Positions 1-64,000 of a DNA stretch of 64,000 nt are shown here, in pieces. Below the pieces are notes generated by a model. The model searched no databases and was not told the origin of the DNA. It saw nothing but the letters and a program-made list of their open reading frames with translations. The number at the start of each line of letters is the position of its first letter. The first letter of the stretch is position 1. The stretch covers positions 310,001 through 374,000 of the forward strand of contig NZ_CANMDB010000002.1 in assembly GCF_947496515.1 (NCBI RefSeq). Reading direction: 5' to 3'. Origin of the DNA: an uncultured Roseobacter sp. (GTDB taxonomy: Bacteria; Pseudomonadota; Alphaproteobacteria; Rhodobacterales; Rhodobacteraceae). A program made the position numbers and the translations under genes.

Positions 1-1
1 A

Positions 2-553
2 GCCTTCGCCCTTTTGACAGCCGTCTTTCTGACGGTGGGCTACAGCTTTATCGGCGCGGCCTGGCTGATCGGTAAGACCGAAGGGGCGCTGCAGGCCCAC
101 GCGGTCCGCTGGGCGCGGGGCGGCATTTGGGGCCTGATCCTCGGGGTCGGTGCGATCTCATTGGCAACACCGTTCGTCAGTGCACGGATCTTTGACAAAT
201 GGTTCAGCCTGCCGGAATTTCTGTATTTATCGCCGTTGCCCATCCTGTCGGGCGCCCTGATTGTTTACCTCTGGTGGCAGATCAGGCAGCTGCCGCGGTC
301 GGATGATCGCATGTCTTGGGGGCCCTTTGCCGCGGCGATTTTGCTATTCGCGCTGGCGTTCGGGGGTATGGCCTATTCGTTCTATCCCTACGTGGTGCCG
401 GAGCAGATCACCATCTACGACGCTGCTGCAGCGCCGGAAAGCCTGTTTATCATCCTGATTGGCACGCTCTTCGTGTTGCCTGCCATCCTTGGATACACCG
501 TGCTGTCCTATTACATCTTCAGGGGCAAGGCGACCGAGTTGCGGTACGACTGA
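2..553 (+). CDS. cydB: Cytochrome bd-type ubiquinol oxidase subunit II, C-terminal part (partial at window edge)
   Basis: This is the 3' end of a membrane protein whose reading frame is already open at the left edge. The visible part (about 183 residues) has four to five hydrophobic helices and an aromatic-rich stretch (FYPYVVPEQITIYDAAA) typical of the CydB C-terminal region. CydB pairs with CydA in the inner membrane to oxidise quinol and reduce oxygen with high affinity. The start and the CydA partner lie outside the window. It ends with a TGA, and the next gene follows after about 70 bases on the same strand. Family assignment rests on the C-terminal pattern only. Confidence 0.85.
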   Translation, partial: AFALLTAVFLTVGYSFIGAAWLIGKTEGALQAHAVRWARGGIWGLILGVGAISLATPFVSARIFDKWFSLPEFLYLSPLPILSGALIVYLWWQIRQLPRSDDRMSWGPFAAAILLFALAFGGMAYSFYPYVVPEQITIYDAAAAPESLFIILIGTLFVLPAILGYTVLSYYIFRGKATELRYD

Positions 554-625
554 CCAGCCCGGCTGCGGCTTTCGCTGCCCGGAGCGGCAGGCTAGGGTGC
601 CACGGCAGCAGGGCGGGCAAACTAC

Positions 626-1648
626 ATGAAGATGGAAGCGATCGGCGAGGTATCGGGTCAGACAATCGAGGCCGTGACCTTGCGGGGTGGTGAGACCGAG
701 GCGCGGCTCATCACCTACGGTGCCCGGTTGACGCATCTTTGGGTGCCCGATGCGACGGGACGGCTGGGCGATATCGTTCTGGGTCACGATGAGCTGGCGC
801 CCTACACCCAATACGGCACCTATTTCGGCGCGACCTGTGGCCAATACGCCAATCGGATCGCGGGCGGCAAGTGTCTACTGGATGGGCAGCTTCATCAGCT
901 CGATCTGAACGAGGGGCCCAACCACCTGCACGGTGGGACCGCGGGGTTCGACCGCAAGGTTTGGCGCGTCGCCGCGTTGGATGATCATTCAGTCACCTTT
1001 GCCACGGAGACCGGCGATGGTGAGATGGGCTATCCCGGCCCATGCACCCTTCAGACGCGCTATGCGCTGGACGAAAGCGGCGCGCTGGACATCGAGATGA
1101 CAGCGACGACCGCCAAGCCAACGATCATGAACATGGTCAACCACGCCTACTTCAATCTGGCAGGTGCCGGTGACGTGCTGGGTCATCACCTGCAGATCCC
1201 GGCCGCGTTCTATACCCCGGTTGATGAGGCACTGCTGGCGACGGGAGAGATTGCGGATGTAGAGGGGATGGCGTTTGATTTCCGGCAGTCAAAGACCATC
1301 GGACAGGACATTGGCACGCTCTCGTCCGGATATGACCACAATCTTTGCTTGGGTCCCACGATGGATGGCATGCGCCTGTGCGCGGTGGCGACCGACCCCG
1401 TCTCAGGTCGGCGCCTACGGCTTTTGACATCGGAACCCGGGGTGCAGCTTTATACAGGTGGGGCGTTGAGCGCGGATATCCCCGGAAAGCAAGGACAGTC
1501 ACTGTGCCGCTTTGCCGGGTTCACGCTGGAGACACAGAAGTTTCCGGGCTCACCCCAGTTCGCACATTTCCCCAGTGCCATGCTGAACCCGGGCGAGCAC
1601 TACCGCCACCGGATGCGGTTCACCTTTGACGCGCTCAGCCCGAGTTGA
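626..1648 (+). CDS. galM: Aldose 1-epimerase (galactose mutarotase family)
   Basis: This 340-residue protein has the usual length of bacterial GalM. Family signatures are visible in order: an N-terminal ITYGARL segment, YFGATCGQYANRIAGG, NEGPNHLHGG with the catalytic His, a central MNMVNHAYFNLAG with the second His, and a C-terminal GVQLYTGG followed by GFTLETQKFPGSPQ with the catalytic Glu. It interconverts alpha and beta anomers of free aldoses in the cytosol. An in-frame ATG lies two codons downstream of the chosen start. Its 3' end overlaps the convergent tctA gene by 14 bp. It could support the sugar loci elsewhere in the window, but no operon link is visible. Confidence 0.9.
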   Translation: MKMEAIGEVSGQTIEAVTLRGGETEARLITYGARLTHLWVPDATGRLGDIVLGHDELAPYTQYGTYFGATCGQYANRIAGGKCLLDGQLHQLDLNEGPNHLHGGTAGFDRKVWRVAALDDHSVTFATETGDGEMGYPGPCTLQTRYALDESGALDIEMTATTAKPTIMNMVNHAYFNLAGAGDVLGHHLQIPAAFYTPVDEALLATGEIADVEGMAFDFRQSKTIGQDIGTLSSGYDHNLCLGPTMDGMRLCAVATDPVSGRRLRLLTSEPGVQLYTGGALSADIPGKQGQSLCRFAGFTLETQKFPGSPQFAHFPSAMLNPGEHYRHRMRFTFDALSPS

Positions 1649-3158
1649 CGTCGCTCGCCGTTTTGCGCTTGCCGCGAAAGAGCTTGATCGCTGGCAGGAA
1701 AATCAGGATCAGCGCGATGATGGTGATAGGGCCCGCCACGGGCCGTGTGAAAAAGATCGATGGATCGCCCGAGGAGAGCAGCAGGGATTGCCGCAAGGTT
1801 GGCTCCGCGATGGGACCGAGCACGATGGCCAGCACGGCAGGCGCCAGTGGATAGTCGAACCGGCGCAAGAAGAACGCGCCGATGCCAAAGATCACCATCA
1901 GCCAAATGTCGAACATATCCCGGGTGGCTGCATATCCGCCAACGATGGACAGCACGAAGATGACCGGAGCGAGCACCGTAAAGGGCATCCGCAGCATCCA
2001 GATAAAGAGCGGGATAAAGGCGAGGTTGATCAGCACCGCAGCTGCGTTGGAGACATAGAACGACCCGATCAGGCCCCAGACGAATTCCTGCTCGTCCACG
2101 AACAGCCGCGGGCCGGGCGTCAGGCCCCAGATCACCATGCCGCCCAGAAGGATCGCGGTTGTGGGTGATCCCGGAATCCCCAGCGTCAGCATGGGCAGCA
2201 TCGACCCGGTCGACGCGGAATTGTTCGCGGCTTCAGGTGCGGCAACGCCGTCGGGGTTGCCGGTTCCGAAGCTTTCCGGTTTGCGGGAGATCATCTTGGT
2301 CACGCCATACGACATCAGCGAGCCGGGCGTCGCACCGGCCGCAGGCAGAACGCCTACGAAAAACCCGAGGAAGGAGCCCACAAAGGTGCCTTTCCAGCCT
2401 CGTTTTGTGGCATCCTTGGCGTCCGAGACCATGCCTTTGACGGTCATCTTTGGCGTTGTCTTGGTGACGGCGCCACGGGACTGCTCGATCGTCCACAGCA
2501 TCTCTCCGATGCCGTAGACACCAATGGCAAGCACGAGAAAGCCGATGCCCTGCAGGAAGCCATTCATCTCGAACAGGATGAGGCGTGGCGCCCCCGAGAT
2601 CTGGTCGAAGCCCACAGACCCCAGCACGAGGCCAAAGCAGATCGAAAAGACGGTTTTGGGAATATCGTCGCCACCGAGGCCCACAAAGGTTGCAAAGGCG
2701 AGCAGCATCAACGCAAAGACCTCTGGCGGTCCAAAGGACAAAGCGACAGAGGCAAGTGCCGGTGCAAAAAGCGTGAAGAGCACATTGGCGACCGTGCCAC
2801 CGACAAAGGAGGCCAGTGCCGCCGTCACGAGCGCGAGGCTGGCGCGCCCCTGTATGGCCAAGGGACGACCGTCAAAGGTCGTGGCGACCGCCGTGGATGC
2901 GCCGGGAATACCAAGGGTGACGGAGGAAATTGCGCCGCCGTACATGGCACCGTAGTAGATCGCGGCCAGAAAGATGATTGCCGCGCCGGGGGGCACCAGA
3001 AAGGTGACCGGCAGCAGGATGGCGACCCCGTTCACAGACCCCAGACCTGGCATGGCGCCAATCAGCAACCCGACGCTCACGCCGATAACGATCATCATCA
3101 GGTTGAGCGGTTGCAGCGCAACCAGCATTCCATCGGTGAGCAGAGCCAGAACTTCCAT
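1635..3158 (-). CDS. tctA: Tripartite tricarboxylate transporter, large permease TctA
   Basis: This 507-residue hydrophobic protein has about 10-12 membrane segments. It carries family motifs such as GAMPGLGSVNGVAILLP near residue 35 and GVLPAAGATPGSLMSYG near residue 270, and a C-terminal TM bundle. TctA forms the main channel of secondary carboxylate/sulfonate importers that use a periplasmic TctC receptor. It is the last gene of a tctC-tctB-tctA unit, 38 bp after tctB. In other bacteria a transporter of this family (SlcHFG) is linked to sulfolactate uptake, and a DHPS/sulfolactate operon lies about 8 kb away. A sulfonate substrate is therefore a plausible inference, not shown. Confidence 0.93.
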   Translation of the reverse strand: MEVLALLTDGMLVALQPLNLMMIVIGVSVGLLIGAMPGLGSVNGVAILLPVTFLVPPGAAIIFLAAIYYGAMYGGAISSVTLGIPGASTAVATTFDGRPLAIQGRASLALVTAALASFVGGTVANVLFTLFAPALASVALSFGPPEVFALMLLAFATFVGLGGDDIPKTVFSICFGLVLGSVGFDQISGAPRLILFEMNGFLQGIGFLVLAIGVYGIGEMLWTIEQSRGAVTKTTPKMTVKGMVSDAKDATKRGWKGTFVGSFLGFFVGVLPAAGATPGSLMSYGVTKMISRKPESFGTGNPDGVAAPEAANNSASTGSMLPMLTLGIPGSPTTAILLGGMVIWGLTPGPRLFVDEQEFVWGLIGSFYVSNAAAVLINLAFIPLFIWMLRMPFTVLAPVIFVLSIVGGYAATRDMFDIWLMVIFGIGAFFLRRFDYPLAPAVLAIVLGPIAEPTLRQSLLLSSGDPSIFFTRPVAGPITIIALILIFLPAIKLFRGKRKTASDVNSG

Positions 3159-3196
3159 GATCTCGGCGATCTCCTTCGGGCACGCGGGCCCAGCGG

Positions 3197-3700
3197 TCAG
3201 TAGATGATTTCGTAGAGGATGTTGAAGACAGGATCCGTAAAGGCCAGGCCTGTGGGCATGGTGATCCGCATCGCTCCTTCAAAGAAAAAGAAGAAGGCAA
3301 CAGGCAATACCAACGCGAGCGTCAGGCTCAGAAACCAACCGTGTCTGCCCAGATACTTCAGATAGTAGAGCAGGAAGACAGCGATGGCCCCGTACATCGA
3401 AATGACGTTGACGAGCCCCACGAAAGCAATGATGCCACCGCCGACCAGGGCCAGCATCTTCCAGCCGTAGCTGTCCAGCACAGGTGCGTCGGATTGAGAG
3501 GGCGGGCTGACCCCACGCCACCAGTTCCACGCAATCATCACGCAGCTCAGCAGCATCATGACCGCCAGCCAGAAAGGCCAGGCACCTCCGCCTGGCCCCT
3601 GTCCGGCGATATAGCCGATGGGCAGTTCCGCACTTTTCCACATCAGATAGAGGGAAAAAAGGGCAAGCACGCCTGCGGTTATGATCTCACCGTTGCGCAT
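3197..3700 (-). CDS. tctB: Tripartite tricarboxylate transporter, small permease TctB
   Basis: This 167-residue protein has four predicted membrane helices and the usual size of TctB. It begins MRNGEIITAGVLALFSLYLMWKS and has the family's loop GYIAGQGPGGGAWPFWLA after the first helix. TctB is the small membrane subunit that works with TctA. It sits 43 bp downstream of tctC and 38 bp upstream of tctA, all on the minus strand. Confidence 0.92.
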   Translation of the reverse strand: MRNGEIITAGVLALFSLYLMWKSAELPIGYIAGQGPGGGAWPFWLAVMMLLSCVMIAWNWWRGVSPPSQSDAPVLDSYGWKMLALVGGGIIAFVGLVNVISMYGAIAVFLLYYLKYLGRHGWFLSLTLALVLPVAFFFFFEGAMRITMPTGLAFTDPVFNILYEIIY

Positions 3701-3743
3701 GTGTCACTTGCCCTTCTACTACGTCAGCATCCGGCGCGGTGTC

Positions 3744-4715
3744 TTATTCGCCCAGAGCGGCGAGTAGCTTGCGATGGTTCTCCACCTGCAGCCCCCAGTA
3801 GTCCTGCTGTTCGGAGGCGTCCATCCAGAGGGGGGAGAGGCTTTCGGAGTCCAGATAACCCTGCCACTCTTCGCTCTCGAATATCTGGGTGAAAACATCC
3901 TGATAATACGCCGCGGCCTCGTCCGACATCCCGGGTGCACCAACGACAGCCCGTTGGTTATAATAGGAGAAGTCGTGCCCTTTCTCCTTCAGCGTCGGCA
4001 CATCCGGATAGGCGGGCATCCGTTCATCGGAAAATGCCAGCAGCGGTACAAAATCGCCCGCCTCATAGAAGCCTTTGGCCTCTGCGGGGTTGTTGACGGT
4101 CGCCATGATCTGCTTGCCGGCCAGATCTTTGGCCACCGCACCGCCGCCGCTGTAGGGAATGTATTTGATATCGAGGTCATAGGCGTCGGACATATAGGCG
4201 ATGACAATGGAATCTTCCTGCCCCTGTCCCGTGCCGCCCATCACGAACTCGCCGTTCATCGATTTGACCTCTTCGACGTAACCTTCGAACGTCGTGATCC
4301 CGGCATCCTTGTGAACCCAGAGCACAAAGGGATCGACCCCCATCATCGCAATGGGTGTGAAGGTCTGGATATCGATCCCGAGGTTTTCCTGCCGCAGCGG
4401 TGTTGTGAAGAACGAGTTTAGCGTCACCAGGATCGTATGATCAGGATCATTCGCGCCCGACACATGGATCAGCGCCTCTGCACCCGAGCCGCCGCCCTTG
4501 TTGTTCGGCACCAGCGGACGATTGGTGAGATCCTTCTTCTCTGCAACGGACTGAATAAAGCGGGCGATCTGGTCAGCCCCACCGCCGGGCCCTGCCATGA
4601 TCGTGAAGTCAATGGGTTTTCGGGGCGTCCAGCCATCCGCGACCGCATAACCTGGCGCACTCGCCACCATGCTCGCGGCGAGAACTCCCATGAACCTACG
4701 TTTTGAAAATAGCAT
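3744..4715 (-). CDS. tctC: Tripartite tricarboxylate transporter substrate-binding protein (Bug/TctC family)
   Basis: This periplasmic receptor of a TTT importer is about 323 residues long. I chose the internal ATG at 4715 because it follows an AGGAGG ribosome site by 6 bases. It also starts directly on a signal peptide (MLFSKRRFMGVLAASMVASAPGYAVA). Mature-protein motifs fit the Bug family: PIDFTIMAGPGGGADQIARF, NKGGGSGAEALIHV and PTLKEKGHDF. It binds the carboxylated or sulfonated ligand and delivers it to TctAB. The ligand cannot be read from sequence. It heads the tctCBA operon, and an AT-rich region upstream holds a possible operator. Confidence 0.93.
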   Translation of the reverse strand: MLFSKRRFMGVLAASMVASAPGYAVADGWTPRKPIDFTIMAGPGGGADQIARFIQSVAEKKDLTNRPLVPNNKGGGSGAEALIHVSGANDPDHTILVTLNSFFTTPLRQENLGIDIQTFTPIAMMGVDPFVLWVHKDAGITTFEGYVEEVKSMNGEFVMGGTGQGQEDSIVIAYMSDAYDLDIKYIPYSGGGAVAKDLAGKQIMATVNNPAEAKGFYEAGDFVPLLAFSDERMPAYPDVPTLKEKGHDFSYYNQRAVVGAPGMSDEAAAYYQDVFTQIFESEEWQGYLDSESLSPLWMDASEQQDYWGLQVENHRKLLAALGE

Positions 4716-4784
4716 CTCTTCCCTCCTTTTAGTCCGGTTGCAGACCCGAGCCTCTGGCCGAGTTAACAACCTCTTAATAGACGG

Positions 4785-4797
4785 GAAATTAAATTTC
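4785..4797. promoter_or_regulatory. AT-rich palindrome upstream of tctC
   Basis: GAAATT-A-AATTTC is a perfect 13-base interrupted palindrome about 70 bp upstream of the tctC start, inside the AT-rich gap between tctC and the upstream stress protein gene. Its symmetry and position suit an operator for the tctCBA operon. No cognate regulator is next to it, so the role is inferred. Confidence 0.3.
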
Positions 4798-4838
4798 AAA
4801 ATCCTTATTTCAAGAAGTATTTTGTTGCGAGGTTGTCG

Positions 4839-5693
4839 TTAGTGTACCAGCAAGACTGGAATCTCGGCGTTATCCACAACTGCCTGGGTATTGCCGCCAA
4901 AAAGCGTTTCGCGTTCGTGGCTGAGGCTGTAGGCACCCATGACCAGCATTCCGGCCCCTAGCTCGGTCGTCTTCTTGAGCAGCGCGACACCGGGGTTCTG
5001 CGCATCAAAGCGGTGTATCTGGGCGGTGATTCCACGCAGGGCGTAGTACTCCGCCAATTCTTCCGCAGTCGCCCCGTGCGGTTCACCCTTCCCACCTGAC
5101 AGAATGGTCACGCTCTCAGCCGCGGCGGCCAGATCAAGCGAATGCGCAACCGCCCGCGATGCTTCAAGCGATCCGTTCCAAGCCACCGCGATATGGGTGC
5201 AGAAGGCCTCTGGTCCGGCGGCCTTGCGCGGGCACATCAGGACCGGGCGCCCCGTCTGAAAAAGCGCCGTTTTCAGAGAGTTGGTGCCCACGTTGGTATC
5301 CCGATTGGGCTTGGCGACCACCACCAGATCGGCCAGCCTGCCATTATGTTTGATCACGTCGGCCATGCGCCCGCTTTCCTCCACAAAGGCGACGGTGACG
5401 GTCTTGCCGGGGGCGGCGGGAGCTTCGTCCAGATCAAGCGTTTCGGCCAGTGTGTGCAGCTCTTCTCGGAGCACCTGCTCCTGTTGGTTGGCGAGTTCCT
5501 GCGCCTGGTTCAACATCGTCTTTTTCGCAAACGCGGGCATGGGGACGCCGTAGGGCATCAGGTCCTCGGCCTGTGCACGGCAATGAGCGACCACGATATG
5601 CGATTTGTGGCGGCGGGCGAGTGTGGCCGCGTGACCCATGACTGTTTCGACGAGACCGTCCCCTCTGACTGGCACGAGTATCTTGCTGAGCAT
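4839..5693 (-). CDS. Universal stress protein, tandem UspA domains
   Basis: This protein of about 284 residues is built from two UspA folds. The first starts MLSKILVPVRGDG and the second starts near residue 168 (HIAVAWNGSLEASRA). The second half ends with the nucleotide-site motif GAGMLVMGAYSLSHERETLFGG plus a final strand (AEIPVLLVH). Family members bind ATP or regulate other proteins under stress, and the exact role here is unknown. The reading frame extends upstream, but the ATG at 5693 was chosen because the Usp fold begins exactly there and a GGAGGG stretch precedes it. It lies on the same strand as tctCBA and just upstream of it. Confidence 0.88.
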   Translation of the reverse strand: MLSKILVPVRGDGLVETVMGHAATLARRHKSHIVVAHCRAQAEDLMPYGVPMPAFAKKTMLNQAQELANQQEQVLREELHTLAETLDLDEAPAAPGKTVTVAFVEESGRMADVIKHNGRLADLVVVAKPNRDTNVGTNSLKTALFQTGRPVLMCPRKAAGPEAFCTHIAVAWNGSLEASRAVAHSLDLAAAAESVTILSGGKGEPHGATAEELAEYYALRGITAQIHRFDAQNPGVALLKKTTELGAGMLVMGAYSLSHERETLFGGNTQAVVDNAEIPVLLVH

Positions 5694-5971
5694 GGTGCAG
5701 GCCCTCCCTCTTTTGGCGGGCTTTGGTGTTTCGGCATCTCCCGCATGATCAAGATATAGCGCGGTTCCGGCGCTGACCACCAAAGGTTGATTTGATCCCG
5801 GAGCGACCCGGACCAACGTCCGCGCAATCATAAGGTTTGTGTCAAATTTGAGCTTTTCATGCGGCTCTTGTGTGTCGTCGTTAACCAGTTTTCAGACCCC
5901 TGCCACTAGCGTCTGTCTCAATCGGACTGTCGCGAAAACCGCGACCGACAATGAAAGGTGATAGGCACGAG

Positions 5972-6652
5972 ATGCGGTGGATACTCCTGCGGTTAAGTAT
6001 GTTTTTCCTGTTCCTTGCGGGATGTGGAGAGACCATCCCTCACAACACATCGCCGCGGATCCTGGCGATGGGCGATTCGATGATGGCATGGCATGCGGGC
6101 AGCAACAAAGGCATCGCTGGCAATCTTGAGGAGATCCTTGGCGAGCCGGTGATCGACCGGTCCGTTGTCGGTGCACGGGTCATCTACAACCTGCCGATTA
6201 CGGGCGCGATGGGCATGAATATCTCTCAGCAGTATCGACCCGGAGAGTGGGATTGGGTCATCCTAAACGGCGGGGGCAACGATCTGTGGCTGGGATGCGG
6301 ATGTCATCGCTGTGACAGGCGGATCGAGCGGATGATCAGTGCCGATGGTCAAAGCGGCAAGATTGCAGATTTGGTGCGTCAGATCCGTGCCTCCGGGGCC
6401 CAGGTTATCTACGTGGGATATCTTCGCAGCCCCGGCGTCGGTTCGATCATCGAGCACTGCCGCAACGAAGGTAACGCGTTCGAGCAGCGGATTGCCCGAA
6501 TGGCCAAGCAACAGCCCGGCGTCCACTTTGTGTCGCTTCAGGACCTGGTCCCCCATGGTGACAAATCCTATCACGCAGCGGATCGAATTCACCCGTCGCG
6601 CAGAGGAAGCCGCGCCATCGCCATGCGGATCGCGCAGATCATGGATCGTTGA
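5972..6652 (+). CDS. SGNH/GDSL-type lipoprotein hydrolase
   Basis: This secreted esterase-like protein is about 226 residues long. A signal peptide ends in the lipobox LAGC, so it should be a lipoprotein in the cell envelope. The SGNH blocks are visible: ILAMGDSMM (nucleophile Ser) early, NGGGNDLW (block III Asn) in the middle and RIHPSRRG (catalytic His) near the C-terminus. A CGCHRC cysteine cluster follows block III. The substrate is unknown. A longer start at 5951 is possible, but the ATG at 5972 sits directly before the signal sequence. It is a single gene between the tct region and the insertion-sequence zone. Confidence 0.82.
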   Translation: MRWILLRLSMFFLFLAGCGETIPHNTSPRILAMGDSMMAWHAGSNKGIAGNLEEILGEPVIDRSVVGARVIYNLPITGAMGMNISQQYRPGEWDWVILNGGGNDLWLGCGCHRCDRRIERMISADGQSGKIADLVRQIRASGAQVIYVGYLRSPGVGSIIEHCRNEGNAFEQRIARMAKQQPGVHFVSLQDLVPHGDKSYHAADRIHPSRRGSRAIAMRIAQIMDR

Positions 6653-7198
6653 GTGAACTGCGGATTGCAGCGGTGGCAAAATTCGTAACCGGGGTAAGGC
6701 GTTTGATAGCGGGGCCGTGTCAGCCAAACTGTTTTGCGCAATCACTTTAATCAACAAAGACGGTTGGTCAGCTTTGCCTTTACCCGCCCCGATTTCTGTC
6801 ACGGCGTTCGATCAAGGCCCCTTGAGGACATGCCGCGGTTGATTGCCAAAGCTTCGGTCGCCAACATGATACTGCTTCAACGTAGTTCCGCTGAAAGACC
6901 AAAGTGCAGCCAGTGTGAGAATGGCCCAGCCTCCGGGCCAACCGCTCTAACCAGCCTGGGCCAATCCGCTCAACCAGTGTGTCAAACCTTCGGGGTCGCG
7001 GGTCGTCCCAGCCGCTCTCCCAATCTGGCCGCGCTCGCCGATCGAGCAGCTTGCGGTCTTGGCCGGTGACACGTCCCGTCCGACGAACGGTCTCATCCCG
7101 TCATCATTTCTGTGAGTACAGTACGGGAATGCCGGCAACGCGGCGCGGGTCTGACAAGTGGTAACGGTCGTGCGTGACGCAGGCAGCGTTACAGCATC
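6653..7198. other. Intergenic stretch without a recognisable gene
   Basis: No open frame here resembles a known protein, and none has a convincing ribosome site. It separates the SGNH gene from the decayed IS5 transposase and may include the old IS5 end, but I could not identify inverted ends for that element. Confidence 0.4.
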
Positions 7199-7868
7199 TC
7201 AAAACCGGTACATGACGGTTGCGGCGAGGGCGATGACGGACAGGAAAACAGTCGGCCATCTGTCCTGACGTGTTGCTGCGTCGCGCCAGTTCTCGAACCT
7301 GCCAAGCGTAATCTCGACTTGTTGTTATCGCTTGGCGCATTTCTTGGTTTCTTCCGCCGTTCCCGCACTGGGATAGAGTCGCGCATCTTTTTGTCTTTCG
7401 ACGCTTCTCTGAACCAGTTGGCGTCATACTCACGATCCATTGCTCGGTGTATTGAGCACAATCAAATCTGCCGAGGGGGGGGCAGCCGTAACAAGCGGGC
7501 CGATAGGACGCATCTGGCTATCGCGGGCGGCGTACAGTTTGGTATTAAAGCTGCCCTTTGCCCTCGTGATTAGACATCCACGCCCCTTTTTCTAGCTTCT
7601 ATTTTGGCCTCGGGTCGACGCTGCTTCAAATACGTAGCATCTAGGGGTCGACAGTTCGGATACCCTGTCGATGAGAGAGATCGTGACGGTCTTTTCTGCA
7701 CCATGCTCGGTGGCCAGACCTATCATGATTTGAGTAAAAAAAGCCCTTTGTTGCCCCATTTCTACCACCGGTTGTGGGGCTTTCAAAGCGCTTACGCGGC
7801 CTCGCTTGGATCACGTGTAACTTCAATTGCCTGGACCGGACTCTGGGGGGCCTCATCAGCGCAAGCTA
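7199..7868 (-). pseudogene. IS5-family transposase remnant, central and C-terminal part
   Basis: Reading the minus strand in shifting frames gives pieces of an IS5 (IS427-like) transposase in order. They are PHNRW.KWGNKGLF, IMIGLATEHGAEKT, DATYLKQRRPEAKIEARK, RAKGSFNTKLYAARDSQMRPIG, DREYDANWFREASKDKKMRDSIP, and GRFENWRDAATRQDRWPTVF ending in a TGA at 7199. Several frameshifts, stops and an internal gap show that it is dead. The N-terminal part lies at 10745-10867, on the far side of the IS1595 element, so the later insertion split an already old or since-decayed copy. The family call rests on these conserved blocks. Confidence 0.8.
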
Positions 7869-7876
7869 TTTTTAAT
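7869..7876. repeat. Left copy of 8-bp target-site duplication of the IS1595-type element
   Basis: TTTTTAAT directly abuts the left inverted end and is repeated exactly at 10737-10744 beyond the right end. IS1595-family transposition is known to give 8-bp duplications. Confidence 0.93.
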
Positions 7877-7900
7877 GGGGTGTATCCCCTTGACGCAAGT
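7877..7900 (+). repeat. Left terminal inverted repeat of the IS1595-type element
   Basis: The 24-base end begins GGGGTGTATCCCC, itself a small hairpin (GGGG, loop TGTAT, CCCC), followed by TTGACGCAAGT. It is the perfect reverse complement of 10713-10736, and the match stops after 24 bases. Confidence 0.95.
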
Positions 7901-7980
7901 GTTTCATATCTGCCGCTGCCGGGCCATGACGTGACGCCGCAGGTCTAGCCTCAAGACCTAGATGAGACTACCTTATTAGT

Positions 7981-9168
7981 ATGAGCGCTGCAGACACCCA
8001 ACTTCCATACAATCCGCGAGTCCTTGAGTGGGCACGTGTCCGGACGGGCATGGCTGCTGATGAAGTTGCGAAGAAGATCAATGTTGCAACTCAGAAAGTT
8101 ATGGATTGGGAGTCGGGAAAGTCGAAACCTACCACACGTCAAGGGCGGATGCTTGCAGCCTCTTATGATAGACATTTTCTTGAGTTTTTTTCGGACAGTA
8201 TACCGCAGATGTCTGAGGTTGTTCTCGTGCCGGACTACAGGACTTTTCGAGGCAAGACAGCGCCGGGTCCAAAAGAAAAGCGATCCATGGTTGCCGTTCA
8301 AGAGTGGGCAGAAGAGCAAAGGCTAAATGCTCTGGCAATAATTGAAGAACTTGGTGAGCGCCCTCCTGTGTTCTCTCAGAATCTTCGTTTTAGTGTTGAT
8401 GATGACGTTGATCTGGCTGCCGAGGTTAGCCGAGAGGCGATGGGGCTCAAGATCGAAGATCAACTTCAACTGAAAAAGGCGCTTCGGTATACATTCCCTG
8501 AAATCCTTCGCGACAAAATAGAAGGCATGGGTATTCTTGTTCTCAAGCAAAGCGGAATTACCAAACTGGGCGCACGGGGCATTTGTCTGTTTGCTGAGCC
8601 ACTGCCCATAATAGTCTTTGGAAGTGAATCTGCAGGCGCACAGGCGTTCACGCTTGCGCATGAGTTTGGCCATGTCCTGCTCGGATCGAGTGGCATAAGC
8701 GGGCAACCACGGCTTGGCGGCAAGTCAGGCCATAAAGCCATTGAGGATTGGTGCAACAGATTTGCATCAGCTTTTCTGGCCCCTAGCAGGTCGATAGAGC
8801 GAGTACTACAGAAGCCCACCAAACCATCCGAGAAGATCGACACTACAGTAATTGGCAACCTCGCTGAAATGTTTGCCATGAGCCGTCACGCAATGCTCAT
8901 TAGGCTCATAGGGCTAGGTTATGTTCAGCCTCAATTCTATTGGAGAACAATGCGCCCGATCTTCCTCAAGGAAGAGGAGGAGCATACCTCTTTCGGGCGC
9001 CCACAGTACTATGGGAAGAGGTACGTCAACGCAAAGGGGCGCTTCTATACCGGACTTGTCATGTCGGCTTGGAGCGGAGGCTATGTAACCGCACATAACG
9101 CCGCTGAGTACATGGGGATCAAGAACTTCGAGCACCTCAAGGATATTCGCGAGGACTATGGATTTTGA
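7981..9168 (+). CDS. XRE-type HTH plus ImmA/IrrE metallopeptidase (passenger; putative antitoxin/regulator)
   Basis: This 395-residue protein has an N-terminal helix-turn-helix (about residues 10-65; EVAKKINVATQKVMDWESGKSKPT) and an ImmA/IrrE (COG2856) zinc peptidase domain. The catalytic motif HEFGH is at residues 227-231, and a downstream EDWCNRFASAFLAP helix should supply the third ligand. Proteins of this type bind DNA and can cleave a partner. In toxin-antitoxin surveys, XRE-COG2856 fusions pair with toxin genes. Its stop overlaps the start of the DUF4411 gene (TTGA), so the two are likely translated together. It is a passenger of the IS1595-type element. The antitoxin role is inferred from context. 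Confidence 0.85.
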   Translation: MSAADTQLPYNPRVLEWARVRTGMAADEVAKKINVATQKVMDWESGKSKPTTRQGRMLAASYDRHFLEFFSDSIPQMSEVVLVPDYRTFRGKTAPGPKEKRSMVAVQEWAEEQRLNALAIIEELGERPPVFSQNLRFSVDDDVDLAAEVSREAMGLKIEDQLQLKKALRYTFPEILRDKIEGMGILVLKQSGITKLGARGICLFAEPLPIIVFGSESAGAQAFTLAHEFGHVLLGSSGISGQPRLGGKSGHKAIEDWCNRFASAFLAPSRSIERVLQKPTKPSEKIDTTVIGNLAEMFAMSRHAMLIRLIGLGYVQPQFYWRTMRPIFLKEEEEHTSFGRPQYYGKRYVNAKGRFYTGLVMSAWSGGYVTAHNAAEYMGIKNFEHLKDIREDYGF

Positions 9169-9674
9169 CCCATAAGTACTGCCTCGACACCTCTGGCTTT
9201 TCTAACCCTTTGATGGAGATGCCGGAGGACATCCACAAGACTTTGTGGCCTAGCGTTGTTTCCAGAGTGCAGGCAGAAATATTCTGTTGGAATTATGAGA
9301 TCGCTAACGAAATGGCCTCAATACAAGGCGCTATCGGTAATGCACTAGACGGCTGCAATGGCTCGTGCTGCTATGAAGTCGGAAAAGGAAGTTGGGATTG
9401 GGCTGCGTACGTAGCAACAAACAACACCTGGAGGACGCATTTCCATCAATTTATATCTGAGTATCACGGCAACAGGAAAGACACTATCGGGCTTAACGAC
9501 CTATCCATTGTTGCCTTGGCCCATACCTTAGGGTTGCCAGTGGTCAGCATGGAGCGCCCGAACATGGGTCAACCAAGCCAAACGAAACTGCGCATTCCAG
9601 ATCTGTGTATCGCCGTTGGCGTGACGCATTACAACTTTAACCAACTTTGCCGAAAAGAGGGAATTACCGGATGA
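9165..9674 (+). CDS. DUF4411 family PIN-like protein (passenger; putative toxin)
   Basis: This 169-residue protein resembles the DUF4411 family of PIN-like proteins. It opens with a strand and Asp (HKYCLDTSGFSNP), the usual first acidic residue of PIN nucleases. A later NDLSIVALAHTLGLPVVSME segment matches the PIN D-x3-A-x8-VVS pattern, and it ends with LRIPDLCIAVGV. PIN proteins are usually metal-dependent RNases. The start is a TTG (9165) overlapping the upstream stop by 4 bases, and there is no earlier in-frame ATG. Its own stop overlaps the next ATG. The toxin role is inferred from family and pairing with the XRE-peptidase gene. Confidence 0.75.
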   Translation: MTHKYCLDTSGFSNPLMEMPEDIHKTLWPSVVSRVQAEIFCWNYEIANEMASIQGAIGNALDGCNGSCCYEVGKGSWDWAAYVATNNTWRTHFHQFISEYHGNRKDTIGLNDLSIVALAHTLGLPVVSMERPNMGQPSQTKLRIPDLCIAVGVTHYNFNQLCRKEGITG

Positions 9675-9862
9675 GCTTATCTCTTATGCAGGCCCTAAAC
9701 GAAGATCGCCTTGAGGACTTCATTGCACAAGAGGAAATTCGCGGGGTGCAACCGATCAGCGAAGCGGCTTTTGACAAAACCGCCTCTGCCGTTATCAGAA
9801 CGCCGCAATCAGCCGATCAAACATCAGGTTCGCCTCGTCGCGATGGTTCGCGCGGAAAGTGA
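9671..9862 (+). CDS. Small 63-residue ORF coupled to the DUF4411 gene
   Basis: The ATG overlaps the DUF4411 stop (ATGA), which suggests translational coupling. The product starts MSLSLMQALNEDRLEDFIAQ and is acidic and probably helical in its first 40 residues. The last 22 codons (from 9795) run antisense to the 3' end of the transposase gene, so that part (DQTSGSPRRDGSRGK) is dictated by conserved transposase codons. No known family is recognised. It may be a third member of the toxin-antitoxin-like module, or a chance extension. The arrangement favours a real gene. Confidence 0.5.
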   Translation: MSLSLMQALNEDRLEDFIAQEEIRGVQPISEAAFDKTASAVIRTPQSADQTSGSPRRDGSRGK

Positions 9863-10688
9863 ACTCGTCCAGATAGCGCTTCATCCACTTCTGGCTGATC
9901 GAAACGTGCGTGCCGCGCACCGAATGCTTGAAGTGACGCCAGAAGCTCTCAACGTGGTTCGTGTGGTGAAGCTGCTGCGTTTCGTAATCGTAGATCGCCC
10001 ACTGCTTCTTGCCGTGCTTCACCGCTACATGCGTGTAGCCTTCATCGCTCAGTAAGCCATAGCTGTAAAGTTCGTCGGTCGAGACGGTCGCCCCCGGCGC
10101 GACGTTTACCAGTGTCTTCTCGCGAAGCGTCTTCATCTTCACGTCCGGGATGATTTCCGTAACCAGCCGACCGCCGCGTTGCTTGAAGCCCATGACGATG
10201 GTTTTGCCAGCGGCACCGCGACCACGCTTGCCGGGACGCTTGCCACCGACATACGCCTCATCAATCTCGACGTGACCCGACAGGATCGCCTGAGCGTCGT
10301 GCTTACTCATCTGTTCGCGGATTTTGTTCCCGATCCGCCAAGCCGTCTTATAGGTCACGCCAAGTTGCCGCTGGAGTTCCTTGCCGCTCACACCGTGGCG
10401 CGTCGTGACGAAAAGGTAGATAGCATAGAACCAGACTTGGAGCGGCGTCCGTGTGTCCTGAAAGATCGAGCCAGCGGTCGGATACAGGTGGTCACCGCAA
10501 GCCGCACAAGCCCACGCGCGGCGATTACCCATCCGGTGGAAAGTAGCTTCTACGCCGCACGCCCGGCACAGATGCTTTTCACCGAAGCGAACATTGAAGA
10601 TGTGCTCAAGGCAGGTTTCATCATCCGGGAAGCGCTTGAAGAATTCGCGGACACTGAAAACGGGGGTGGCTGATTTGCTCTTTTCCAT
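9795..10688 (-). CDS. IS1595-family transposase (ISXO2-like)
   Basis: This intact 297-residue DDE-type transposase has an N-terminal zinc ribbon with two Cys pairs (LCRACG, then WACAACG) around residues 39-60. A helical HTH-like region follows (SGKELQRQLGVTYKTAWRI). The catalytic core has its first Asp in GHVEIDEAYVGG, its second in TVSTDELYSY, and the last block HHTNHVESFWRHFKHSVRGTH. It moves the surrounding element and acts on the two 24-bp ends. The gene points outward from the passenger operon, and its 3' end overlaps the small passenger ORF antisense. Nothing in the sequence suggests it is inactive. Confidence 0.93.
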   Translation of the reverse strand: MEKSKSATPVFSVREFFKRFPDDETCLEHIFNVRFGEKHLCRACGVEATFHRMGNRRAWACAACGDHLYPTAGSIFQDTRTPLQVWFYAIYLFVTTRHGVSGKELQRQLGVTYKTAWRIGNKIREQMSKHDAQAILSGHVEIDEAYVGGKRPGKRGRGAAGKTIVMGFKQRGGRLVTEIIPDVKMKTLREKTLVNVAPGATVSTDELYSYGLLSDEGYTHVAVKHGKKQWAIYDYETQQLHHTNHVESFWRHFKHSVRGTHVSISQKWMKRYLDEFTFRANHRDEANLMFDRLIAAF

Positions 10689-10712
10689 GCACTATAGATA
10701 GCAATTCGGCTT

Positions 10713-10736
10713 ACTTGCGTCAAGGGGATACACCCC
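10713..10736 (-). repeat. Right terminal inverted repeat of the IS1595-type element
   Basis: It is the perfect 24-base reverse complement of the left end. Read inward it contains TTGACG, followed after 17 bases by TATCTA, about 8-13 bases upstream of the transposase ATG. It may therefore supply the -35 element of the transposase promoter. Confidence 0.95.
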
Positions 10737-10744
10737 TTTTTAAT
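10737..10744. repeat. Right copy of 8-bp target-site duplication
   Basis: TTTTTAAT is identical to 7869-7876 on the other side of the element. Confidence 0.93.
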
Positions 10745-10867
10745 TGAGTAACCTGGTTCGCTCAAGATGCGCCGATCGTCGTCGCATGGCGTGCCTTGCG
10801 ACTTGGAAACGAACGAAAAGTTCCAAACGCGCTATCTGCACGTCATTTAACCAGAAAAACCACTCAT
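10745..10867 (-). pseudogene. IS5-family transposase remnant, N-terminal part
   Basis: On the minus strand this reads, in two frames, EWFFWLNDVQIARLELF and then SKSQGTPCDDDRRILS. These match the start of IS427-like IS5 transposases (pattern LFWLTDEQMARLEPFFP then GxPRVDDRRVLSG). A frame change lies between the two blocks. The remnant continues beyond the IS1595 element at 7868 and below. Joined, the two parts total about 790 bp, close to a full-length gene of this family. Confidence 0.72.
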
Positions 10868-10928
10868 GTTTACCGCTCGGTTGTCTAGCCGCGACCCATA
10901 CCGCGAGCCCAAAAAGTAGGTCACGATC

Positions 10929-12032
10929 CTAAGAGATGCCGCGGGGCAGACGGGTCAGCCCGATCTGCGCGAGCGTCAGGCCCACCTCTTCGCAGGTAAG
11001 ATCCCAAAAGCGCTTAAGCCCCTCCTCACCGCCCGCCGCGATTGCGAACTGAAGCGCACGCCCGAAGAACACGAAGTCGGCGCCCATTGCGTAGGCTTTC
11101 ACCACATCCTCGCCTGATCGAAGGCCACTGTCGTAGAAAAGAGGATAGTCGGGTCCAAGCGCCTCGCGGATGGCCGCAAGCGCTAGGATAGGCGGGGGAG
11201 CTGCGTCAAGCTGACGGCTTCCGTGGCTAGAGACCTGAATGGCGTCCACGCCCTCGGCGCGTAATCGCTGGGCATCGCCAACATGGCTCACGCCCTTTGC
11301 CACAAGGTTGCCGTCCCAACTGTCGCGCAGACGTTTGAGGAACTCCCAATCTGCGGCTGCTCTGCTCTCCGTCCGGTCAAAGCTGAACCCGTCAGTCTGG
11401 AAGTTCGCCAGCGTCGGTGCGCCCGCCAGTAAGGTGGAGATCGACCAGCGGGGGTGCACCGCAAAGTCAACGAACTGCCTGGGTCCGATCCGGAACGGCA
11501 TCTTGAAGCCACGGCGGAGTTCCCGCGGACGGCGGCCTACCTCAGGCACATCCAGCGTCATCACGAGTGTCTTGTACCCTGCGGCCTTTGCTCGTTCGAC
11601 CAGTTTGGTCGTACCGCTTCCGTCGCCGCTGAAGTACAGCTGGAACCACGCATGACCCTCGGCTTCGTCGATGATCCGCTCCATCGAGGTCGAGGCCACC
11701 GTGGAGACCCCGTGCGGCACCTGATGCCGCGCCGCCTGACGCGCCAGCATCAGATCCGCGCCGGGGCTCGAGAGATTGCACATCCCCATGGGGCTGATGC
11801 CAAATGGACTGAGCCCGCTGTGACCCAGAACGGGTACGCTCAGGTCGCGCTCCTTCACGTTGACCAGCACGCGAGGCTGCAATGTCACATCGCGCAAGGC
11901 CGCGAGGTTCCGTGCCTCGCCATCGCCGTCACCTGCCGCCCCGTCGATGTAATCAAAGACCATCCAAGGCAAGTGCCGCCGGGCGAGGCGTCGCGCATCC
12001 GCGTAGGAATGGATCGCGTCCGCCCTGCCCAA
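10929..12032 (-). CDS. FMN-dependent alpha-hydroxy-acid oxidase/dehydrogenase
   Basis: This 367-residue protein belongs to the lactate/glycolate oxidase family. It opens with the ARRHLPWMVFDYIDGAAGD motif, then has SPFGISPMGMCNL, the FMN/substrate block LVAKGVSHVGDAQ, QVSSHGSRQLDAAPP with the catalytic His, and YDSGLRSGEDVVKAYAMGAD. Such enzymes oxidise 2-hydroxyacids to 2-oxoacids. It lies 3 bp after comE in an operon that makes sulfolactate and consumes sulfopyruvate. The missing step between them (sulfolactate to sulfopyruvate) is therefore the likely job, as for SlcD-type sulfolactate dehydrogenases. That substrate is inferred from context only. It is the last gene of the operon, and the IS zone follows. 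Confidence 0.85.
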   Translation of the reverse strand: MGRADAIHSYADARRLARRHLPWMVFDYIDGAAGDGDGEARNLAALRDVTLQPRVLVNVKERDLSVPVLGHSGLSPFGISPMGMCNLSSPGADLMLARQAARHQVPHGVSTVASTSMERIIDEAEGHAWFQLYFSGDGSGTTKLVERAKAAGYKTLVMTLDVPEVGRRPRELRRGFKMPFRIGPRQFVDFAVHPRWSISTLLAGAPTLANFQTDGFSFDRTESRAAADWEFLKRLRDSWDGNLVAKGVSHVGDAQRLRAEGVDAIQVSSHGSRQLDAAPPPILALAAIREALGPDYPLFYDSGLRSGEDVVKAYAMGADFVFFGRALQFAIAAGGEEGLKRFWDLTCEEVGLTLAQIGLTRLPRGIS

Positions 12033-12035
12033 GGA

Positions 12036-12590
12036 TCAGGCCTGCACCGACTTCATGAAGCGGTCCCGGATGACCACCGGATCCATCGTTATGACGGGCA
12101 GTTTGATATTGCCGCTGTCGCATTTGCTCACGATGATGGTCATCTTTTTGCTGTCGATGGCCTCCTGCAGTACTTTGCCGGTATCCTTGTCCTGGCATTC
12201 TATCACATTCTCGCAACCGCAGGCCTTGGCCACCGCCGCAAGCGAGGTCTTCTTGCCGGTGTAGGTTGGCTGATCTCCGGTCGAGCCATAGCTGCCATTA
12301 TCGACAATCAGCAGGATAAAGTTGTCGGCCACGTTGTTGGCAATCGTGGGCAAAGTGCCAAAGTTGGTCAGCACAGAGCCGTCCCCGTCGATTGAAATCA
12401 CCGTCTTGTCCTGGGCGAGCGCCACGCCCAACCCGATGGAGGAACTGAGCCCCATGGTGCCCAGCATGTAAAAGTTGGTGGGCTGATCATCGATCATGTG
12501 CAGCTCTTGGCTGGGCAGACCGATATTGCAGATAACCAGATGGTCGCGAAGGATGGGCGCGATTTCGCGCAGGATTTCAGAGCGGATCAT
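12036..12590 (-). CDS. comE: Sulfopyruvate decarboxylase subunit beta
   Basis: This 184-residue protein is the thiamine-diphosphate-binding half of a split decarboxylase. The ThDP motif is visible as ISIDGDGSVLTNFGTLPTIAN (GDG followed by an N residue), preceded by MLGTMGLSSSIGLGVAL. With ComD it decarboxylates 3-sulfopyruvate to sulfoacetaldehyde. The start at 12590 overlaps the comD stop by 4 bases, so the two subunits are probably translated together. A phosphonopyruvate decarboxylase role is the main alternative. The hps genes upstream favour the sulfonate. Confidence 0.9.
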   Translation of the reverse strand: MIRSEILREIAPILRDHLVICNIGLPSQELHMIDDQPTNFYMLGTMGLSSSIGLGVALAQDKTVISIDGDGSVLTNFGTLPTIANNVADNFILLIVDNGSYGSTGDQPTYTGKKTSLAAVAKACGCENVIECQDKDTGKVLQEAIDSKKMTIIVSKCDSGNIKLPVITMDPVVIRDRFMKSVQA

Positions 12591-13093
12591 TGGTCGCCGT
12601 AGCCTCCCCAGAAGGACGCATCCGTCAGGATCGCCACAGGTTTGTTGCACATGAAGGTGTATTTCAGGATCTCCGGCAGCTCGGCTGCGTCGGATTCCTT
12701 GTGAAAGTGATAGGTCGGGATGTTGAGTTGGTTCAGCAACGCTTTTGTATGCACGGCCATTTCCACCTGACAGGCGACCGGCTCGCGCAACTCGCCCCGG
12801 TAGGAAATGAGCATCGGCAACGGCATCCGGTAGAACTGGGTCAGCGTCACCAGCGTGTTGATCGTCACCCCGATCGCGGTGTTCTGCATGATGATCGCCG
12901 GTCGTTTGCCGCCCATGAAAGCACCGGCACACAGCCCCATGCCTTCGTCTTCCTTGTTGGAGGGGATATGGTAGATCTCCGGCCGCGCATCGACTTCGTC
13001 AATGACACCGGCCAGCTGCTTGCACGGCACGGTGGTGACGAATTCGATGTCAGCAGCAACGAAGTCGTCAACGATCTTTTTACTGATGGACAC
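12587..13093 (-). CDS. comD: Sulfopyruvate decarboxylase subunit alpha
   Basis: This 168-residue protein matches the pyrimidine-binding half of sulfopyruvate decarboxylase. It has the TVPCKQLAGVIDE start, HIPSNKEDEGMGLCAGAFMGGK with the conserved catalytic Glu, and MQNTAIGVTINTL. It forms the active site with ComE. In the operon it comes after a small universal stress protein and overlaps comE by 4 bases. The separate alpha and beta subunits are the usual arrangement in roseobacters that degrade DHPS, sulfolactate or cysteate. Confidence 0.9.
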   Translation of the reverse strand: MSISKKIVDDFVAADIEFVTTVPCKQLAGVIDEVDARPEIYHIPSNKEDEGMGLCAGAFMGGKRPAIIMQNTAIGVTINTLVTLTQFYRMPLPMLISYRGELREPVACQVEMAVHTKALLNQLNIPTYHFHKESDAAELPEILKYTFMCNKPVAILTDASFWGGYGDQ

Positions 13094-13146
13094 CTAGGTA
13101 CTCCTTGTAGTGAAATGCCGAATTATCAGCATCTTGCATTCTATTT

Positions 13147-13551
13147 CTAACGTATCACATAAACTGAACAGGGCGCGTGACGGACCACACGGGCGGCGGT
13201 GGAGCCGAGGAAGTAGTCGCTCAACCCCGGTTTGTGAGAGCCCACGATAATACAGTCCGCCCCGATCTTTGCAGCATAGTCCACCAGCGCACGCCCGGGC
13301 TGCCCGTGCAGCATCACTGGCTCGACATCCGGCGTCTGCGCGACCCGCGCCGCCAGCTTATCCCGTGCAGCTTCCGCTGCGCGCGCCATGACCTCTTCGG
13401 AGACATAGGCGTTCACTGTGCTGTTCGGTCTGTCGTAGACGTGGACTGCCTTTATCTCGCCGTCATCACCCTTGAGGTGACGCGCCATTGCGAGCGCCTC
13501 CGCGCTGATACCGTGATCGAGGGCGAGCGAAACGATGATTTTCTTGTGCAT
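13147..13551 (-). CDS. Single-domain universal stress protein inside the sulfonate operon
   Basis: This 134-residue UspA-fold protein starts MHKKIIVSLALDHG. It ends with the nucleotide-binding pattern IIVGSHKPGLSDYFLGSTAARVVRHAPCSVYVIR (G-2x-G-9x-G-S/T type). It lies between hpsP and comD in the same direction with short gaps, so it is probably co-transcribed with the DHPS enzymes. Its role there is unknown. It could tune the pathway or sense ATP. Confidence 0.88.
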   Translation of the reverse strand: MHKKIIVSLALDHGISAEALAMARHLKGDDGEIKAVHVYDRPNSTVNAYVSEEVMARAAEAARDKLAARVAQTPDVEPVMLHGQPGRALVDYAAKIGADCIIVGSHKPGLSDYFLGSTAARVVRHAPCSVYVIR

Positions 13552-13586
13552 GTCAGTCTTCCTCCTCCGATGATGCCACGCGCCAC

Positions 13587-14603
13587 TCAGGCGCTGGCGG
13601 TTGTGTGCTCAGGGGTTAAAATGATCTTGGGTGCAGCAACGCGCCCTGCGCGGATGTCCTGGAACGCGGCTTGTCCGGCCGCAAGCGGTCGTTCCTCAAT
13701 CCAGTCGAGCGGGCCCAGTCTGCCGTCAAAGATAGCGCTGGCCGTGTCCGCAAAATCTTGGGCCGTGTAGGTGTAAGTGCCGATAAAAGTGATCTCCTGC
13801 AGGGTCATGCGGCGGATATCGAGCCCGCCCGTTCCTTCGCCGAGACCGATGTGGACAATCACACCGCCGGGGCGGGTCAGTTCGCTCGCCATAGTGCGGG
13901 TGCTGGCGAGACCAACGCCATCGATGACCACATCCACCGTACCTGCGGAGGGCATGGCGGGCTCATTCGCCGCGCAAACCTCAAAACCGGAGACGTCGGC
14001 CAGGCGGGCGCGACGCATCTCGTTCGGTTCGACCAGCATGACATCGTCCGCTCCCTGAGCGCTCAGGGACAGGGCGGCGCCGACACCGATGGCGCCTCCG
14101 CCGATGACCACGCAGCGCAGGCCTGCGAGATCGGTCCCCACCACGCGGCGCGCCAACCGCACGCCATGCCAGCCGCAGGCCACTGGTTCGGCCAGCGCGG
14201 CATGGGAAAGTGGCACATGCTCCGGCACCGTGACGAGGTTGCGGCGCGGCATTGCAACGTAGTCGGCAAAGGCGCCCTGACGCGGCGGCATGGAAATGAT
14301 CTGGCGTTGCGAACAGAGATTTTCTCGACTGGCGCTGCACTCTGCGCAGGTTTGGCAGGCAACCAGCGGGTTGATCGTAACGCGGCGCCCGTCCTCCGGC
14401 CCCCCCGTGACAACACCTGCGGCCTCATGCCCGAGCGTGAGGGGGGCGGGGCGGCGTGGATCGTGACCGAGAAAGGCGTGCATGTCCGAGCCGCAAATGC
14501 CCGAGGCGACAATGCGCACAAGCGTTTCATCCACGGCGGGCGAAGGGTCCGGCAGCTCCAGATAGCTCAGTTCCTCGACGCCGGTATAGACCAGAGCTTT
14601 CAT
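13587..14603 (-). CDS. hpsP: Zinc-dependent sulfopropanediol dehydrogenase (HpsP)
   Basis: This 338-residue medium-chain dehydrogenase has the catalytic zinc site (GICGSDMHAF and LGHEAAG), four structural-zinc cysteines (CQTCAECSASRENLC) and a Rossmann motif (VVIGGGAIGVGAAL). In the known HpsOPN pathway, HpsO and HpsP interconvert the S and R forms of 2,3-dihydroxypropane-1-sulfonate through the 2-keto compound. Its start overlaps the end of hpsO by 4 bases, and hpsN lies one gene further up. Taken alone it would only be called a zinc alcohol dehydrogenase. The hps call depends on the neighbours. Confidence 0.82.
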   Translation of the reverse strand: MKALVYTGVEELSYLELPDPSPAVDETLVRIVASGICGSDMHAFLGHDPRRPAPLTLGHEAAGVVTGGPEDGRRVTINPLVACQTCAECSASRENLCSQRQIISMPPRQGAFADYVAMPRRNLVTVPEHVPLSHAALAEPVACGWHGVRLARRVVGTDLAGLRCVVIGGGAIGVGAALSLSAQGADDVMLVEPNEMRRARLADVSGFEVCAANEPAMPSAGTVDVVIDGVGLASTRTMASELTRPGGVIVHIGLGEGTGGLDIRRMTLQEITFIGTYTYTAQDFADTASAIFDGRLGPLDWIEERPLAAGQAAFQDIRAGRVAAPKIILTPEHTTASA

Positions 14604-15352
14604 TTTGCGGTGAACCCTCCGTCTACGAAAAGGATTTGGCCCGTCACGTAAGCCGATGCGTCTGAACAGAAAAACAGGAGCGGACCGTCAAGATCTGCAG
14701 GCTCGCCGTTGCGCCCGATGCAGGTCTGATCCGCGTTGCGCTGCGCCAGAACCGGATCATCAAAGACCGGGCCGGTCAGCTCGGTCCGGAAGAAACCAGG
14801 AGCCAGCGCATTCGTGGTAATGCCATGGCCTGACCAGGCCTCTGCCATCGCACGGGTCATCTGTTCGACCGCACCTTTGGACGCACCGTAGCTGATGCCA
14901 CTTGCGAAGGCCCGGCGTGACTGCAGCGAGGCGAAGTTGATAATTCTGCCCCAGCCCCGTTCCTTCATCGCGGGCACCATCGCCTGCGACAGAAAGAAGG
15001 GCGCGCCGAGGTTGAGATCCAGCGTCAGATCCCAGCCGTCATCCGTCACCGCGTCCGCGTGCTCGCGCGTATTGATCCCGGCGGCGTTGATCAGGATATC
15101 GACCGGGCCGAAGGGCCGTGCTGCTTCCCGTGCAACGTCGGCCAATGCACCACGATCCGAGAGATCCGCGACGAGACTTGCAGTCTCGCCTTCCGCGTTT
15201 TCCCGCCACGCGTTGAGCGCGGTCTCTCGCCGTGCGATGCCGACGACCCGCGCGCCCGCCGCTGCCAGCAGTGTTGCCGCCTGTCGTCCAAGGCCACTGC
15301 TGGCGCCTGTTACGCAGACAGTTTTGCCACTGACATCAAAAAGCGGGCTCAT
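14600..15352 (-). CDS. hpsO: Short-chain sulfopropanediol 2-dehydrogenase (HpsO)
   Basis: This 250-residue SDR has the NAD-binding motif VTGASSGLGRQAA, the INAAGIN motif, and the catalytic Ser plus Y-x3-K in ISYGASKGAVEQ. It ends with the common SDR tail YVTGQILFVDGGFTAK. In the DHPS pathway HpsO oxidises the C2 hydroxyl of one enantiomer, so that together with HpsP the two forms are interconverted. It begins 6 bp after hpsN and overlaps hpsP. The specific substrate is inferred from the operon. Confidence 0.82.
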   Translation of the reverse strand: MSPLFDVSGKTVCVTGASSGLGRQAATLLAAAGARVVGIARRETALNAWRENAEGETASLVADLSDRGALADVAREAARPFGPVDILINAAGINTREHADAVTDDGWDLTLDLNLGAPFFLSQAMVPAMKERGWGRIINFASLQSRRAFASGISYGASKGAVEQMTRAMAEAWSGHGITTNALAPGFFRTELTGPVFDDPVLAQRNADQTCIGRNGEPADLDGPLLFFCSDASAYVTGQILFVDGGFTAK

Positions 15353-15358
15353 CTCCGA

Positions 15359-16666
15359 TCAGTCCATCGCCGAGAGGTCAAAGTTCTCTTCGGGGAAGTA
15401 CTTGCGCAGCCGGGCATCCGCTGTCCGTGCATGCCCTTCCATGCCCTCAAGACGGGAGATCCGCGCAGTGGCTTCTGCAACCGGCCGGGCGCCTTCGCGG
15501 GTGGATCGCTGCCAGGTGACGATCTTCATGTATTTGTGCACCGACAACCCGCCTGTGTATTTAGCCGACTGGGAGGTGGGCAGGACGTGGTTGGTGCCCG
15601 ACGCCTTGTCGCCAAAGGCCACGGTTGTTTCTTCGCCAAGAAACAGTGATCCATAACACTGCAGTCGTTCCAGCCACCATGGCAGATCGCCAGCCTGAAC
15701 CGTCAGATGCTCTGGTGCGTAGTCGTCGGAACAGGCCGCCATTTCTTCGCGATCGGGGCAAATGATGACCTCGGCATAATCGCGCCAGGCCGCTTCGGCG
15801 TTCGCGCGGTTCAACTCCGGCAGGTCAGCGATCAGGCCCGGGACAATCTCCATCACTTTTTCGGCGAGGGCGCGGTCATCGGTCACGAGCCAGACTGGCG
15901 AGTTGTAGCCGTGCTCTGCCTGTCCCACGAGGTCGGTCGCGACGATAAAGGGGTCAGCGGTCGCATCAGCAAGGATCAGGCTGTCGGTGGGACCTGCGAT
16001 CATGTCGATCCCGACGCGGCCAAAGAGGATCCGTTTGGCTTCTGCGACAAATTGATTGCCGGGACCAACGAGAATATCCGCCTTCGGCAAACCAAAGAGC
16101 CCGAAGGTCATCGCCGCAACGCCCTGAACGCCGCCCATGGACAGGATCTTGTCGGCGCCGCAGAGGTTGGCGGCGTAGATGATGGCGGGTGCTATGCCTT
16201 CGCCAGCGCGTGGTGGCGAGCAAGCGGTGATGTGCCGGCATCCGGCCACTTTGGCTGTTGTGACGGTCATGATGGCGCTGGCGATATGGCTGTAGCGTCC
16301 CCCCGGCACATAGCATCCGGCTGCGCGGCAGGGGATCGCCTTTTGACCGGCGATCAGTCCGGGCACGATCTCCAGTTCAACGTCTTTCATCGTCGATTTC
16401 TGTGTCTCGGCAAATCGCCGCACATTGTCGTGGGCAAAGGCGATATCGTCCTTGAGTTTCTGGGATACGAGGACGGAGGCCGCTGCGATTTCTTCCTCGC
16501 CGAGCACGACGCTGCCCTGATAGTTGTCGAATTTTTGAGCGTATTTCAGCGCGGCTTCGTCGCCGCCGGTTTCGATGTCATTCAGGATGCCCTGGACTGT
16601 CTCGCGAACGTCACCGGCATCTGTCATGGCGGTCTTGGCAGCTTTCTTTAGGTACTCTCGGGCCAT
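15359..16666 (-). CDS. hpsN: Sulfopropanediol 3-dehydrogenase, histidinol-dehydrogenase-like (HpsN)
   Basis: This 435-residue protein is homologous to histidinol dehydrogenase: PCRAAGCYVPGGRYSHIASAI, ILVGPGNQFVAEAKR, IDMIAGPTDSLILAD, LVGQAEHGYNSP and a Zn-site SGTNHVLPTS segment. No other his gene is nearby. It heads an operon with two alcohol dehydrogenases and sulfopyruvate decarboxylase, which is the known context of HpsN. HpsN oxidises R-2,3-dihydroxypropane-1-sulfonate to R-sulfolactate with NAD. The frame is open far upstream, but homology begins at the ATG at 16666, which has an AGGA 8 bases before it. Confidence 0.88.
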   Translation of the reverse strand: MAREYLKKAAKTAMTDAGDVRETVQGILNDIETGGDEAALKYAQKFDNYQGSVVLGEEEIAAASVLVSQKLKDDIAFAHDNVRRFAETQKSTMKDVELEIVPGLIAGQKAIPCRAAGCYVPGGRYSHIASAIMTVTTAKVAGCRHITACSPPRAGEGIAPAIIYAANLCGADKILSMGGVQGVAAMTFGLFGLPKADILVGPGNQFVAEAKRILFGRVGIDMIAGPTDSLILADATADPFIVATDLVGQAEHGYNSPVWLVTDDRALAEKVMEIVPGLIADLPELNRANAEAAWRDYAEVIICPDREEMAACSDDYAPEHLTVQAGDLPWWLERLQCYGSLFLGEETTVAFGDKASGTNHVLPTSQSAKYTGGLSVHKYMKIVTWQRSTREGARPVAEATARISRLEGMEGHARTADARLRKYFPEENFDLSAMD

Positions 16667-16802
16667 GAATGCATTCCTGTCTGCTGTGTAAATCGGGTCG
16701 AATGATGCGCAGCGAGTGGTAGGCCGTCTTGCCGTCCGCACCGATCTGACGTGGGTCTCACAAACTGCGAGGTAGTCAGACACCTTGCGTATCGTTACTG
16801 TC

Positions 16803-16818
16803 ATGTAAGCGCTTACAT
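16803..16818. promoter_or_regulatory. LacI-type operator between hpsN and its divergent regulator
   Basis: ATGTAAGCGCTTACAT is a perfect 16-base palindrome with the central CG typical of LacI/GalR operators (GTAAGCGCTTAC core). It lies in the 237-bp gap between the divergent hpsN operon and the LacI-type gene, about 86 bp before the regulator start, so one site could control both. Confidence 0.8.
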
Positions 16819-16903
16819 TGATTCTGACAAGAGGATTTACAATGTCACGCAGGAAGACGAATGTGACGATCCGCTGGCTAAATCGAGAGAGGACGATCCG
16901 GCT

Positions 16904-17923
16904 ATGAAAAAAGCGGCTGGCCCAACGCTGGCGGATGTGGCCCGTATGGCAGGCGTCTCTACGGCAAGTATTTCTCGCGCTTTGAATGATCCTGACAAGG
17001 TTGCCAAGCCGACACGGGAGAGGATCGAGCAAGCGATCGACACGCTTGGCTACACGCCGAATTTCGGCGGGCGTGCGCTGGCTTCGAACCGGACAAATAC
17101 GGTGGGCGCGATCATTCCAAGCATGGCCAACGCGATGTTTGCCAGCGGTGTGCAGGCCTTTCAGGAAGTGCTGGACGAGGCTGGCGTGACACTCTTGCTG
17201 GCCACGACAGCATATGACCCCGATCACGAACTTCGACAGATCAAGGCACTGGTTGCGCATGGTGCGGGCGGGCTGTTGCTGATTGGAGATACACGTCCAC
17301 GGGAGACCCGTGAATTTCTGATCAAGCGGCGGGTGCCTTACGTGCTCTCCTGGTGCTACCGACCTGATCCGAAACAGCTATTTGTGGGTTTCGACAATCG
17401 GCTGGCGGCGCGCGAAGCGACACGTCGCGTCCTTGAATTAGGGCACCGGAACCTTGCCATGATCAGCGGTTTGCATCCCGGGAACGACCGGGCGCAGGAC
17501 CGATCAGATGGTGTGGTTGAGGCTGTCACAAGCTTTGGACAGGGCGCGCGATTGCACCCGGTGGTGCAGGTCTCTTACCGTTTGGAATTTGGCGGCGACG
17601 CCTTCACCCGGTTGATGGCGGCGGACGCCCCACCGACAGCGATCATGTGCGGCAACGACGTGCTGGCGGCGGGGGCGATGAAACGTGCAAAGGAGATGGG
17701 TATCGACGTGCCAGCCCAAGTATCCATTGTCGGTTTCGATGACATCGGGGTGGCTTCGGTCGTGACACCGCAGTTGGCGACGGTACGCGTGCCGCAGATC
17801 GAGATGGGACGCACTGCCGCGCGGATGCTACTCGGTCGGATTGCGGGCGATGCAGACCTTCAGAGCGTCAGATTGCCCACGGAGTTCATACCCCGGGGGT
17901 CTTTGGCGGCACCTTCCGGGTAA
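16904..17923 (+). CDS. LacI/GalR family transcriptional regulator of the hps operon
   Basis: This regulator of about 339 residues has an N-terminal LacI helix-turn-helix (TLADVARMAGVSTASISRALN) and a hinge helix (ALASNRTNTVGAIIP). A periplasmic-binding-like ligand domain follows (FVGFDNRLAAREATRRVLELGHRN, CGNDVLAAGAMKRAKEMGI, VSIVGFDDIGVASVVTPQLATVRVPQ). The start at 16904 was chosen because the HTH begins directly after it and a GAGAGGA stretch precedes it. It is transcribed away from hpsN, with a perfect LacI-type operator between them. Control of DHPS catabolism is the natural inference. The effector is unknown. Confidence 0.88.
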   Translation: MKKAAGPTLADVARMAGVSTASISRALNDPDKVAKPTRERIEQAIDTLGYTPNFGGRALASNRTNTVGAIIPSMANAMFASGVQAFQEVLDEAGVTLLLATTAYDPDHELRQIKALVAHGAGGLLLIGDTRPRETREFLIKRRVPYVLSWCYRPDPKQLFVGFDNRLAAREATRRVLELGHRNLAMISGLHPGNDRAQDRSDGVVEAVTSFGQGARLHPVVQVSYRLEFGGDAFTRLMAADAPPTAIMCGNDVLAAGAMKRAKEMGIDVPAQVSIVGFDDIGVASVVTPQLATVRVPQIEMGRTAARMLLGRIAGDADLQSVRLPTEFIPRGSLAAPSG

Positions 17924-18031
17924 CCTTTTGGTCTGCTGGTTTGGTTTCCTGACCAGATCCACCGCGCGTCGCTTGACAATGACCCTGCGGCGTTCTTTCT
18001 GGGCGGATAGCAGTGAAAAGGACGATATACG

Positions 18032-19147
18032 ATGATGAAGACGCGCGCTGCGGTTGCGGTATCTGCGGGGGCACCTTTGGAGGTGATGGAGGTGAACCTT
18101 GAGGGTCCGCGGGCGGGCGAGGTTTTGGTGGAGATCAAGGCGACGGGTCTGTGTCACACGGATGAGTTCACGCGGTCGGGCGATGATCCGGAGGGGATCT
18201 TTCCGGCGATCCTCGGCCATGAGGGCGCGGGCGTCGTGGTGGAACTGGGCGAGGGGGTGACGAGCCTGGAGGTGGGCGATCACGTGATCCCGCTCTACAC
18301 GCCCGAATGCCGGGAGTGTGAATACTGTCTGAACCCCAAGACGAACCTCTGTCAGAAGGTGCGCGCCACGCAAGGCCAGGGGCTGTTGCCCGATGGTTCG
18401 ACGCGGTTTTCCATGCTCGACGGCACGCCCATTCATCACTACATGGGCTGCTCGACCTTCGCCAACCACACGGTGGTGCCCGAGATCGCACTGGCCAAGG
18501 TGCGAAAGGACGCCCCCTTCGACAAGATCTGCTACATCGGTTGCGGCGTGACCACCGGCATTGGCGCTGTGATTAACACGGCAAAGGTTGAGATTGGGTC
18601 AAGAGCGATCGTTTTCGGCCTCGGCGGGATTGGTCTCAACGTGATCCAGGGGCTGCGGCTGGCGGGGGCGGATCAGATCGTGGGCGTGGATCTGAACGAC
18701 GACAAGGTGGAGATGGGTAAACACTTCGGGATGACGGATTTTGTCAATCCATCCAAGGTTGATGGGGACATGGTCGCCCACTTAGTTGAGATAACGCAAG
18801 GGGGTGCGGACTATACCTTTGACGCCACCGGCAATGTGAACGTGATGCGCACGGCGCTGGAGGCGGCGCATAAGGGCTGGGGCGAGAGCATCATCATCGG
18901 TGTGGCGCCCGCGGGGGCGGAGATTTCCACGCGGCCCTTCCAGCTGGTGACGGGGCGGATCTGGCGCGGCACGGCCTTTGGCGGGGCCAAGGGGCGCACG
19001 GATGTGCCGCGGATCGTGGACTGGTACATGGATGGCAAGATCGAGATCGACCCGATGATCACCCACAAGCTGACCCTCGACGAGATCAACCACGGCTTCG
19101 AGCTCATGCACGAAGGCAAGTCCATCCGCGCCGTCGTGGAGTTCTAG
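18032..19147 (+). CDS. frmA: S-(hydroxymethyl)glutathione dehydrogenase / class III alcohol dehydrogenase
   Basis: This 371-residue class III zinc dehydrogenase has a catalytic zinc site GLCHTDEFTRSGDDPEG and LGHEGAGVVVE. It has structural-zinc cysteines CRECEYCLNPKTNLC, a long TRFSMLDGTPIHHYMGCSTFANHTVV loop typical of class III, and the Rossmann motif GLGGIGLNVIQG. It oxidises the spontaneous adduct of formaldehyde and glutathione to S-formylglutathione with NAD. S-formylglutathione hydrolase follows after 3 bp, and the methanol oxidation genes come next. It therefore detoxifies and channels formaldehyde made by XoxF. A second in-frame ATG lies one codon later. Confidence 0.95.
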   Translation: MMKTRAAVAVSAGAPLEVMEVNLEGPRAGEVLVEIKATGLCHTDEFTRSGDDPEGIFPAILGHEGAGVVVELGEGVTSLEVGDHVIPLYTPECRECEYCLNPKTNLCQKVRATQGQGLLPDGSTRFSMLDGTPIHHYMGCSTFANHTVVPEIALAKVRKDAPFDKICYIGCGVTTGIGAVINTAKVEIGSRAIVFGLGGIGLNVIQGLRLAGADQIVGVDLNDDKVEMGKHFGMTDFVNPSKVDGDMVAHLVEITQGGADYTFDATGNVNVMRTALEAAHKGWGESIIIGVAPAGAEISTRPFQLVTGRIWRGTAFGGAKGRTDVPRIVDWYMDGKIEIDPMITHKLTLDEINHGFELMHEGKSIRAVVEF

Positions 19148-19150
19148 GGC

Positions 19151-19975
19151 GTGGAGCTGGTGTCGGAAAATCGCAGCTTTGGCGGGCGGCAGAAGGTGTT
19201 CAGACACCCTTCCAATACCTGCGGCTGCGAGATGACCTTTGCGGCCTATCTGCCGCCGCAGGCAGAGCACGGCCCGGTGCCGGTGCTGTGGTATCTGAGC
19301 GGTCTGACCTGCACCCATGAGAACGCCATGACCAAGGGCGGCTTTCAGGAACATGCCGCAGAGCACGGGCTGGCGGTGATTTTTCCCGACACCAGCCCGC
19401 GCGGCGACAATGTCAGCGACGACGATGCCTATGACCTTGGCCAGGGTGCCGGGTTTTACGTGAACGCGACCCGGAACCCGTGGAAAACCAACTACCGGAT
19501 GTATGATTACGTGGTGAGCGAGCTGCGCTCTATCGTGATGGACAATCTGCCGGTGCAGGACCGCCACGGGATCACCGGTCATTCGATGGGCGGGCACGGG
19601 GCGATCACGATCGCCATTCGCAACGCGGATCTTTTTGAGTCCTTGTCAGCCTTTGCCCCCATCACCAACCCCACGAAATCCGACTGGGGCCGCAAGCAGC
19701 TGAGCGCCTATCTGGGCGATGATGAAAGCAGCTGGGCCGCGCATGACGCGACGCTCCTGCTGGAGGAGCACGGCTGGAAGGGGGATTTGCTGGTGGATCA
19801 GGGTGCGGGCGATCAATTCCTCGATCTGCTGAAACCCGAGGCGCTGGCCAATACCATGGCGCGGCGACGCCAGCCCGGCCAGGTCCGGATCCAGGACGGC
19901 TACGATCATTCCTACTTTTTCGTCAACAGTTTCGCGCGTGACCATGTAAGGTGGCATGCGGCCCGGCTGAACTGA
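19151..19975 (+). CDS. fghA: S-formylglutathione hydrolase
   Basis: This 274-residue alpha/beta hydrolase of the esterase D family has LWYLSGLTCTHENAMTKGGFQ, the DTSPRG motif, the nucleophile elbow GHSMGGHGA and a C-terminal GYDHSYFFVNSF with the catalytic His. It splits S-formylglutathione into formate and glutathione, the step after the upstream dehydrogenase. The start is a GTG 3 bp after the frmA stop, so the two are one unit. Confidence 0.95.
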   Translation: MELVSENRSFGGRQKVFRHPSNTCGCEMTFAAYLPPQAEHGPVPVLWYLSGLTCTHENAMTKGGFQEHAAEHGLAVIFPDTSPRGDNVSDDDAYDLGQGAGFYVNATRNPWKTNYRMYDYVVSELRSIVMDNLPVQDRHGITGHSMGGHGAITIAIRNADLFESLSAFAPITNPTKSDWGRKQLSAYLGDDESSWAAHDATLLLEEHGWKGDLLVDQGAGDQFLDLLKPEALANTMARRRQPGQVRIQDGYDHSYFFVNSFARDHVRWHAARLN

Positions 19976-20012
19976 GGCCGCGAACCCAGGTAAAACCCAA
20001 GGAAGGTAACAA

Positions 20013-20414
20013 ATGTTCAAGACGTTCTTAGTGGCAACTGCTCTCACGGTGTTTCCGGCGACGCTTTTTGCGGACGGTCATGTCACCGGAGACGCTGCCG
20101 CGGGCGAAAAGGTATTCCGCAAGTGCAAGGCCTGCCATGCGGTGGGCGAGGGCGCTGAAAACAAGGTGGGCCCGATGCTCAACGGGGTCGTGGGCCGCGA
20201 GATGGGCGCTGTCGAAGGGTTCGGCTACTCCAACGCGCTGATGGAGTTTGCGGCCGAAGGCAAGGCCTGGACACCAGAGGAGCTGGACGCGTTTCTGGAA
20301 AAGCCACGGAACTACATGAAGGGCACCAAGATGTCCTTTGCCGGTCTGCGCAAAGAGGAAGACCGGCAGAATGTGATCGCATATCTTGCGACCTTCCCCG
20401 GGGAAGGGTCGTAA
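20013..20414 (+). CDS. Class I c-type cytochrome (cytochrome c550-like)
   Basis: This 133-residue periplasmic cytochrome has a signal peptide ending near ATLFADG, a single heme site CKACH and a distal Met in TKMSFAGLRK. The NKVGPMLNGVVGR loop is typical of soluble cytochrome c2/c550. It has an AAGGAGG-like ribosome site. It lies between the formaldehyde genes and xoxF and may carry electrons from the methanol dehydrogenase cytochrome to an oxidase. A strong hairpin follows it. Confidence 0.88.
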   Translation: MFKTFLVATALTVFPATLFADGHVTGDAAAGEKVFRKCKACHAVGEGAENKVGPMLNGVVGREMGAVEGFGYSNALMEFAAEGKAWTPEELDAFLEKPRNYMKGTKMSFAGLRKEEDRQNVIAYLATFPGEGS

Positions 20415-20424
20415 GCACACGGAT

Positions 20425-20464
20425 TTCCTGTGCGGGATGGAGGAGAGACCGTCCCGCACAGGAA
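20425..20464 (+). promoter_or_regulatory. Stem-loop between the cytochrome gene and xoxF
   Basis: The arms TTCCTGTGCGGGA (20425-20437) and TCCCGCACAGGAA (20452-20464) pair perfectly over 13 bp around a 14-base loop. No T-run follows, so it is either a weak terminator or a transcript processing or stability element that sets xoxF apart from the upstream genes. Confidence 0.65.
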
Positions 20465-20539
20465 GCACCTGATGCCGAGCCCAAGGAGGGGCCAGGGTGT
20501 CAGTTTCGCGGCAATTCCGCCGCACACTAGGGAGGTACT

Positions 20540-22345
20540 ATGATGAAGAAGCTAACGCTTTTCACGTCTGGGATCGCTCTTTGCGCTGCCACTATGGCCT
20601 ATGCAAATGACGATCTTATCGGCCTGATTGACGACCCGAACCAATGGGCCATCCAGACAGGGGACTACAAGAACCAGCGCTATTCCGAACTGGACCAGAT
20701 CAATGCCGACAACGTCGGTGATCTGCAGGTGGCGTGGACGTTCTCCACCGGTGTTCTGCGCGGTCACGAAGGCTCGCCGCTGGTCATTGGTGATGTGATG
20801 TTTGTGCACACGCCTTTCCCCAACATTGTCTACGCGCTTGATCTCAAGAACGAAGGCAAGATCATCTGGAAGTATGAGCCAAAGCAGGATCCGGACGTCA
20901 TCCCGGTGATGTGCTGTGACACGGTGAACCGCGGTGTGGCCTATGCCGATGGCAAGATCTTCCTGCATCAGGCTGACACCAAAGTCGTCGCGCTGAATGC
21001 GGAAACAGGGGCCGTCGAATGGGAAGCGCAGAACGGCGATCCCTCGATCGGCGAGACCAACACGGCGACGGTTCTGCCCATCAAGGACAAGGTGATTGTC
21101 GGCATCTCGGGCGGCGAGTTCGGCGTGCGTGGTCACACGACCGCCTATGACATGGCCACCGGCGAGCAGGTCTGGCGCGCCTATTCCATGGGTCCCGACA
21201 GCGACATTCTGGTCGATCCAGAAAACACCACGCACCTGGGCACGCCCGTGGGCGAGAATTCCGGCACGAACACCTGGGAAGGTGATCAGTGGATGATCGG
21301 TGGCGGCACCACATGGGGCTGGTATTCCGCGGATCTGGACGAGAACCTGTTCTACTACGGCACGGGTAACCCCTCCACCTGGAACCCTGCGCAGCGTCCC
21401 GGTGACAACCGCTGGTCCATGACGCTGATGGCGCGTGACATCGACACCGGCATGGCCAAATGGTTCTACCAGATGACCCCGCATGACGAGTGGGACTATG
21501 ACGGTGTGAACGAAAACATCCTGTCCGAGCAGATGATCGACGGTGAAGAGCGCAAGCTGCTCACGCATTTCGATCGCAACGGTCTGGGCTACACCATGGA
21601 CCGCGTGACCGGCGAGCTGTTGGTGGCGGAGAAATTCGACCCGGTGGTGAACTGGACCACGGGTGTCGATATGGACCCGAACTCCGAAACCTACGGTCGT
21701 CCCGCGGTTGTGGCGCAGTATTCCACAGCGCAGAACGGCGAAGACGTTAACACCACCGGCGTTTGCCCGGCGGCTCTGGGCACCAAGGACCAGCAGCCAG
21801 CGGCCTATTCGCCCAAGACGGAAATGTTCTACGTGCCGACCAACCACGTCTGCATGGACTATGAGCCTTTCCGGGTCAGCTACACCGCCGGTCAGCCCTA
21901 TGTGGGTGCGACACTGGCGATGTATCCAGCACCAGACAGCCACGGCGGCATGGGCAACTTCATTGCCTGGGATAACATCAACGGCGAGATCAAATGGTCT
22001 ATCCCAGAGAAGTTCTCCGTGTGGTCCGGGGCGCTGGCGACAGCGGGCGACGTCGTCTTTTACGGAACGCTCGAAGGTCACCTGAAAGCCGTGCATGCGG
22101 ACACCGGTGAAGAGCTTTACCGCTTCAAGACACCGTCGGGCATCATCGGCAACGTCATGACCTACACGTCGGACGGACGCCAGTATGTCGGCATCCTGTC
22201 GGGTGTCGGCGGCTGGGCCGGGATCGGTCTTGCGGCGGGTCTGACGAACCCCAATGACGGTCTGGGAGCTGTAGGCGGCTATGCGGCGCTCAGCGACTAC
22301 ACCGCTCTTGGGGGTCAGCTGACCGTCTTCGCGCTGCCAAACTGA
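20540..22345 (+). CDS. xoxF: Lanthanide-dependent PQQ methanol dehydrogenase XoxF
   Basis: This 601-residue periplasmic quinoprotein has a signal peptide (ends near AYAND). It carries the vicinal disulfide Cys125-Cys126 ([10 protein letters not shown]) under PQQ, tryptophan-docking propeller repeats, and the catalytic segment [12 protein letters not shown]. Asp319 is the catalytic base. Asp321, two residues on, is the extra acidic ligand present in XoxF and absent (Ala) in the calcium enzyme MxaF, so a lanthanide cofactor is expected. It oxidises methanol to formaldehyde and passes electrons to cytochrome c. It lies between two strong hairpins, with dedicated cytochrome and xoxJ genes downstream. 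Confidence 0.95.
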
Positions 22346-22372
22346 TCGGGCCTCGTGATGTGAAACCTGTTT

Positions 22373-22398
22373 GGCGCGGCGGCCTGGGCCGCCGCGCC
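22373..22398 (+). promoter_or_regulatory. GC-rich stem-loop directly after xoxF
   Basis: GGCGCGGCGGCC-TG-GGCCGCCGCGCC is a perfect 12-bp stem 28 bp after the xoxF stop, with no T-run. Such hairpins often protect an upstream message from 3' decay, which would keep xoxF above its downstream partners. Confidence 0.7.
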
Positions 22399-22458
22399 GG
22401 ACCCACAAAATCAAGGGCCGGACGACCAACGCGGCCCCAGAGATAACGGGTGAGATGT

Positions 22459-22968
22459 ATGAAAACCATGCAATTGAGTTTGGCACTTGGGCTGATGGTT
22501 GCCCTGCCGCTGACGGCAACGGCTGAGGACAAGATCGATCCCAAGACCTACGAGGTCGCCTACAGCGAGGATGGCCGCTACTACAACCACGATGATGTGC
22601 CGACCTTCAATGTGGCCGAAGATGGCACGGTGGACTGGCTCACCTTTTCCGGCTTCCGGCGCTATCACGCGGAATGCCACGTCTGTCACGGCCCCGATGG
22701 CGAAGGCTCCACCTATGCGCCGGCGATCAAGAATTCCGCGGTCGAGATGGGCTATGACGGGTTTTTCGAAGTCGTCGTGAACGGGCGCGAGAACGGCAAT
22801 TCGGTGATGCCGCATTTCGGCGATAACCGGAATGTCATGTGCTATCTTGACGATATCTACGTCTATCTCAAGGCGCGCGGCGTCGAGGCCGTGCCACGGG
22901 GACGCCCCGCCAAGAAAGAAGCCAAGTCGGATGTGATCCGCGAGGATGAAGATGCCTGCATGGGCTAA
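22459..22968 (+). CDS. xoxG: Methanol-metabolism c-type cytochrome (XoxG-like)
   Basis: This periplasmic cytochrome of about 169 residues has a signal peptide (MKTMQLSLALGLMVALPLTATAE) and one heme site CHVCHGPDGEGSTYAP. It has a long N-terminal extension with YYNHDDVPTFNV and a late Met in NSVMPHFGDNRNVMCYLDDIYVYL. These features match the cytochrome family linked to methanol oxidation, and the gene sits directly after xoxF. It should accept electrons from XoxF. I chose ATG 22459, which has GGGTGAG just upstream, over a GTG at 22450. Its 3' end overlaps the xoxJ gene. Confidence 0.88.
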   Translation: MKTMQLSLALGLMVALPLTATAEDKIDPKTYEVAYSEDGRYYNHDDVPTFNVAEDGTVDWLTFSGFRRYHAECHVCHGPDGEGSTYAPAIKNSAVEMGYDGFFEVVVNGRENGNSVMPHFGDNRNVMCYLDDIYVYLKARGVEAVPRGRPAKKEAKSDVIREDEDACMG

Positions 22969-23803
22969 CAAGCGGTTTTGCGCGCTGATCGCGGCAGCCC
23001 TGTCTTTGGGGCTCTGCGTCGCGGGGTCGGCCAATGCGCAGACCTCCGATCTCGTCTCCGAACGTGCGCTGCGCGTCTGTGCGGATCCGGCCAATTACCC
23101 CATGTCCGCGCAGAGCGAGACCGGGTTCGAGAACAAGCTCGCGGAACTGATGGCAGCAAAGCTGGACCGGCCCGTAGAATATACGTGGTATCCGATGGCC
23201 ACGGGCTTTATCCGCAACACGCTGAACGCCAAGAGCTGTGATGTAGTGATGGGCTACGCGCAGGGCCATGAGCTGGTGCTGAACACCAACCACTATTTCA
23301 CCTCCGTCTATACGCTGATCGTGCCGCAGGACAGTGATCTGGCGACGGTGGAGACGCTCAGCGATGCGCAATTGCAGGGGCGGCGGATTGGCATCATCGC
23401 GGGCACGCCTCCGGCGGCGCATCTGGCGCGCAACGGTCTGATCGGCAAGGCCAAGGCCTATAATCTGGTGGTGGACCGTCGGCACGAGAGCCCGGCCAAT
23501 GACATGCTGGATGATCTGGCCTCCGGCGATATTGATGCTGCCGTGCTCTGGGGGCCGCTCGGGGGGCCGCTGGTCAAGGAGGACTACCCGGGGTTCAAGG
23601 TCATCCCGCTTATCCGCGAGGATCTGCCGCCGCGGCTCTTCTTCCGCATCACCATGGGCGTGCGGCAGGGCGAAAAGGTCTGGCAGCGGGAACTCAACTC
23701 GCTCATCCGCCGCAATCAGGACGAGATCAACGCGCTGCTGGTGGAGGCGGGCGTGCCTCTGGTGACCGATCTGGGCACCGAGGTGATGGAGATCTCCAAT
23801 TGA
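22952..23803 (+). CDS. xoxJ: Quinoprotein dehydrogenase-associated periplasmic binding-protein-like protein (XoxJ)
   Basis: This protein of about 283 residues has a signal peptide (ends near SANAQ) and a solute-binding-protein fold (ALRVCADPANYPMS, CDVVMGYAQGHELVLNT, DIDAAVLWGPLGGPL). It is the usual third gene after xoxF and xoxG. Family members are thought to help assemble or activate the dehydrogenase rather than to import a solute. The ATG at 22952 was preferred because GAGG lies 6 bases before it. An ATG at 22946 is also in frame. Confidence 0.87.
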   Translation: MPAWANKRFCALIAAALSLGLCVAGSANAQTSDLVSERALRVCADPANYPMSAQSETGFENKLAELMAAKLDRPVEYTWYPMATGFIRNTLNAKSCDVVMGYAQGHELVLNTNHYFTSVYTLIVPQDSDLATVETLSDAQLQGRRIGIIAGTPPAAHLARNGLIGKAKAYNLVVDRRHESPANDMLDDLASGDIDAAVLWGPLGGPLVKEDYPGFKVIPLIREDLPPRLFFRITMGVRQGEKVWQRELNSLIRRNQDEINALLVEAGVPLVTDLGTEVMEISN

Positions 23804-24348
23804 TCAGGGGCGTCTGGCTCGCCGCAGTTCTGTTTCCGTTGGCAGGCATTGCGCAGACCGTTCCGGAACCCGCTGATTACCGGATGGATCACTACCGCGC
23901 GCCGGTGCCCGCGACGCTGGCGGGTGCGACCGTGATCGGACCGGAGGAGGCCCATGCGCTCTGGCAGGAGGGTGCCGCCTTTGTCGATGTCATGCCGCAG
24001 GCCCCGAAACCCGCAAACCTGCCAGACGGCACGATCTGGCGCGACAAGCCCAGACAGTCGATCCCCGGCGCGATCTGGTTGCCGAATGTGGGCTACGGAG
24101 CGATTGCGGATGTGACGGCAGAGTATTTCCGAGCAGGACTGGAGGCGGTGACCCAAGGGGACCAAACGCGGGCGGTTGTCTTCTTTTGCCTTGAGGATTG
24201 CTGGATGAGCTGGAATGCCGCCCGCCGCGCGATGACGTGGGGCTATACCTCTGTTCATTGGCTGCCCGAGGGTACGGACGGCTGGCAGTTGTGGGACTAC
24301 CCGCTGGAGCGGGTCCTGCCCGAGAAGGGCCAGCCACAGGCGCAGTGA
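23800..24348 (+). CDS. PQQ-dependent catabolism-associated CXXCW protein
   Basis: This 182-residue periplasmic rhodanese-like protein has the hallmark CLEDCW motif in VVFFCLEDCWMSWNAARR and a C-terminal GTDGWQLW. The family is found with PQQ alcohol dehydrogenases and is presumed to act in their maturation or redox. The start is TTG at 23800, overlapping the xoxJ stop by 4 bases. A short signal sequence follows (MIRGVWLAAVLFPLAGIAQ). It ends the plus-strand xox run and faces the convergent SoxYZ-like gene. Confidence 0.87.
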   Translation: MIRGVWLAAVLFPLAGIAQTVPEPADYRMDHYRAPVPATLAGATVIGPEEAHALWQEGAAFVDVMPQAPKPANLPDGTIWRDKPRQSIPGAIWLPNVGYGAIADVTAEYFRAGLEAVTQGDQTRAVVFFCLEDCWMSWNAARRAMTWGYTSVHWLPEGTDGWQLWDYPLERVLPEKGQPQAQ

Positions 24349-24354
24349 TGCGGC

Positions 24355-25167
24355 TTAATATCCGGCGAGATCTTTATGGGCGCGGCTTACCGTGCCGTTC
24401 GTATCAGTCATGGTCACATCTACCGAGCGCGTGCTTTGAGGCACCGCGAGCCCCAGCCGGGGGTTCTCCGACAGCGAAATGGATCCCGTCAGATCTACGT
24501 AGCCAGCGCCGTCCAGCGCAATCTCGACATTTTCGACATAGCGCATGGGGATGAACAGCAGCGAGATCTGATCCATCTGCATGCCGGAATGAGACGGGTG
24601 CGAGATGTCCACGTCCATGCGTCCCAGTCTTGAGGCGAGGTTGGTCAACCGGCCCGCATCCACGCCGGGCACCGTGCCCGCGACCTCGATGTTCATCTGT
24701 CCCAGCGTCGCGAGTGCGATCTCCGGATCCGTGCCGGGCGGTGCAGCGCAGGCCCCCTGGCCGGAGGTCTTCACAAAGGTCTCCGAGACGAAGAGCCGCC
24801 CATCCGTCGTTTCTGCGATCACATGCATGGGCGTGGGGCCGTTTACCCGCATGGTGATGTCGAAATAGAAACCGGGCTGCGGTGTCTCCAGATCGAAGAC
24901 CGCGGAGACGGGCATGGGGTTTTCGTCCAGCACCACGGTCACCTTGGCAATCTGCGCCCCCGCAGGCGCGACGATCTGAGCGGCCAGATCGGTGCGCGCG
25001 TCGTCGTAGGTGCGGTAGGGGGCGTCGATGGCGATGATGTCCGCACCGTTCAGCAGCGCGCGGTCGCCGTAAAGCTGCGCTTTGACGGCATCCCAGGCCT
25101 CGGTGTTCGCAAGCGCGGGGAGCGCGGTGGCGCACAAGAAGGCGGCTGCCAGTGCAAGAGGTCTCAT
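24355..25167 (-). CDS. Quinoprotein dehydrogenase-associated SoxYZ-like carrier
   Basis: This 270-residue secreted protein (signal ends near ALANTEA) fuses a SoxY-like half and a SoxZ-like half. The SoxY half has a single conserved Cys in GQGACAAPPG and the SoxZ half has ISHPSHSGM. Such fused carriers occur beside PQQ dehydrogenase genes, and their cargo is not known. The start overlaps the stop of the upstream beta-propeller gene by 4 bases, so it closes a four-gene minus-strand unit (26628-24355). Confidence 0.85.
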   Translation of the reverse strand: MRPLALAAAFLCATALPALANTEAWDAVKAQLYGDRALLNGADIIAIDAPYRTYDDARTDLAAQIVAPAGAQIAKVTVVLDENPMPVSAVFDLETPQPGFYFDITMRVNGPTPMHVIAETTDGRLFVSETFVKTSGQGACAAPPGTDPEIALATLGQMNIEVAGTVPGVDAGRLTNLASRLGRMDVDISHPSHSGMQMDQISLLFIPMRYVENVEIALDGAGYVDLTGSISLSENPRLGLAVPQSTRSVDVTMTDTNGTVSRAHKDLAGY

Positions 25168-26102
25168 TGGATGTCTCCTCCCAGAAACGTGCCGAAGGCC
25201 CGCGGGCCGTCGCAGGTGGTAACTGTCTGTAGCACAGAAAGCGTGTCTGCGCTGAAAATTGTGACCGTGTTGTCGAACCAGTTGGCCACGATGATCTGGC
25301 TGCCGTCGCGGCTCGCGTCGATGCCTTCGGGGTATTCGCCGGTGTCCAACGTGGCCTCGGTGGTGAGGGTGCTCAGATTGATGACGCTGACGCTGTCCTC
25401 ATACTGGTTGGTGACGAACGCGCGGCCCCGGGCGAAGGCCACGCCGTAGGGTCGCGCGCCAACCGGGACGGTTGTGATGACGCTGGCGGTGTCGGGGTCG
25501 ATCACGGTGACATCATCGCTGCCGACGTTGCCGACAAAGAGCCGCCCCGCTGGACCAAAACGCAGACCGAAGGGGCGCGCGCCGACGATCACCTGAGCGC
25601 GGGGTGTGAGGCTGTCCGCTTCAAAAAGCGTGACCTGGTCCGCATCCCTGTCCGCGGAGGCCAGCGTGCGACCATCCGCGGAGAGTGCCAACCCGGCGGG
25701 GGCGGCCCCGACCGTCAGTTCCGCTGTCGTGGCAAGGGTCGTGGCGTCCAGCACCCAGATCCGCGCGTTGTACCAGTCGGAGACGAAAAGCCTGCCCCGC
25801 GCTGGATCATGGGCGATGCCGATGGGCCCGCCGTCCAGTGTGATGCTGGCCTGCACCGTTCCGCTCGCAGGATCGTGACGGCGGACGGTCTTGGCCTCGG
25901 GCGCGACCGTAAATACCGCATCTTGCGCGACCGCCACACCCGCCGGTTTGCCGGGCACAGACCATTCGACGATCTGCGCGCCGGTTGTGGTGTCGATCAC
26001 ACCGACCGCATCGCCGTTCTGGCAGGTGATATAGGCCAGATCAGCCGCAGCAGAGCTGCCCGCCAAGGCTAGCACCAGGGCGAGTTCACGAACCGGGCGC
26101 AC
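25164..26102 (-). CDS. Periplasmic YVTN-type beta-propeller protein
   Basis: This 312-residue protein has a signal sequence and a row of about seven YVTN-like blades (LAYITCQNGDAVGVIDTTTG, RLFVGNVGSDDVTVIDPDTA, RAFVTNQYEDSVSVINLSTL). These propellers are common in methanol and PQQ alcohol clusters and probably scaffold or bind a small ligand. The start is a GTG inside the 3' end of the upstream SRPBCC gene (17-bp overlap). A second YVTN protein lies at 28466. Confidence 0.85.
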   Translation of the reverse strand: MRPVRELALVLALAGSSAAADLAYITCQNGDAVGVIDTTTGAQIVEWSVPGKPAGVAVAQDAVFTVAPEAKTVRRHDPASGTVQASITLDGGPIGIAHDPARGRLFVSDWYNARIWVLDATTLATTAELTVGAAPAGLALSADGRTLASADRDADQVTLFEADSLTPRAQVIVGARPFGLRFGPAGRLFVGNVGSDDVTVIDPDTASVITTVPVGARPYGVAFARGRAFVTNQYEDSVSVINLSTLTTEATLDTGEYPEGIDASRDGSQIIVANWFDNTVTIFSADTLSVLQTVTTCDGPRAFGTFLGGDIQ

Positions 26103-26631
26103 CGAACTTGGCCGTCAGCGCGTCCAGCCCCGCCTGATAGACACCGGTCACCGCCGCAATCGCCGCCGCGTCGTTGAGCTCTTCGGGTGGGTCGTTGTTG
26201 GGGTAGCCACGGTAGAACGCCCCGCGCCATTCGACGATCGACCCGCCATCGGCGCGGGGTTTGACAGTGAGATGAGAGGAATAGTTGGTCACTGGCAGCA
26301 CCTCGACCTTCACATCGGTGATCCGGTAGGAATAGGACATCTTCTCGTCGCTGAACTTGTAGAGGATTTCCGAGATCGTCGGCCCATCCGCTGCCCCCAG
26401 CGTCAGAACGCGGGTGGCGTCAATGTCGTTGCCATTCTCGCCGGTGCTGGCATGCACAGCCGGGTGCCAGGACATGTCCTGAAAGTCACCAATCGCGGCC
26501 CAAACGTCGGCCGGGTCCGCGGCCACTTCGGTGGTGAGTGTCACCTTTTGCCGCGTGGGTCCGTGCGCCAGCACAAGTCCGGGCAGGGCCGTTGCCGCGA
26601 TCAGAACCCCCAGAAAAGCGCGCTTTCTCAT
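26086..26631 (-). CDS. SRPBCC family periplasmic protein (MxaD-like)
   Basis: This 181-residue secreted protein has a START/SRPBCC fold (VAADPADVWAAIGDFQDMSWHPAVHAS, then GPTISEILYKFSDEKMSYSYRI). Methanol clusters often carry a member of this fold (MxaD) that improves electron flow from the dehydrogenase to its cytochrome, and the context here fits. It overlaps its upstream neighbour by 4 bases and its downstream neighbour by 17. Confidence 0.82.
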   Translation of the reverse strand: MRKRAFLGVLIAATALPGLVLAHGPTRQKVTLTTEVAADPADVWAAIGDFQDMSWHPAVHASTGENGNDIDATRVLTLGAADGPTISEILYKFSDEKMSYSYRITDVKVEVLPVTNYSSHLTVKPRADGGSIVEWRGAFYRGYPNNDPPEELNDAAAIAAVTGVYQAGLDALTAKFGAPGS

Positions 26632-27113
26632 TTCTTCTCCTCCACAAAAAATCGGTTTTTCAGGATGTAGCGCATGCCGCGCTGCCAGCTTTCGTCGGTG
26701 TTGCCACGGATATCGACGACCCCGCCCTTGACCATCTCTCCTGTGGTCGCGGCGCGCAGTTGCAGGTTGATGGCGAGGATCAGGTCAGAGACCTTCTGCA
26801 CCTCGCCCACCAGCGAATAATCCGCGCCGAGATCGGTGGCGATCCTCGTGTCGCAGCCGTAGCATTTGGCGAGGTTCACCACGCGGTCGATCTGCGCCCG
26901 GGCGGGTTCGACATCTATCAGGATATAGCCTTCGTCGCGAAATCGCGCGGCGACCATCTCCTCCAGCATATCAATGCGCTGCTGCTCTGTGCCGGTCTCG
27001 CCTCGGGCCGTGGTCTGCAGGGATGTGTCCAGCAGGGTCAGCCCGAAAAAGGCCACCTTTTCCTCCGCATGAACGCCGGAGGCCACAAGCAGTGCAAGCG
27101 CGGTCAGTCGCAT
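26628..27113 (-). CDS. Periplasmic DUF3280/DUF2380-like protein
   Basis: This 161-residue protein has an N-terminal signal (MRLTALALLVASGVHAEEK). The mature domain begins VAFFGLTLLDTS and contains AKCYGCDTRIATDLGADYSLVGEVQKVSDLILAINLQLR. That pattern is shared with small DUF3280-type proteins seen in PQQ-alcohol clusters, so I place it there with moderate confidence. The function is unknown. It is the first gene of the divergent minus-strand unit. Confidence 0.65.
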   Translation of the reverse strand: MRLTALALLVASGVHAEEKVAFFGLTLLDTSLQTTARGETGTEQQRIDMLEEMVAARFRDEGYILIDVEPARAQIDRVVNLAKCYGCDTRIATDLGADYSLVGEVQKVSDLILAINLQLRAATTGEMVKGGVVDIRGNTDESWQRGMRYILKNRFFVEEKK

Positions 27114-27264
27114 AGGCCCTTCTTAAAAAATAAGATTCGTGCTTTAGGGTGCGGCTGCTAGGCTTTGTGGAACAACCCGGCCAAAAGTATCGGTTCACAC
27201 GGTCATGGCGGGCGGGAATAAAAAGACAAGCCCGGTCACAAATGCGGGCAGTGGGAGGTTCTTG

Positions 27265-28452
27265 GTGCATCGCGTGCACGGGTTGCTTTTGGCGGCTCTC
27301 TTCATCTTTGTGTCAGCGTGTTCGGCTTTGGCGATTGACGTCAAGGCGGCAGTGCTGCGGGTGGACTATCCCACGCTTTTGCCCATCAGCCGTTATGATC
27401 TGCCTCCGGCCGATCTGGGCTTTGCCGGTGCCGCGCTGGCCGATGAGGACAATGGCACGACCGGCGGATTTCTGGGGCATACCTACGAGACAGCGACCGT
27501 CGCAGTCACCCCCGAAGAGGCCGAGGCCGCGATGGCGTCGATCCTTGAGGCGGGCACGCGGCTGATCGTGGTTCAGGCCCGGGCGGCGGAGCTTCAGCAA
27601 CTGGCGGATCAGGCGGCAGAGGCGGGGGCGCTCGTGTTCAACGCCCGCGCGGCGGACATCGCCCTGCGCGATGACGTGTGCCGCGGCAACCTGCTGCATA
27701 CCGCCCCGTCGCATGCGATGATGGCGGATGCGGTGGCGCAATTCGCCGTGTGGAAAAAGTGGACGGATTGGTTCGTGATCGCCGGATCCAACCCGTCGGA
27801 CATCGCCCTGGCAGAGGCCTTGCGCAAATCCGCGCGCAAGTTCGGCGCGCGCATTGTCGAAGATCGCAGTTTTGAGGATACCGGTGGCTCGCGCCGGACC
27901 GATTCAGGCCATGTGCTGGTGCAGCGACAACTCCCCGCCTTTACCCAGGGGGCCGCGGAGCATGACGTGGTGATCGCCGCGGATGAGACGGATTACTTCG
28001 CACGCTATCTCAGCTACCATCTGTGGGACCCGCGCCCGGTTCTGGGCTCGGGCGGACTGGTGCCTACGACCTTCCATGGGGCGCATGAGGCTTACGGCGC
28101 CACGCAATACCAGACCCGGTTCGAGGCGTTGACGGGTCGCTATGCCCAGCCCGAGGATTACAATGTCTGGCTGGCTCTGCGCGTGGTGGGTGAGGCCGTG
28201 ACCCGCGCCAATACCGCAGAGCCGGAGGGCGTGCGGGACTACGCCCTGTCGGACGCCTTTGAGCTGGCGGCTTTCAAGGGGCAGCGGGTCACCTTCCGTG
28301 ACTGGAATGGCCAACTGCGGCAGCCGATTCTTCTCTACGATGGGCGCATCACTGTCAGCGTCAGCCCGCAGGAAGGTTTCCTGCATCAGACATCGCCCCT
28401 CGATACGCTTGGCCTCGACCGGCCCGAATCCCGTTGCACCTCCTTTGATTGA
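27265..28452 (+). CDS. PQQ-alcohol-system ABC substrate-binding protein (PedA1-like)
   Basis: This periplasmic protein is about 395 residues long. The GTG at 27265 was chosen because GGGAGG lies 7 bases before it and the signal peptide begins immediately (VHRVHGLLLAALFIFVSACSALA). A longer start at 27205 is possible. The body is a type I binding-protein fold, but it has the motifs of the set linked to PQQ alcohol dehydrogenases (AAVLRVDYPTLLPISRYDLPP, GFAGAALADEDNGTTG, FLGHTYE). Related proteins in Pseudomonas (PedA1) are tied to lanthanide uptake. A YVTN protein follows, as in that system. Confidence 0.82.
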   Translation: MHRVHGLLLAALFIFVSACSALAIDVKAAVLRVDYPTLLPISRYDLPPADLGFAGAALADEDNGTTGGFLGHTYETATVAVTPEEAEAAMASILEAGTRLIVVQARAAELQQLADQAAEAGALVFNARAADIALRDDVCRGNLLHTAPSHAMMADAVAQFAVWKKWTDWFVIAGSNPSDIALAEALRKSARKFGARIVEDRSFEDTGGSRRTDSGHVLVQRQLPAFTQGAAEHDVVIAADETDYFARYLSYHLWDPRPVLGSGGLVPTTFHGAHEAYGATQYQTRFEALTGRYAQPEDYNVWLALRVVGEAVTRANTAEPEGVRDYALSDAFELAAFKGQRVTFRDWNGQLRQPILLYDGRITVSVSPQEGFLHQTSPLDTLGLDRPESRCTSFD

Positions 28453-28465
28453 CCGGAGACAGACG

Positions 28466-29437
28466 ATGAAACACCTTCTACTCTCGACCACAATCGCCCT
28501 GTTGATGAGCGCACCTGCCTACGCTGGCAAGGCTTTCATCTCCAATGAGCGCGGTAACACGATCACCGTGGTGAACACCGAGACCTGGGAGGTCGAGGAT
28601 GAGTTCTTTGCGGGCAACCGGCCCCGGGGCATCACCGCCAGCCCCGATGGCAGCGTGATCTACGTCTGCGCCTCTGACGACAATCTGGTGCGCGTGTTCG
28701 ACGCTAACACCTACGAGGAACTGCCCAGCCTGCCGTCCGGCCCCGACCCGGAGCTGTTCATTCTGGAGCCCTCGGGCAAGCGGCTCTATATCGCGAATGA
28801 GGATGATAATCTGGTCACGGTGACGGACACCGAAACCCGCACGGTACTGGCCGAGGTGCCGGTCGGCGTGGAGCCGGAGGGCATGGGGATGAGCCCGGAT
28901 GCCAAGTTCGTGGTCAACACTTCCGAGACCACCAACATGGCGCATTTCATCTCCACCGAGGATTACAAGATCAAGCACAATATCCTGGTCGATCAGCGCC
29001 CGCGCTATGCTCATTACACGGCCGATGGCAGCAGGCTTTTCGTGACCTCCGAGATCGGCGGTACCGTCACGGTGATGGACATCGACGCGGAGGGTGCGCC
29101 CACGGTTGTGGGCAAGATCAGCTTTGAAGTGGCAGGGGTGCAGCCCGAATGGTTACAACCAGTGGGGGCGCGGGTCACCTCCGATGGCACCCGCCTGTTC
29201 GTCGCTCTGGGGCCCGCAAACCGGGTTGCGGTGGTCGATGCACAAAGCCTTGAGGTGCTGGACTACATCCTTGTGGGGCAGCGTGTCTGGCAGCTCGATT
29301 TCACGCCGGATGAGCAATTCCTGCTCACCACCAATGGTAATTCCAACGACATCACCGTGATTGATGTGGCCAAGGAAAAGGCGATCAAATCTGTTCAGGT
29401 AGGCCAGCAGCCCTGGGGCGTGGTGGTGATCGAATGA
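28466..29437 (+). CDS. PQQ-catabolism-associated YVTN beta-propeller protein (PedA2-like)
   Basis: This 323-residue secreted propeller has a signal ending SAPAYAGKAF. Repeated blades such as KAFISNERGNTITVVNTETW, RLYIANEDDNLVTVTDTETR and FLLTTNGNSNDITVIDVAKE are visible. It starts 13 bp after the PedA1-like gene, and the pair is conserved in lanthanide-related PQQ alcohol systems. Upstream in-frame starts exist inside the previous gene, but the ATG at 28466 precedes the signal peptide and has a GGAGAC site. Confidence 0.85.
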   Translation: MKHLLLSTTIALLMSAPAYAGKAFISNERGNTITVVNTETWEVEDEFFAGNRPRGITASPDGSVIYVCASDDNLVRVFDANTYEELPSLPSGPDPELFILEPSGKRLYIANEDDNLVTVTDTETRTVLAEVPVGVEPEGMGMSPDAKFVVNTSETTNMAHFISTEDYKIKHNILVDQRPRYAHYTADGSRLFVTSEIGGTVTVMDIDAEGAPTVVGKISFEVAGVQPEWLQPVGARVTSDGTRLFVALGPANRVAVVDAQSLEVLDYILVGQRVWQLDFTPDEQFLLTTNGNSNDITVIDVAKEKAIKSVQVGQQPWGVVVIE

Positions 29438-29468
29438 GACAGATTAACCAGCAAAGGAAGTCTCCGAT

Positions 29469-29906
29469 ATGAAGAAACTGATGATGGCCGCCGCCGTGGC
29501 GATGATGGGCAGCCCGGTCGTGGCAGCACCGCTCTGCGATGATCTGGGCTTTGCCGGATTGCTGGCAAGCTGTAACCGGGGCGAGGACATTCAACTGACG
29601 CTGGCGTCGGGCGAGCCGCTGGGCGAGGATGCCACGCTTGAATCGGGGGCTTACTATACGCTGGTGGTCACCGCCGACGGCTCCGCCGAGCTGGCCATTG
29701 AAGGTGCGAGCTTCTTTCGGTCGATCTGGATGAACGAGATTGTCATCAACAAGATCGAGATCCGGCCCATGGCCATCGACAGCATCGAGTTCGATAAGGC
29801 AGGCGTCGCCGAGCTGTCGTTCATCGCGATCAAGCCCGGACGTCATACGCTGCGCATCCCCGGCTCCACCGGAGAGACGCAATCCATCACCTTATCCATC
29901 CAGTAA
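29469..29906 (+). CDS. Unknown periplasmic protein of the xox region
   Basis: This 145-residue protein has a clear signal peptide (MKKLMMAAAVAMMGSPVVAA) and a mature domain of beta strands. Two cysteines lie early (CDD and ASCNRG), and the pattern YYTLVVTADGSAELAIEGASFF ... AELSFIAIKPGRHTLRIPG resembles a cupredoxin fold without its copper His/Cys/Met set. It follows the PedA2-like gene by 31 bp and precedes a small PepSY-like gene, so it is probably in the same operon. No function is assigned. Confidence 0.7.
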   Translation: MKKLMMAAAVAMMGSPVVAAPLCDDLGFAGLLASCNRGEDIQLTLASGEPLGEDATLESGAYYTLVVTADGSAELAIEGASFFRSIWMNEIVINKIEIRPMAIDSIEFDKAGVAELSFIAIKPGRHTLRIPGSTGETQSITLSIQ

Positions 29907-29926
29907 CGAGAGAGACGGAGACACCC

Positions 29927-30178
29927 ATGAAACAGCTTTTTGCTCTGAGCGCGGCAACCCTGATTGCTGCCCCTGCTTTTGCCGAGACCGAGCTTGACGC
30001 CGCGACCATCGAAAAGATTGAGACCATGCTGACGTCTATCGAGTGCCAGATGGACCCTGATGACATCGAGGTAGAAGAAGATGGCTATGACCTTGATGAC
30101 GTGATCTGCAAAGGTGGCAACCAGTTCGACATCAAGCTCGACAAGGACCTCAACGAGGTCAGCCGCCGGGCCGAATAG
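29927..30178 (+). CDS. Small acidic periplasmic protein, PepSY-like
   Basis: This 83-residue product has a signal peptide (ends AAPAFAE). The mature 64 residues are rich in Asp and Glu, with TIEKIETMLTSIECQMDPDD and a PepSY-type hairpin (DDVICKGGNQFDIKLDKDL). Two cysteines may pair. It has a good GAGACGGAG-type leader. Its acidity and its place in a lanthanide methanol cluster suggest metal binding, but that is inference. It could equally be a small chaperone-like PepSY protein. Confidence 0.65.
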   Translation: MKQLFALSAATLIAAPAFAETELDAATIEKIETMLTSIECQMDPDDIEVEEDGYDLDDVICKGGNQFDIKLDKDLNEVSRRAE

Positions 30179-30200
30179 GGCCGCGAGAAAGGATAGCGCC

Positions 30201-31166
30201 GTGCGCCTGATCACGACCATTTTCGCGTTGCTGCTGGGTCTCTCTGGCCCCGTTTTGGCCGAGGATATGCCGGTGATCCGGGCGGCGGTGCTCAAGATCG
30301 GTACGGTCAACTGGGAGCTTACGACGATCACCGATGGTGGGCTTGACCGTGCGAACGGCTTTAGCCTGCAGGTGCAGCCCTTTGCTGACAACGGCGCCAC
30401 GCGCATCGCTGTCGAGGGAGGCGAGGCCGACATGGCTGTGGCCGATTGGATCTGGGTGGCGCGCCAGCGGGCGGCGGGCAAGGACTACGTCTTTATCCCC
30501 TATTCAAAGGCGGTGGGTGGCATCGTGGTGCCGCAGGATAGCACCGCAGAGACCCTTGCCGATCTGGAAGGCGGCAAGATCGGTATCGCGGGCGGGCCGT
30601 TGGACAAGTCCTGGCTCATTCTGCGGGCCTACGCGCAGCAGCAGTACGGCATGGATCTGAAGGCCGGAACGGAACAGGTGTACGGTGCACCGCCGCTGAT
30701 CTTCAAATCCGCGATGGGCGATCAATATGCGGGCGCTATCAACTTCTGGCACTTTCTGGCCAAGAACAAGGCCGCGGGCATGCGGCAGCTGATCTCGGTG
30801 GAGGAGGCCGGTCAGGCGCTCGGCCTCGACACCAATACGCCGCTCTTGGGCTATTACATGAAAGAGAGCTTTCTGGAGCAGTACCCCGGGCTGGCGCAGT
30901 CGTTCTTTGAGGCAAGTCGTGCGGCCAAGCTGGAGCTGGCCACGTCAGATGCGGCGTGGGAGGCGATCCGACCCCGGATGAACGCCGCGACAGAGGCACA
31001 ATTTGACCAGTTGAAAGCGGATTGGCTCGCGGGCATTCCCGACCGTGCCCCGGTGGATACGGAGGCGGCTTCTGCCTTTCTGGCCTTGATGGGGAAGCTG
31101 GGCGGGCCGGAACTGGTGGGCGATGCCACCCAGGTGCCTGCCGGTCTTTTCGCCGATGTGAAATAG
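30201..31166 (+). CDS. ABC transporter substrate-binding protein, NitT/TauT (SsuA-like) type
   Basis: This periplasmic receptor of about 321 residues starts at a GTG preceded by AAGGA, directly on a signal peptide (VRLITTIFALLLGLSGPVLAE). The fold is of the SsuA/TauA type (AVLKIGTVNWELTTITDGGL, GEADMAVADWIWVARQRAAGK, YSKAVGGIVVPQDS, KIGIAGGPLDKSW). It is followed closely by a permease and an ATPase gene. The ligand is unknown. Its position at the end of the xox run suggests a PQQ- or lanthanide-related solute, which is unproven. Confidence 0.82.
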   Translation: MRLITTIFALLLGLSGPVLAEDMPVIRAAVLKIGTVNWELTTITDGGLDRANGFSLQVQPFADNGATRIAVEGGEADMAVADWIWVARQRAAGKDYVFIPYSKAVGGIVVPQDSTAETLADLEGGKIGIAGGPLDKSWLILRAYAQQQYGMDLKAGTEQVYGAPPLIFKSAMGDQYAGAINFWHFLAKNKAAGMRQLISVEEAGQALGLDTNTPLLGYYMKESFLEQYPGLAQSFFEASRAAKLELATSDAAWEAIRPRMNAATEAQFDQLKADWLAGIPDRAPVDTEAASAFLALMGKLGGPELVGDATQVPAGLFADVK

Positions 31167-31176
31167 CCTCCGCCGG

Positions 31177-31926
31177 ATGAACGCATCCCGGCTCACCCCT
31201 GTGTTGTCGCTGGCCGGATTGCTCGCGCTCTGGGTCGTCGCGGCGATGCTCACCGCGGATGCGCAGATCCTGCCGAGCCCGTGGCAATTGGGTGCCCCCT
31301 TCGCGCAGGAGCTTGCCTCGGGTGAGTTGTTACATCACCTGGGCGCCACGCTGGTCCGGGTCATCTGGGCTTTTGCGCTGGCCATGACGCTGGGTACGGT
31401 CCTGGGGATCGTGATGGGGCGGTCGGCCGCCACAAACGCCTGGCTCGACCCTTGGCTGGTCGTCTTCCTCAACCTGCCCGCACTGGTGCTGATTGTGCTG
31501 TGTTATCTGTGGATCGGGCTGACGGAGGCCGCCGCCATCACCGCGGTGACGCTCAACAAGGTGCCGAATGTGGCGGTGGTCATTCGCGAAGGTGCGCGGG
31601 CGCTGGACCCGGAGCTTGACGCCATGGCGCGGATCTACCGGATGGGATGGATGGCGCGGATGCGGCACGTGATCTTTCCGCAGCTTGCGCCTTTCGTGGC
31701 TGCGGCAGCGCGGTCGGGCGTTGCTGTCATCTGGAAAATCGTGCTGGTGGTGGAGTTTCTGGGCCGCTCCTCCGGCATCGGCTTTCAGATCCACCTGTAC
31801 TTTCAGCTCTTCGATGTGGCCATGGTGCTCGTTTATGCGTTTTCCTTCATCACTGTGATGCTGTTGGTGGAATGGTTGGTCCTGCAACCGCTGGAGCGTC
31901 GGGCACGGCGATGGCGCAGCGCATGA
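31177..31926 (+). CDS. ABC transporter permease, SsuC-like
   Basis: This 249-residue membrane protein has about six helices and the inner-membrane coupling motif EGARALDPELDAMARIYRMG (EAA-type loop), as in SsuC/TauC permeases. It lies 10 bp after the binding-protein gene, and its stop overlaps one of the possible ATPase starts. It forms the channel of the importer. Confidence 0.87.
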   Translation: MNASRLTPVLSLAGLLALWVVAAMLTADAQILPSPWQLGAPFAQELASGELLHHLGATLVRVIWAFALAMTLGTVLGIVMGRSAATNAWLDPWLVVFLNLPALVLIVLCYLWIGLTEAAAITAVTLNKVPNVAVVIREGARALDPELDAMARIYRMGWMARMRHVIFPQLAPFVAAAARSGVAVIWKIVLVVEFLGRSSGIGFQIHLYFQLFDVAMVLVYAFSFITVMLLVEWLVLQPLERRARRWRSA

Positions 31927-32519
31927 TCACGGTGGACATTACCTCGAAACGTTTCGGGGAGACCCCTGTTCTGGGGCCGCTCAGCTTTACCATCGCGCCG
32001 GGGGAGACATTGGCGCTGGTCGGTCCGTCGGGTATCGGCAAATCGACCCTGTTGCGGATCCTAGCGGGCATTGATCCGGCGTTCGAGGGGACCGTGACCC
32101 GCCCCGAGGCTCTGGCCTTTGTGTTTCAGGAGCCGACGCTGCTGCCGTGGCGCACGGTGCTGCAGAACCTGCTGTTACCGCATCCGGATCTGAGCGTTGA
32201 CGCCGCGCAGTCCGCACTTGCGGGGGTAGGGCTCACCGGCAAGGACACGCTCTTTCCTGGTCAGCTGTCACTGGGGCAGCAACGCCGTTTGTCGCTGGCC
32301 CGGGCCTTTGCTGCGGCACCGGAGTTGTTGATCATGGACGAGCCTTTCGTATCGCTCGATCCCGAAACGGCGCAGAGCATGTTTCAGCTTACCGAACGGC
32401 TGATCGCGCAGCACAGGCCCGCGACACTCTTTGTGACCCATGACATGCGCGAAGCCGACAGGCTCGCCGACCGGGTGCTGACCTTGCAGGTCTCCGACAG
32501 AGGCGCGGTTCTGGGGTAG
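31911..32519 (+). CDS. ABC transporter ATP-binding protein, SsuB-like
   Basis: This ATPase is about 202 residues long, slightly short for SsuB. It has Walker A GPSGIGKST, a Q-loop in FVFQEPTLLPWRT, signature LSLGQQRRLSLARA, Walker B LLIMDEPFVSLD and a switch His in FVTHDMREADRLADR. The signature is LSLGQ rather than LSGGQ, a tolerated change. Two starts are possible: ATG 31911, or ATG 31923, which overlaps the permease stop as ATGA. It is the last gene of the importer operon. Confidence 0.87.
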   Translation: MAQRMITVDITSKRFGETPVLGPLSFTIAPGETLALVGPSGIGKSTLLRILAGIDPAFEGTVTRPEALAFVFQEPTLLPWRTVLQNLLLPHPDLSVDAAQSALAGVGLTGKDTLFPGQLSLGQQRRLSLARAFAAAPELLIMDEPFVSLDPETAQSMFQLTERLIAQHRPATLFVTHDMREADRLADRVLTLQVSDRGAVLG

Positions 32520-32661
32520 GGGGCCCGCGTGAAAACCGATTGCCGTGAGGGCGTCGTGTCCACGCCCCGGCTCAACCTGGCTGCGGTGCCTATTCCTGAT
32601 GTGGCAACCGCCAGTGCGACAGCGACCCAAGCGAAGCTGACGACTTTACCAGCTGCGGGTT

Positions 32662-33234
32662 TCAGTCGTTTTCGGATGTAGTATCCGGGGCGCAGGTTTC
32701 CGCAAGTGTCTGAAATACCGTCGTGGCGCCCATGATCACCTGTTCCCGTGCCGCCTTGGTCTGACAATCGCGGTCGAGTGTTGCTGTCAGATCGCGCCAG
32801 AGCGCCGGTTGCGTTCCCATCGAGAAATAGTGATGCGCCTCGTCCGGGAGTACCTGCAGCAGGTTTCGCTGTATCACCCCACCCCCAAACTGGGCCCCGT
32901 GCAGGGTGTAAAGCATGCCCAAAACAGCCGGCGGGCAGCGCAAGGACTGAAAGAGCGCCATGTCCGGCTTGTGTTCCACTTCGGCATCGAGTGCCAGCGC
33001 CGTGCAATGCGCGGATAGCGAGAACCTGCCCCAGATCGCCAGAACGGCCCTTTGTGCTTCGGCGGCATCGAACACGATCCTGTACCCGCGGAGGATCGTC
33101 TTGTACTCGGCGCGTGACAACGACCTGTCTGTCAAACGGCGTATCAACGGATGAACATGCAGGGCTTCGTGGACGCTGTGGGTCCTGGTGCGGAGAAGAG
33201 TACGCACCGACATGGTATCGACGGCGCCGCTCAT
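32662..33234 (-). CDS. bphO: Biliverdin-producing heme oxygenase
   Basis: This 190-residue protein has the heme oxygenase fold and the likely proximal His at residue 22 (TRTHSVHEALHVHPLI). It also has the distal-helix Gly-rich segment in YTLHGAQFGGGVIQRNL. It opens heme to give biliverdin, the chromophore of the bacteriophytochrome encoded just upstream. Its start overlaps the phytochrome stop by 4 bases, so sensor and pigment enzyme are co-translated. The pairing supports the call strongly. Confidence 0.88.
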   Translation of the reverse strand: MSGAVDTMSVRTLLRTRTHSVHEALHVHPLIRRLTDRSLSRAEYKTILRGYRIVFDAAEAQRAVLAIWGRFSLSAHCTALALDAEVEHKPDMALFQSLRCPPAVLGMLYTLHGAQFGGGVIQRNLLQVLPDEAHHYFSMGTQPALWRDLTATLDRDCQTKAAREQVIMGATTVFQTLAETCAPDTTSEND

Positions 33235-35768
33235 GAGAGCAGTATGCTCGCCAAGGCTGATTTGAGGGCTTCCAGCGAGACAGGTTTGGTCAACTTCAGG
33301 GCGGATGTAAATTCAAGCGGTGCGTAATCACTCTCGCTGTAGCCTGTCACGAAGAAGAAGGGGATACCCGCCTCAAGCAGCTTTTGCGCCACGGGAAAAC
33401 TCGTCTGATTGTTCCCAAGGTTTACGTCCAGAACAGCACAGGTGGGGCGGAAACCTCCGAGCGTTTCCAGCGCGCTCTCGACATCCCGAGCCGCTTCGCA
33501 TTCCGAGATGCCGAGAGATCGAAGATCGTCACTCAGTGCTTTTGCGATCATGAAGTTGTCCTCGACAACGAGGCACCTCGATCCCGTCAACGCGCGGGCG
33601 AAAGCGACTTGATCGTAGTCGGTGGCAAGTAGCGGTGCGTCATCGGTCGGGACGCGCGCGATCGTCTTTTCGAACAGTTTCTTGGGCAGGAAGAACCGGG
33701 CCTGCACGCCGCTCTCCAGAAAGTTAAGCGCAACCTCGCCGTCAAGCTCATAGGGGATGGCTTGCTTGATCAACGTGGAGCCAAATCCCAAATGCTTGGG
33801 GTCGGCAACCGTCGGGCCGCCGAACTCCTTCCAGTCGAGATGCAGCCCCTCGTCATCGTCCAGAAGTGCTATTTCAACGCGCCCCTTGGCGTTCGACAAA
33901 GCACCGTATTTCACAGCGTTTGTGACAAGTTCGTGGATCACCAGTGAAAAGATCGGTGCGGTTTCTGCCCGAAGCGATTGGCCGACGCCGTCGATATCAT
34001 ATCTGCTCCCTTCAGGCCCGACGAAGGGCTGGAACTCGCGGGTGATTAATTCTTTGACCGAAACAGTGGATATCACACCATCGGATGTCAGCTCATGCGA
34101 TGCTGCCAGCGCCTGAATGCGCGATTCAAGCGAGCGCGCGTAGGAATCCAGCGATCCGTAGCTGCTTTGCTGAGCCTGTTTTGACACCGATCTCACCAAC
34201 GCGAGGATGTTGCGGACCCGGTGGTTCAGCTCCTGGATCATGATTTTCTGTTGCCGAGCCAGTGAGGCGGTCAACTCGCGCCGCTCGACAGTATTTGCCA
34301 ACGACCAGATCCGGCTGGCGAAGTAGTGATCCTGTTCCGACCATGGCTTTGCACGGCCATGAACCTGCTGCAGATACGTCGAAAACGATCCCCGAGGCGA
34401 GATGCGCAGCCTGTCGTCGACCTGTTCCACCTGCTTTTCGGGGTTTCCTGCCCAGGAGATCTGCTGCGCCATCTCAGCCCGAAATACCAGAAAGGAGCGG
34501 TTTTCGTCCGGACCGAAGACCAACGCGCCAGCGCAGCCGTTGCGGATACCGTCAAGGCTGGGAAATTCAGCGGTCAGGGATTCATAGGTTTGAACGTCCG
34601 TACTCGTATCGGTACTCTTCCGGAGCGCATCAATCAGGGCGTCCCCCGGGACTTGCCCCATGCGATGTTCGGTGCCGTTATGTTGGATAATAACGCCATC
34701 GGCGTTCAGGATCTGCAGCACCGAGGCGAGAAACGAGTTGACGCCGGATCCGGTCTCGGCGGCGAGCAGTACCCTGTCCTTGAGCGCATCGACGCGCGAC
34801 ACCACATCCAACCGTTCTTTTTGTTGCAGAACCTGAAGTTTGGTGGAGAAGATCTGTACCAAGTTGATGAGGACTTCACGCAGCGAGGGGGCAGGCACCC
34901 GCGGCGTTTCGTGATGGAACGAAATGATTCCCCAGAGTTTTCCAGCCACCATGACCGACAGGGTCATTGTGGATCGAATCCCCATGTTACGGACGTATTC
35001 AAGATGGATGGTTGAGACGCCGCGCGTGGCAGCAAGGCTCATATCAAGCGGCGGCAGGTCTGCATTTCTGGCGTGCAGAGGGATGGGTTCCTGCTGGACA
35101 TCTTCGATGAAGCGCAGGGGGACCTTTTCCATCATCGCACGTGCCTGCGCCGGAATGTCCCAGTGAGGAAACCGTAACCCTTTGAATTTCGGCATGTTAT
35201 GGCGGCGGTTCTCGGCGAGCACCTCGCCGTTAAACTCCTGGTCGAAGCGGTAGACGATGACACGGTGGTACCCGGTGATATGGCGCAGGAGTTCGGTCGT
35301 CAGCGTGAAAAGGGCCTCTTCATCAGAGCAGTGTTCGATATGCTCCATGAACATGCGGAGTGTTTTCAGACCTTCCGAGCCGGCAAAAACACTTTGCTGT
35401 TGGCGTTCGAATTCCAGCACCGCCATCCCGTTGCTTTCATGCGCATGCACCGAGAGTTGCTGGCCGTTGATAGGGTAGTCACCGAGCAGGGTGGTTTGGC
35501 TCTGGCGCTCTGGACGGGAGAGAACATTTCGCAGCGTGTGCCACAGATCCGTGCCGGTCAGATCATGAAGACTTGTCCCGAGCAGTCTCGCGGGTTCTAC
35601 CGACAGAAGGGCTGTCGCATTGTCGCTTGCATAAGAAATGATGGCAGTTTCAGCATCGGCTGCTATGAGTGCTGCAAAGGGCTGTACAAGGCCCGGGATA
35701 TGTACCGGCTCTGATGCGCAGGTCTCCAGCGCTTCCGAGAGGTCGGCGTTTGACAAGTTGAGCACCAT
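33231..35768 (-). CDS. bphP: Bacteriophytochrome with HWE histidine kinase and C-terminal receiver domain
   Basis: This 845-residue red/far-red light sensor begins with the biliverdin-binding Cys17 in CASEPVHIPGLVQPF (PAS). A GAF domain with the phytochrome DIP motif (FPHWDIPAQARAM) and a PHY region follow. The transmitter is of the HWE type, with H-box ELNHRVRNILALVRSVSKQA and an ATPase part containing VIHELVTNAVKYGAL. A receiver domain closes the protein (CLVVEDNFMIAKAL, AVLDVNLG with the phospho-Asp, KLTKPVS). It should autophosphorylate in response to light and pass phosphate within the protein or to the divergent response regulator. Confidence 0.93.
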   Translation of the reverse strand: MVLNLSNADLSEALETCASEPVHIPGLVQPFAALIAADAETAIISYASDNATALLSVEPARLLGTSLHDLTGTDLWHTLRNVLSRPERQSQTTLLGDYPINGQQLSVHAHESNGMAVLEFERQQQSVFAGSEGLKTLRMFMEHIEHCSDEEALFTLTTELLRHITGYHRVIVYRFDQEFNGEVLAENRRHNMPKFKGLRFPHWDIPAQARAMMEKVPLRFIEDVQQEPIPLHARNADLPPLDMSLAATRGVSTIHLEYVRNMGIRSTMTLSVMVAGKLWGIISFHHETPRVPAPSLREVLINLVQIFSTKLQVLQQKERLDVVSRVDALKDRVLLAAETGSGVNSFLASVLQILNADGVIIQHNGTEHRMGQVPGDALIDALRKSTDTSTDVQTYESLTAEFPSLDGIRNGCAGALVFGPDENRSFLVFRAEMAQQISWAGNPEKQVEQVDDRLRISPRGSFSTYLQQVHGRAKPWSEQDHYFASRIWSLANTVERRELTASLARQQKIMIQELNHRVRNILALVRSVSKQAQQSSYGSLDSYARSLESRIQALAASHELTSDGVISTVSVKELITREFQPFVGPEGSRYDIDGVGQSLRAETAPIFSLVIHELVTNAVKYGALSNAKGRVEIALLDDDEGLHLDWKEFGGPTVADPKHLGFGSTLIKQAIPYELDGEVALNFLESGVQARFFLPKKLFEKTIARVPTDDAPLLATDYDQVAFARALTGSRCLVVEDNFMIAKALSDDLRSLGISECEAARDVESALETLGGFRPTCAVLDVNLGNNQTSFPVAQKLLEAGIPFFFVTGYSESDYAPLEFTSALKLTKPVSLEALKSALASILLS

Positions 35769-35867
35769 TTTGCTACCTCTACGAGACTGTCGTGTCGATG
35801 TTTAACTTGGGGTTGTCTTTTTGGCGACTGCCTTTACTCAGATGATCCAAAACGGGCGAGTGGCACT

Positions 35868-36326
35868 GTGACCAAAAGTATCGTGATAATGGATGATGAT
35901 CTGTCATTTTCACTAAGCCTTGCAGATGATCTGAGGGTGCATGGATATGATGTGGATACGGTAAGCAGTGCGACCGATGCAATTGAGCATATCCTCACGA
36001 AGTCATACGACGTGGTCATTACCGACATGATCGTTAAGTCGGATGACCGGAGCGTTCCGGACGGCGGCGTGTCACTGATCCATTGGCTCAGGTTTACATT
36101 GCGGGAAGGGCACCCCATGGCGCTTGTCCCGATCATCGGGATCAGCGGTGCGACGAAGTTTCCCGGTATGAAGAGCATCCTGCAGGTGGCGCAGTCTCTT
36201 GGCGCAAACGCTGCAATGGAAAAGCCCGTGTCACCGTCGGAGCTGGTAAAGACGATCGAAGCCCTGACGGGCGGTGCGAAACGCACCCACGCTTCCGCAA
36301 GTGATGTACCCGAGCAACCCGGCTGA
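35868..36326 (+). CDS. Single-domain response regulator, divergent from bphP
   Basis: This 152-residue receiver protein has the acidic pair in IVIMDDDLSFSLSLADDL, the phospho-Asp in YDVVITDMIVK, the switch Ser/Thr in IIGISGATKF and the conserved Lys in AAMEKPVSPSELVKTIEAL. No output domain is present. The start is GTG at 35868, about 100 bp from the divergent bphP start. It likely receives phosphate from the light sensor and hands it on or inhibits it. Confidence 0.87.
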   Translation: MTKSIVIMDDDLSFSLSLADDLRVHGYDVDTVSSATDAIEHILTKSYDVVITDMIVKSDDRSVPDGGVSLIHWLRFTLREGHPMALVPIIGISGATKFPGMKSILQVAQSLGANAAMEKPVSPSELVKTIEALTGGAKRTHASASDVPEQPG

Positions 36327-37702
36327 GGGCTGCGTTCTCGCGCGTCGTCTCTTGTCGCGAGCTGGTGCCGGACATCTGAACGATGCCCTTAAATCGCTGG
36401 CCATGCGGTCAAAGACACAAGGCGCCGGGAGACGCGCCTGACGTTGGGCTGCGCCAATCGGGCAGTGCCGTTTGATTGCTATTACAGTGCCGGCTTGAGA
36501 CCTATTGGCACGATACTTTTCGGGTTGGGCGGGCGATATCCAGATAAGCTGTGCGGTCTGACCGTATCGCAGAGCCTGCCGCAAGCAGTCGAAGACTTTC
36601 CCGGACAGGGGTCCATGCCAGAACCAGCCGCTGATGCTTTAGCAGCGTCCATTCCTGCAGCGCGATCCAGCCCGGATGTCGGTGGCCCACGCCGCTGCAA
36701 TCCAGCCCGGCACCTCCATATCTCTCGGCAACAGATGTCGTGTGGCCGTGCTGAAAGGCGGCACTTGTTGGTTCGGACACCGTTCCGACGTCTGCAGCGA
36801 ATGACGACTATGCCTTTTGTCCTGATCCGCTTGACACGGCTGCACGGCCGTCGCGGTAAGGTGAAGGGTCCCGGCCTTATGGTCCAGTGTTTGTCTGTGG
36901 ATACCGCCCTCCGACGGGATGGATCGACGCTTTAGACCTTTGAACTGTCGTGGTACCGGTCTGACCGGTCACCATTTGATCGAACTTGTCTTGTCGGAGC
37001 GCGTAGAAAGTCTTGAGCTTTATGGTTCCTCGTCCGAAGCGCTAAATCGGGCAACGGTTAAAGATTGGCCTAGAGATCAAGCAGCCTGTGCAAGACAATC
37101 AATGACCAGAGATTTGTCCAGAACGGCCCGGTCGACTGCCGACGTGATCGAGCGGATAACCCGACATGAAATCAATCTACTTGTTTCCATTGAACAGCTG
37201 CCGCCGACTTTTACGGCAAATCAATCATGTCACTTCGATGCTGCGCACCCAAATGACGGTCGCGTCACATCTGATAACCGATAAATACTCAACATAAGTA
37301 TCCTTACAGCCGGATGAGATATAGTCGGGGGCACATTCTAAACTGGTGTGCGGCAAGTTCCCTATCTTATTGAAAAGATTGGAGAACGCACATGACGCAC
37401 ACAGAGCGCGATTTGCGTGAGAGAAGCGCGACAGAGAAAATATCAACTGCCAGGATCTCTGCGCTTGAGACTGCAGCAGAGACCGGAAGAGAAGCAGACT
37501 TATGCAAAGGTCCGCGAGTGCTTCACGATTGGTAGCTTTTCTCGACTGAAACAATGGCGATGCCAGTATGTTTCGTCTGATGCAAATTCACCTACCGCAT
37601 CTTTTTTCCATAGGAATTTGCTGTGGTCGGCGTCGCGTCCTGCTTCCGTCTCAATCCCTCTTGGCATTGTCGAAAGTCCGCTTGACGAAATTTGTTTTAT
37701 AT
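36327..37702. other. 1.4-kb stretch without a recognisable gene
   Basis: I found no frame with a known domain, a good ribosome site and codon use like the neighbours. The longest plus-strand frames (36444-36935 and 36919-37284) have no familiar motifs, and their products look unlike ordinary proteins. The last 80 bases turn AT-rich and hold the likely promoter of the next operon. The stretch may be decayed coding sequence. Confidence 0.4.
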
Positions 37703-37714
37703 AATTAAAAACAT
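37703..37714 (+). promoter_or_regulatory. Candidate GntR operator upstream of the oxidoreductase gene
   Basis: AATTAAAAACAT occurs here 17 bp before the mannitol-dehydrogenase-family start and again, identical, at 40806-40817 upstream of the GntR gene. It sits within GTTTTATATAATTAAAAAC, an imperfect inverted repeat. A shared site near three promoters of one locus suggests the local GntR protein binds it. Confidence 0.5.
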
Positions 37715-37730
37715 AAATAGGCCGACACTG

Positions 37731-38861
37731 ATGGAAGGACATCCTTTGCGCCCCACGCCCATCCTTCAGTTCGGGACCAGCCGCTTTTTACAGGCACATG
37801 TGGATTTGTTCATCTCGGAAGCGATGGAGAGTGGCCAGGACGTCGGCCCTATCACGGTTGTCCAGAGTTCCGGTAGCCCGGAGCGGGCAAGGCGGCTGGT
37901 GGGTTTGGTTGGCTCCTACCCGGTCCGGATAGAGGGTATTGCCGATGGCCGCCGGGTGCAAAAAAGCGTCAGGGTCAAAAGCGTTGCCAGAGCGCTGTCG
38001 ACGGCAACCGATTGGGACGAAATCTCGCGGATCTTTGTCTTTGAGGCGCAGGTCATATTTTCCAATACCGGGGATGCCGGCTTTGATGCGCGCACCTGCG
38101 ACACCGGCCAAGCCTTTGATCAGGAAATGTCCTATCCGGCCAAGCTGATCCACCTGTTGCGCCAGCGGTTTGCGCGGAACCCTGCCCCGATCCAGATCAT
38201 GCCGCTCGAGCTCATTGCCGATAATGGCGACGTGCTCAAGCGGAGGGTGCTGGAGTTGGCGCAGGCGGATGATGCGGCCTTCCGCGCCTATCTTGAGCGT
38301 GACGTGCTATGGGTCAACTCGCTGGTGGACCGGATCGTGTCGCAACCGTTGGAGCCAGCGGGGGCCGTGGCGGAGCCCTACGCGCTTTGGGCCATCGAGG
38401 ACCAGCCGGGTTTGACGCCGCCCTGCGAGCATCCGGCAGTGACCGTTGTGCCCGCCTTGGCAGACATAGAAGCGTTAAAGCTCTTTGTGTTGAACCTTGG
38501 GCACACCTATCTCGCGGATCGCTGGATTCTGGAAGATGACCGAAGTAACACATGCGTTCGTGATCTGGTGGCCGACCCGACCGAGCTGGCAGCGCTGAAG
38601 CGTGTGTGGCAGGACGAGGTGCGCCCGGGGTTTGTCGCAGCCGGGCTCGAAAAGCAGTTCGATACCTACGTAGCGAAGACGCTGGAACGCTTTGCCAATC
38701 CGTTTCTGGATCATCGGATCGCGGATATTGCCCAGAACCATCCCCAAAAGGTGAACCGCCGAATTGCGGCCATGCTGACCTGGGCGACCGCAAAGGGCGA
38801 CGATACGGCAAAGCCGATCCTTTCGGACATTGTGGCGCGTCACCAGGATGCAGGCTCCTGA
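37731..38861 (+). CDS. Mannitol dehydrogenase family oxidoreductase (tagaturonate/mannonate reductase type)
   Basis: This NAD-dependent polyol/uronate dehydrogenase is about 376 residues long. It has FGTSRFLQAHVDLFI near the start, ADNGDVLKRRVLEL (the usual CDNLPHNG-like block), NSLVDRIV in the middle and KLFVLNLGHTYLADRW in the C-terminal helical domain. The family reduces or oxidises 2-keto sugars and sugar acids such as tagaturonate. An ATG at 37731 was chosen, though a TTG at 37746 has a better spaced AAGGA. The downstream aldo/keto reductase gene follows after 2 bp, so this is the first gene of a short operon next to a GntR regulator and a sugar importer. Confidence 0.82.
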   Translation: MEGHPLRPTPILQFGTSRFLQAHVDLFISEAMESGQDVGPITVVQSSGSPERARRLVGLVGSYPVRIEGIADGRRVQKSVRVKSVARALSTATDWDEISRIFVFEAQVIFSNTGDAGFDARTCDTGQAFDQEMSYPAKLIHLLRQRFARNPAPIQIMPLELIADNGDVLKRRVLELAQADDAAFRAYLERDVLWVNSLVDRIVSQPLEPAGAVAEPYALWAIEDQPGLTPPCEHPAVTVVPALADIEALKLFVLNLGHTYLADRWILEDDRSNTCVRDLVADPTELAALKRVWQDEVRPGFVAAGLEKQFDTYVAKTLERFANPFLDHRIADIAQNHPQKVNRRIAAMLTWATAKGDDTAKPILSDIVARHQDAGS

Positions 38862-38863
38862 CC

Positions 38864-39835
38864 TTGCAGACCCGGCGCGTCGGTGAGACCGACATATCCG
38901 TGACATCATTGTCGTTGGGCGGGTCCAGCATCGGCAACCTTGGCGGGGTTGTCAGCGAAGCCGACGTGACAGCGCTGCTGGATCACGTCTGGTCGGCGGG
39001 GATCCGTTATGTGGATACCGCGCCTCACTACGGCCGTGGCTTGTCCGAGCAGCGGCTTGGTGCTTTTCTGAAGGGGAAGGATCGCGACACCTACGTCCTG
39101 TCGTCTAAAGTCGGGCGTGTCCTGCGGCCCGGCCCGCCGTTGCAGGAGGCCGACGGCTTTGTGATGCCGCTCCCCAACGCGGTGCACTACGACTATTCCG
39201 CCGACGGCATTCTGGAGAGCTTTGAGGGCAGCTGCGCGCGTCTCGGCACATCGCGGATAGACATCGTCTTTGTCCATGACATCGGCGAGGACACGCACGG
39301 TACAAAAGCGGGTGCCGCGCATATGGAGGCCCTTCTGGGCTCGGGGCTCGGCAAGCTGCATGATCTCCGGCAGGCCGGTCGCATTGGCGCCATCGGGCTC
39401 GGCGTGAACGAGACCGAAGTCTGCATGGAGGTGATGGCGCAGGCCAGACTGGATGTCATTCTTCTGGCCGGGCGGCTGACGTTGCTGGACCGGACGGCAG
39501 AGGATGGGCTGCTCGACCTCTGCGCGGCAACGGGCACCAGCCTTGTGCTGGGGGGCATTTTCAACTCGGGGATCCTGGCGACAGGTCCGGTTCCTGGCGC
39601 ATAGTTCGACTATGCGCCAGCCTCGCCTGAAATCAAGGAGAGGGTCGCAGCGCTGGAGCGGGAGGCCAAAGCGGTCGATCTGACCCTCGCGCAGGCCGCG
39701 TTGAAATTTGCCCTGCATCACCCGGCTGCCTGTTCGGTTTTGCTGGGCACTGGCAAGGTGCGATCCCTGCAACGCAATCTCGACGCCGCGGCAATGCCGC
39801 TGACAGGCGCGGCACGGCGCTTTGTCACGCGGTGA
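38864..39835 (+). pseudogene. Aldo/keto reductase (D-threo-aldose/L-fucose dehydrogenase type) with an in-frame TAG
   Basis: The frame starts at TTG 38864 and runs with full family content: VTSLSLGGSSIGNLGG, RYVDTAPHYGRGLSEQRLG with the catalytic Tyr, VLSSKVGRV with Lys, VFVHDIGEDTHG and IGLGVNET. A TAG at 39602-39604 interrupts it after about 246 residues. Beyond the stop, the same frame continues with family-like sequence (FDYAPASPEI, TLAQAALKFALHHPAACSVLLGTG) up to a TGA at 39835. One base change therefore seems to have broken the gene. The shortened product lacks the last barrel strands. The TAG forms part of a perfect hairpin. Confidence 0.75.
39594..39620. repeat. Perfect hairpin that contains the nonsense codon
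   Basis: CTGGCGCATAG and CTATGCGCCAG pair over 11 bp with a TTCGA loop. The TAG at 39602-39604 is the last three bases of the left arm. A single base at the stop position decides both the nonsense codon and the perfection of the stem. Confidence 0.85.
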
Positions 39836-39837
39836 CG

Positions 39838-40743
39838 TCAGCCCGTATGGCTGTTGACCCGGAGCGAGGTCAGCAGCGTCTGTTTGGAGGTGGCCAGATG
39901 ACGCCGCGCCGCCGCTTCCGCCGCTTGCGGGTCACGACCGCGCAGAGCGTCGATATACTCCAGATGTTCCGTGATGGCGGAGGCATTGCGGCTCCGTTCA
40001 TCTGACTTGTTCCATTGAAAATGGTAATGGAACACCAGCGAGATCACCTTCTGGAACTCTTTGACAAAGCGGTTTGTCACGACGCCGTTGATCGCCGCGT
40101 GGAATTGCTCATCGAGCTGCGAAAAATCATGGTAGTCCGTCTCAATGCGCTCGAGCAGGTCGCGATGTTGCTGCTCCAGCCTGTCCAATTGGGACCAGAT
40201 GCCGTGGTGCGGCGGCAAGGCCACCAGCGCCCGGACGGAGTTCAGCTCCAACACCGCGCGGAAATCCGATAGCTCCAACGCGTAGTCCCGGGTAAAGCCG
40301 TTCAGGACCCACCCACCCCCGGGTCTGCGCACGACGATCCCGAACCGGCTGAGCGACGACAGAAACTCCTGCAGGGTATGGGTTGCGACCGAGAACTCCT
40401 TGGACAGCTGCGTGACATTCAAGGCCGTGCCCTGCGGCACATCCATACGCAGCACCCAATCGAGAAACCGCGCTTCGAGTTCCTCTATGGTCAAGAGAAC
40501 CGGTGGACCGTCTAGATGGTCGTCATCGACCGGATGACGTCTGACGCGTTTGTCCCGCCCTTCCAGCGTGACGATCCCTTGCTCGTCCAGCTTCGCCAAC
40601 ACACTGCGTACCACCGTGCGGCTGACCCCCAGTCGCATGGCCAGAGCGTTCTCCGATGGCAGCAGATCGCCGATATTCATTTCCCTACAGTCCCTTAACG
40701 CGCTGTTATAGGCTGAGACAAATCGTATGTTGGTGCGCGCCAT
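39838..40743 (-). CDS. GntR/FadR family transcriptional regulator
   Basis: This regulator of about 301 residues has an N-terminal winged helix (LLPSENALAMRLGVSRTVVRSVLAKLDEQGIV). A middle region resembles a second winged helix (TQLSKEFSVATHTLQEFLSSLSRFGIV). An FCD-like all-helical effector domain follows (DFRAVLELNSVRALVAL, DEQFHAAINGVVTNRFV, EHLEYIDALRGRDPQAAEAAARRHL). The ATG at 40743 was taken because AGGA lies 6 bases before it and the HTH follows. It is divergent from the sugar importer and convergent with the aldo/keto reductase, and probably controls both. Confidence 0.83.
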   Translation of the reverse strand: MARTNIRFVSAYNSALRDCREMNIGDLLPSENALAMRLGVSRTVVRSVLAKLDEQGIVTLEGRDKRVRRHPVDDDHLDGPPVLLTIEELEARFLDWVLRMDVPQGTALNVTQLSKEFSVATHTLQEFLSSLSRFGIVVRRPGGGWVLNGFTRDYALELSDFRAVLELNSVRALVALPPHHGIWSQLDRLEQQHRDLLERIETDYHDFSQLDEQFHAAINGVVTNRFVKEFQKVISLVFHYHFQWNKSDERSRNASAITEHLEYIDALRGRDPQAAEAAARRHLATSKQTLLTSLRVNSHTG

Positions 40744-40805
40744 TCTGGTCCTGCGTCTGCCGTCGGGTGGTTGCATCTTACCTGTTCTTTTCCCGCGGTC
40801 CAAAA

Positions 40806-40817
40806 AATTAAAAACAT
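40806..40817 (+). promoter_or_regulatory. Candidate GntR operator, copy 2
   Basis: AATTAAAAACAT is identical to the copy at 37703 and lies 63 bp upstream of the GntR start, in the divergent gap to the importer operon. Confidence 0.5.
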
Positions 40818-40854
40818 TTGACGGATCACAGAGCGAGCCATACGGTTTATTATT

Positions 40855-40865
40855 ATTAAAGACAT
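40855..40865 (+). promoter_or_regulatory. Candidate GntR operator, copy 3
   Basis: ATTAAAGACAT differs from the other copies by one base and lies 44 bp before the permease start, inside GTTTATTATTATTAAAGAC, which is a near inverted repeat. Confidence 0.42.
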
Positions 40866-40908
40866 AGCGCTCATTGCGGCGGTGTCTTTGGGGGAGGAAA
40901 AAAACTTC

Positions 40909-41922
40909 GTGACCGCCAAGCAAGTCACATCAGGGATGCGATTCCTGCCGACAGGTTCTGCGCTGCACAAACTGTCGGCTCTGCTGACCCTGTTGCTGCT
41001 GATTGCGGCGTTTTCATTCACCAGCCCTGCGTTTCTGAGCGTGAACAATGGTCTGACGGTTTTGCTGCAGACCTCCGTCATTGGCATCCTCGCTATCGGC
41101 ATGACGATGGTGATCATCACCGGCGGCATCGACCTCAGCGTGGGGTCGGTTCTGGCGCTCGCCGGCGTGGTTGCCGGGCTTGTGATCAAGGCCGGTGTCC
41201 CGGTGGCTCCTGCCATGGCGCTTGGTGTTCTTGCGGGGGCCGCCTGCGGGCTCGTCAATGGCATCGTGATCTCAAAGATGCGGATCACCCCTTTTGTTGC
41301 GACGCTCGGCATGATGATGATCGCTCGCGGTGTGGCCCTGCAACTGACCGGTGCCGCCCCCATCAGCCGCTTGGGCGAGGCCTTTGGGCTGCTGGGCAAC
41401 GGCACCTTTTTCCGGATCGTGGAAATGCAGCCCAACGGATTTCCCAAGGTCATCTTTCCCGGCATCCCTTATCCGGCCGTTTTGCTGGTGCTGACGGCGT
41501 TGCTGGGTGCGTATCTGCTGCAGAAGCGCCAGATCGGGCGGCATATCTTTTCCGTTGGCTCCAATGAGGAGGCCGCGCGCCTTTCGGGTGTAAACGTCGA
41601 CCGGACCAAGATCTGGGCCTATACCGCCTCCGGTGCGCTGGCCGGGCTGGCGGGCATGGTGCTGATGTCGCGCCTCGTGACCGTCCAGCCGAATGAAGGC
41701 GTGATGTACGAACTCGACGCCATCGCCGCCTCTGTCATCGGTGGCGCATCGCTCATGGGCGGGGTGGGCAGCATTTCCGGGAGCATGATCGGCGCCTTTA
41801 TCATCGGTGTTCTGCGCAACGGGCTGAACATGGCGGGCACCTCCGCCTTCATCCAGCAGATCATCATCGGGATCGTCGTCATCGGTGCTGTCTACATCGA
41901 TCAGATCCGCAACCGAAACTAA
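40909..41922 (+). CDS. Sugar ABC transporter permease, RbsC/FrcC type
   Basis: This membrane protein of about 337 residues has the RbsC family pattern: LAIGMTMVIITGGIDLSVGSVLAL, FVATLGMMMIARGVAL, GSNEEAARLSGVNV and VIGGASLMGGVGSISGSMIGAFIIGVLRNGLN. The GTG at 40909 was chosen because GGGGGAGG lies about 9 bases before it. It is the first gene of a permease / binding protein / ATPase operon (C-B-A order), divergent from the GntR gene. Confidence 0.9.
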   Translation: MTAKQVTSGMRFLPTGSALHKLSALLTLLLLIAAFSFTSPAFLSVNNGLTVLLQTSVIGILAIGMTMVIITGGIDLSVGSVLALAGVVAGLVIKAGVPVAPAMALGVLAGAACGLVNGIVISKMRITPFVATLGMMMIARGVALQLTGAAPISRLGEAFGLLGNGTFFRIVEMQPNGFPKVIFPGIPYPAVLLVLTALLGAYLLQKRQIGRHIFSVGSNEEAARLSGVNVDRTKIWAYTASGALAGLAGMVLMSRLVTVQPNEGVMYELDAIAASVIGGASLMGGVGSISGSMIGAFIIGVLRNGLNMAGTSAFIQQIIIGIVVIGAVYIDQIRNRN

Positions 41923-41954
41923 GCAAACCAACAGGATTTCTAAGGGAGGAAACC

Positions 41955-42896
41955 ATGAAAAACCTGATCACAACGGCCCTGGCAACGGGCATTCTCGCAG
42001 TGGCGGCAACGGTCGCATCGGCGGGCGAAATTGCCGTCATCGTCAAGACGACCAACTCCAGCTTCTGGCAAAACGTCAACAAGGGCGCGTCCGCAGCAAT
42101 CGAGGGGCATGCAGACCATACAATGACCTTCAACGGTCCGGCCTCTGAATCCGCGATCGCGGATCAGGTTGCCTTGGTCGAGAATGCCATCAATCGCGGT
42201 GTGGCGGGCATCGTGCTGGCCCCGTCCGACCCCGAAGCGCTGGCCCCCGTGGTCAAGCGTGCCTTTGAATCCGGGATCCCGGTCGCAATCATCGACAGTG
42301 GCCTGGCCGAGGGCAATGAGCAGTACTATCAGGCGTTCTTGTCCACCGATAACTGCGCCGCCGGTGAGCAGGCGGCCCAGATGATGATCGACAGTGCAGG
42401 CAGCGAAGGCAAGGTTGCCGTCATGTCGTATGTGGCAGGTGTCGGATCCGAAATCGGGCGCGTGGGCTGCTTTGTCGACTACCTCGGGGCGAATTCCAAG
42501 ATCGAGGTTGTGGGACCGTTCTATTCGCAGTCCCAGATGGCCACTGCGTTGAACCAGACGACCGATATCCTTGCCGCGAATGATGATCTCATTGGTATTT
42601 TCGGCGCCAATGAACCTACCGCCATCGGCATGGGTCGTGCGATCGAGCAGGCCGGGAAAGCAGGCGAGCTGACCGCCATCGGGTTCGACGGCAACGCGGA
42701 TCTGCAGGATATGGTGAAAAGCGGCACGCTGCTCTCCACGGCGGTGCAAGGCTCCTTCCAGATGGGAGAGCTTGGTGTGAACGCCGTCGCCGATATTCTG
42801 GCGGGCAAGGAGGTGACCGACTTCATCGACACCGGTGTGGTTATGGTCACCAAAGAGAACATCGACACGCCTGTCGCCCAGAACGTGCTCTACTGA
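41955..42896 (+). CDS. Sugar ABC transporter substrate-binding protein, RbsB type
   Basis: This 313-residue periplasmic receptor has a signal peptide (ends VASAGEI) and a type I binding fold: IAVIVKTTNSSFWQNVNKGA, GIVLAPSDPEALAPVVKRAF, GIPVAIIDSGL and IGIFGANEPTAIGMGRA. It has a strong GGGAGGAAACC ribosome site. It delivers a sugar to the importer. The ligand cannot be told, but neighbouring oxidoreductases point to a hexose, uronate or fucose-like sugar. Confidence 0.9.
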   Translation: MKNLITTALATGILAVAATVASAGEIAVIVKTTNSSFWQNVNKGASAAIEGHADHTMTFNGPASESAIADQVALVENAINRGVAGIVLAPSDPEALAPVVKRAFESGIPVAIIDSGLAEGNEQYYQAFLSTDNCAAGEQAAQMMIDSAGSEGKVAVMSYVAGVGSEIGRVGCFVDYLGANSKIEVVGPFYSQSQMATALNQTTDILAANDDLIGIFGANEPTAIGMGRAIEQAGKAGELTAIGFDGNADLQDMVKSGTLLSTAVQGSFQMGELGVNAVADILAGKEVTDFIDTGVVMVTKENIDTPVAQNVLY

Positions 42897-42957
42897 TACC
42901 AAAAGGTCCGACGCGCCGAGGGGTGCGCCGGACTGGCCCCGAGCGATAGGACGCCAG

Positions 42958-43743
42958 ATGTTGGACACCCACGCCTCCACAACGCCGTTGGTCCAGATGT
43001 CGGACATTCACAAGCACTTCGGCGGCATTCACGCGGTTGAGGGCGTGTCCGTTGATCTCTACCCCGGTGAAGTCGTGGGCGTTCTCGGGCACAATGGCGC
43101 GGGCAAGTCCTGCCTGATGCGGATGCTCGCCGGGGCCATGCTGCCCACCGGTGGTGAAATCTTCGTCAACGGTCAGCGGGCTGATTTGAAGACCCCGCAG
43201 GACGCCAAACGCTACGGCATCGAGACGATCTACCAGACACTGGCCCTGGCAAACCACCTCGATGCCGCCGCCAACCTCTTTCTGGGCCGGGAGCTCAAGA
43301 CGCGCTTTGGCAATCTGGACGAGACGCGCATGCACGCCGAGACCAAAGACGCGCTGCGCCAGCTCAACCCGAATTTCAAGAACCTCAAGGATCCGGTGGC
43401 CCGGCTGTCGGGCGGACAGCGGCAGGTCATCGCCATTGCCCGCGCAATCTATTTTCAGGCCAAGGTGCTGATCATGGACGAGCCCACAGCCGCCCTTGGA
43501 CCCTCGGAGACGGCGATGGTTGCGGATCTGACGCTCCGCCTCAAGGATGAAGGGATCGGCATTTTCCTGATCAGCCACGACATGCACGATGTCTTTGATC
43601 TTTGCGACAGGGTCATGGTGATGAACAAGGGCCGCAATGTCGGTACATTCAGGATCGGGGATGTGGACAAGGACGATATTCTCAGTTTGATCATCAAAGG
43701 CGCCTTGCCCGATGGTTGGGTGCCAAGGGGGCGAACGTCATGA
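42958..43743 (+). CDS. Sugar ABC transporter ATP-binding protein, single-domain FrcA type
   Basis: This ATPase is about 261 residues long with one nucleotide-binding domain only, unlike the double-domain RbsA, so it resembles FrcA. Motifs are Walker A GHNGAGKSCLM, signature LSGGQRQVIAIAR, Walker B VLIMDEPTAAL and switch LISHDMHDVFDLCDR. The ATG at 42958 follows AGGA by 6 bases. Its stop overlaps the next gene's ATG (ATGA). Confidence 0.9.
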   Translation: MLDTHASTTPLVQMSDIHKHFGGIHAVEGVSVDLYPGEVVGVLGHNGAGKSCLMRMLAGAMLPTGGEIFVNGQRADLKTPQDAKRYGIETIYQTLALANHLDAAANLFLGRELKTRFGNLDETRMHAETKDALRQLNPNFKNLKDPVARLSGGQRQVIAIARAIYFQAKVLIMDEPTAALGPSETAMVADLTLRLKDEGIGIFLISHDMHDVFDLCDRVMVMNKGRNVGTFRIGDVDKDDILSLIIKGALPDGWVPRGRTS

Positions 43744-44759
43744 GTGCGACTGGCACCGTCATGGCGGGCGTTGTCGTGGCCCCCGGGACCTTCGCCCTGG
43801 AGCCGCGCCCGGTGATCACCAAAATCCCCGACGGTTGGGTGTTGATCGACATCTGTGCCGTGGGCCTGTGCGGTACCGATTACCATATTCTGGAGGGCAA
43901 GCACCCGTTTCTTGCCTATCCGCGGGTGATCGGACACGAGCTCAGCGGTCGGATCGCCCGGCCCGCCCCCGGCTGGGAGGTGGGCGCGCTGGTCGTGGTA
44001 AACCCCTATCTGTCCTGCGGCAAATGCCGGGCGTGCCGACGCGGCAAACCCAACTGTTGCTACAATATCGAGGTGCTGGGCGTTCACCGCGACGGCGGAC
44101 TGCTGGCGCAACTGGCGGTGCCAGCGACGAACCTCTATCCCGCGACGGGTCTGACGCCTTTGCAAGCCGCCATGGTAGAGTTTCTGGCGATTGGCGCTCA
44201 TGCGGTCCAACGTTCGGAGATTGGTGAGAACGACCGGGTGCTGGTCACCGGGGTGGGGCCAATCGGGATAGGAACGGCGCTTTTTGCGCGGCTGAAGGGG
44301 GCTGATGTGACCTTGCTGGATCTGAGCCGGGAACGTCTCGGCCTCGCTGCCGAACGGTTCGGTTTCGATCAGGGTCATACCAGCGTCGCCGCCGCGATTG
44401 ATGCCACGGACGGAGAAGGATACGATGCGCTATTTGATGCCACCGGGCATGGCGCCGCGATCGAGGGGGGGTTTCCCGCGGTGGCGCATGGCGGATCCTA
44501 CGTTCTGGTCAGCGTGGTCAAGGACGATATCACCTTCAACGATCCGGAGTTCCACAAGCGCGAGATGCGCCTGATCGGCAGCCGCAACGCGCTGGAGGCG
44601 GATTTCAACTGGGTCATGTCAGCGTTTCGGGAGGCTCTGATCGACGCCGATGCCCTGTGCTCCAGCGTCATGTCGCTGTCAGACCTCGAAGGGCGCTTCA
44701 CGGATCTGGCCTCGGACCGCTCAGGGTTGATCAAGGCGATCGTACAGTTAAGCGAGTGA
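43740..44759 (+). CDS. Zinc-dependent alcohol/polyol dehydrogenase
   Basis: This 339-residue medium-chain dehydrogenase has the catalytic zinc site AVGLCGTDYHILEG and IGHELSGRI. It has structural-zinc cysteines CGKCRACRRGKPNCC and a Rossmann motif VTGVGPIGIGTALFA. The operon with a sugar importer suggests it oxidises the imported sugar or a derived sugar acid (galactonate- or galactitol-like enzymes look similar). The substrate is not known. It ends the operon. Confidence 0.85.
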   Translation: MSATGTVMAGVVVAPGTFALEPRPVITKIPDGWVLIDICAVGLCGTDYHILEGKHPFLAYPRVIGHELSGRIARPAPGWEVGALVVVNPYLSCGKCRACRRGKPNCCYNIEVLGVHRDGGLLAQLAVPATNLYPATGLTPLQAAMVEFLAIGAHAVQRSEIGENDRVLVTGVGPIGIGTALFARLKGADVTLLDLSRERLGLAAERFGFDQGHTSVAAAIDATDGEGYDALFDATGHGAAIEGGFPAVAHGGSYVLVSVVKDDITFNDPEFHKREMRLIGSRNALEADFNWVMSAFREALIDADALCSSVMSLSDLEGRFTDLASDRSGLIKAIVQLSE

Positions 44760-44880
44760 TCCGGCGTGCCATGACGCCTTGGCGCGGTTATGGCCGGGTG
44801 GTCCTCATTTGCGCGCGCGTTGACTCCTGCGAAAATCAGTTGCCGAGGTAGGGCAGCGGGGCTTTGGGCCTATCTATATC

Positions 44881-45636
44881 CTATTGCCCGCTCCCGTCCT
44901 TGCTCTCTTGGATGAGCTGTTCCGTCAGAGCCGCGTAGCTGGTCAGGACCACCTCTGCGCCTTCATGCCGCAGGATGGCGCCATGGGCGCTGGCGATGTC
45001 CACCACATGCGCACCGCCGACAAAACCGATGCAGCGCATACCCGCCTCTGTGGCTGCGCGCGCGCCATAAGGCGAGTCCTCGATGACAAGGCAGTGTTGG
45101 GGCGCGACGCCGATGGTCTTTGCCGCGTGCAGAAAGAGGTCAGGCGCTGGTTTGCCGCGCGTCACCTGTTCGGCGCTGAAGATATGGTCAAAGCGTGCCA
45201 CCAGCCCGGTGCTGGAGAGCGCGACATCGATGCGCTCGAATGTCCCGCTGGACGCGATACAGTGCGCGTAACCCTGTGCAGACAGAGCGCTCAGTAACTC
45301 GCAAAGGCCCGGGATCGGTGTCAGATCGGTACGAAAGCTCTCAAAAAGGGCAGCCTCCCAATGTGTGGCGAACCCGTCAGCGGACCGGGCCGGGCTGTGT
45401 TCGGCCACATATGTGGCGATGCTCTTGAGGGATGTGCCCAGGAAGCGGCTGCGCACCTCCTCCGCCGACAGCTCGATGCCGAAGGCGGCCAGCGACCGGC
45501 GCAAACTGGCGAGCGAGATGACCTCGCTGTCGACCACGACCCCATCGCAATCAAAGATGACCAGTTCCACATCCGCCAGAAGGTCACCGGGGACGCAAAC
45601 GGGAGCGGTCTGGAGGGGGGGAACGGGAGAGACCAT
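44881..45636 (-). CDS. HAD-superfamily phosphatase (subfamily IA)
   Basis: This hydrolase is about 251 residues long. Motif I is LVIFDCDGVVVDSE (nucleophile Asp), motif II CIASSGTFERID, the Lys is in RGKPAPDLFLHAA and motif III is CLVIEDSPYGARAATEAGM. It likely removes phosphate from a small sugar phosphate. Either ATG 45636 (just after the upstream stop) or ATG 45666 (overlapping it) may be the start. It follows a MalK-type ATPase gene, and both are divergent from the polyol importer. Confidence 0.85.
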   Translation of the reverse strand: MVSPVPPLQTAPVCVPGDLLADVELVIFDCDGVVVDSEVISLASLRRSLAAFGIELSAEEVRSRFLGTSLKSIATYVAEHSPARSADGFATHWEAALFESFRTDLTPIPGLCELLSALSAQGYAHCIASSGTFERIDVALSSTGLVARFDHIFSAEQVTRGKPAPDLFLHAAKTIGVAPQHCLVIEDSPYGARAATEAGMRCIGFVGGAHVVDIASAHGAILRHEGAEVVLTSYAALTEQLIQESKDGSGQ

Positions 45637-45646
45637 CGGCCCGCCG

Positions 45647-46663
<1,017 letters not shown>

Positions 46664-46702
46664 GGTCGGCTCCTTCTGCTCTGCGGGGCTGCCCGCCGAT
46701 CA

Positions 46703-46759
46703 TTTGTATCTTCGTACGAACTTTTGTATTGACAGGCAACAGGTTTTTTACTTTTGTAA
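46703..46759. promoter_or_regulatory. Phased TTTGTAW repeats in the polyol locus promoter region
   Basis: Three copies of TTTGTA(T/A) begin at 46703, 46723 and 46753, that is 20 and 30 bases apart, on the same face of the helix. A perfect TTCGTACGAA palindrome (46711-46720) lies between the first two. A TTGACA (46729-46734) overlaps copy two, and copy three lies where a -10 box would be. The layout suits binding by the locus's SorC-type regulator. Confidence 0.5.
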
Positions 46760-46816
46760 TACGGTGAATGCTAATGGATGCCCCTTGGGGCGTCACCCAC
46801 GGGAGGAGTCACGATA

Positions 46817-48160
46817 ATGAAAAACCTACGAAATCTTTGCTATTCCGCTGCACTGGCTGGTGCGATGGCAACCGGTGCCGCAGCAGACGGCCACGGCTGG
46901 AGCCTGAAGGACGCCGCCGCCCCCTATGCAGGGACAACCGTCGATGTCGTCTTTTTGCTGCGGCCCGGCTATGAGGCCATCGAGGCCATGCTGCCCGCTT
47001 TCGAAGAAGAAACCGGCATCAAGATCAACATCATCAAGCACCCCTACGAGAACGCCCTGGGCGAGCAGGTTCGTGATTTCGTCTCGGGCGGTGATCTGGA
47101 CATTGCGCTGATCGATCTGGTCTGGATCGGCAACTTTGCCGAGAACGAATGGGTCCTGCCGCTGGAAGAGGTGCAGGCAAAGTTTCCGGACGCCGTCGAT
47201 CCGGATCTGGATATCGACGATTTCTTTCCGCTGGTGCTGAATGCCTTTGGTGGCTGGAACGATACGGTCTACGGCCTGCCCTTTGATAACTACTCCGGGC
47301 TGATGTTCTACAACCGCTGCATGCTGGAAGAAGCGGGTTTCGATGGCCCGCCCGAGACCTGGCAGGAGCTTAAGGACGTTTATGGTCCCGCGCTCACCAA
47401 GGATGGCAAATACGCCTTTGCCCTGCAGTCCAAGCGCAACGAGACGCAGTCCGCCGACAGCTTTGCACGGGTGCTCTGGCCCTTTGGCGGGTCTTTCCTC
47501 GACGCGGATTTCAAATCCAACCTGATGAGCGAGGAGAGCCAGGCAGGTCTGCAATTCCGTCAGGACCTGATGCAGTACATGCCGGACGGGATCGTGGCCT
47601 ATGACCACGCCGAGACGGTGAACGCCTTTGCCCAGGGCGATGTGGCAATGATCACCGAATGGTCCGCATTCTACTCCTCTGTGGTCTCGCCTGACACTTC
47701 CAAGATCGCGGATTGTGTCGAGATCGCGCCTGAACCCAAAGGTCCCGCGGGCCGCAAGCCGGCTCTGGGTGGCTTCTCGCTGGCCGTGGCGTCTCAGGCG
47801 GATGAGGATGAACAGGCCGCGGCCTATCTCTTTATCCAGTGGGCGACTTCCAAGGCTAATGCACGCGAGTATCTGGAGCGTGGCGGGGTGCCCGCACGGC
47901 AATCTGTCTATACCGAGGACGGTCTGGAAGACTTCAAATTCGTGCCCGCGCTGGTCGAAAGCTGGCAGGATGGCGTGCCGGAGTTCCGTCCGCGCTTTGC
48001 CGAGTGGCCAGAGATCACCGAGATCGTGCAGGAGTGGGGCACCAAGATGATGCTGGGTGAGGTCACCACCGAAGAAGGCGCTCAGGAAATCGGCACCCGC
48101 ATGGAAGAAGTGCTTGAAGACGCAGGCTACTACTCCGGCGACAAGCGGCTCGCGCAGTAA
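46817..48160 (+). CDS. Polyol/sugar ABC transporter substrate-binding protein (CUT1)
   Basis: This receptor of about 447 residues has a signal peptide (MKNLRNLCYSAALAGAMATGAAAD) and a type II extracellular binding fold: VDVVFLLRPGYEAIEAMLPAFEEETGI, LDIALIDLVWIGNFAE, YGLPFDNYSGLMFYNRCMLEEAG and GDVAMITEWSAFYSS. The ATG at 46817 has GGGAGGAG upstream. It captures the polyol or sugar. Enzymes downstream point to pentitols or hexitols. Confidence 0.92.
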   Translation: MKNLRNLCYSAALAGAMATGAAADGHGWSLKDAAAPYAGTTVDVVFLLRPGYEAIEAMLPAFEEETGIKINIIKHPYENALGEQVRDFVSGGDLDIALIDLVWIGNFAENEWVLPLEEVQAKFPDAVDPDLDIDDFFPLVLNAFGGWNDTVYGLPFDNYSGLMFYNRCMLEEAGFDGPPETWQELKDVYGPALTKDGKYAFALQSKRNETQSADSFARVLWPFGGSFLDADFKSNLMSEESQAGLQFRQDLMQYMPDGIVAYDHAETVNAFAQGDVAMITEWSAFYSSVVSPDTSKIADCVEIAPEPKGPAGRKPALGGFSLAVASQADEDEQAAAYLFIQWATSKANAREYLERGGVPARQSVYTEDGLEDFKFVPALVESWQDGVPEFRPRFAEWPEITEIVQEWGTKMMLGEVTTEEGAQEIGTRMEEVLEDAGYYSGDKRLAQ

Positions 48161-48232
48161 GCGCGCCAACGGATTGCCCGCGGCGCCCCTGTGGCGCCGC
48201 GGCACATGCACGCGAGCCTGAGGGAGGTGCAC

Positions 48233-49099
48233 ATGCGTGGCCAGGTACCCCGCAAGACAATCTTTGCATTCATCGGACCTGCTGTGATCGGCCTCGCCGT
48301 CGTCGGCATTGCCCCCCTTCTCTATGCGGTCTGGACATCGCTGCATTTCTACAACCTCACCAAATTGCGCCGGGTCGAGTTCATCGGGCTGGAAAACTAC
48401 TGGACGGTGCTGACGGATGAGGCGTTCTGGCAGGCGATGGGGCGCACGTTCTTTCTGCTGGGCACCGCCCTGCCCTTGCAGATCGCGCTTGGTCTGGGCA
48501 TCGCGCTGGTGTTGCACCAGCCGGGCCTGACGCTGGTCAAGACGCTGGCACGGCTCAGCCTCGTGCTGCCCATGGCCACGACCTATGCGGTGGTCGGCCT
48601 GCTGGGGCAGGTCATGTTCAATCAGAAATTCGGCGTCGTGAACCAGCTTTTGGGCGGCGCTGACATCAACTGGATCGGCGATCCCGAGAACGCTTTTGCC
48701 ATGATCATCTTCTGGGATGTGTGGCAGTGGACCCCTTTCGTGGCGCTCGTCCTGCTGGCGGGTCTGACCATGGTGCCTGGAGAGGTCGAGGAGGCCGCGC
48801 GGCTGGAGACAAAGTCCAAATGGACCGTACTGCGCTATGTGCAGCTACCCTTTCTACTGCCGGGGCTGGTCGCGGTGCTGATCCTGCGCACCGCCGATAC
48901 GCTCAAGCTTTTTGACATGGTGTTCACGCTCACGCGCGGCGGGCCGGGTGCCTCGACGGAGTTCATCTCGCTCATGATCCAGCGCGTGGGCTTTCGCGGC
49001 TTCGATCAGGGGCTGGCCTCGGCGCAGGCAATCATCCTGCTGATCATTACCATCGTGCTGGCGCAGATCTATATCCGCGTCTTCTACAAGGAGGTCTGA
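48233..49099 (+). CDS. ABC transporter permease, MalF/UgpA type
   Basis: This permease of about 288 residues has six helices and the coupling loop EVEEAARLETKSKWTVLRYVQLPFLLP (EAA motif). The ATG at 48233 was taken because GGAGGT lies 6 bases before it. It lies 72 bp after the binding protein gene and 3 bp before the second permease. Confidence 0.9.
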   Translation: MRGQVPRKTIFAFIGPAVIGLAVVGIAPLLYAVWTSLHFYNLTKLRRVEFIGLENYWTVLTDEAFWQAMGRTFFLLGTALPLQIALGLGIALVLHQPGLTLVKTLARLSLVLPMATTYAVVGLLGQVMFNQKFGVVNQLLGGADINWIGDPENAFAMIIFWDVWQWTPFVALVLLAGLTMVPGEVEEAARLETKSKWTVLRYVQLPFLLPGLVAVLILRTADTLKLFDMVFTLTRGGPGASTEFISLMIQRVGFRGFDQGLASAQAIILLIITIVLAQIYIRVFYKEV

Positions 49100-49102
49100 G
49101 CG

Positions 49103-49921
49103 ATGACGACGACGCGCTCCTTCTGGACGCAGATCGCGCTTCTGGTCGTGATCATTGCGGTCTGTGTCTTTCCCTTCTACTGGATGGTCACCACCTCGCT
49201 GAAAACCCAGATCGTGGCGCTGGAGGCACCGCCCGTCTGGACCTTTGAGCCGACGCTCAACAACTACCGTGAGGCGCTGTTCGAGGACGGCGTGCTGCGC
49301 ACGCTGATCAACTCTCTTGTGGTGGCCGTCTGCACGACGCTGCTGGCGTTGGTCCTCGGCGTGCCAGCGGCCTTTGCGCTGGCGCGGTTCGAGTTCCGGG
49401 GAAAAAACGATCTGTGGTTCTGGTTCATCACCAACCGCATGGTCAGTCCCATCGTGCTGGCGTTGCCGTTCTTCCTGATCGCGCGTAATCTCGGGATGCT
49501 GGACAAGCACATCACGCTCATTCTGATCTATCTGACCTTCAATCTGCCTATCGTGATCTGGATCGTCACCGACCAGTTTCGCGGCATTCCCTACGATCTG
49601 GACGAGGCCGCACGGCTCGAAGGGGCGTCGCAATTCACGATCATGCGCCGGATCTGCCTGCCGCTGGCGATGCCCGGCGTGGCGGTCTCGGCCATCTTTT
49701 CGTTCATCTTTTCGTGGAACGAACTGATGTTCGGTTTGATCCTCACCCGGTCGGAGGCCAAGACGGCGCCAGCGATGGCGGTCTCTTTCATGGAAGGCTA
49801 CAATCTGCCCTACGGCAAGATCATGGCGACCTCGACGCTCATCGTGATCCCGGTATTGATCTTTGCGCTGATCGCCTCCAAGCAACTGGTTCGTGGCCTT
49901 ACCATGGGGGCGGTGAAATGA
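49103..49921 (+). CDS. ABC transporter permease, MalG type
   Basis: This 272-residue second permease of the CUT1 importer has six helices. Its coupling loop is DLDEAARLEGASQFTIMRRICLPLAMPG and its typical end is LIASKQLVRGLTMGAVK. It ends 65 bp before the SorC regulator gene. Confidence 0.92.
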   Translation: MTTTRSFWTQIALLVVIIAVCVFPFYWMVTTSLKTQIVALEAPPVWTFEPTLNNYREALFEDGVLRTLINSLVVAVCTTLLALVLGVPAAFALARFEFRGKNDLWFWFITNRMVSPIVLALPFFLIARNLGMLDKHITLILIYLTFNLPIVIWIVTDQFRGIPYDLDEAARLEGASQFTIMRRICLPLAMPGVAVSAIFSFIFSWNELMFGLILTRSEAKTAPAMAVSFMEGYNLPYGKIMATSTLIVIPVLIFALIASKQLVRGLTMGAVK

Positions 49922-49986
49922 TCCGCGCGGATCATTCCTCCCAGCGGCGTTGTCCTATGCGCGGCAATTGGTAACGAGGAGCCCCG

Positions 49987-50967
49987 GTGTCACGCCTCAT
50001 AAAACTAGACCAGATCGACGCGGAGGAGCAGCTGCTGGTGCGGCTTTCCTGGGCCTGCGAGGTCGAGGGCATGACGCAGGCCGATGCCGCGACCCGGTTC
50101 GGTGTGACCCGCCTGCGGGTGAATAAGGCACTGGGCGAGGCGCGGCGGCGTGGCATCCTGCGGGTGAGTGTGGAATCGGTATTCGCCGCTGCTGCGGAGC
50201 TTGAGTGGCAGTTGGAGCGGCAATTCGGTCTGCGGCGCGCGGTGGTGGTCCCAGCCCCTGCCGATGCGTCCTCCGTCACGCCGCTGGTCAGCGCGGGCCT
50301 CGGCGCGCACCTGGGCGAGTTGCTACAGGATCCCGCGATCACCCGCTTTGGCATGTCCTGGGGCAATACGCTGAACCTCGCCACCCGGCACATGCAGCCC
50401 CTCAACCGCCCGGATCTGGAGGTGGTGTCGATCATGGGCGGCGTCTCCCGCGGCTCGGACGTCAACGGCTACGAGATCACCACCCGGCTCGCAGATCTCT
50501 GCAATGCGGAGCACAGTTTTTTCACCGCACCGCTTTACGCGGGTAGCGCGGAGAGCCGGTCCGTCTTTGCCGAACAGGACGTGATCCGCGATATGCTGAC
50601 CAAGATCCGCTCCTGTCAGGCGATAGCACTTGCCACCGGTGATCTGGAAAGCTCTCTGCTGGTGCGCGATGCGCTGCCTGCGGATGTGGACCCCGCGGAC
50701 CTCGCGGCACGGGGCGGGGTTGGTGACATCACCGGGCACATCCTGACCGCGGACGGTGCCTTGGTCGATCATCCGCTGAACGACCGCGTCATCGGCATGT
50801 CGCTGGATGATATGACCCACATCGACAACGTGATCCTCGCGGCGGGCGGGCTGCACAAGGTCCCGATCATCGCTGCCGCCCTTAGCCGCGGGTTTGTCGA
50901 TACCCTCGTGACCGAAGAGACTACCGCGAGCGCCCTGTTGGCGCTCAACGATGAAAAAGGAGCGTAA
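49987..50967 (+). CDS. SorC/DeoR-type sugar-binding transcriptional regulator (EryD-like)
   Basis: This 326-residue regulator has an N-terminal helix-turn-helix (EGMTQADAATRFGVTRLRVNKALGEARRRGIL). The SorC sugar-phosphate-binding domain follows (TRFGMSWGNTLNLATRHM, VVSIMGGVSRG, VGDITGHILTADGALV, IAAALSRGFVDTLVTEETTASALL). The start is a GTG. It lies inside the operon, between the importer and the enzymes. A sugar or polyol phosphate is the likely inducer, by family. Confidence 0.87.
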   Translation: MSRLIKLDQIDAEEQLLVRLSWACEVEGMTQADAATRFGVTRLRVNKALGEARRRGILRVSVESVFAAAAELEWQLERQFGLRRAVVVPAPADASSVTPLVSAGLGAHLGELLQDPAITRFGMSWGNTLNLATRHMQPLNRPDLEVVSIMGGVSRGSDVNGYEITTRLADLCNAEHSFFTAPLYAGSAESRSVFAEQDVIRDMLTKIRSCQAIALATGDLESSLLVRDALPADVDPADLAARGGVGDITGHILTADGALVDHPLNDRVIGMSLDDMTHIDNVILAAGGLHKVPIIAAALSRGFVDTLVTEETTASALLALNDEKGA

Positions 50968-52007
<1,040 letters not shown>

Positions 52008-52011
<4 letters not shown>

Positions 52012-52574
52012 CCGTGGAGTTGGACAAAATTGCAGATCAGGTGCTGGAAGAGCTGCGCCCCGGTCTCTCGGTAGAGGTTCTGGCCCAGATCGAGACGCTG
52101 TCCAGGACGCTTGCCGCGGGCAATCGCATCCTGTGCCACGGCGTCGGTCGCGAGGGACTGATGATGAAGGCGCTGGCGATGCGGCTCTATCATCTGGGCT
52201 GCGATGCGCATGTGGTGGGCGACATGACTGCGCCGCCAGTGAGCGCTGGCGATGTTCTGTTCGTCAGTGCCGGACCGGGGGCGTTCGGGACAGTCGCGGC
52301 GCTGGCCGGGATCGCCCGGCAGAGTGGCGCACAGATCATGTGCATCACCGCCGAGCCCTCCGGCAGCGTCCCCACCACTGCCGATCTGGTCATCCACCTG
52401 CCCGCCCAGACAATGGCGGCGGACCAAGGCGCGGCGGCGACCTCGGTTCTGCCCATGGGCTCGCTCTTTGAGGCGCTGATGTTTCTCTTCTTCGAGGTCC
52501 TCGTACTGGATCTGCGGGAGCGTCTTGGCGTGTCTCCGGATGCCATGCGCGCCAACCACACCAATCTGGAGTAG
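52008..52574 (+). CDS. SIS-domain sugar isomerase (6-phospho-3-hexuloisomerase-like)
   Basis: This 188-residue protein has one SIS domain: [45 protein letters not shown], and [27 protein letters not shown]. It ends [21 protein letters not shown], as in HxlB-like isomerases. It overlaps the polyol dehydrogenase stop (ATGA). It may isomerise a ketose phosphate. No 3-hexulose-6-phosphate synthase gene is nearby, so the substrate is open. Confidence 0.8.
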
Positions 52575-52577
52575 CGC

Positions 52578-53345
52578 ATGGCCTGGCAGGATCGTTTCAG
52601 CCTGACCGGCAAGACTGCCCTGATCACCGGTGCCTCCTCCGGCATCGGGACCGCGATTGCGGAGGTTTTTGCCGAAGCTGGCGCTGATATCGCTGGTCAC
52701 GGTCGGGACGCCGGACGGCTCGAACAGCTGGGCGCGCGGGTCACCGCGGCTGGTCGACGCTTTGTGCCTGTGACGGGCGATCTCGCTGATACGGGCGAGA
52801 CGGAGCAGATCGCCGCCCGCGCGCTGGAGGCTCTGGGGCGCGTCGATATTCTGGTGAACTCCGCCGGGATCGCGCTGACCGGCCCCGTGGTGGACTACGA
52901 CATCGCCGATTGGCAGCGCACGATCGCCGTCAACCTGACAGCGCCCTTCGTGCTGGCCCGCGCGCTGCTGCCCGGCATGATGGCGCGCAAACAGGGCAAG
53001 ATCATCAACATCTCCTCTCAGACCGGCGTCATCGCGCTGCAGGATCACGCCGCCTATGCCTCGTCAAAAGGCGGGCTGAATGCGCTCACCAAATCGCTGA
53101 TGACCGAAGCCGCACCGCACAATGTGCAGGTCAACGCGATCTGCCCCACGGTTGTGCTGACCGAGATGGGCAAGCAGTTGTGGTCTGCGCCGGAGAAGAA
53201 GGATCCCTTTATCGCGCGGACCCCGCTGGGGCGTTTCGGCGAGCCGGTGGAGATCGCGGATATGGCGCTTTACCTTGCGTCGCCCGCGTCCGATCTGGTC
53301 AATGGGGCAGTGATGATGATCGAAGGGGGGTACGCGAGCGTATGA
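52578..53345 (+). CDS. Short-chain dehydrogenase/reductase
   Basis: This 255-residue SDR has ALITGASSGIGTAIAE, LVNSAGIAL, ISSQTGVIALQDHAAYASSKGGLNAL (Ser, Tyr, Lys) and a C-terminal [14 protein letters not shown]. It is similar to gluconate 5-dehydrogenase-type and other polyol SDRs. It overlaps the epimerase gene by 4 bases. The substrate is probably a polyol or ketose of this pathway. Confidence 0.85.
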   Translation: MAWQDRFSLTGKTALITGASSGIGTAIAEVFAEAGADIAGHGRDAGRLEQLGARVTAAGRRFVPVTGDLADTGETEQIAARALEALGRVDILVNSAGIALTGPVVDYDIADWQRTIAVNLTAPFVLARALLPGMMARKQGKIINISSQTGVIALQDHAAYASSKGGLNALTKSLMTEAAPHNVQVNAICPTVVLTEMGKQLWSAPEKKDPFIARTPLGRFGEPVEIADMALYLASPASDLVNGAVMMIEGGYASV

Positions 53346-54190
53346 AGGGATTTGGTGTTCATACCAGCATGTGGACCATGAGCTGGGATGCGGCAGGTGC
53401 CGAACGCGCCATTGCCGCCGCGAAAACCTCCGGCATGGACTTTATCGAGATCGCGCTGCTGGACCCGGCCTCGACCGATGCCGCCTTGGGCCGCCGTCTG
53501 CTGGAGCAGGCGGAGTTGCCCGCGGTCTGCTCTCTGGGCCTGCCGGAGGCTGTCTGGGCCTCCCGCAACCCCGACGGCGCCATTGATTTCCTGACGCTGG
53601 CGGTCGAGAAGGCCGCCGGTCTCGGCGCTGAAGCACTGACAGGCGTCACCTACGGTGGCATCGGAGAGCGATCAGGTCTACCGCCGACGCAGGCCGAACT
53701 GGACAATGTGGCCCGCGTGTTGGAGGCCGTCTCCGGGATCGCGGGCAAGGCCGGGGTGGCCTTCGGGATCGAGCCCGTGAACCGCTACGAGACGCATCTG
53801 ATCAACACCGCCGCGCAAGGGGTGGCCATGATCGAGCGAGTGGGTTCGGAGAACCTCTTTCTGCATCTTGACACCTACCATATGAACATCGAGGAGAAAG
53901 GCGCAGGCAACGGGATCATCACGGCCCGCGAGCATTTGCGCTACATTCACCTGTCGGAATCAGACCGCGGCACACCGGGTCAGGGTACCTGCGACTGGGA
54001 CGAGATCTTTGCCACGCTGGCGGCCATCAATTTTCGCGGTGGGCTCGCGATGGAGAGCTTTATCAACATGCCGCCGGAGATCGCCCATGGCTTGTCGGTC
54101 TGGCGCCCGGTGGCCGACAGTGCCGAGGCGGTGATCGGACAGGGCCTGCCGTTCCTGCGCGGCAAGGCGGCGCAATACGGGTTGATCTGA
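53342..54190 (+). CDS. Ketose 3-epimerase-like TIM-barrel enzyme (D-tagatose/D-psicose 3-epimerase family)
   Basis: This 282-residue xylose-isomerase-like barrel starts at the ATG overlapping the SDR stop. The four metal ligands of ketose 3-epimerases are visible in order: Glu in [18 protein letters not shown], Asp and His in [13 protein letters not shown], His in [15 protein letters not shown], and Glu in GLAMESFIN. It would swap the C3 configuration of a ketose so that it can enter the kinase step. Confidence 0.87.
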
Positions 54191-54200
54191 AGGGGGCGAC

Positions 54201-54926
54201 ATGGCGGATTTATCGGGAAAAGTAGTCGCCATCACCGGTGGGGCGGCGGGCATTGGTCTGGCCTGCGCGCGGGCCGCGCGGGATGCCGGGGCCACGGTGG
54301 TCCTGATCGACAGGGACCAGGCGGCATTGGAGGCGGCCTGCGCCGATCTGGGGTCCGGGGCGGTGCCCGTGGTCACCGATCTGACGGATCGCGAGAGCGT
54401 CGCCCGGATGCTGCCGCAGATCCTTGAGCAAGCTGGCAGGCTCGATGCCTTTCTCGCAAATGCGGGCGCCTATGTGGGCGGCGATGTGCTGGAAGGCGAC
54501 CCGGACGTCTGGGACCGGGTGCTAAACCTCAACATCAATGCGGCCTTTCGCTCGGTCCATGCGGTCCTGCCGCATATGGCGGCACAAGGGTCGGGCGATG
54601 TGATCCTCACCAGCTCCGTCGCCGGGGTCGTCCCGGTGGTGTGGGAGCCGATTTACACCGCCTCCAAACACGCGGTGCAGGCCTTTACCCATACGGTGCG
54701 GCGTCAGATGTCGGACAAAGGCGTGCGCGTCGGTGCCATTCTGCCGGGGCCGGTGGTGACCTCCCTGCTGGATGACTGGCCGCAGGAAAAGATGGATCAG
54801 GCCCTCGCCGAAGGCAGCCTGATGCAACCCGAGGAAGTGGCGGATTGCGTGGTTTTCATGCTGACGCGCCCGCGCAACGTGACGATCCGCGATCTCGTCC
54901 TTCTGCCGAATGCGGTGGATCTGTGA
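54201..54926 (+). CDS. Short-chain dehydrogenase, ribitol 2-dehydrogenase-like
   Basis: This 241-residue SDR has [29 protein letters not shown], and [25 protein letters not shown]. It ends with [22 protein letters not shown], a tail found in ribitol dehydrogenases rather than in the usual SDR. It overlaps the kinase gene by 4 bases (GTGA), and the kinase looks like a D-ribulokinase. Ribitol to D-ribulose is therefore a likely reaction. Confidence 0.82.
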
Positions 54927-56551
54927 GCTGTTTCATCGGGGTCGATGTGGGGACGGGCAGCGCCCGCGCCGGGGTCTTTGACGACAGTGGTACCCTGCTT
55001 GCCAGCCACAAGCAGGATATCCGCATGTGGCGCGCGGCCGACAACATCGCCGAGCAGTCCTCGGATAACATCTGGGAGGCTGTCTGCGCCTGCGTCCGCA
55101 CCGCGGTGCAGCACGCCGGGATCGCGCCGGACGATGTGCAGGGGATCGGGTTCGATGCCGCCTGCTCGCTGGTGGTGTTGGACGGCGAGATGCGGCCCCT
55201 GACCGTCAGCGCGTCCGGGGAGGATGCGCGCAATGTGATCGTCTGGATGGACCAGCGCGCAACGGCACAGGCCGACCGGATCAACGCCACAGGCCACGCG
55301 GTCCTGGAATTTGTCGGGGGCCGGATCTCGCCCGAGATGCAGACGCCCAAGCTTTTGTGGCTAAAGGAAAACATGCCCCAAACCTTTGCCGGTGCCGGGC
55401 AGTTTCTTGATCTTGCGGATTTCCTCAGCTGGTCGGCCACCGGCTCCCTGGCGCGCTCGTCCTGTACGGTGACGTGCAAGTGGACCTATCTCGCCCATGA
55501 AGACCGGTGGGACGACAGCTATTTCAACGAGATCGGCCTGCCGGAGCTTGCAACCGAAGCCTACGCGCGCATCGGGCAACGGGTCGTCCCCGCCGGGACG
55601 GCGCTGGCAGACGGGCTGACCGCGCAGGCGGCGGAGCGGATGGGTCTGCGCCCCGGCACACCCGTGGCCGCAGGGCTGATCGACGCCCATGCCGGTGGTG
55701 TCGGCACCGTGGGGGCCGATCCGGCGAACGGTCCGGCCACGACCATGGCCTATGTCTTCGGCACCTCCGCCTGCACCATGGCAAGCTCGGATCAGCCACA
55801 TAAGGTGCCGGGTGTCTGGGGCCCCTACTATTCGGCGATGGTGCCGGGCATGTGGCTCTCTGAAGGCGGGCAGTCCGCCGCGGGCGAGGCGATTGCCCAT
55901 CTGGTGCAGACCCACCCCGCGGGGGCGGATGCTGCAGTGCAGGCGGAGGCTGCGGGACTGTCGCTGCAAGCCTACCTGCTCAGCCTGGTGGAGCGCCGCG
56001 CAGCGGATCCCAGCGAGCCCGCAAGGCTGGCAGGCGCGCGGGTGATCGTGCCGGATTTCCTCGGCAACCGTGCGCCCTATGCGGATCCGTCGGCAACCGG
56101 GGTTGTGTCGGGCCTGACGCTCGCCCGGGACATGGATGATCTGCTGTGCACATACGTGGCGGCGGTCCTTGGTGTCTGTTACGGGCTGCGCCAGATCATG
56201 CAGGTGCAAAGCACATATGGCGTGCGCCCCCAGGTGATCGCCATCAGCGGCGGTGCAGGCGAAAGCCCCACCATCAAACAGTTGCTGTCCGATGCCAGCG
56301 GGGTGGATGTGATCGAGACCGCCTCGCCCGAGCCGGTCTTGCTGGGCGCGGCCATGCTGGGCGCCGTTGCGGGTGGTGTCCACCCGACGATCGAGGCAGC
56401 CATGCCCGCGATGTCGTCGGTCAAGACGCGGTTTACGGCCGCGACCGGGGCGCTGGCCCGGTTTCACGACGCCCGGTTCAAAGCCTTCGAGGACCTTCAA
56501 AAGGTAGATCAGCAGATGCGTGAGACGCTCTCCACGTCAGCCGCGGATTGA
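54923..56551 (+). CDS. FGGY-family pentulose kinase (D-ribulokinase-like)
   Basis: This 542-residue carbohydrate kinase starts at a GTG overlapping the previous stop. The N-terminal phosphate motif is [21 protein letters not shown], followed by [36 protein letters not shown] and a C-terminal nucleotide block with [20 protein letters not shown]. This is the pattern of the ribulokinase-like FGGY group. It would phosphorylate the ketose made by the upstream dehydrogenases. It is the last gene of the polyol operon. Confidence 0.87.
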
Positions 56552-56690
56552 CGTCCCGATCCAACGATGCGCGATGCAGCACGCGCAGCGCCGGTGTTCC
56601 CGACATGCTGAAAAAGTAATCTGCCAACGAACCATTTCCGACGTCCCGGTGACTTACCAGTACAGACACCCTGACTGAAAGGAATGCCAG

Positions 56691-57404
56691 ATGGCCATAG
56701 GTGACGTACCAAAGATCCAGGACTTCATGAACAAATGCAAACTGACCGACAAGGTGATCGGATCGCGTAAGATCACGATTTACGATGCCTTTGAAAATGC
56801 GCTGGACGCGCGCCGGGTCGGGAAAAAGACCGATACCGCGAAATGGCTCAAAGCTGCACTGACCGAGATCGACGGCCTCGATATCTTTGATGACAAGCAG
56901 ATGGCCGCCTTCACCAAAGCCGCCCAGGCTTTCCTGAAGAAGAACGGGTATTTTGGCTATGGTGCCGCGTTCAAGAAACGCGCGGGCGATCTGAAGAAGC
57001 TGACCAGCATCTTCAAGAAGAGCGGCGGTACCGCTGCGCAGCGTGCCAGCCAGAGCCTGCATGCGTCGATGGAACGGTCGGGCGAGATCCCCCGGGGCAT
57101 GAGCTTTGCCGATTTTGAAAGCGAGTTGACGAGTTCCTTCAAGGACATCCCCAAGTTCTCAAATGCGAACGACAAGGCGGTGAATGCGGTCAAATGGCCC
57201 GGCATCATCCGCAACTTCGCTTTGCCCAAGGGATCAGAGAAAGATCTCAAACTGCTTGGCGGGTCAATCATCAAGCATGGCGCGTCCAACAAAAAGACCA
57301 TCGACATGGCCAAAGAGATCCTGGCCGCGGCAAAGAACACCCGCAAGAAGGGCATTGAGCTGGTGCTCGCGGTGGATGACAAGCTCGTTGACGAGATGAT
57401 GTAG
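56691..57404 (+). CDS. Unknown basic, helical protein
   Basis: This 237-residue, Lys-rich cytosolic-looking protein has no signal peptide or membrane segment and a single Cys (residue 16). Most of it should be alpha-helical. Repeated AAFTKAAQAFLKK and GAAFKKRAGDLKKLTSIFKK stretches give basic amphipathic helices. No known family is recognised. It has a good AAAGGA ribosome site and its own downstream terminator. It lies between the polyol operon and the type VI secretion genes, so it could be a stand-alone gene or a secretion cargo. The latter is only a guess. Confidence 0.75.
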   Translation: MAIGDVPKIQDFMNKCKLTDKVIGSRKITIYDAFENALDARRVGKKTDTAKWLKAALTEIDGLDIFDDKQMAAFTKAAQAFLKKNGYFGYGAAFKKRAGDLKKLTSIFKKSGGTAAQRASQSLHASMERSGEIPRGMSFADFESELTSSFKDIPKFSNANDKAVNAVKWPGIIRNFALPKGSEKDLKLLGGSIIKHGASNKKTIDMAKEILAAAKNTRKKGIELVLAVDDKLVDEMM

Positions 57405-57431
57405 TCCGCGACGTTTGATGCGCTCGGTCCG

Positions 57432-57459
57432 AAAGGCCCCGTTTTGTGCGGGGCCTTTT
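57432..57459 (+). terminator. Rho-independent terminator
   Basis: AAAGGCCCC and GGGGCCTTT form a 9-bp stem with a short T-rich loop and end in TTTT. It lies 28 bp after the stop of the basic protein gene and just before the convergent type VI-linked gene, so it may serve both directions. Confidence 0.88.
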
Positions 57460-57480
57460 GCCGTTTGCGGGCGCTTTAGC

Positions 57481-58515
57481 CTAGGAGAATGGGCACAGGC
57501 TGCAGGCATCGAGCGGTTCCATATCCAGCACGATCTGCAACGACGCGCCCAGCCCCAGCATCAGGTTGGCCACCGGCAGGAACCCGATTTGCGGCATGGA
57601 AAAGCCCATGATCGGCGCAAACATCGCCGGTGTGGCCATCGAAGCCCCCAGTTGGACGGAATCGAGCGAGGGCAGCGCATCGAGATCGGCGTGAAGCGCC
57701 AGCGCAGGCATCGGCGGCATGGGAAAGGGCAGCGCCCCCCAGAACCGCATCATGGCGCGGATCGGGGCCAGTCCTGCGCCCGACAGACCAATGTCACCAA
57801 AGGCCAGCTTGATCGTCGCCAGTGCGTTCAGCACGAGCGCCAGCTTGCTCAGCTGTGGGAGTGATATGCCCAACTTCGGGGGCTTGATGCCCGCGAGCCC
57901 CTGCAGCGCGCTCATCATGCCGGGAAAGGAGCCGTTCTCGCCCAGGGTCGGCAGTTGAAAGGTCTCCGTCAGCGAAAAGAGGCTCGGCAGTCCCATCAGG
58001 ATCCGCGCCATATGCAGCTGTGGTCGTGGCAGCGACATGCGGAAGTGATGACCGGGGTATTGAACCGCTGGCATGGTGTAATCCATCGCAAAGGCATCGA
58101 TCCCGAGTGCGCGCAGATCCAACACCAATCGCGCGGCCAGCGCGAAATTCAGCAGTGGACCGAGCTTGAGCGAGGCGAGCCAACCGGTGAGCGGCCAGAC
58201 GTTTGTGACCAGCGTATCGCCCATCTGTTGCAACGACAGCTCCAGCGCTGGCAGATCCATCAAGGGGAATGTCCCTGCGATCAACGCGAGCTGCGGCGCA
58301 ATCTGAAAGAGCCCCCCACTGGGCAGCGACAGCGTCGGCAGGTTCAGATTGCCCAGATAGGCGCTCAGGGCCATGTCGAGCCGGTTCTCGGGCGTGATCG
58401 CGGGAAAGGCCAGGGCAAGCTGCATTTGCAGCGGGACCTGCGGCAGCGCCATGGAAAAGCTCGGCGAGATCCGGGAGGGGATCGTGGCAGCGGGGGTTTT
58501 GCAAAAACAGACCAT
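57481..58515 (-). CDS. Unknown type VI-linked protein with terminal Cys pairs
   Basis: This 344-residue protein is very rich in Leu, Ala, Pro and Met. Hydrophobic stretches are broken by prolines (SAYLGNLNLPTLSLPSGG, LPFPMPPMPALALHADLDALPS). Its only four cysteines are at the ends: Cys3 and Cys5 in MVCFCKTP and Cys338 and Cys341 in DACSLCPFS. They could join both termini around one metal or form disulfides. No known domain is recognised. It is the last gene of the minus-strand secretion operon, 12 bp after the PP2C gene, so it may be cargo, an adaptor or an immunity protein. The role is unknown. Confidence 0.75.
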   Translation of the reverse strand: MVCFCKTPAATIPSRISPSFSMALPQVPLQMQLALAFPAITPENRLDMALSAYLGNLNLPTLSLPSGGLFQIAPQLALIAGTFPLMDLPALELSLQQMGDTLVTNVWPLTGWLASLKLGPLLNFALAARLVLDLRALGIDAFAMDYTMPAVQYPGHHFRMSLPRPQLHMARILMGLPSLFSLTETFQLPTLGENGSFPGMMSALQGLAGIKPPKLGISLPQLSKLALVLNALATIKLAFGDIGLSGAGLAPIRAMMRFWGALPFPMPPMPALALHADLDALPSLDSVQLGASMATPAMFAPIMGFSMPQIGFLPVANLMLGLGASLQIVLDMEPLDACSLCPFS

Positions 58516-58527
58516 GGGTGTCTCCTC

Positions 58528-59253
58528 TCAGACCTCGACCGCGATGACGGAGACATTGTCCGCCCCGCCGCCCGCCAGCGCTTGTTTGATCAGAGTGTTG
58601 GCGAGGCTGTCGATCGGTGTCTCACGCATCAGCCGTTCCAGCCCGAGGTCATCAACGTGGCTCGTCAGCCCGTCCGAGCACAGCAGGAACCGATCCCCTG
58701 CCGTAGCTGCGCCGCGCCGTTTCTCCACGCCCGGGTCGGTGCCGATGCCGATGGCCCGGGTGATCTGGTTGCGCTGCGGATGGCAGGCGGCCTCGGTCCG
58801 GCTGATCTGACCCGCGGCGACCATGGCCTGCACCACGGAATGGTCCTCGCTGATCTGGGCCAGCCTGCCCTGCCGCAGCCGGTAGAGCCGACTGTCCCCG
58901 GCCCAGAGACAGAGGAAATGATCCTCCGCCAACGCCAGAAGGATGATGGTGGTGCCCATAGTGGCGACGCGGTGCCGGGCTGCTTCGTGCCGGATGCGGT
59001 GATGTGCGGCGTGCAGCTCCGCCCGGATCCGGTCCGGCAACGCCGGGGCTGTCAGGTCTGTGGGCAGGCCCGCCAGTGCATCAATCACCGTCTGGCTAGC
59101 CACGTCTCCGCCCGCATAGCCGCCCATCCCGTCCGCCACGGCCCAAAGGCCTAGCTGGGGCAGCGCAAGGATCGCGTCCTCGTTGACGGTTCGGACATGG
59201 CCGATGTGAGTGCGCGCGCTGTAGCGTCGAGTTTTGGTCTTGGCGGTGATCAT
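58528..59253 (-). CDS. pppA: PP2C-type serine/threonine phosphatase of the type VI locus
   Basis: This 241-residue PPM phosphatase has metal motifs GHVRTVNEDAIL, WAVADGMGGYAGGDVAS, LLALAEDHFLCLWAGDSRLYRL, LLCSDGL and GGADNVSVIAVEV. In type VI systems such a phosphatase (PppA) opposes the kinase PpkA and so switches firing off. It is encoded right after tagF. No kinase gene is visible in this window. Confidence 0.9.
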   Translation of the reverse strand: MITAKTKTRRYSARTHIGHVRTVNEDAILALPQLGLWAVADGMGGYAGGDVASQTVIDALAGLPTDLTAPALPDRIRAELHAAHHRIRHEAARHRVATMGTTIILLALAEDHFLCLWAGDSRLYRLRQGRLAQISEDHSVVQAMVAAGQISRTEAACHPQRNQITRAIGIGTDPGVEKRRGAATAGDRFLLCSDGLTSHVDDLGLERLMRETPIDSLANTLIKQALAGGGADNVSVIAVEV

Positions 59254-59254
59254 G

Positions 59255-59845
59255 TCAGATATCCCGGTGCTCGGGGGTGGTGGTGTCGAACAGCGCTGCC
59301 GCTTGCCAGGGGGCTGTGGGCATCTGGGGCAGCTGCATCACGCGCGCGCCGCCCTGCGCCATTGTCGCCCAGATGGAGCCCGCGCTCGAAGGCGCTGCCC
59401 CCAAATGCAGAACCGGAACGGGACGAGGCAGCCGGTCGATCTCCGCCTCCAGCGTGGCCCGTGATACCGTTTCGGCGATCAAATGCAGCGCCACACTCTC
59501 CCAAAGGGCCGCGACCTGATGCAGCGCAAGCTGCGCTGACAGCGGTGGCAGATCGGTCTCTGCCGCGATGCAGAAGGGAAAGAGCCGCCCGACCCGGTCA
59601 TGACTGGGGATCATGATGCCCATCGCCCCCCGCGGGCCGAGCAATCCGGGGGCGAGACTGAATCGCCAGATGGGCGCGGAGAGATAGGCTGCACGCCAGG
59701 TGCCATCATCCTGTTGCGCGCGCTCCAGCGTTCTCAGCATCCAGCCATCCCACGCCGTGGTGAACTCAGCCGATAGCCCTCGCCTCAGGAAATCGCCCGC
59801 CAGCGGGAGCTTGCCGTAATACCCGATGCGCATCACGGTGCTCAC
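59255..59845 (-). CDS. tagF: Type VI secretion-associated protein TagF
   Basis: This 196-residue protein begins with the TagF/ImpM pattern IGYYGKLPLAGDFLRRGL and carries PIWRFSLAPGLLGPRGAMGIMIPSHDRVGR. TagF is a post-translational repressor of type VI secretion in several bacteria. It overlaps the tssM stop by 4 bases and precedes the PP2C gene by 1 bp. Confidence 0.9.
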   Translation of the reverse strand: MSTVMRIGYYGKLPLAGDFLRRGLSAEFTTAWDGWMLRTLERAQQDDGTWRAAYLSAPIWRFSLAPGLLGPRGAMGIMIPSHDRVGRLFPFCIAAETDLPPLSAQLALHQVAALWESVALHLIAETVSRATLEAEIDRLPRPVPVLHLGAAPSSAGSIWATMAQGGARVMQLPQMPTAPWQAAALFDTTTPEHRDI

Positions 59846-62800
59846 AGGGTCGCCGGGCAGCTGAAACTGCCGAGCGCGTCCAGCGTGAAGGGATCGAGCG
59901 ATGATCCCGCGCGCAGCTGAAAGATGGCAATCTGCCCGTCCATGTTGAAGACCACGCGGCTGCGGTCGCTGACGGTCGTACGCCGCAGTTCCGCCGTATC
60001 CAGCAGCCGAAAGAGCGCCCAGGGCCCGTCCCGGCTGAGATCACGCTGCAGCCCTGATTGCGCGGGCGTAAAGCTGATCCGGCTGCGCGCGCCCGGTGTG
60101 CCGGGCCATCGGAGCGCGCTCGCCTGTGGCGGGCCGTGGGCGTAAGTGACGCTTTGCCCGCCGGTTTCCAGCGTGACGCGCGCTACCTCCGGGTCCAGTG
60201 CCGCGGGCGTGATCTCAAAGCCGACATCGGGTAGGCCCGGAGCGGTGAAAAAGCTGTTCTTGATCTCATCGGCACGTTGGAATTGCGCAATCACCTCCGT
60301 TGGCAGGCCGATGTCGATCCCGTTGACGCGCCGCGGCTGCCAAGGGGTCAGAGTGGTATCCACAAAGCGCGCCAGATGCGTGTCAAAGAACGTCTCTATC
60401 AGCCCGGCAGGACCGAAGAGCTGGCCGAAATCCTGCAAGGTCGTATCGGCCTGTGCGGTCGGATCAAAGGGATAGCGGGCCTGTGTGGCGCGCGTGCAGA
60501 CGGGGAGCACCTCGCGTCGCCACGTGGCGTTGACCTCAGCCCGTGCGCCGCCCACGGCAGCCCCGGCAGAGGCTTGCACAACCTGCCTGGCCCAGCGGTC
60601 CATGGGGGCGGGCATGCGCCCGATCTCCGCCTGCAGCCGGGCGGGCGCGCTCTGCGTGCCGTCGAGCAGTGCATCGCTCAGGTTCTGGCCCAGCGACAGC
60701 CGGTTGAGCGCGTCATACACCTCCGCCATCAGCGCGATGATCCGGTCAAGCTCCGCCGGACCTTCGGTGCGGTCGGCAAGGCGCAGCACTGCACTGAACC
60801 GGTCCTCGACGAACTGGCCCGGCGGGGGTGGGCTTTCATCGGGGATCTGCTCCAGCGTCCCGCGCACGGCGTTGAAAAACTCCTCCGCGTCCAGGCTGAG
60901 GCTGCCTGCGAGCTCGTCAATCGCGAATTCCTGCGCCTGTCCCGCGGCGATGCCCGTGATGGCATCGGCGGTGGGCAGGACGGTCAGCCGGGTTTCCTGT
61001 GCCACGCTTTCGAGCAGGTTGCGCAGGGGCGAGACCGGCCCCGAGAGGATGTTGATCACATCCGTTGCCTGCGCGAGGCTGGTCATGGGCAGAATGTCGA
61101 TGTCGGCCAGAAGCGCGTCGTAGCGGTTCACATAGTCGGTCTCATAAAGCGCCAGCACATCGCGGCTGACCAGCGCGCGGGCCTCGGGCGTGTCGGGGGT
61201 TTGACCCGCGGCCCCAAGGATCTGGCTGTCGCGCACGGCCCGGTCGCCTGCCAGCAGCACTTGCGGCAAGAAGACATCGTAGAACGCGCGCCGGCTGTAG
61301 ATCCCCTCGATCCCGCTGCTCAGTGGCCTGCCCGAGGGCCGGATCAGCACCCGGGATGCTGCAGGCCCGCCCGCTTCGGTGATCCGGAAAGGCGGCAGCG
61401 CCTGCGCCGCATCGGACGTTACGATGCTGCGGTAGATCCGCTCCGATATGGGGGTCTCGGACAGAACGGCCTGCGCGCGTTCGACCAGACGCCCGTCAAG
61501 GGCGATCTGCTGCATGGGCTGGCCAAGCAGGGCATCCAGATGACCTGCGAGATCCGCTTGCAACGCGGGCTGACCGACATGGAGCGTGGCCCAGTCCTCG
61601 GCCATCCAACGGGTGACATGCGCGCTGTCCATGGGCACTTGCAGCCCCAGCATCATATAGGTTTTGAGCGCCTCAAAAAGCAGATCACTATCGGTGAGGT
61701 TCGCGCGGATCTCTTCCTCCACCCGGAGCACCAGCCTCGGCAACATCAGGGTGTTGAGCGCTGCACGGTAGCTTTGCGCTGTTTCCGTGCCGATCACATC
61801 GCCCTGATAGAGCCCGTATTGCAGCGCGCGGGGCGGCTCAGCGTCAGTGGCGGCCGGGTTGCCGGGCAGATCGCGCAGGATGTTGAGCGCCTGCGCCACG
61901 TCCGACAAGTCGGTATCAGCGATCTCGCGTTGTGGGATCTCGGCGGTCATGAGCTGAAAGCGTGCGATCTCGCGGCCCGTCTCGGCCAGCAGGGTCCGGT
62001 TGCCCGCAAAGCTGTTCACCAGCACCCCGGCCATCAGCCCGAAGGCGAGCACTCCGCTCGCCAAGGCACCGCGCGTGGCCCAGCGGGTACGCCGCCGCGC
62101 CGCGTCGTTCCGCGACACCAACCCAGCCTCGCCAAAGATCACGTCTGTCATGAGCCGCGTCAGGAAAAAGCTCCGCCCCTGCCCCTGTCCGGTGCCGATG
62201 GCCTGCCGCGCGATGCCGAAACTCTCCGCCATGCCCGCCATCAGCCGGTCAACGGGCATGCCTTCCTGAGTGCCGGAGGTGAAATAGACACCACGCAGCA
62301 TCAGCGGATCGTGATAGCGGCTGTGCTGAAAGATCTCCTCCAGAAAGCGCTGAGCCACATCCCGCAGGCTGGCCATCTGGGCAGGGAAGCCCGCGATCAG
62401 CGCGCGGCGCTGGAAATCGGTCTCGGTCTGCATCCGTTCAAGGCTGTGGTCGCTCAGCCGGGTGATCAGCGCGTCGAATTCGCCGGGGAAGGCATCGGTG
62501 GTTGCGTCCCGCGGCAGGGTGACGCCCCAGACCTGTTCACGCTCTCGGCTGCCGAGACGGTCAAAGAATTCCTGAAACCCGGCCACCAGATCCGCTTTGG
62601 TCAGCATCACGTAAACGGGGAACTGCACCCCCAGCCGCGTCCGCAATTCCTGCAGGCGCAGCCGGATGGCGCGGGCGTGCTCGGCGCATTCCGCCTCGTC
62701 CATCCGGGCCAGATCGGACAGGCTGATCGCCACCAGCGCACCATTGATGGGCTGGCGGCTGCGGGTTTTCCTGAGCATGTCGAGAAAGCCTGTCCAGGCG

Positions 62801-63411
62801 CGTGCGTCCGCCTCCGCGTTGCTGTCCTGGGTGGTGTAGCGCCCCGCGGTGTCCAGCAGCACGGCCCCCTCGGTGAACCACCATTCGCAGTTGCGCGTCC
62901 CGCCGATACCGGAGACGGAGGCCGCACCCAAGCTGTCGGCCAGCGGAAACTGCAGACCGGAATTTGCGATGGCGGTGGTCTTGCCAGCGCCCGGCGGGCC
63001 GATCATGACGTACCACGGCAGCTGGTAGAGGTAGGCCTTGCCGAACCAGCCCCCCTTTGTGCTCTTGCGCAGTGTCTTCAGCGCCGTCCGGAGCCTTGTG
63101 CCGATCTCGCCCAGTTCGGCCTCAATCGCGCTGTCCTCGATGCGTGCGTCTTCGGCTTCCTGTGCCATGGCCCGGGTGATCTGGCTTTCCCGGGTGCGGC
63201 GGGTCAGCAGGATGATGAGCACCGCGATGGTCGCCGCGGCAAAGATCGCCAGGGTCGCGGCGAGCCGGTCGAGCACCGTGTCGAAGGGTCTGATGCCAGC
63301 GATCTCCAGCAGCGGGCCAAGGTACCACAGCGGCAGCAGCACCAGCGTGGCCGTCAGCGCCACGATGCCGATGGGTGAAAGAAGGACGTTCCAGAAGAAA
63401 TGGCGGATCAT
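59842..63411 (-). CDS. tssM: Type VI secretion inner-membrane protein TssM (IcmF)
   Basis: This 1,189-residue protein has two N-terminal membrane helices and a third near residue 450. Between them is a cytosolic GTPase-like domain with Walker A GPPGAGKTT, a switch-like GIGGTRNCEWWFTEGAVLLDTAGRY and TKADL. A long periplasmic part follows with the IcmF-type C-terminal domain. It forms the membrane complex with TssL and TssJ. The Walker motif is intact. It begins 3 bp after the OmpA-type gene and overlaps tagF by 4 bases. Confidence 0.95.
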   Translation of the reverse strand: MIRHFFWNVLLSPIGIVALTATLVLLPLWYLGPLLEIAGIRPFDTVLDRLAATLAIFAAATIAVLIILLTRRTRESQITRAMAQEAEDARIEDSAIEAELGEIGTRLRTALKTLRKSTKGGWFGKAYLYQLPWYVMIGPPGAGKTTAIANSGLQFPLADSLGAASVSGIGGTRNCEWWFTEGAVLLDTAGRYTTQDSNAEADARAWTGFLDMLRKTRSRQPINGALVAISLSDLARMDEAECAEHARAIRLRLQELRTRLGVQFPVYVMLTKADLVAGFQEFFDRLGSREREQVWGVTLPRDATTDAFPGEFDALITRLSDHSLERMQTETDFQRRALIAGFPAQMASLRDVAQRFLEEIFQHSRYHDPLMLRGVYFTSGTQEGMPVDRLMAGMAESFGIARQAIGTGQGQGRSFFLTRLMTDVIFGEAGLVSRNDAARRRTRWATRGALASGVLAFGLMAGVLVNSFAGNRTLLAETGREIARFQLMTAEIPQREIADTDLSDVAQALNILRDLPGNPAATDAEPPRALQYGLYQGDVIGTETAQSYRAALNTLMLPRLVLRVEEEIRANLTDSDLLFEALKTYMMLGLQVPMDSAHVTRWMAEDWATLHVGQPALQADLAGHLDALLGQPMQQIALDGRLVERAQAVLSETPISERIYRSIVTSDAAQALPPFRITEAGGPAASRVLIRPSGRPLSSGIEGIYSRRAFYDVFLPQVLLAGDRAVRDSQILGAAGQTPDTPEARALVSRDVLALYETDYVNRYDALLADIDILPMTSLAQATDVINILSGPVSPLRNLLESVAQETRLTVLPTADAITGIAAGQAQEFAIDELAGSLSLDAEEFFNAVRGTLEQIPDESPPPPGQFVEDRFSAVLRLADRTEGPAELDRIIALMAEVYDALNRLSLGQNLSDALLDGTQSAPARLQAEIGRMPAPMDRWARQVVQASAGAAVGGARAEVNATWRREVLPVCTRATQARYPFDPTAQADTTLQDFGQLFGPAGLIETFFDTHLARFVDTTLTPWQPRRVNGIDIGLPTEVIAQFQRADEIKNSFFTAPGLPDVGFEITPAALDPEVARVTLETGGQSVTYAHGPPQASALRWPGTPGARSRISFTPAQSGLQRDLSRDGPWALFRLLDTAELRRTTVSDRSRVVFNMDGQIAIFQLRAGSSLDPFTLDALGSFSCPATL

Positions 63412-63414
63412 GGG

Positions 63415-64000
63415 TTAGTTTGCCTTTATGAGAATGACGTCGATGCGGCGGTTCTGCGCGCGGCCTTGCGCGGTGTCGTTGGAGGCGATGGGCTCGCTGT
63501 CGGCGCGGCCCTCGGCGGTCAGCCGGTCAGGTGCGCTCAGCGTGGTGGCCATCTTCTCCATCACGGCCTCGGCCCGGGCGAGGGACAGCGACAGGTTCGA
63601 GGGAAAGCGCGCGGTGTTGATCGGCACGTTGTCGGAATGACCCGCGACAATCACGGGGCCGCTCTCAGTCTCCAGTGCGCCTGCCACGCGGTCGATCAGC
63701 GGCCGGATATCGGGGCGCAGCACATCCGAGCCCGAGCCGAACATGCCCTCGCCGTTGATGCGTATGCGCACGGTATTGGCCTCGCCTGCGACACTCACCA
63801 GCTCTTGTGCGATCTCCGGTGCCAGAAATGCGGTAATGCGGTCCAGCGCATCCTCGCGCGGCGGCTGAGGTGCAGGTGGCGGCGGCGGAGGCGGTGCAGG
63901 TTCGGCCCGCGCCAGCGTGACCGGCCCGTTGAGGTCCAGCGCGAGGATCTGGCCGCGCACCTGCTCGGTGTCGAGCCGGAGCAGAAAGGACAACACAAAG
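63415..64000 (-). CDS. tssL: TssL/DotU-type protein with C-terminal OmpA domain (partial at window edge)
   Basis: Only the last 195 or so residues are inside the window. They show the end of a DotU-like region, a run of prolines (PPPPPPPAPQPP), and an OmpA peptidoglycan-binding domain (VIVAGHSDNVPINTARFPSNLSLSLARAEAV, then GRADSEPIASNDTAQGRAQNRRIDV). TssL with a fused OmpA domain anchors the type VI membrane complex to the wall. It is upstream of tssM by 3 bp. The N-terminal half lies beyond the right edge, so TssL is preferred over a separate TagL on context only. Confidence 0.78.
   Translation of the reverse strand, partial: FVLSFLLRLDTEQVRGQILALDLNGPVTLARAEPAPPPPPPPAPQPPREDALDRITAFLAPEIAQELVSVAGEANTVRIRINGEGMFGSGSDVLRPDIRPLIDRVAGALETESGPVIVAGHSDNVPINTARFPSNLSLSLARAEAVMEKMATTLSAPDRLTAEGRADSEPIASNDTAQGRAQNRRIDVILIKAN

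What the first reader, a model, noticed from the sequence alone, without database searches (positions are those of the whole stretch)
57481..58515. Type VI-linked protein with C-x-C at one end and C-x2-C at the other
The protein is 344 residues, low in charge and rich in Leu, Pro and Met. Its only cysteines are two at each terminus. A metal site or disulfides joining both ends would be an unusual closure. As the last gene of the secretion operon it may be an effector, adaptor or immunity factor of a new kind.
Basis: partly seen in the sequence, partly recalled or inferred. Interest (0 to 1): 0.55.

Follow-up and report, generated by a model that had tools for sequence, protein, structure and literature searches.

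The report
Type VI protein with cysteine-paired ends
An undescribed bacterial protein, carried as an optional extra gene of a type VI secretion 'harpoon', keeps two pairs of cysteines at its two ends while most of its sequence drifts, which suggests a metal- or redox-controlled clasp on something that the harpoon carries or loads.

Summary
ORF 57481-58515(-) encodes 344 residues with cysteines only at 3, 5, 338 and 341. It ends a tssM-tagF-pppA operon and matches no curated family searched. Twenty loci (this one included) carry it, 19 of them in genomes of the window's own family. Across 19 aligned proteins (25-82% identity to the query) C5 and C341 are invariant, C3 and C338 kept in 18; mean column conservation is 0.50. 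All 15 carriers among 390 order genomes have TssM (112 of 390 do); 97 TssM genomes lack it. Fourteen of 20 copies lie 3-30 nt downstream of a T6SS gene on the same strand: pppA (8), ppkA (2) or PAAR (4, each the only PAAR found in its genome). Five have none of the queried T6SS genes beside them. Two sister clusters lack it at a tight site, so it is optional. No recurring immunity-like neighbour was found. Best reading: accessory spike-linked cargo (or cargo adaptor) whose ends are clasped by a Cys4 zinc site or disulfides. T6SS link and cysteine conservation are shown; secretion, clasp and activity are inferred. AlphaFold2 failed (pLDDT 30).

The parts
57481..58515 (-). gene X: 344-aa protein, Leu/Ala/Pro/Met-rich, Cys only at 3, 5, 338, 341
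58501..58509 (-). codons of the N-terminal C3-x-C5 pair
   Evidence: C3 18 of 19, C5 19 of 19 in A2
57493..57504 (-). codons of the C-terminal C338-x2-C341 pair
   Evidence: C338 18 of 19, C341 19 of 19 in A2
57877..58035 (-). internal repeat unit a, residues 161-213
   Evidence: profile-profile match to unit b, probability 87.6, score 29.5; best of 200 column-shuffled controls 15.2
57721..57876 (-). internal repeat unit b, residues 214-265
58522..58526 (-). AGGAG, probable ribosome-binding site of X
   Evidence: seen in the sequence
58528..59253 (-). pppA-like PP2C phosphatase, 12 nt upstream of X
   Evidence: Pfam PP2C_2 3.7e-14 (over its cut-off), NCBIfam Stp1_PP2C 2.7e-60 (under its cut-off)
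59255..59845 (-). tagF
   Evidence: Pfam TagF_N 3e-34
59842..63411 (-). tssM (icmF)
   Evidence: TIGR03348, 1166 bits
57432..57458 (.). 10-bp hairpin between X and the convergent gene; possible shared terminator
   Evidence: minimum free energy -21.9 kcal/mol, z -3.38 for 57425-57470; not listed by the pattern scan

Best explanation
X is an accessory, optional cargo of one type VI secretion subtype in the Rhodobacteraceae/Roseobacteraceae group, loaded at or near the VgrG-PAAR spike. It is a hydrophobic, low-charge protein with at least one internal repeat of about 52 residues, probably helical (inferred from the sequence). Its two ends are brought together by a conserved four-cysteine site (C-x-C plus C-x2-C). 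In the reducing donor cytoplasm the four thiols would most likely hold one zinc and keep the chain closed and soluble; in an oxidising compartment (target periplasm or outside) the pairs would oxidise and open or rearrange the hydrophobic body. Shown here: the T6SS association, the optional presence, the cysteine conservation, the repeat. Inferred: secretion, spike loading, contact between the ends, zinc, and any toxic or membrane activity.
For: All 15 carriers among 390 order genomes also carry TssM, whose base rate is 112 of 390 (hypergeometric 3.7e-9, not corrected for kinship). All 19 carrier genomes with handles have TssM and PAAR. The gene immediately upstream on the same strand is a T6SS gene in 14 of 20 loci: pppA in 8 (gap 3-26 nt), ppkA in 2 (20 nt), PAAR in 4 (11-30 nt); in those four genomes tssM is on another contig or far away, and that PAAR is the only one found. 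An empty site favours cargo over machine part: two genomes of the same genus (G481, G504) have pppA next to ppkA with an 8 or 58 nt gap where G427 and G342 hold X. Four near-invariant terminal cysteines in proteins as little as 25% identical to the query. Internal repeat. [quoted passage not shown] changing either cysteine affected prey lysis, and C148S was not secreted (PMC12302283, abstract). Incoming effectors Ssp2 and Ssp4 need the target cell's DsbA (PMC5792426, passages).
Against: No secretion data. No recurring immunity or partner gene beside X. No catalytic signature and no family match. In 10 of 20 loci the neighbouring T6SS genes are those of the kinase/phosphatase pathway (pppA, ppkA), not the spike, and 5 of 20 have no queried T6SS gene beside them. 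Two of 19 proteins deviate at one cysteine position each, so a strict Cys4 site is not universal. Nineteen other query columns are kept as well as the cysteines, so conservation alone does not single out the ends. Disulfides and zinc are not told apart by any result here. AlphaFold2 gave no usable model (pLDDT 30.3).
Confidence: 0.45

Rival explanations
1. X is not delivered but is a loading adaptor or chaperone for spike cargo: its Met/Leu-rich helices would cover a hydrophobic stretch of a PAAR- or VgrG-linked effector, and the cysteine site would regulate release.
For: PAAR-X pairs with 11-30 nt gaps; one X gene found per genome; no recurring immunity-like neighbour; hydrophobic (GRAVY 0.15 to 0.76).
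Against: No DUF4123, DUF1795 or DUF2169 or other Pfam match (these adaptor domains are recalled); in the four PAAR loci no gene but PAAR and X recurs, apart from the near-identical pair G293/G528; absent from sister clusters.
Confidence: 0.25
2. X is a cytosolic regulator of the threonine-phosphorylation pathway (PpkA/PppA/TagF), with the cysteine site as a redox or zinc sensor.
For: Immediately downstream of pppA in 8 and of ppkA in 2 of 20 loci.
Against: In G239, G293, G425 and G528 it sits with PAAR away from tssM; in G425 pppA and ppkA are adjacent without it. Sister clusters keep pppA, tagF and ppkA without X.
Confidence: 0.15
3. X is a metal carrier exported by the T6SS for metal uptake or delivery, binding zinc or copper through its Cys pairs and methionines.
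For: C-x-C and C-x2-C thiols; Met 4.7-9.5% in 19 proteins; no recurring immunity-like neighbour.
Against: The methionines are not positionally conserved: only M255 is among the columns kept in 18 or more of 19.
Confidence: 0.08
4. X acts in eukaryotic cells, the terminal cysteines being S-acylated by host enzymes (M-x-C-x-C at the start resembles palmitoylated N-termini; resemblance recalled, not tested).
For: The protein starts M-[PVTA]-C-x-C in 16 of 19; no recurring immunity-like neighbour.
Against: Does not explain the C-x2-C at the other end; nothing else points to a eukaryotic target; a literature search listed no such T6SS case by title or abstract start among the 6 of 21 papers shown.
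Confidence: 0.04

Closest known systems
Tse1, P. aeruginosa H1-T6SS amidase effector (PMC12302283, abstract)
   Same: T6SS protein with cysteines near both ends that tie the N- and C-terminal regions; one of them is needed for secretion
   Different: Tse1 has one C7-C148 pair; X has two pairs and no Pfam match of any kind
Hsp33 redox-switched zinc centre (PMC8282892, passage)
   Same: four conserved cysteines in CXC and CXXC motifs; in Hsp33 these hold zinc, and oxidation releases it, forms two disulfides and unfolds part of the protein, exposing hydrophobic regions
   Different: in X the motifs lie 333 positions apart at opposite ends; no Hsp33 match in Pfam; zinc untested; the same passage says that Hsp33 needs unfolding conditions besides oxidation
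T6SS orphan islands with spike genes (PMC13098142, passages)
   Same: X directly follows a PAAR gene away from the main cluster in four genomes
   Different: the islands are said often to hold effector-immunity pairs; X has no recognisable toxin domain and no recurring partner; in 10 loci X is in the main cluster after pppA or ppkA
Tap/Tec/Eag spike adaptors (DUF4123, DUF2169, DUF1795; recalled)
   Same: encoded with spike genes, no immunity partner (recalled)
   Different: none of these domains is found in X or the A1 members

Membership tests
T6SS effector | encoded with T6SS genes | tested here: met
   14 of 20 immediately downstream of pppA, ppkA or PAAR, 1 more about 8 kb from tssM, 5 with none of the queried T6SS genes in the flanks held; 15 of 15 order-sample carriers have TssM
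T6SS effector | cognate immunity gene next door (antibacterial type) | tested here: not met
   no recurring candidate among ORFs of 40 aa or more within 3 kb of X in 20 loci; a partner too diverged for BLAST would be missed
T6SS effector | toxin or delivery-marker domain | tested here: not met
   X: no Pfam family at E up to 10. Ten A1 members in Pfam: two families, one member each, E 0.21 and 0.26. 19 A2 members: none in NCBIfam, one PHROG in one member at E 0.028
T6SS effector | T6SS-dependent secretion | not testable with these tools
   needs a secretome of wild type and a tssM deletion
T6SS spike adaptor (Tap/Tec/Eag) | DUF4123, DUF2169 or DUF1795 domain | tested here: not met
T6SS core component | present in every cluster of the type | tested here: not met
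   X in 15 of 112 TssM-positive genomes of the order sample; empty site in sister clusters
Hsp33 | Hsp33 domain | tested here: not met
Hsp33-like Cys4 zinc switch (mechanism, not membership) | one CXC plus one CXXC, conserved | tested here: met
   both canonical in 17 of 19; C5 and C341 in 19 of 19
Hsp33-like Cys4 zinc switch (mechanism, not membership) | zinc bound when reduced, two disulfides when oxidised | not testable with these tools
   needs metal analysis and thiol mapping
Terminal clasp | N- and C-terminal cysteines close in space | tested here: inconclusive
   AlphaFold2 pLDDT 30.3, pTM 0.21 on a 3-sequence alignment

The most novel reading that the evidence does not exclude
X is the first of a family of T6SS cargoes latched by a zinc redox switch divided between the two ends of the chain: C-x-C and C-x2-C jointly hold zinc in the donor cytoplasm, hiding a repeat-built hydrophobic body; oxidation on arrival releases zinc, makes one disulfide at each end and springs the body open into a membrane. 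That would be an Hsp33-type trigger reinvented as a safety catch, and would explain why no immunity gene is seen: the protein would be harmless in any reducing cytoplasm.
Probability: 0.17. Interest if true: 0.8.

Novelty: new variant of a known kind. Interest (0 to 1): 0.52.

Why it matters
T6SS cargo is usually found by known toxin or marker domains or by immunity partners (general knowledge); this family shows none of these and stands out only by context and by its paired cysteine ends. If the clasp is real it gives a directly testable way in which a cargo could stay inert at home without an immunity protein, and it adds a case to the view, from Tse1 (PMC12302283) and DsbA-dependent effectors (PMC5792426), that thiol chemistry controls T6SS loading and activation.

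Tried and rejected
Family searches: Pfam for X and for 10 A1 members, NCBIfam and PHROGs for 19 A2 members gave nothing useful; PDB sequences searched with A1 gave three matches at E 0.51 to 1.2. PADLOC and the phage and E. coli record collections were not searched. tblastn against plasmids found nothing with two family members; three scans of viral contigs found no relative. A class sample of 385 and a phylum sample of 249 genomes had only the window's own genome as a match.

Hidden members in T6SS-positive genomes without X: A2 on 80 of the 97 such genomes gave one match, E 0.077 with a stop inside, disregarded. The other 17 of the 97, and the 278 TssM-negative genomes, had only the A1 search, which scored four candidates at most in each genome listed, so a missed copy there is possible. 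A scan for the CxC/CxxC architecture (ORFs of 150-700 aa) in all loci then held found only members of this family.

Structure: AlphaFold2 on the window protein aligned with L002 and L003 gave pLDDT 30.3. The other homologues come from a tool outside the stated list for folding, so I did not submit them, and I ran no fold search on so poor a model.

Immunity factor: rejected, no recurring partner. Core component: rejected by the empty site and the 97 TssM genomes without X. The gene at 56691-57404 as a fixed partner: found in 2 of 26 genomes searched, in the second on a different contig from X; beside X only in the window and in L003 among 20 loci. A frame of about 520 aa lies 0.7-1.1 kb from X in L003, L038 and L040, 3 of 20, and was not followed.

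Tree caveat: the TssM tree used the 19 carriers but only 30 of the 97 non-carriers, chosen by me mostly from the top TssM scores plus some low ones, so the seven-member branch without non-carriers may contain some that I did not sample.

Full report
What is there. The ORF at 57481-58515(-) encodes a 344-residue protein, here called X. It has cysteines only at 3, 5, 338 and 341, 19.2% Leu, 10.8% Pro, 6.7% Met and 9% charged residues. It is the last gene of tssM (59842-63411), tagF (59255-59845), pppA (58528-59253), X; tssM and tagF overlap by 4 nt, and the next gaps are 1 and 12 nt. Further upstream in the genome, on the same strand, are a PAAR gene, an FHA gene, VgrG, sheath, ClpV-like ATPase, TssF, Hcp, an ImpA_N protein and a kinase. 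A 10-bp hairpin (57432-57458) lies between X and a convergent gene; a simple pattern scan did not list it.

Homologues. The two nearest named records are uncultured Tateyamaria, 82% and 81% identical. A single-sequence search found X in 8 of 295 genomes of the same family, own genome included; a profile found 15 of 390 in the order, own included, and only the own genome among 385 of the class and 249 of the phylum. One X gene was found per genome. In the order sample nine other genomes of the window's own genus lack X, although two of them have a TssM. No curated family covers the proteins.

The cysteines are conserved. Alignment A2 has 19 proteins (G313 was left out as near-identical to G571), with 25-82% identity to X. 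C5 and C341 are present in 19 of 19; C3 and C338 in 18 of 19. The two exceptions are N-Y-C in the G197 protein and C-x5-C in the G239 protein; both pairs are canonical in 17 of 19. Mean column conservation is 0.50; 23 query columns are kept in at least 18 of 19, and the four cysteines are among them. Position 140 is Cys in 9 and Asp in 10 of 19, so one subgroup has an extra internal cysteine.

The T6SS link. TssM is found in 112 of 390 order genomes, and all 15 X carriers of that sample are among them (hypergeometric 3.7e-9; related genomes are not independent, and the X search scored four candidates at most in each genome listed). All 19 carrier genomes with handles have TssM and PAAR. Neighbour by neighbour (queries tssM, tagF, pppA, ppkA, ompA, M15 and PAAR in flanks of about 7-10 kb): in 8 of 20 loci X follows pppA by 3-26 nt on the same strand; in 2 it follows ppkA by 20 nt; in 4 it follows PAAR by 11-30 nt; in 1 (G478) it lies about 8 kb from tssM beyond other T6SS-linked genes; in 5 (G197, G206, G240, G313, G571) none of the queried genes is near. 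In the four PAAR loci (G239, G293, G425, G528) tssM is on another contig or far away, and that PAAR is the only one the search found in the genome. Being placed behind three different T6SS genes is hard to explain by anything but a T6SS role.

Optional, not core. Of 112 TssM-positive genomes 97 lack X; 80 of these were searched again with the larger profile, with no acceptable match. In one genus G427 and G342 have X between pppA and ppkA, while G481 and G504 have these genes next to each other (gaps 8 and 58 nt) in otherwise similar clusters; which state is ancestral is not settled. In a TssM tree of 49 rows (19 carriers, 30 of the 97 non-carriers, chosen by me), seven carriers with pppA-X form one branch (SH-aLRT 95) without a sampled non-carrier; elsewhere carriers and non-carriers are mixed. 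A tree of X groups the eight pppA-linked proteins (89/94). This fits a cargo-like gene fixed in one lineage and sporadic in others.

No partner. Among 1098 ORFs of 40 aa or more within 3 kb of X in 20 loci, BLAST clusters shared by three or more loci are tssM, tagF/pppA, PAAR, ppkA, the M15 peptidase, a frame of about 520 aa in L003, L038 and L040 (0.7-1.1 kb from X), and further frames that, by their coordinates, look like alternative frames of these genes (not checked one by one). In the four PAAR loci nothing but PAAR (with a frame overlapping it) recurs, apart from the near-identical pair G293/G528. An immunity protein is therefore not evident; a very diverged one could be missed.

Architecture. 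Profile self-comparison finds a repeat: residues 161-213 match 214-265 (probability 87.6, score 29.5; 0 of 200 column-shuffled controls reached it, best 15.2). The N-terminal 155 residues show no such match. AlphaFold2 with the three sequences allowed gave pLDDT 30.3 and is unusable. So the shape, and whether the ends meet, are open. dN/dS among X, L002 and L003 is 0.06-0.10 (rough), so the protein is under purifying selection.

Mechanism. I favour an accessory cargo riding with the spike, with a four-cysteine site clasping the ends (confidence 0.45). Cysteine pairs at both ends, kept together, are what a joint site would leave, though two separate sites would leave the same trace. C-x-C plus C-x2-C is the ligand set described for the Hsp33 zinc switch, where oxidation frees zinc, makes two disulfides and exposes hydrophobic regions, with unfolding conditions needed as well (PMC8282892, passage read). 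In T6SS work, Tse1's C7-C148 disulfide links N- and C-terminal regions and appears redox-active; C148S was not secreted, C7S was, and substituting either affected prey lysis (PMC12302283, abstract read). Ssp2 and Ssp4 need DsbA of the target cell, and Ssp2 lacking its disulfide is stable but non-toxic (PMC5792426, passages read). These are analogies, not homology. An adaptor role (0.25) is the main rival; a regulatory role with PppA/PpkA (0.15) fits 10 of 20 loci but not the PAAR-linked ones.

Literature. Searches for T6SS with Roseobacter (15 of 40 listed), CXXC and PAAR (4 of 4), Rhodobacteraceae and PAAR (4 of 4), disulfide and DsbA (10 of 186), Hsp33 and zinc (3 of 3), and palmitoylation (6 of 21) listed no paper whose title or shown abstract start describes such a protein. 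Beyond listings I read only the abstract or passages of four papers. PMC13098142 (passages) describes orphan islands of spike genes as interchangeable delivery modules, which resembles the setting of the four PAAR-X loci.

Verdict. Real, conserved, T6SS-associated, without a match in the libraries searched; function unproven. New variant of a known kind (T6SS accessory cargo or adaptor), distinguished by paired terminal cysteines.

Noticed in passing
L022:2813-5629 (G000:C2:380812-383628), upstream of the window's T6SS genes: A 938-aa protein joins a TssB/VipA domain (10-158) to a TssC/VipB domain (519-794) in one chain, besides a separate ordinary TssB. A strong VipA match in an open frame over 900 aa occurs in 14 of 17 X carriers searched (of 19) and 12 of 20 other T6SS genomes, up to 1781 aa; VipB was checked only in the own genome. 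One literature search listed two papers, neither about such a fusion by title.
   Followed up: partly
56691-57404 (+): 237-aa Lys-rich protein without a significant family match, convergent with X; a relative lies beside X in L003 (9103-9780) and another elsewhere in G542.
   Followed up: partly
G000:C13:49232-52621: The genome has a second TssM on another contig, and the X search found no second X.
   Followed up: no
X residue 140 and equivalents in A2: An internal Cys in 9 of 19 homologues, Asp in the other 10; splits the family into two subgroups.
   Followed up: no
G565:C26; G044:C12 and C77: The large fused sheath gene appears split across contig ends; in G565 the pieces lie near the two ends of one 80-kb contig, which suggests a circular replicon carrying the T6SS.
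   Followed up: no
L042:12597-14175 and equivalents: An OmpA-domain protein and an M15-type carboxypeptidase-like protein (Pfam) recur near ppkA/pppA: M15 in 14 of 14 and OmpA in 12 of 14 T6SS loci examined for it.
   Followed up: no
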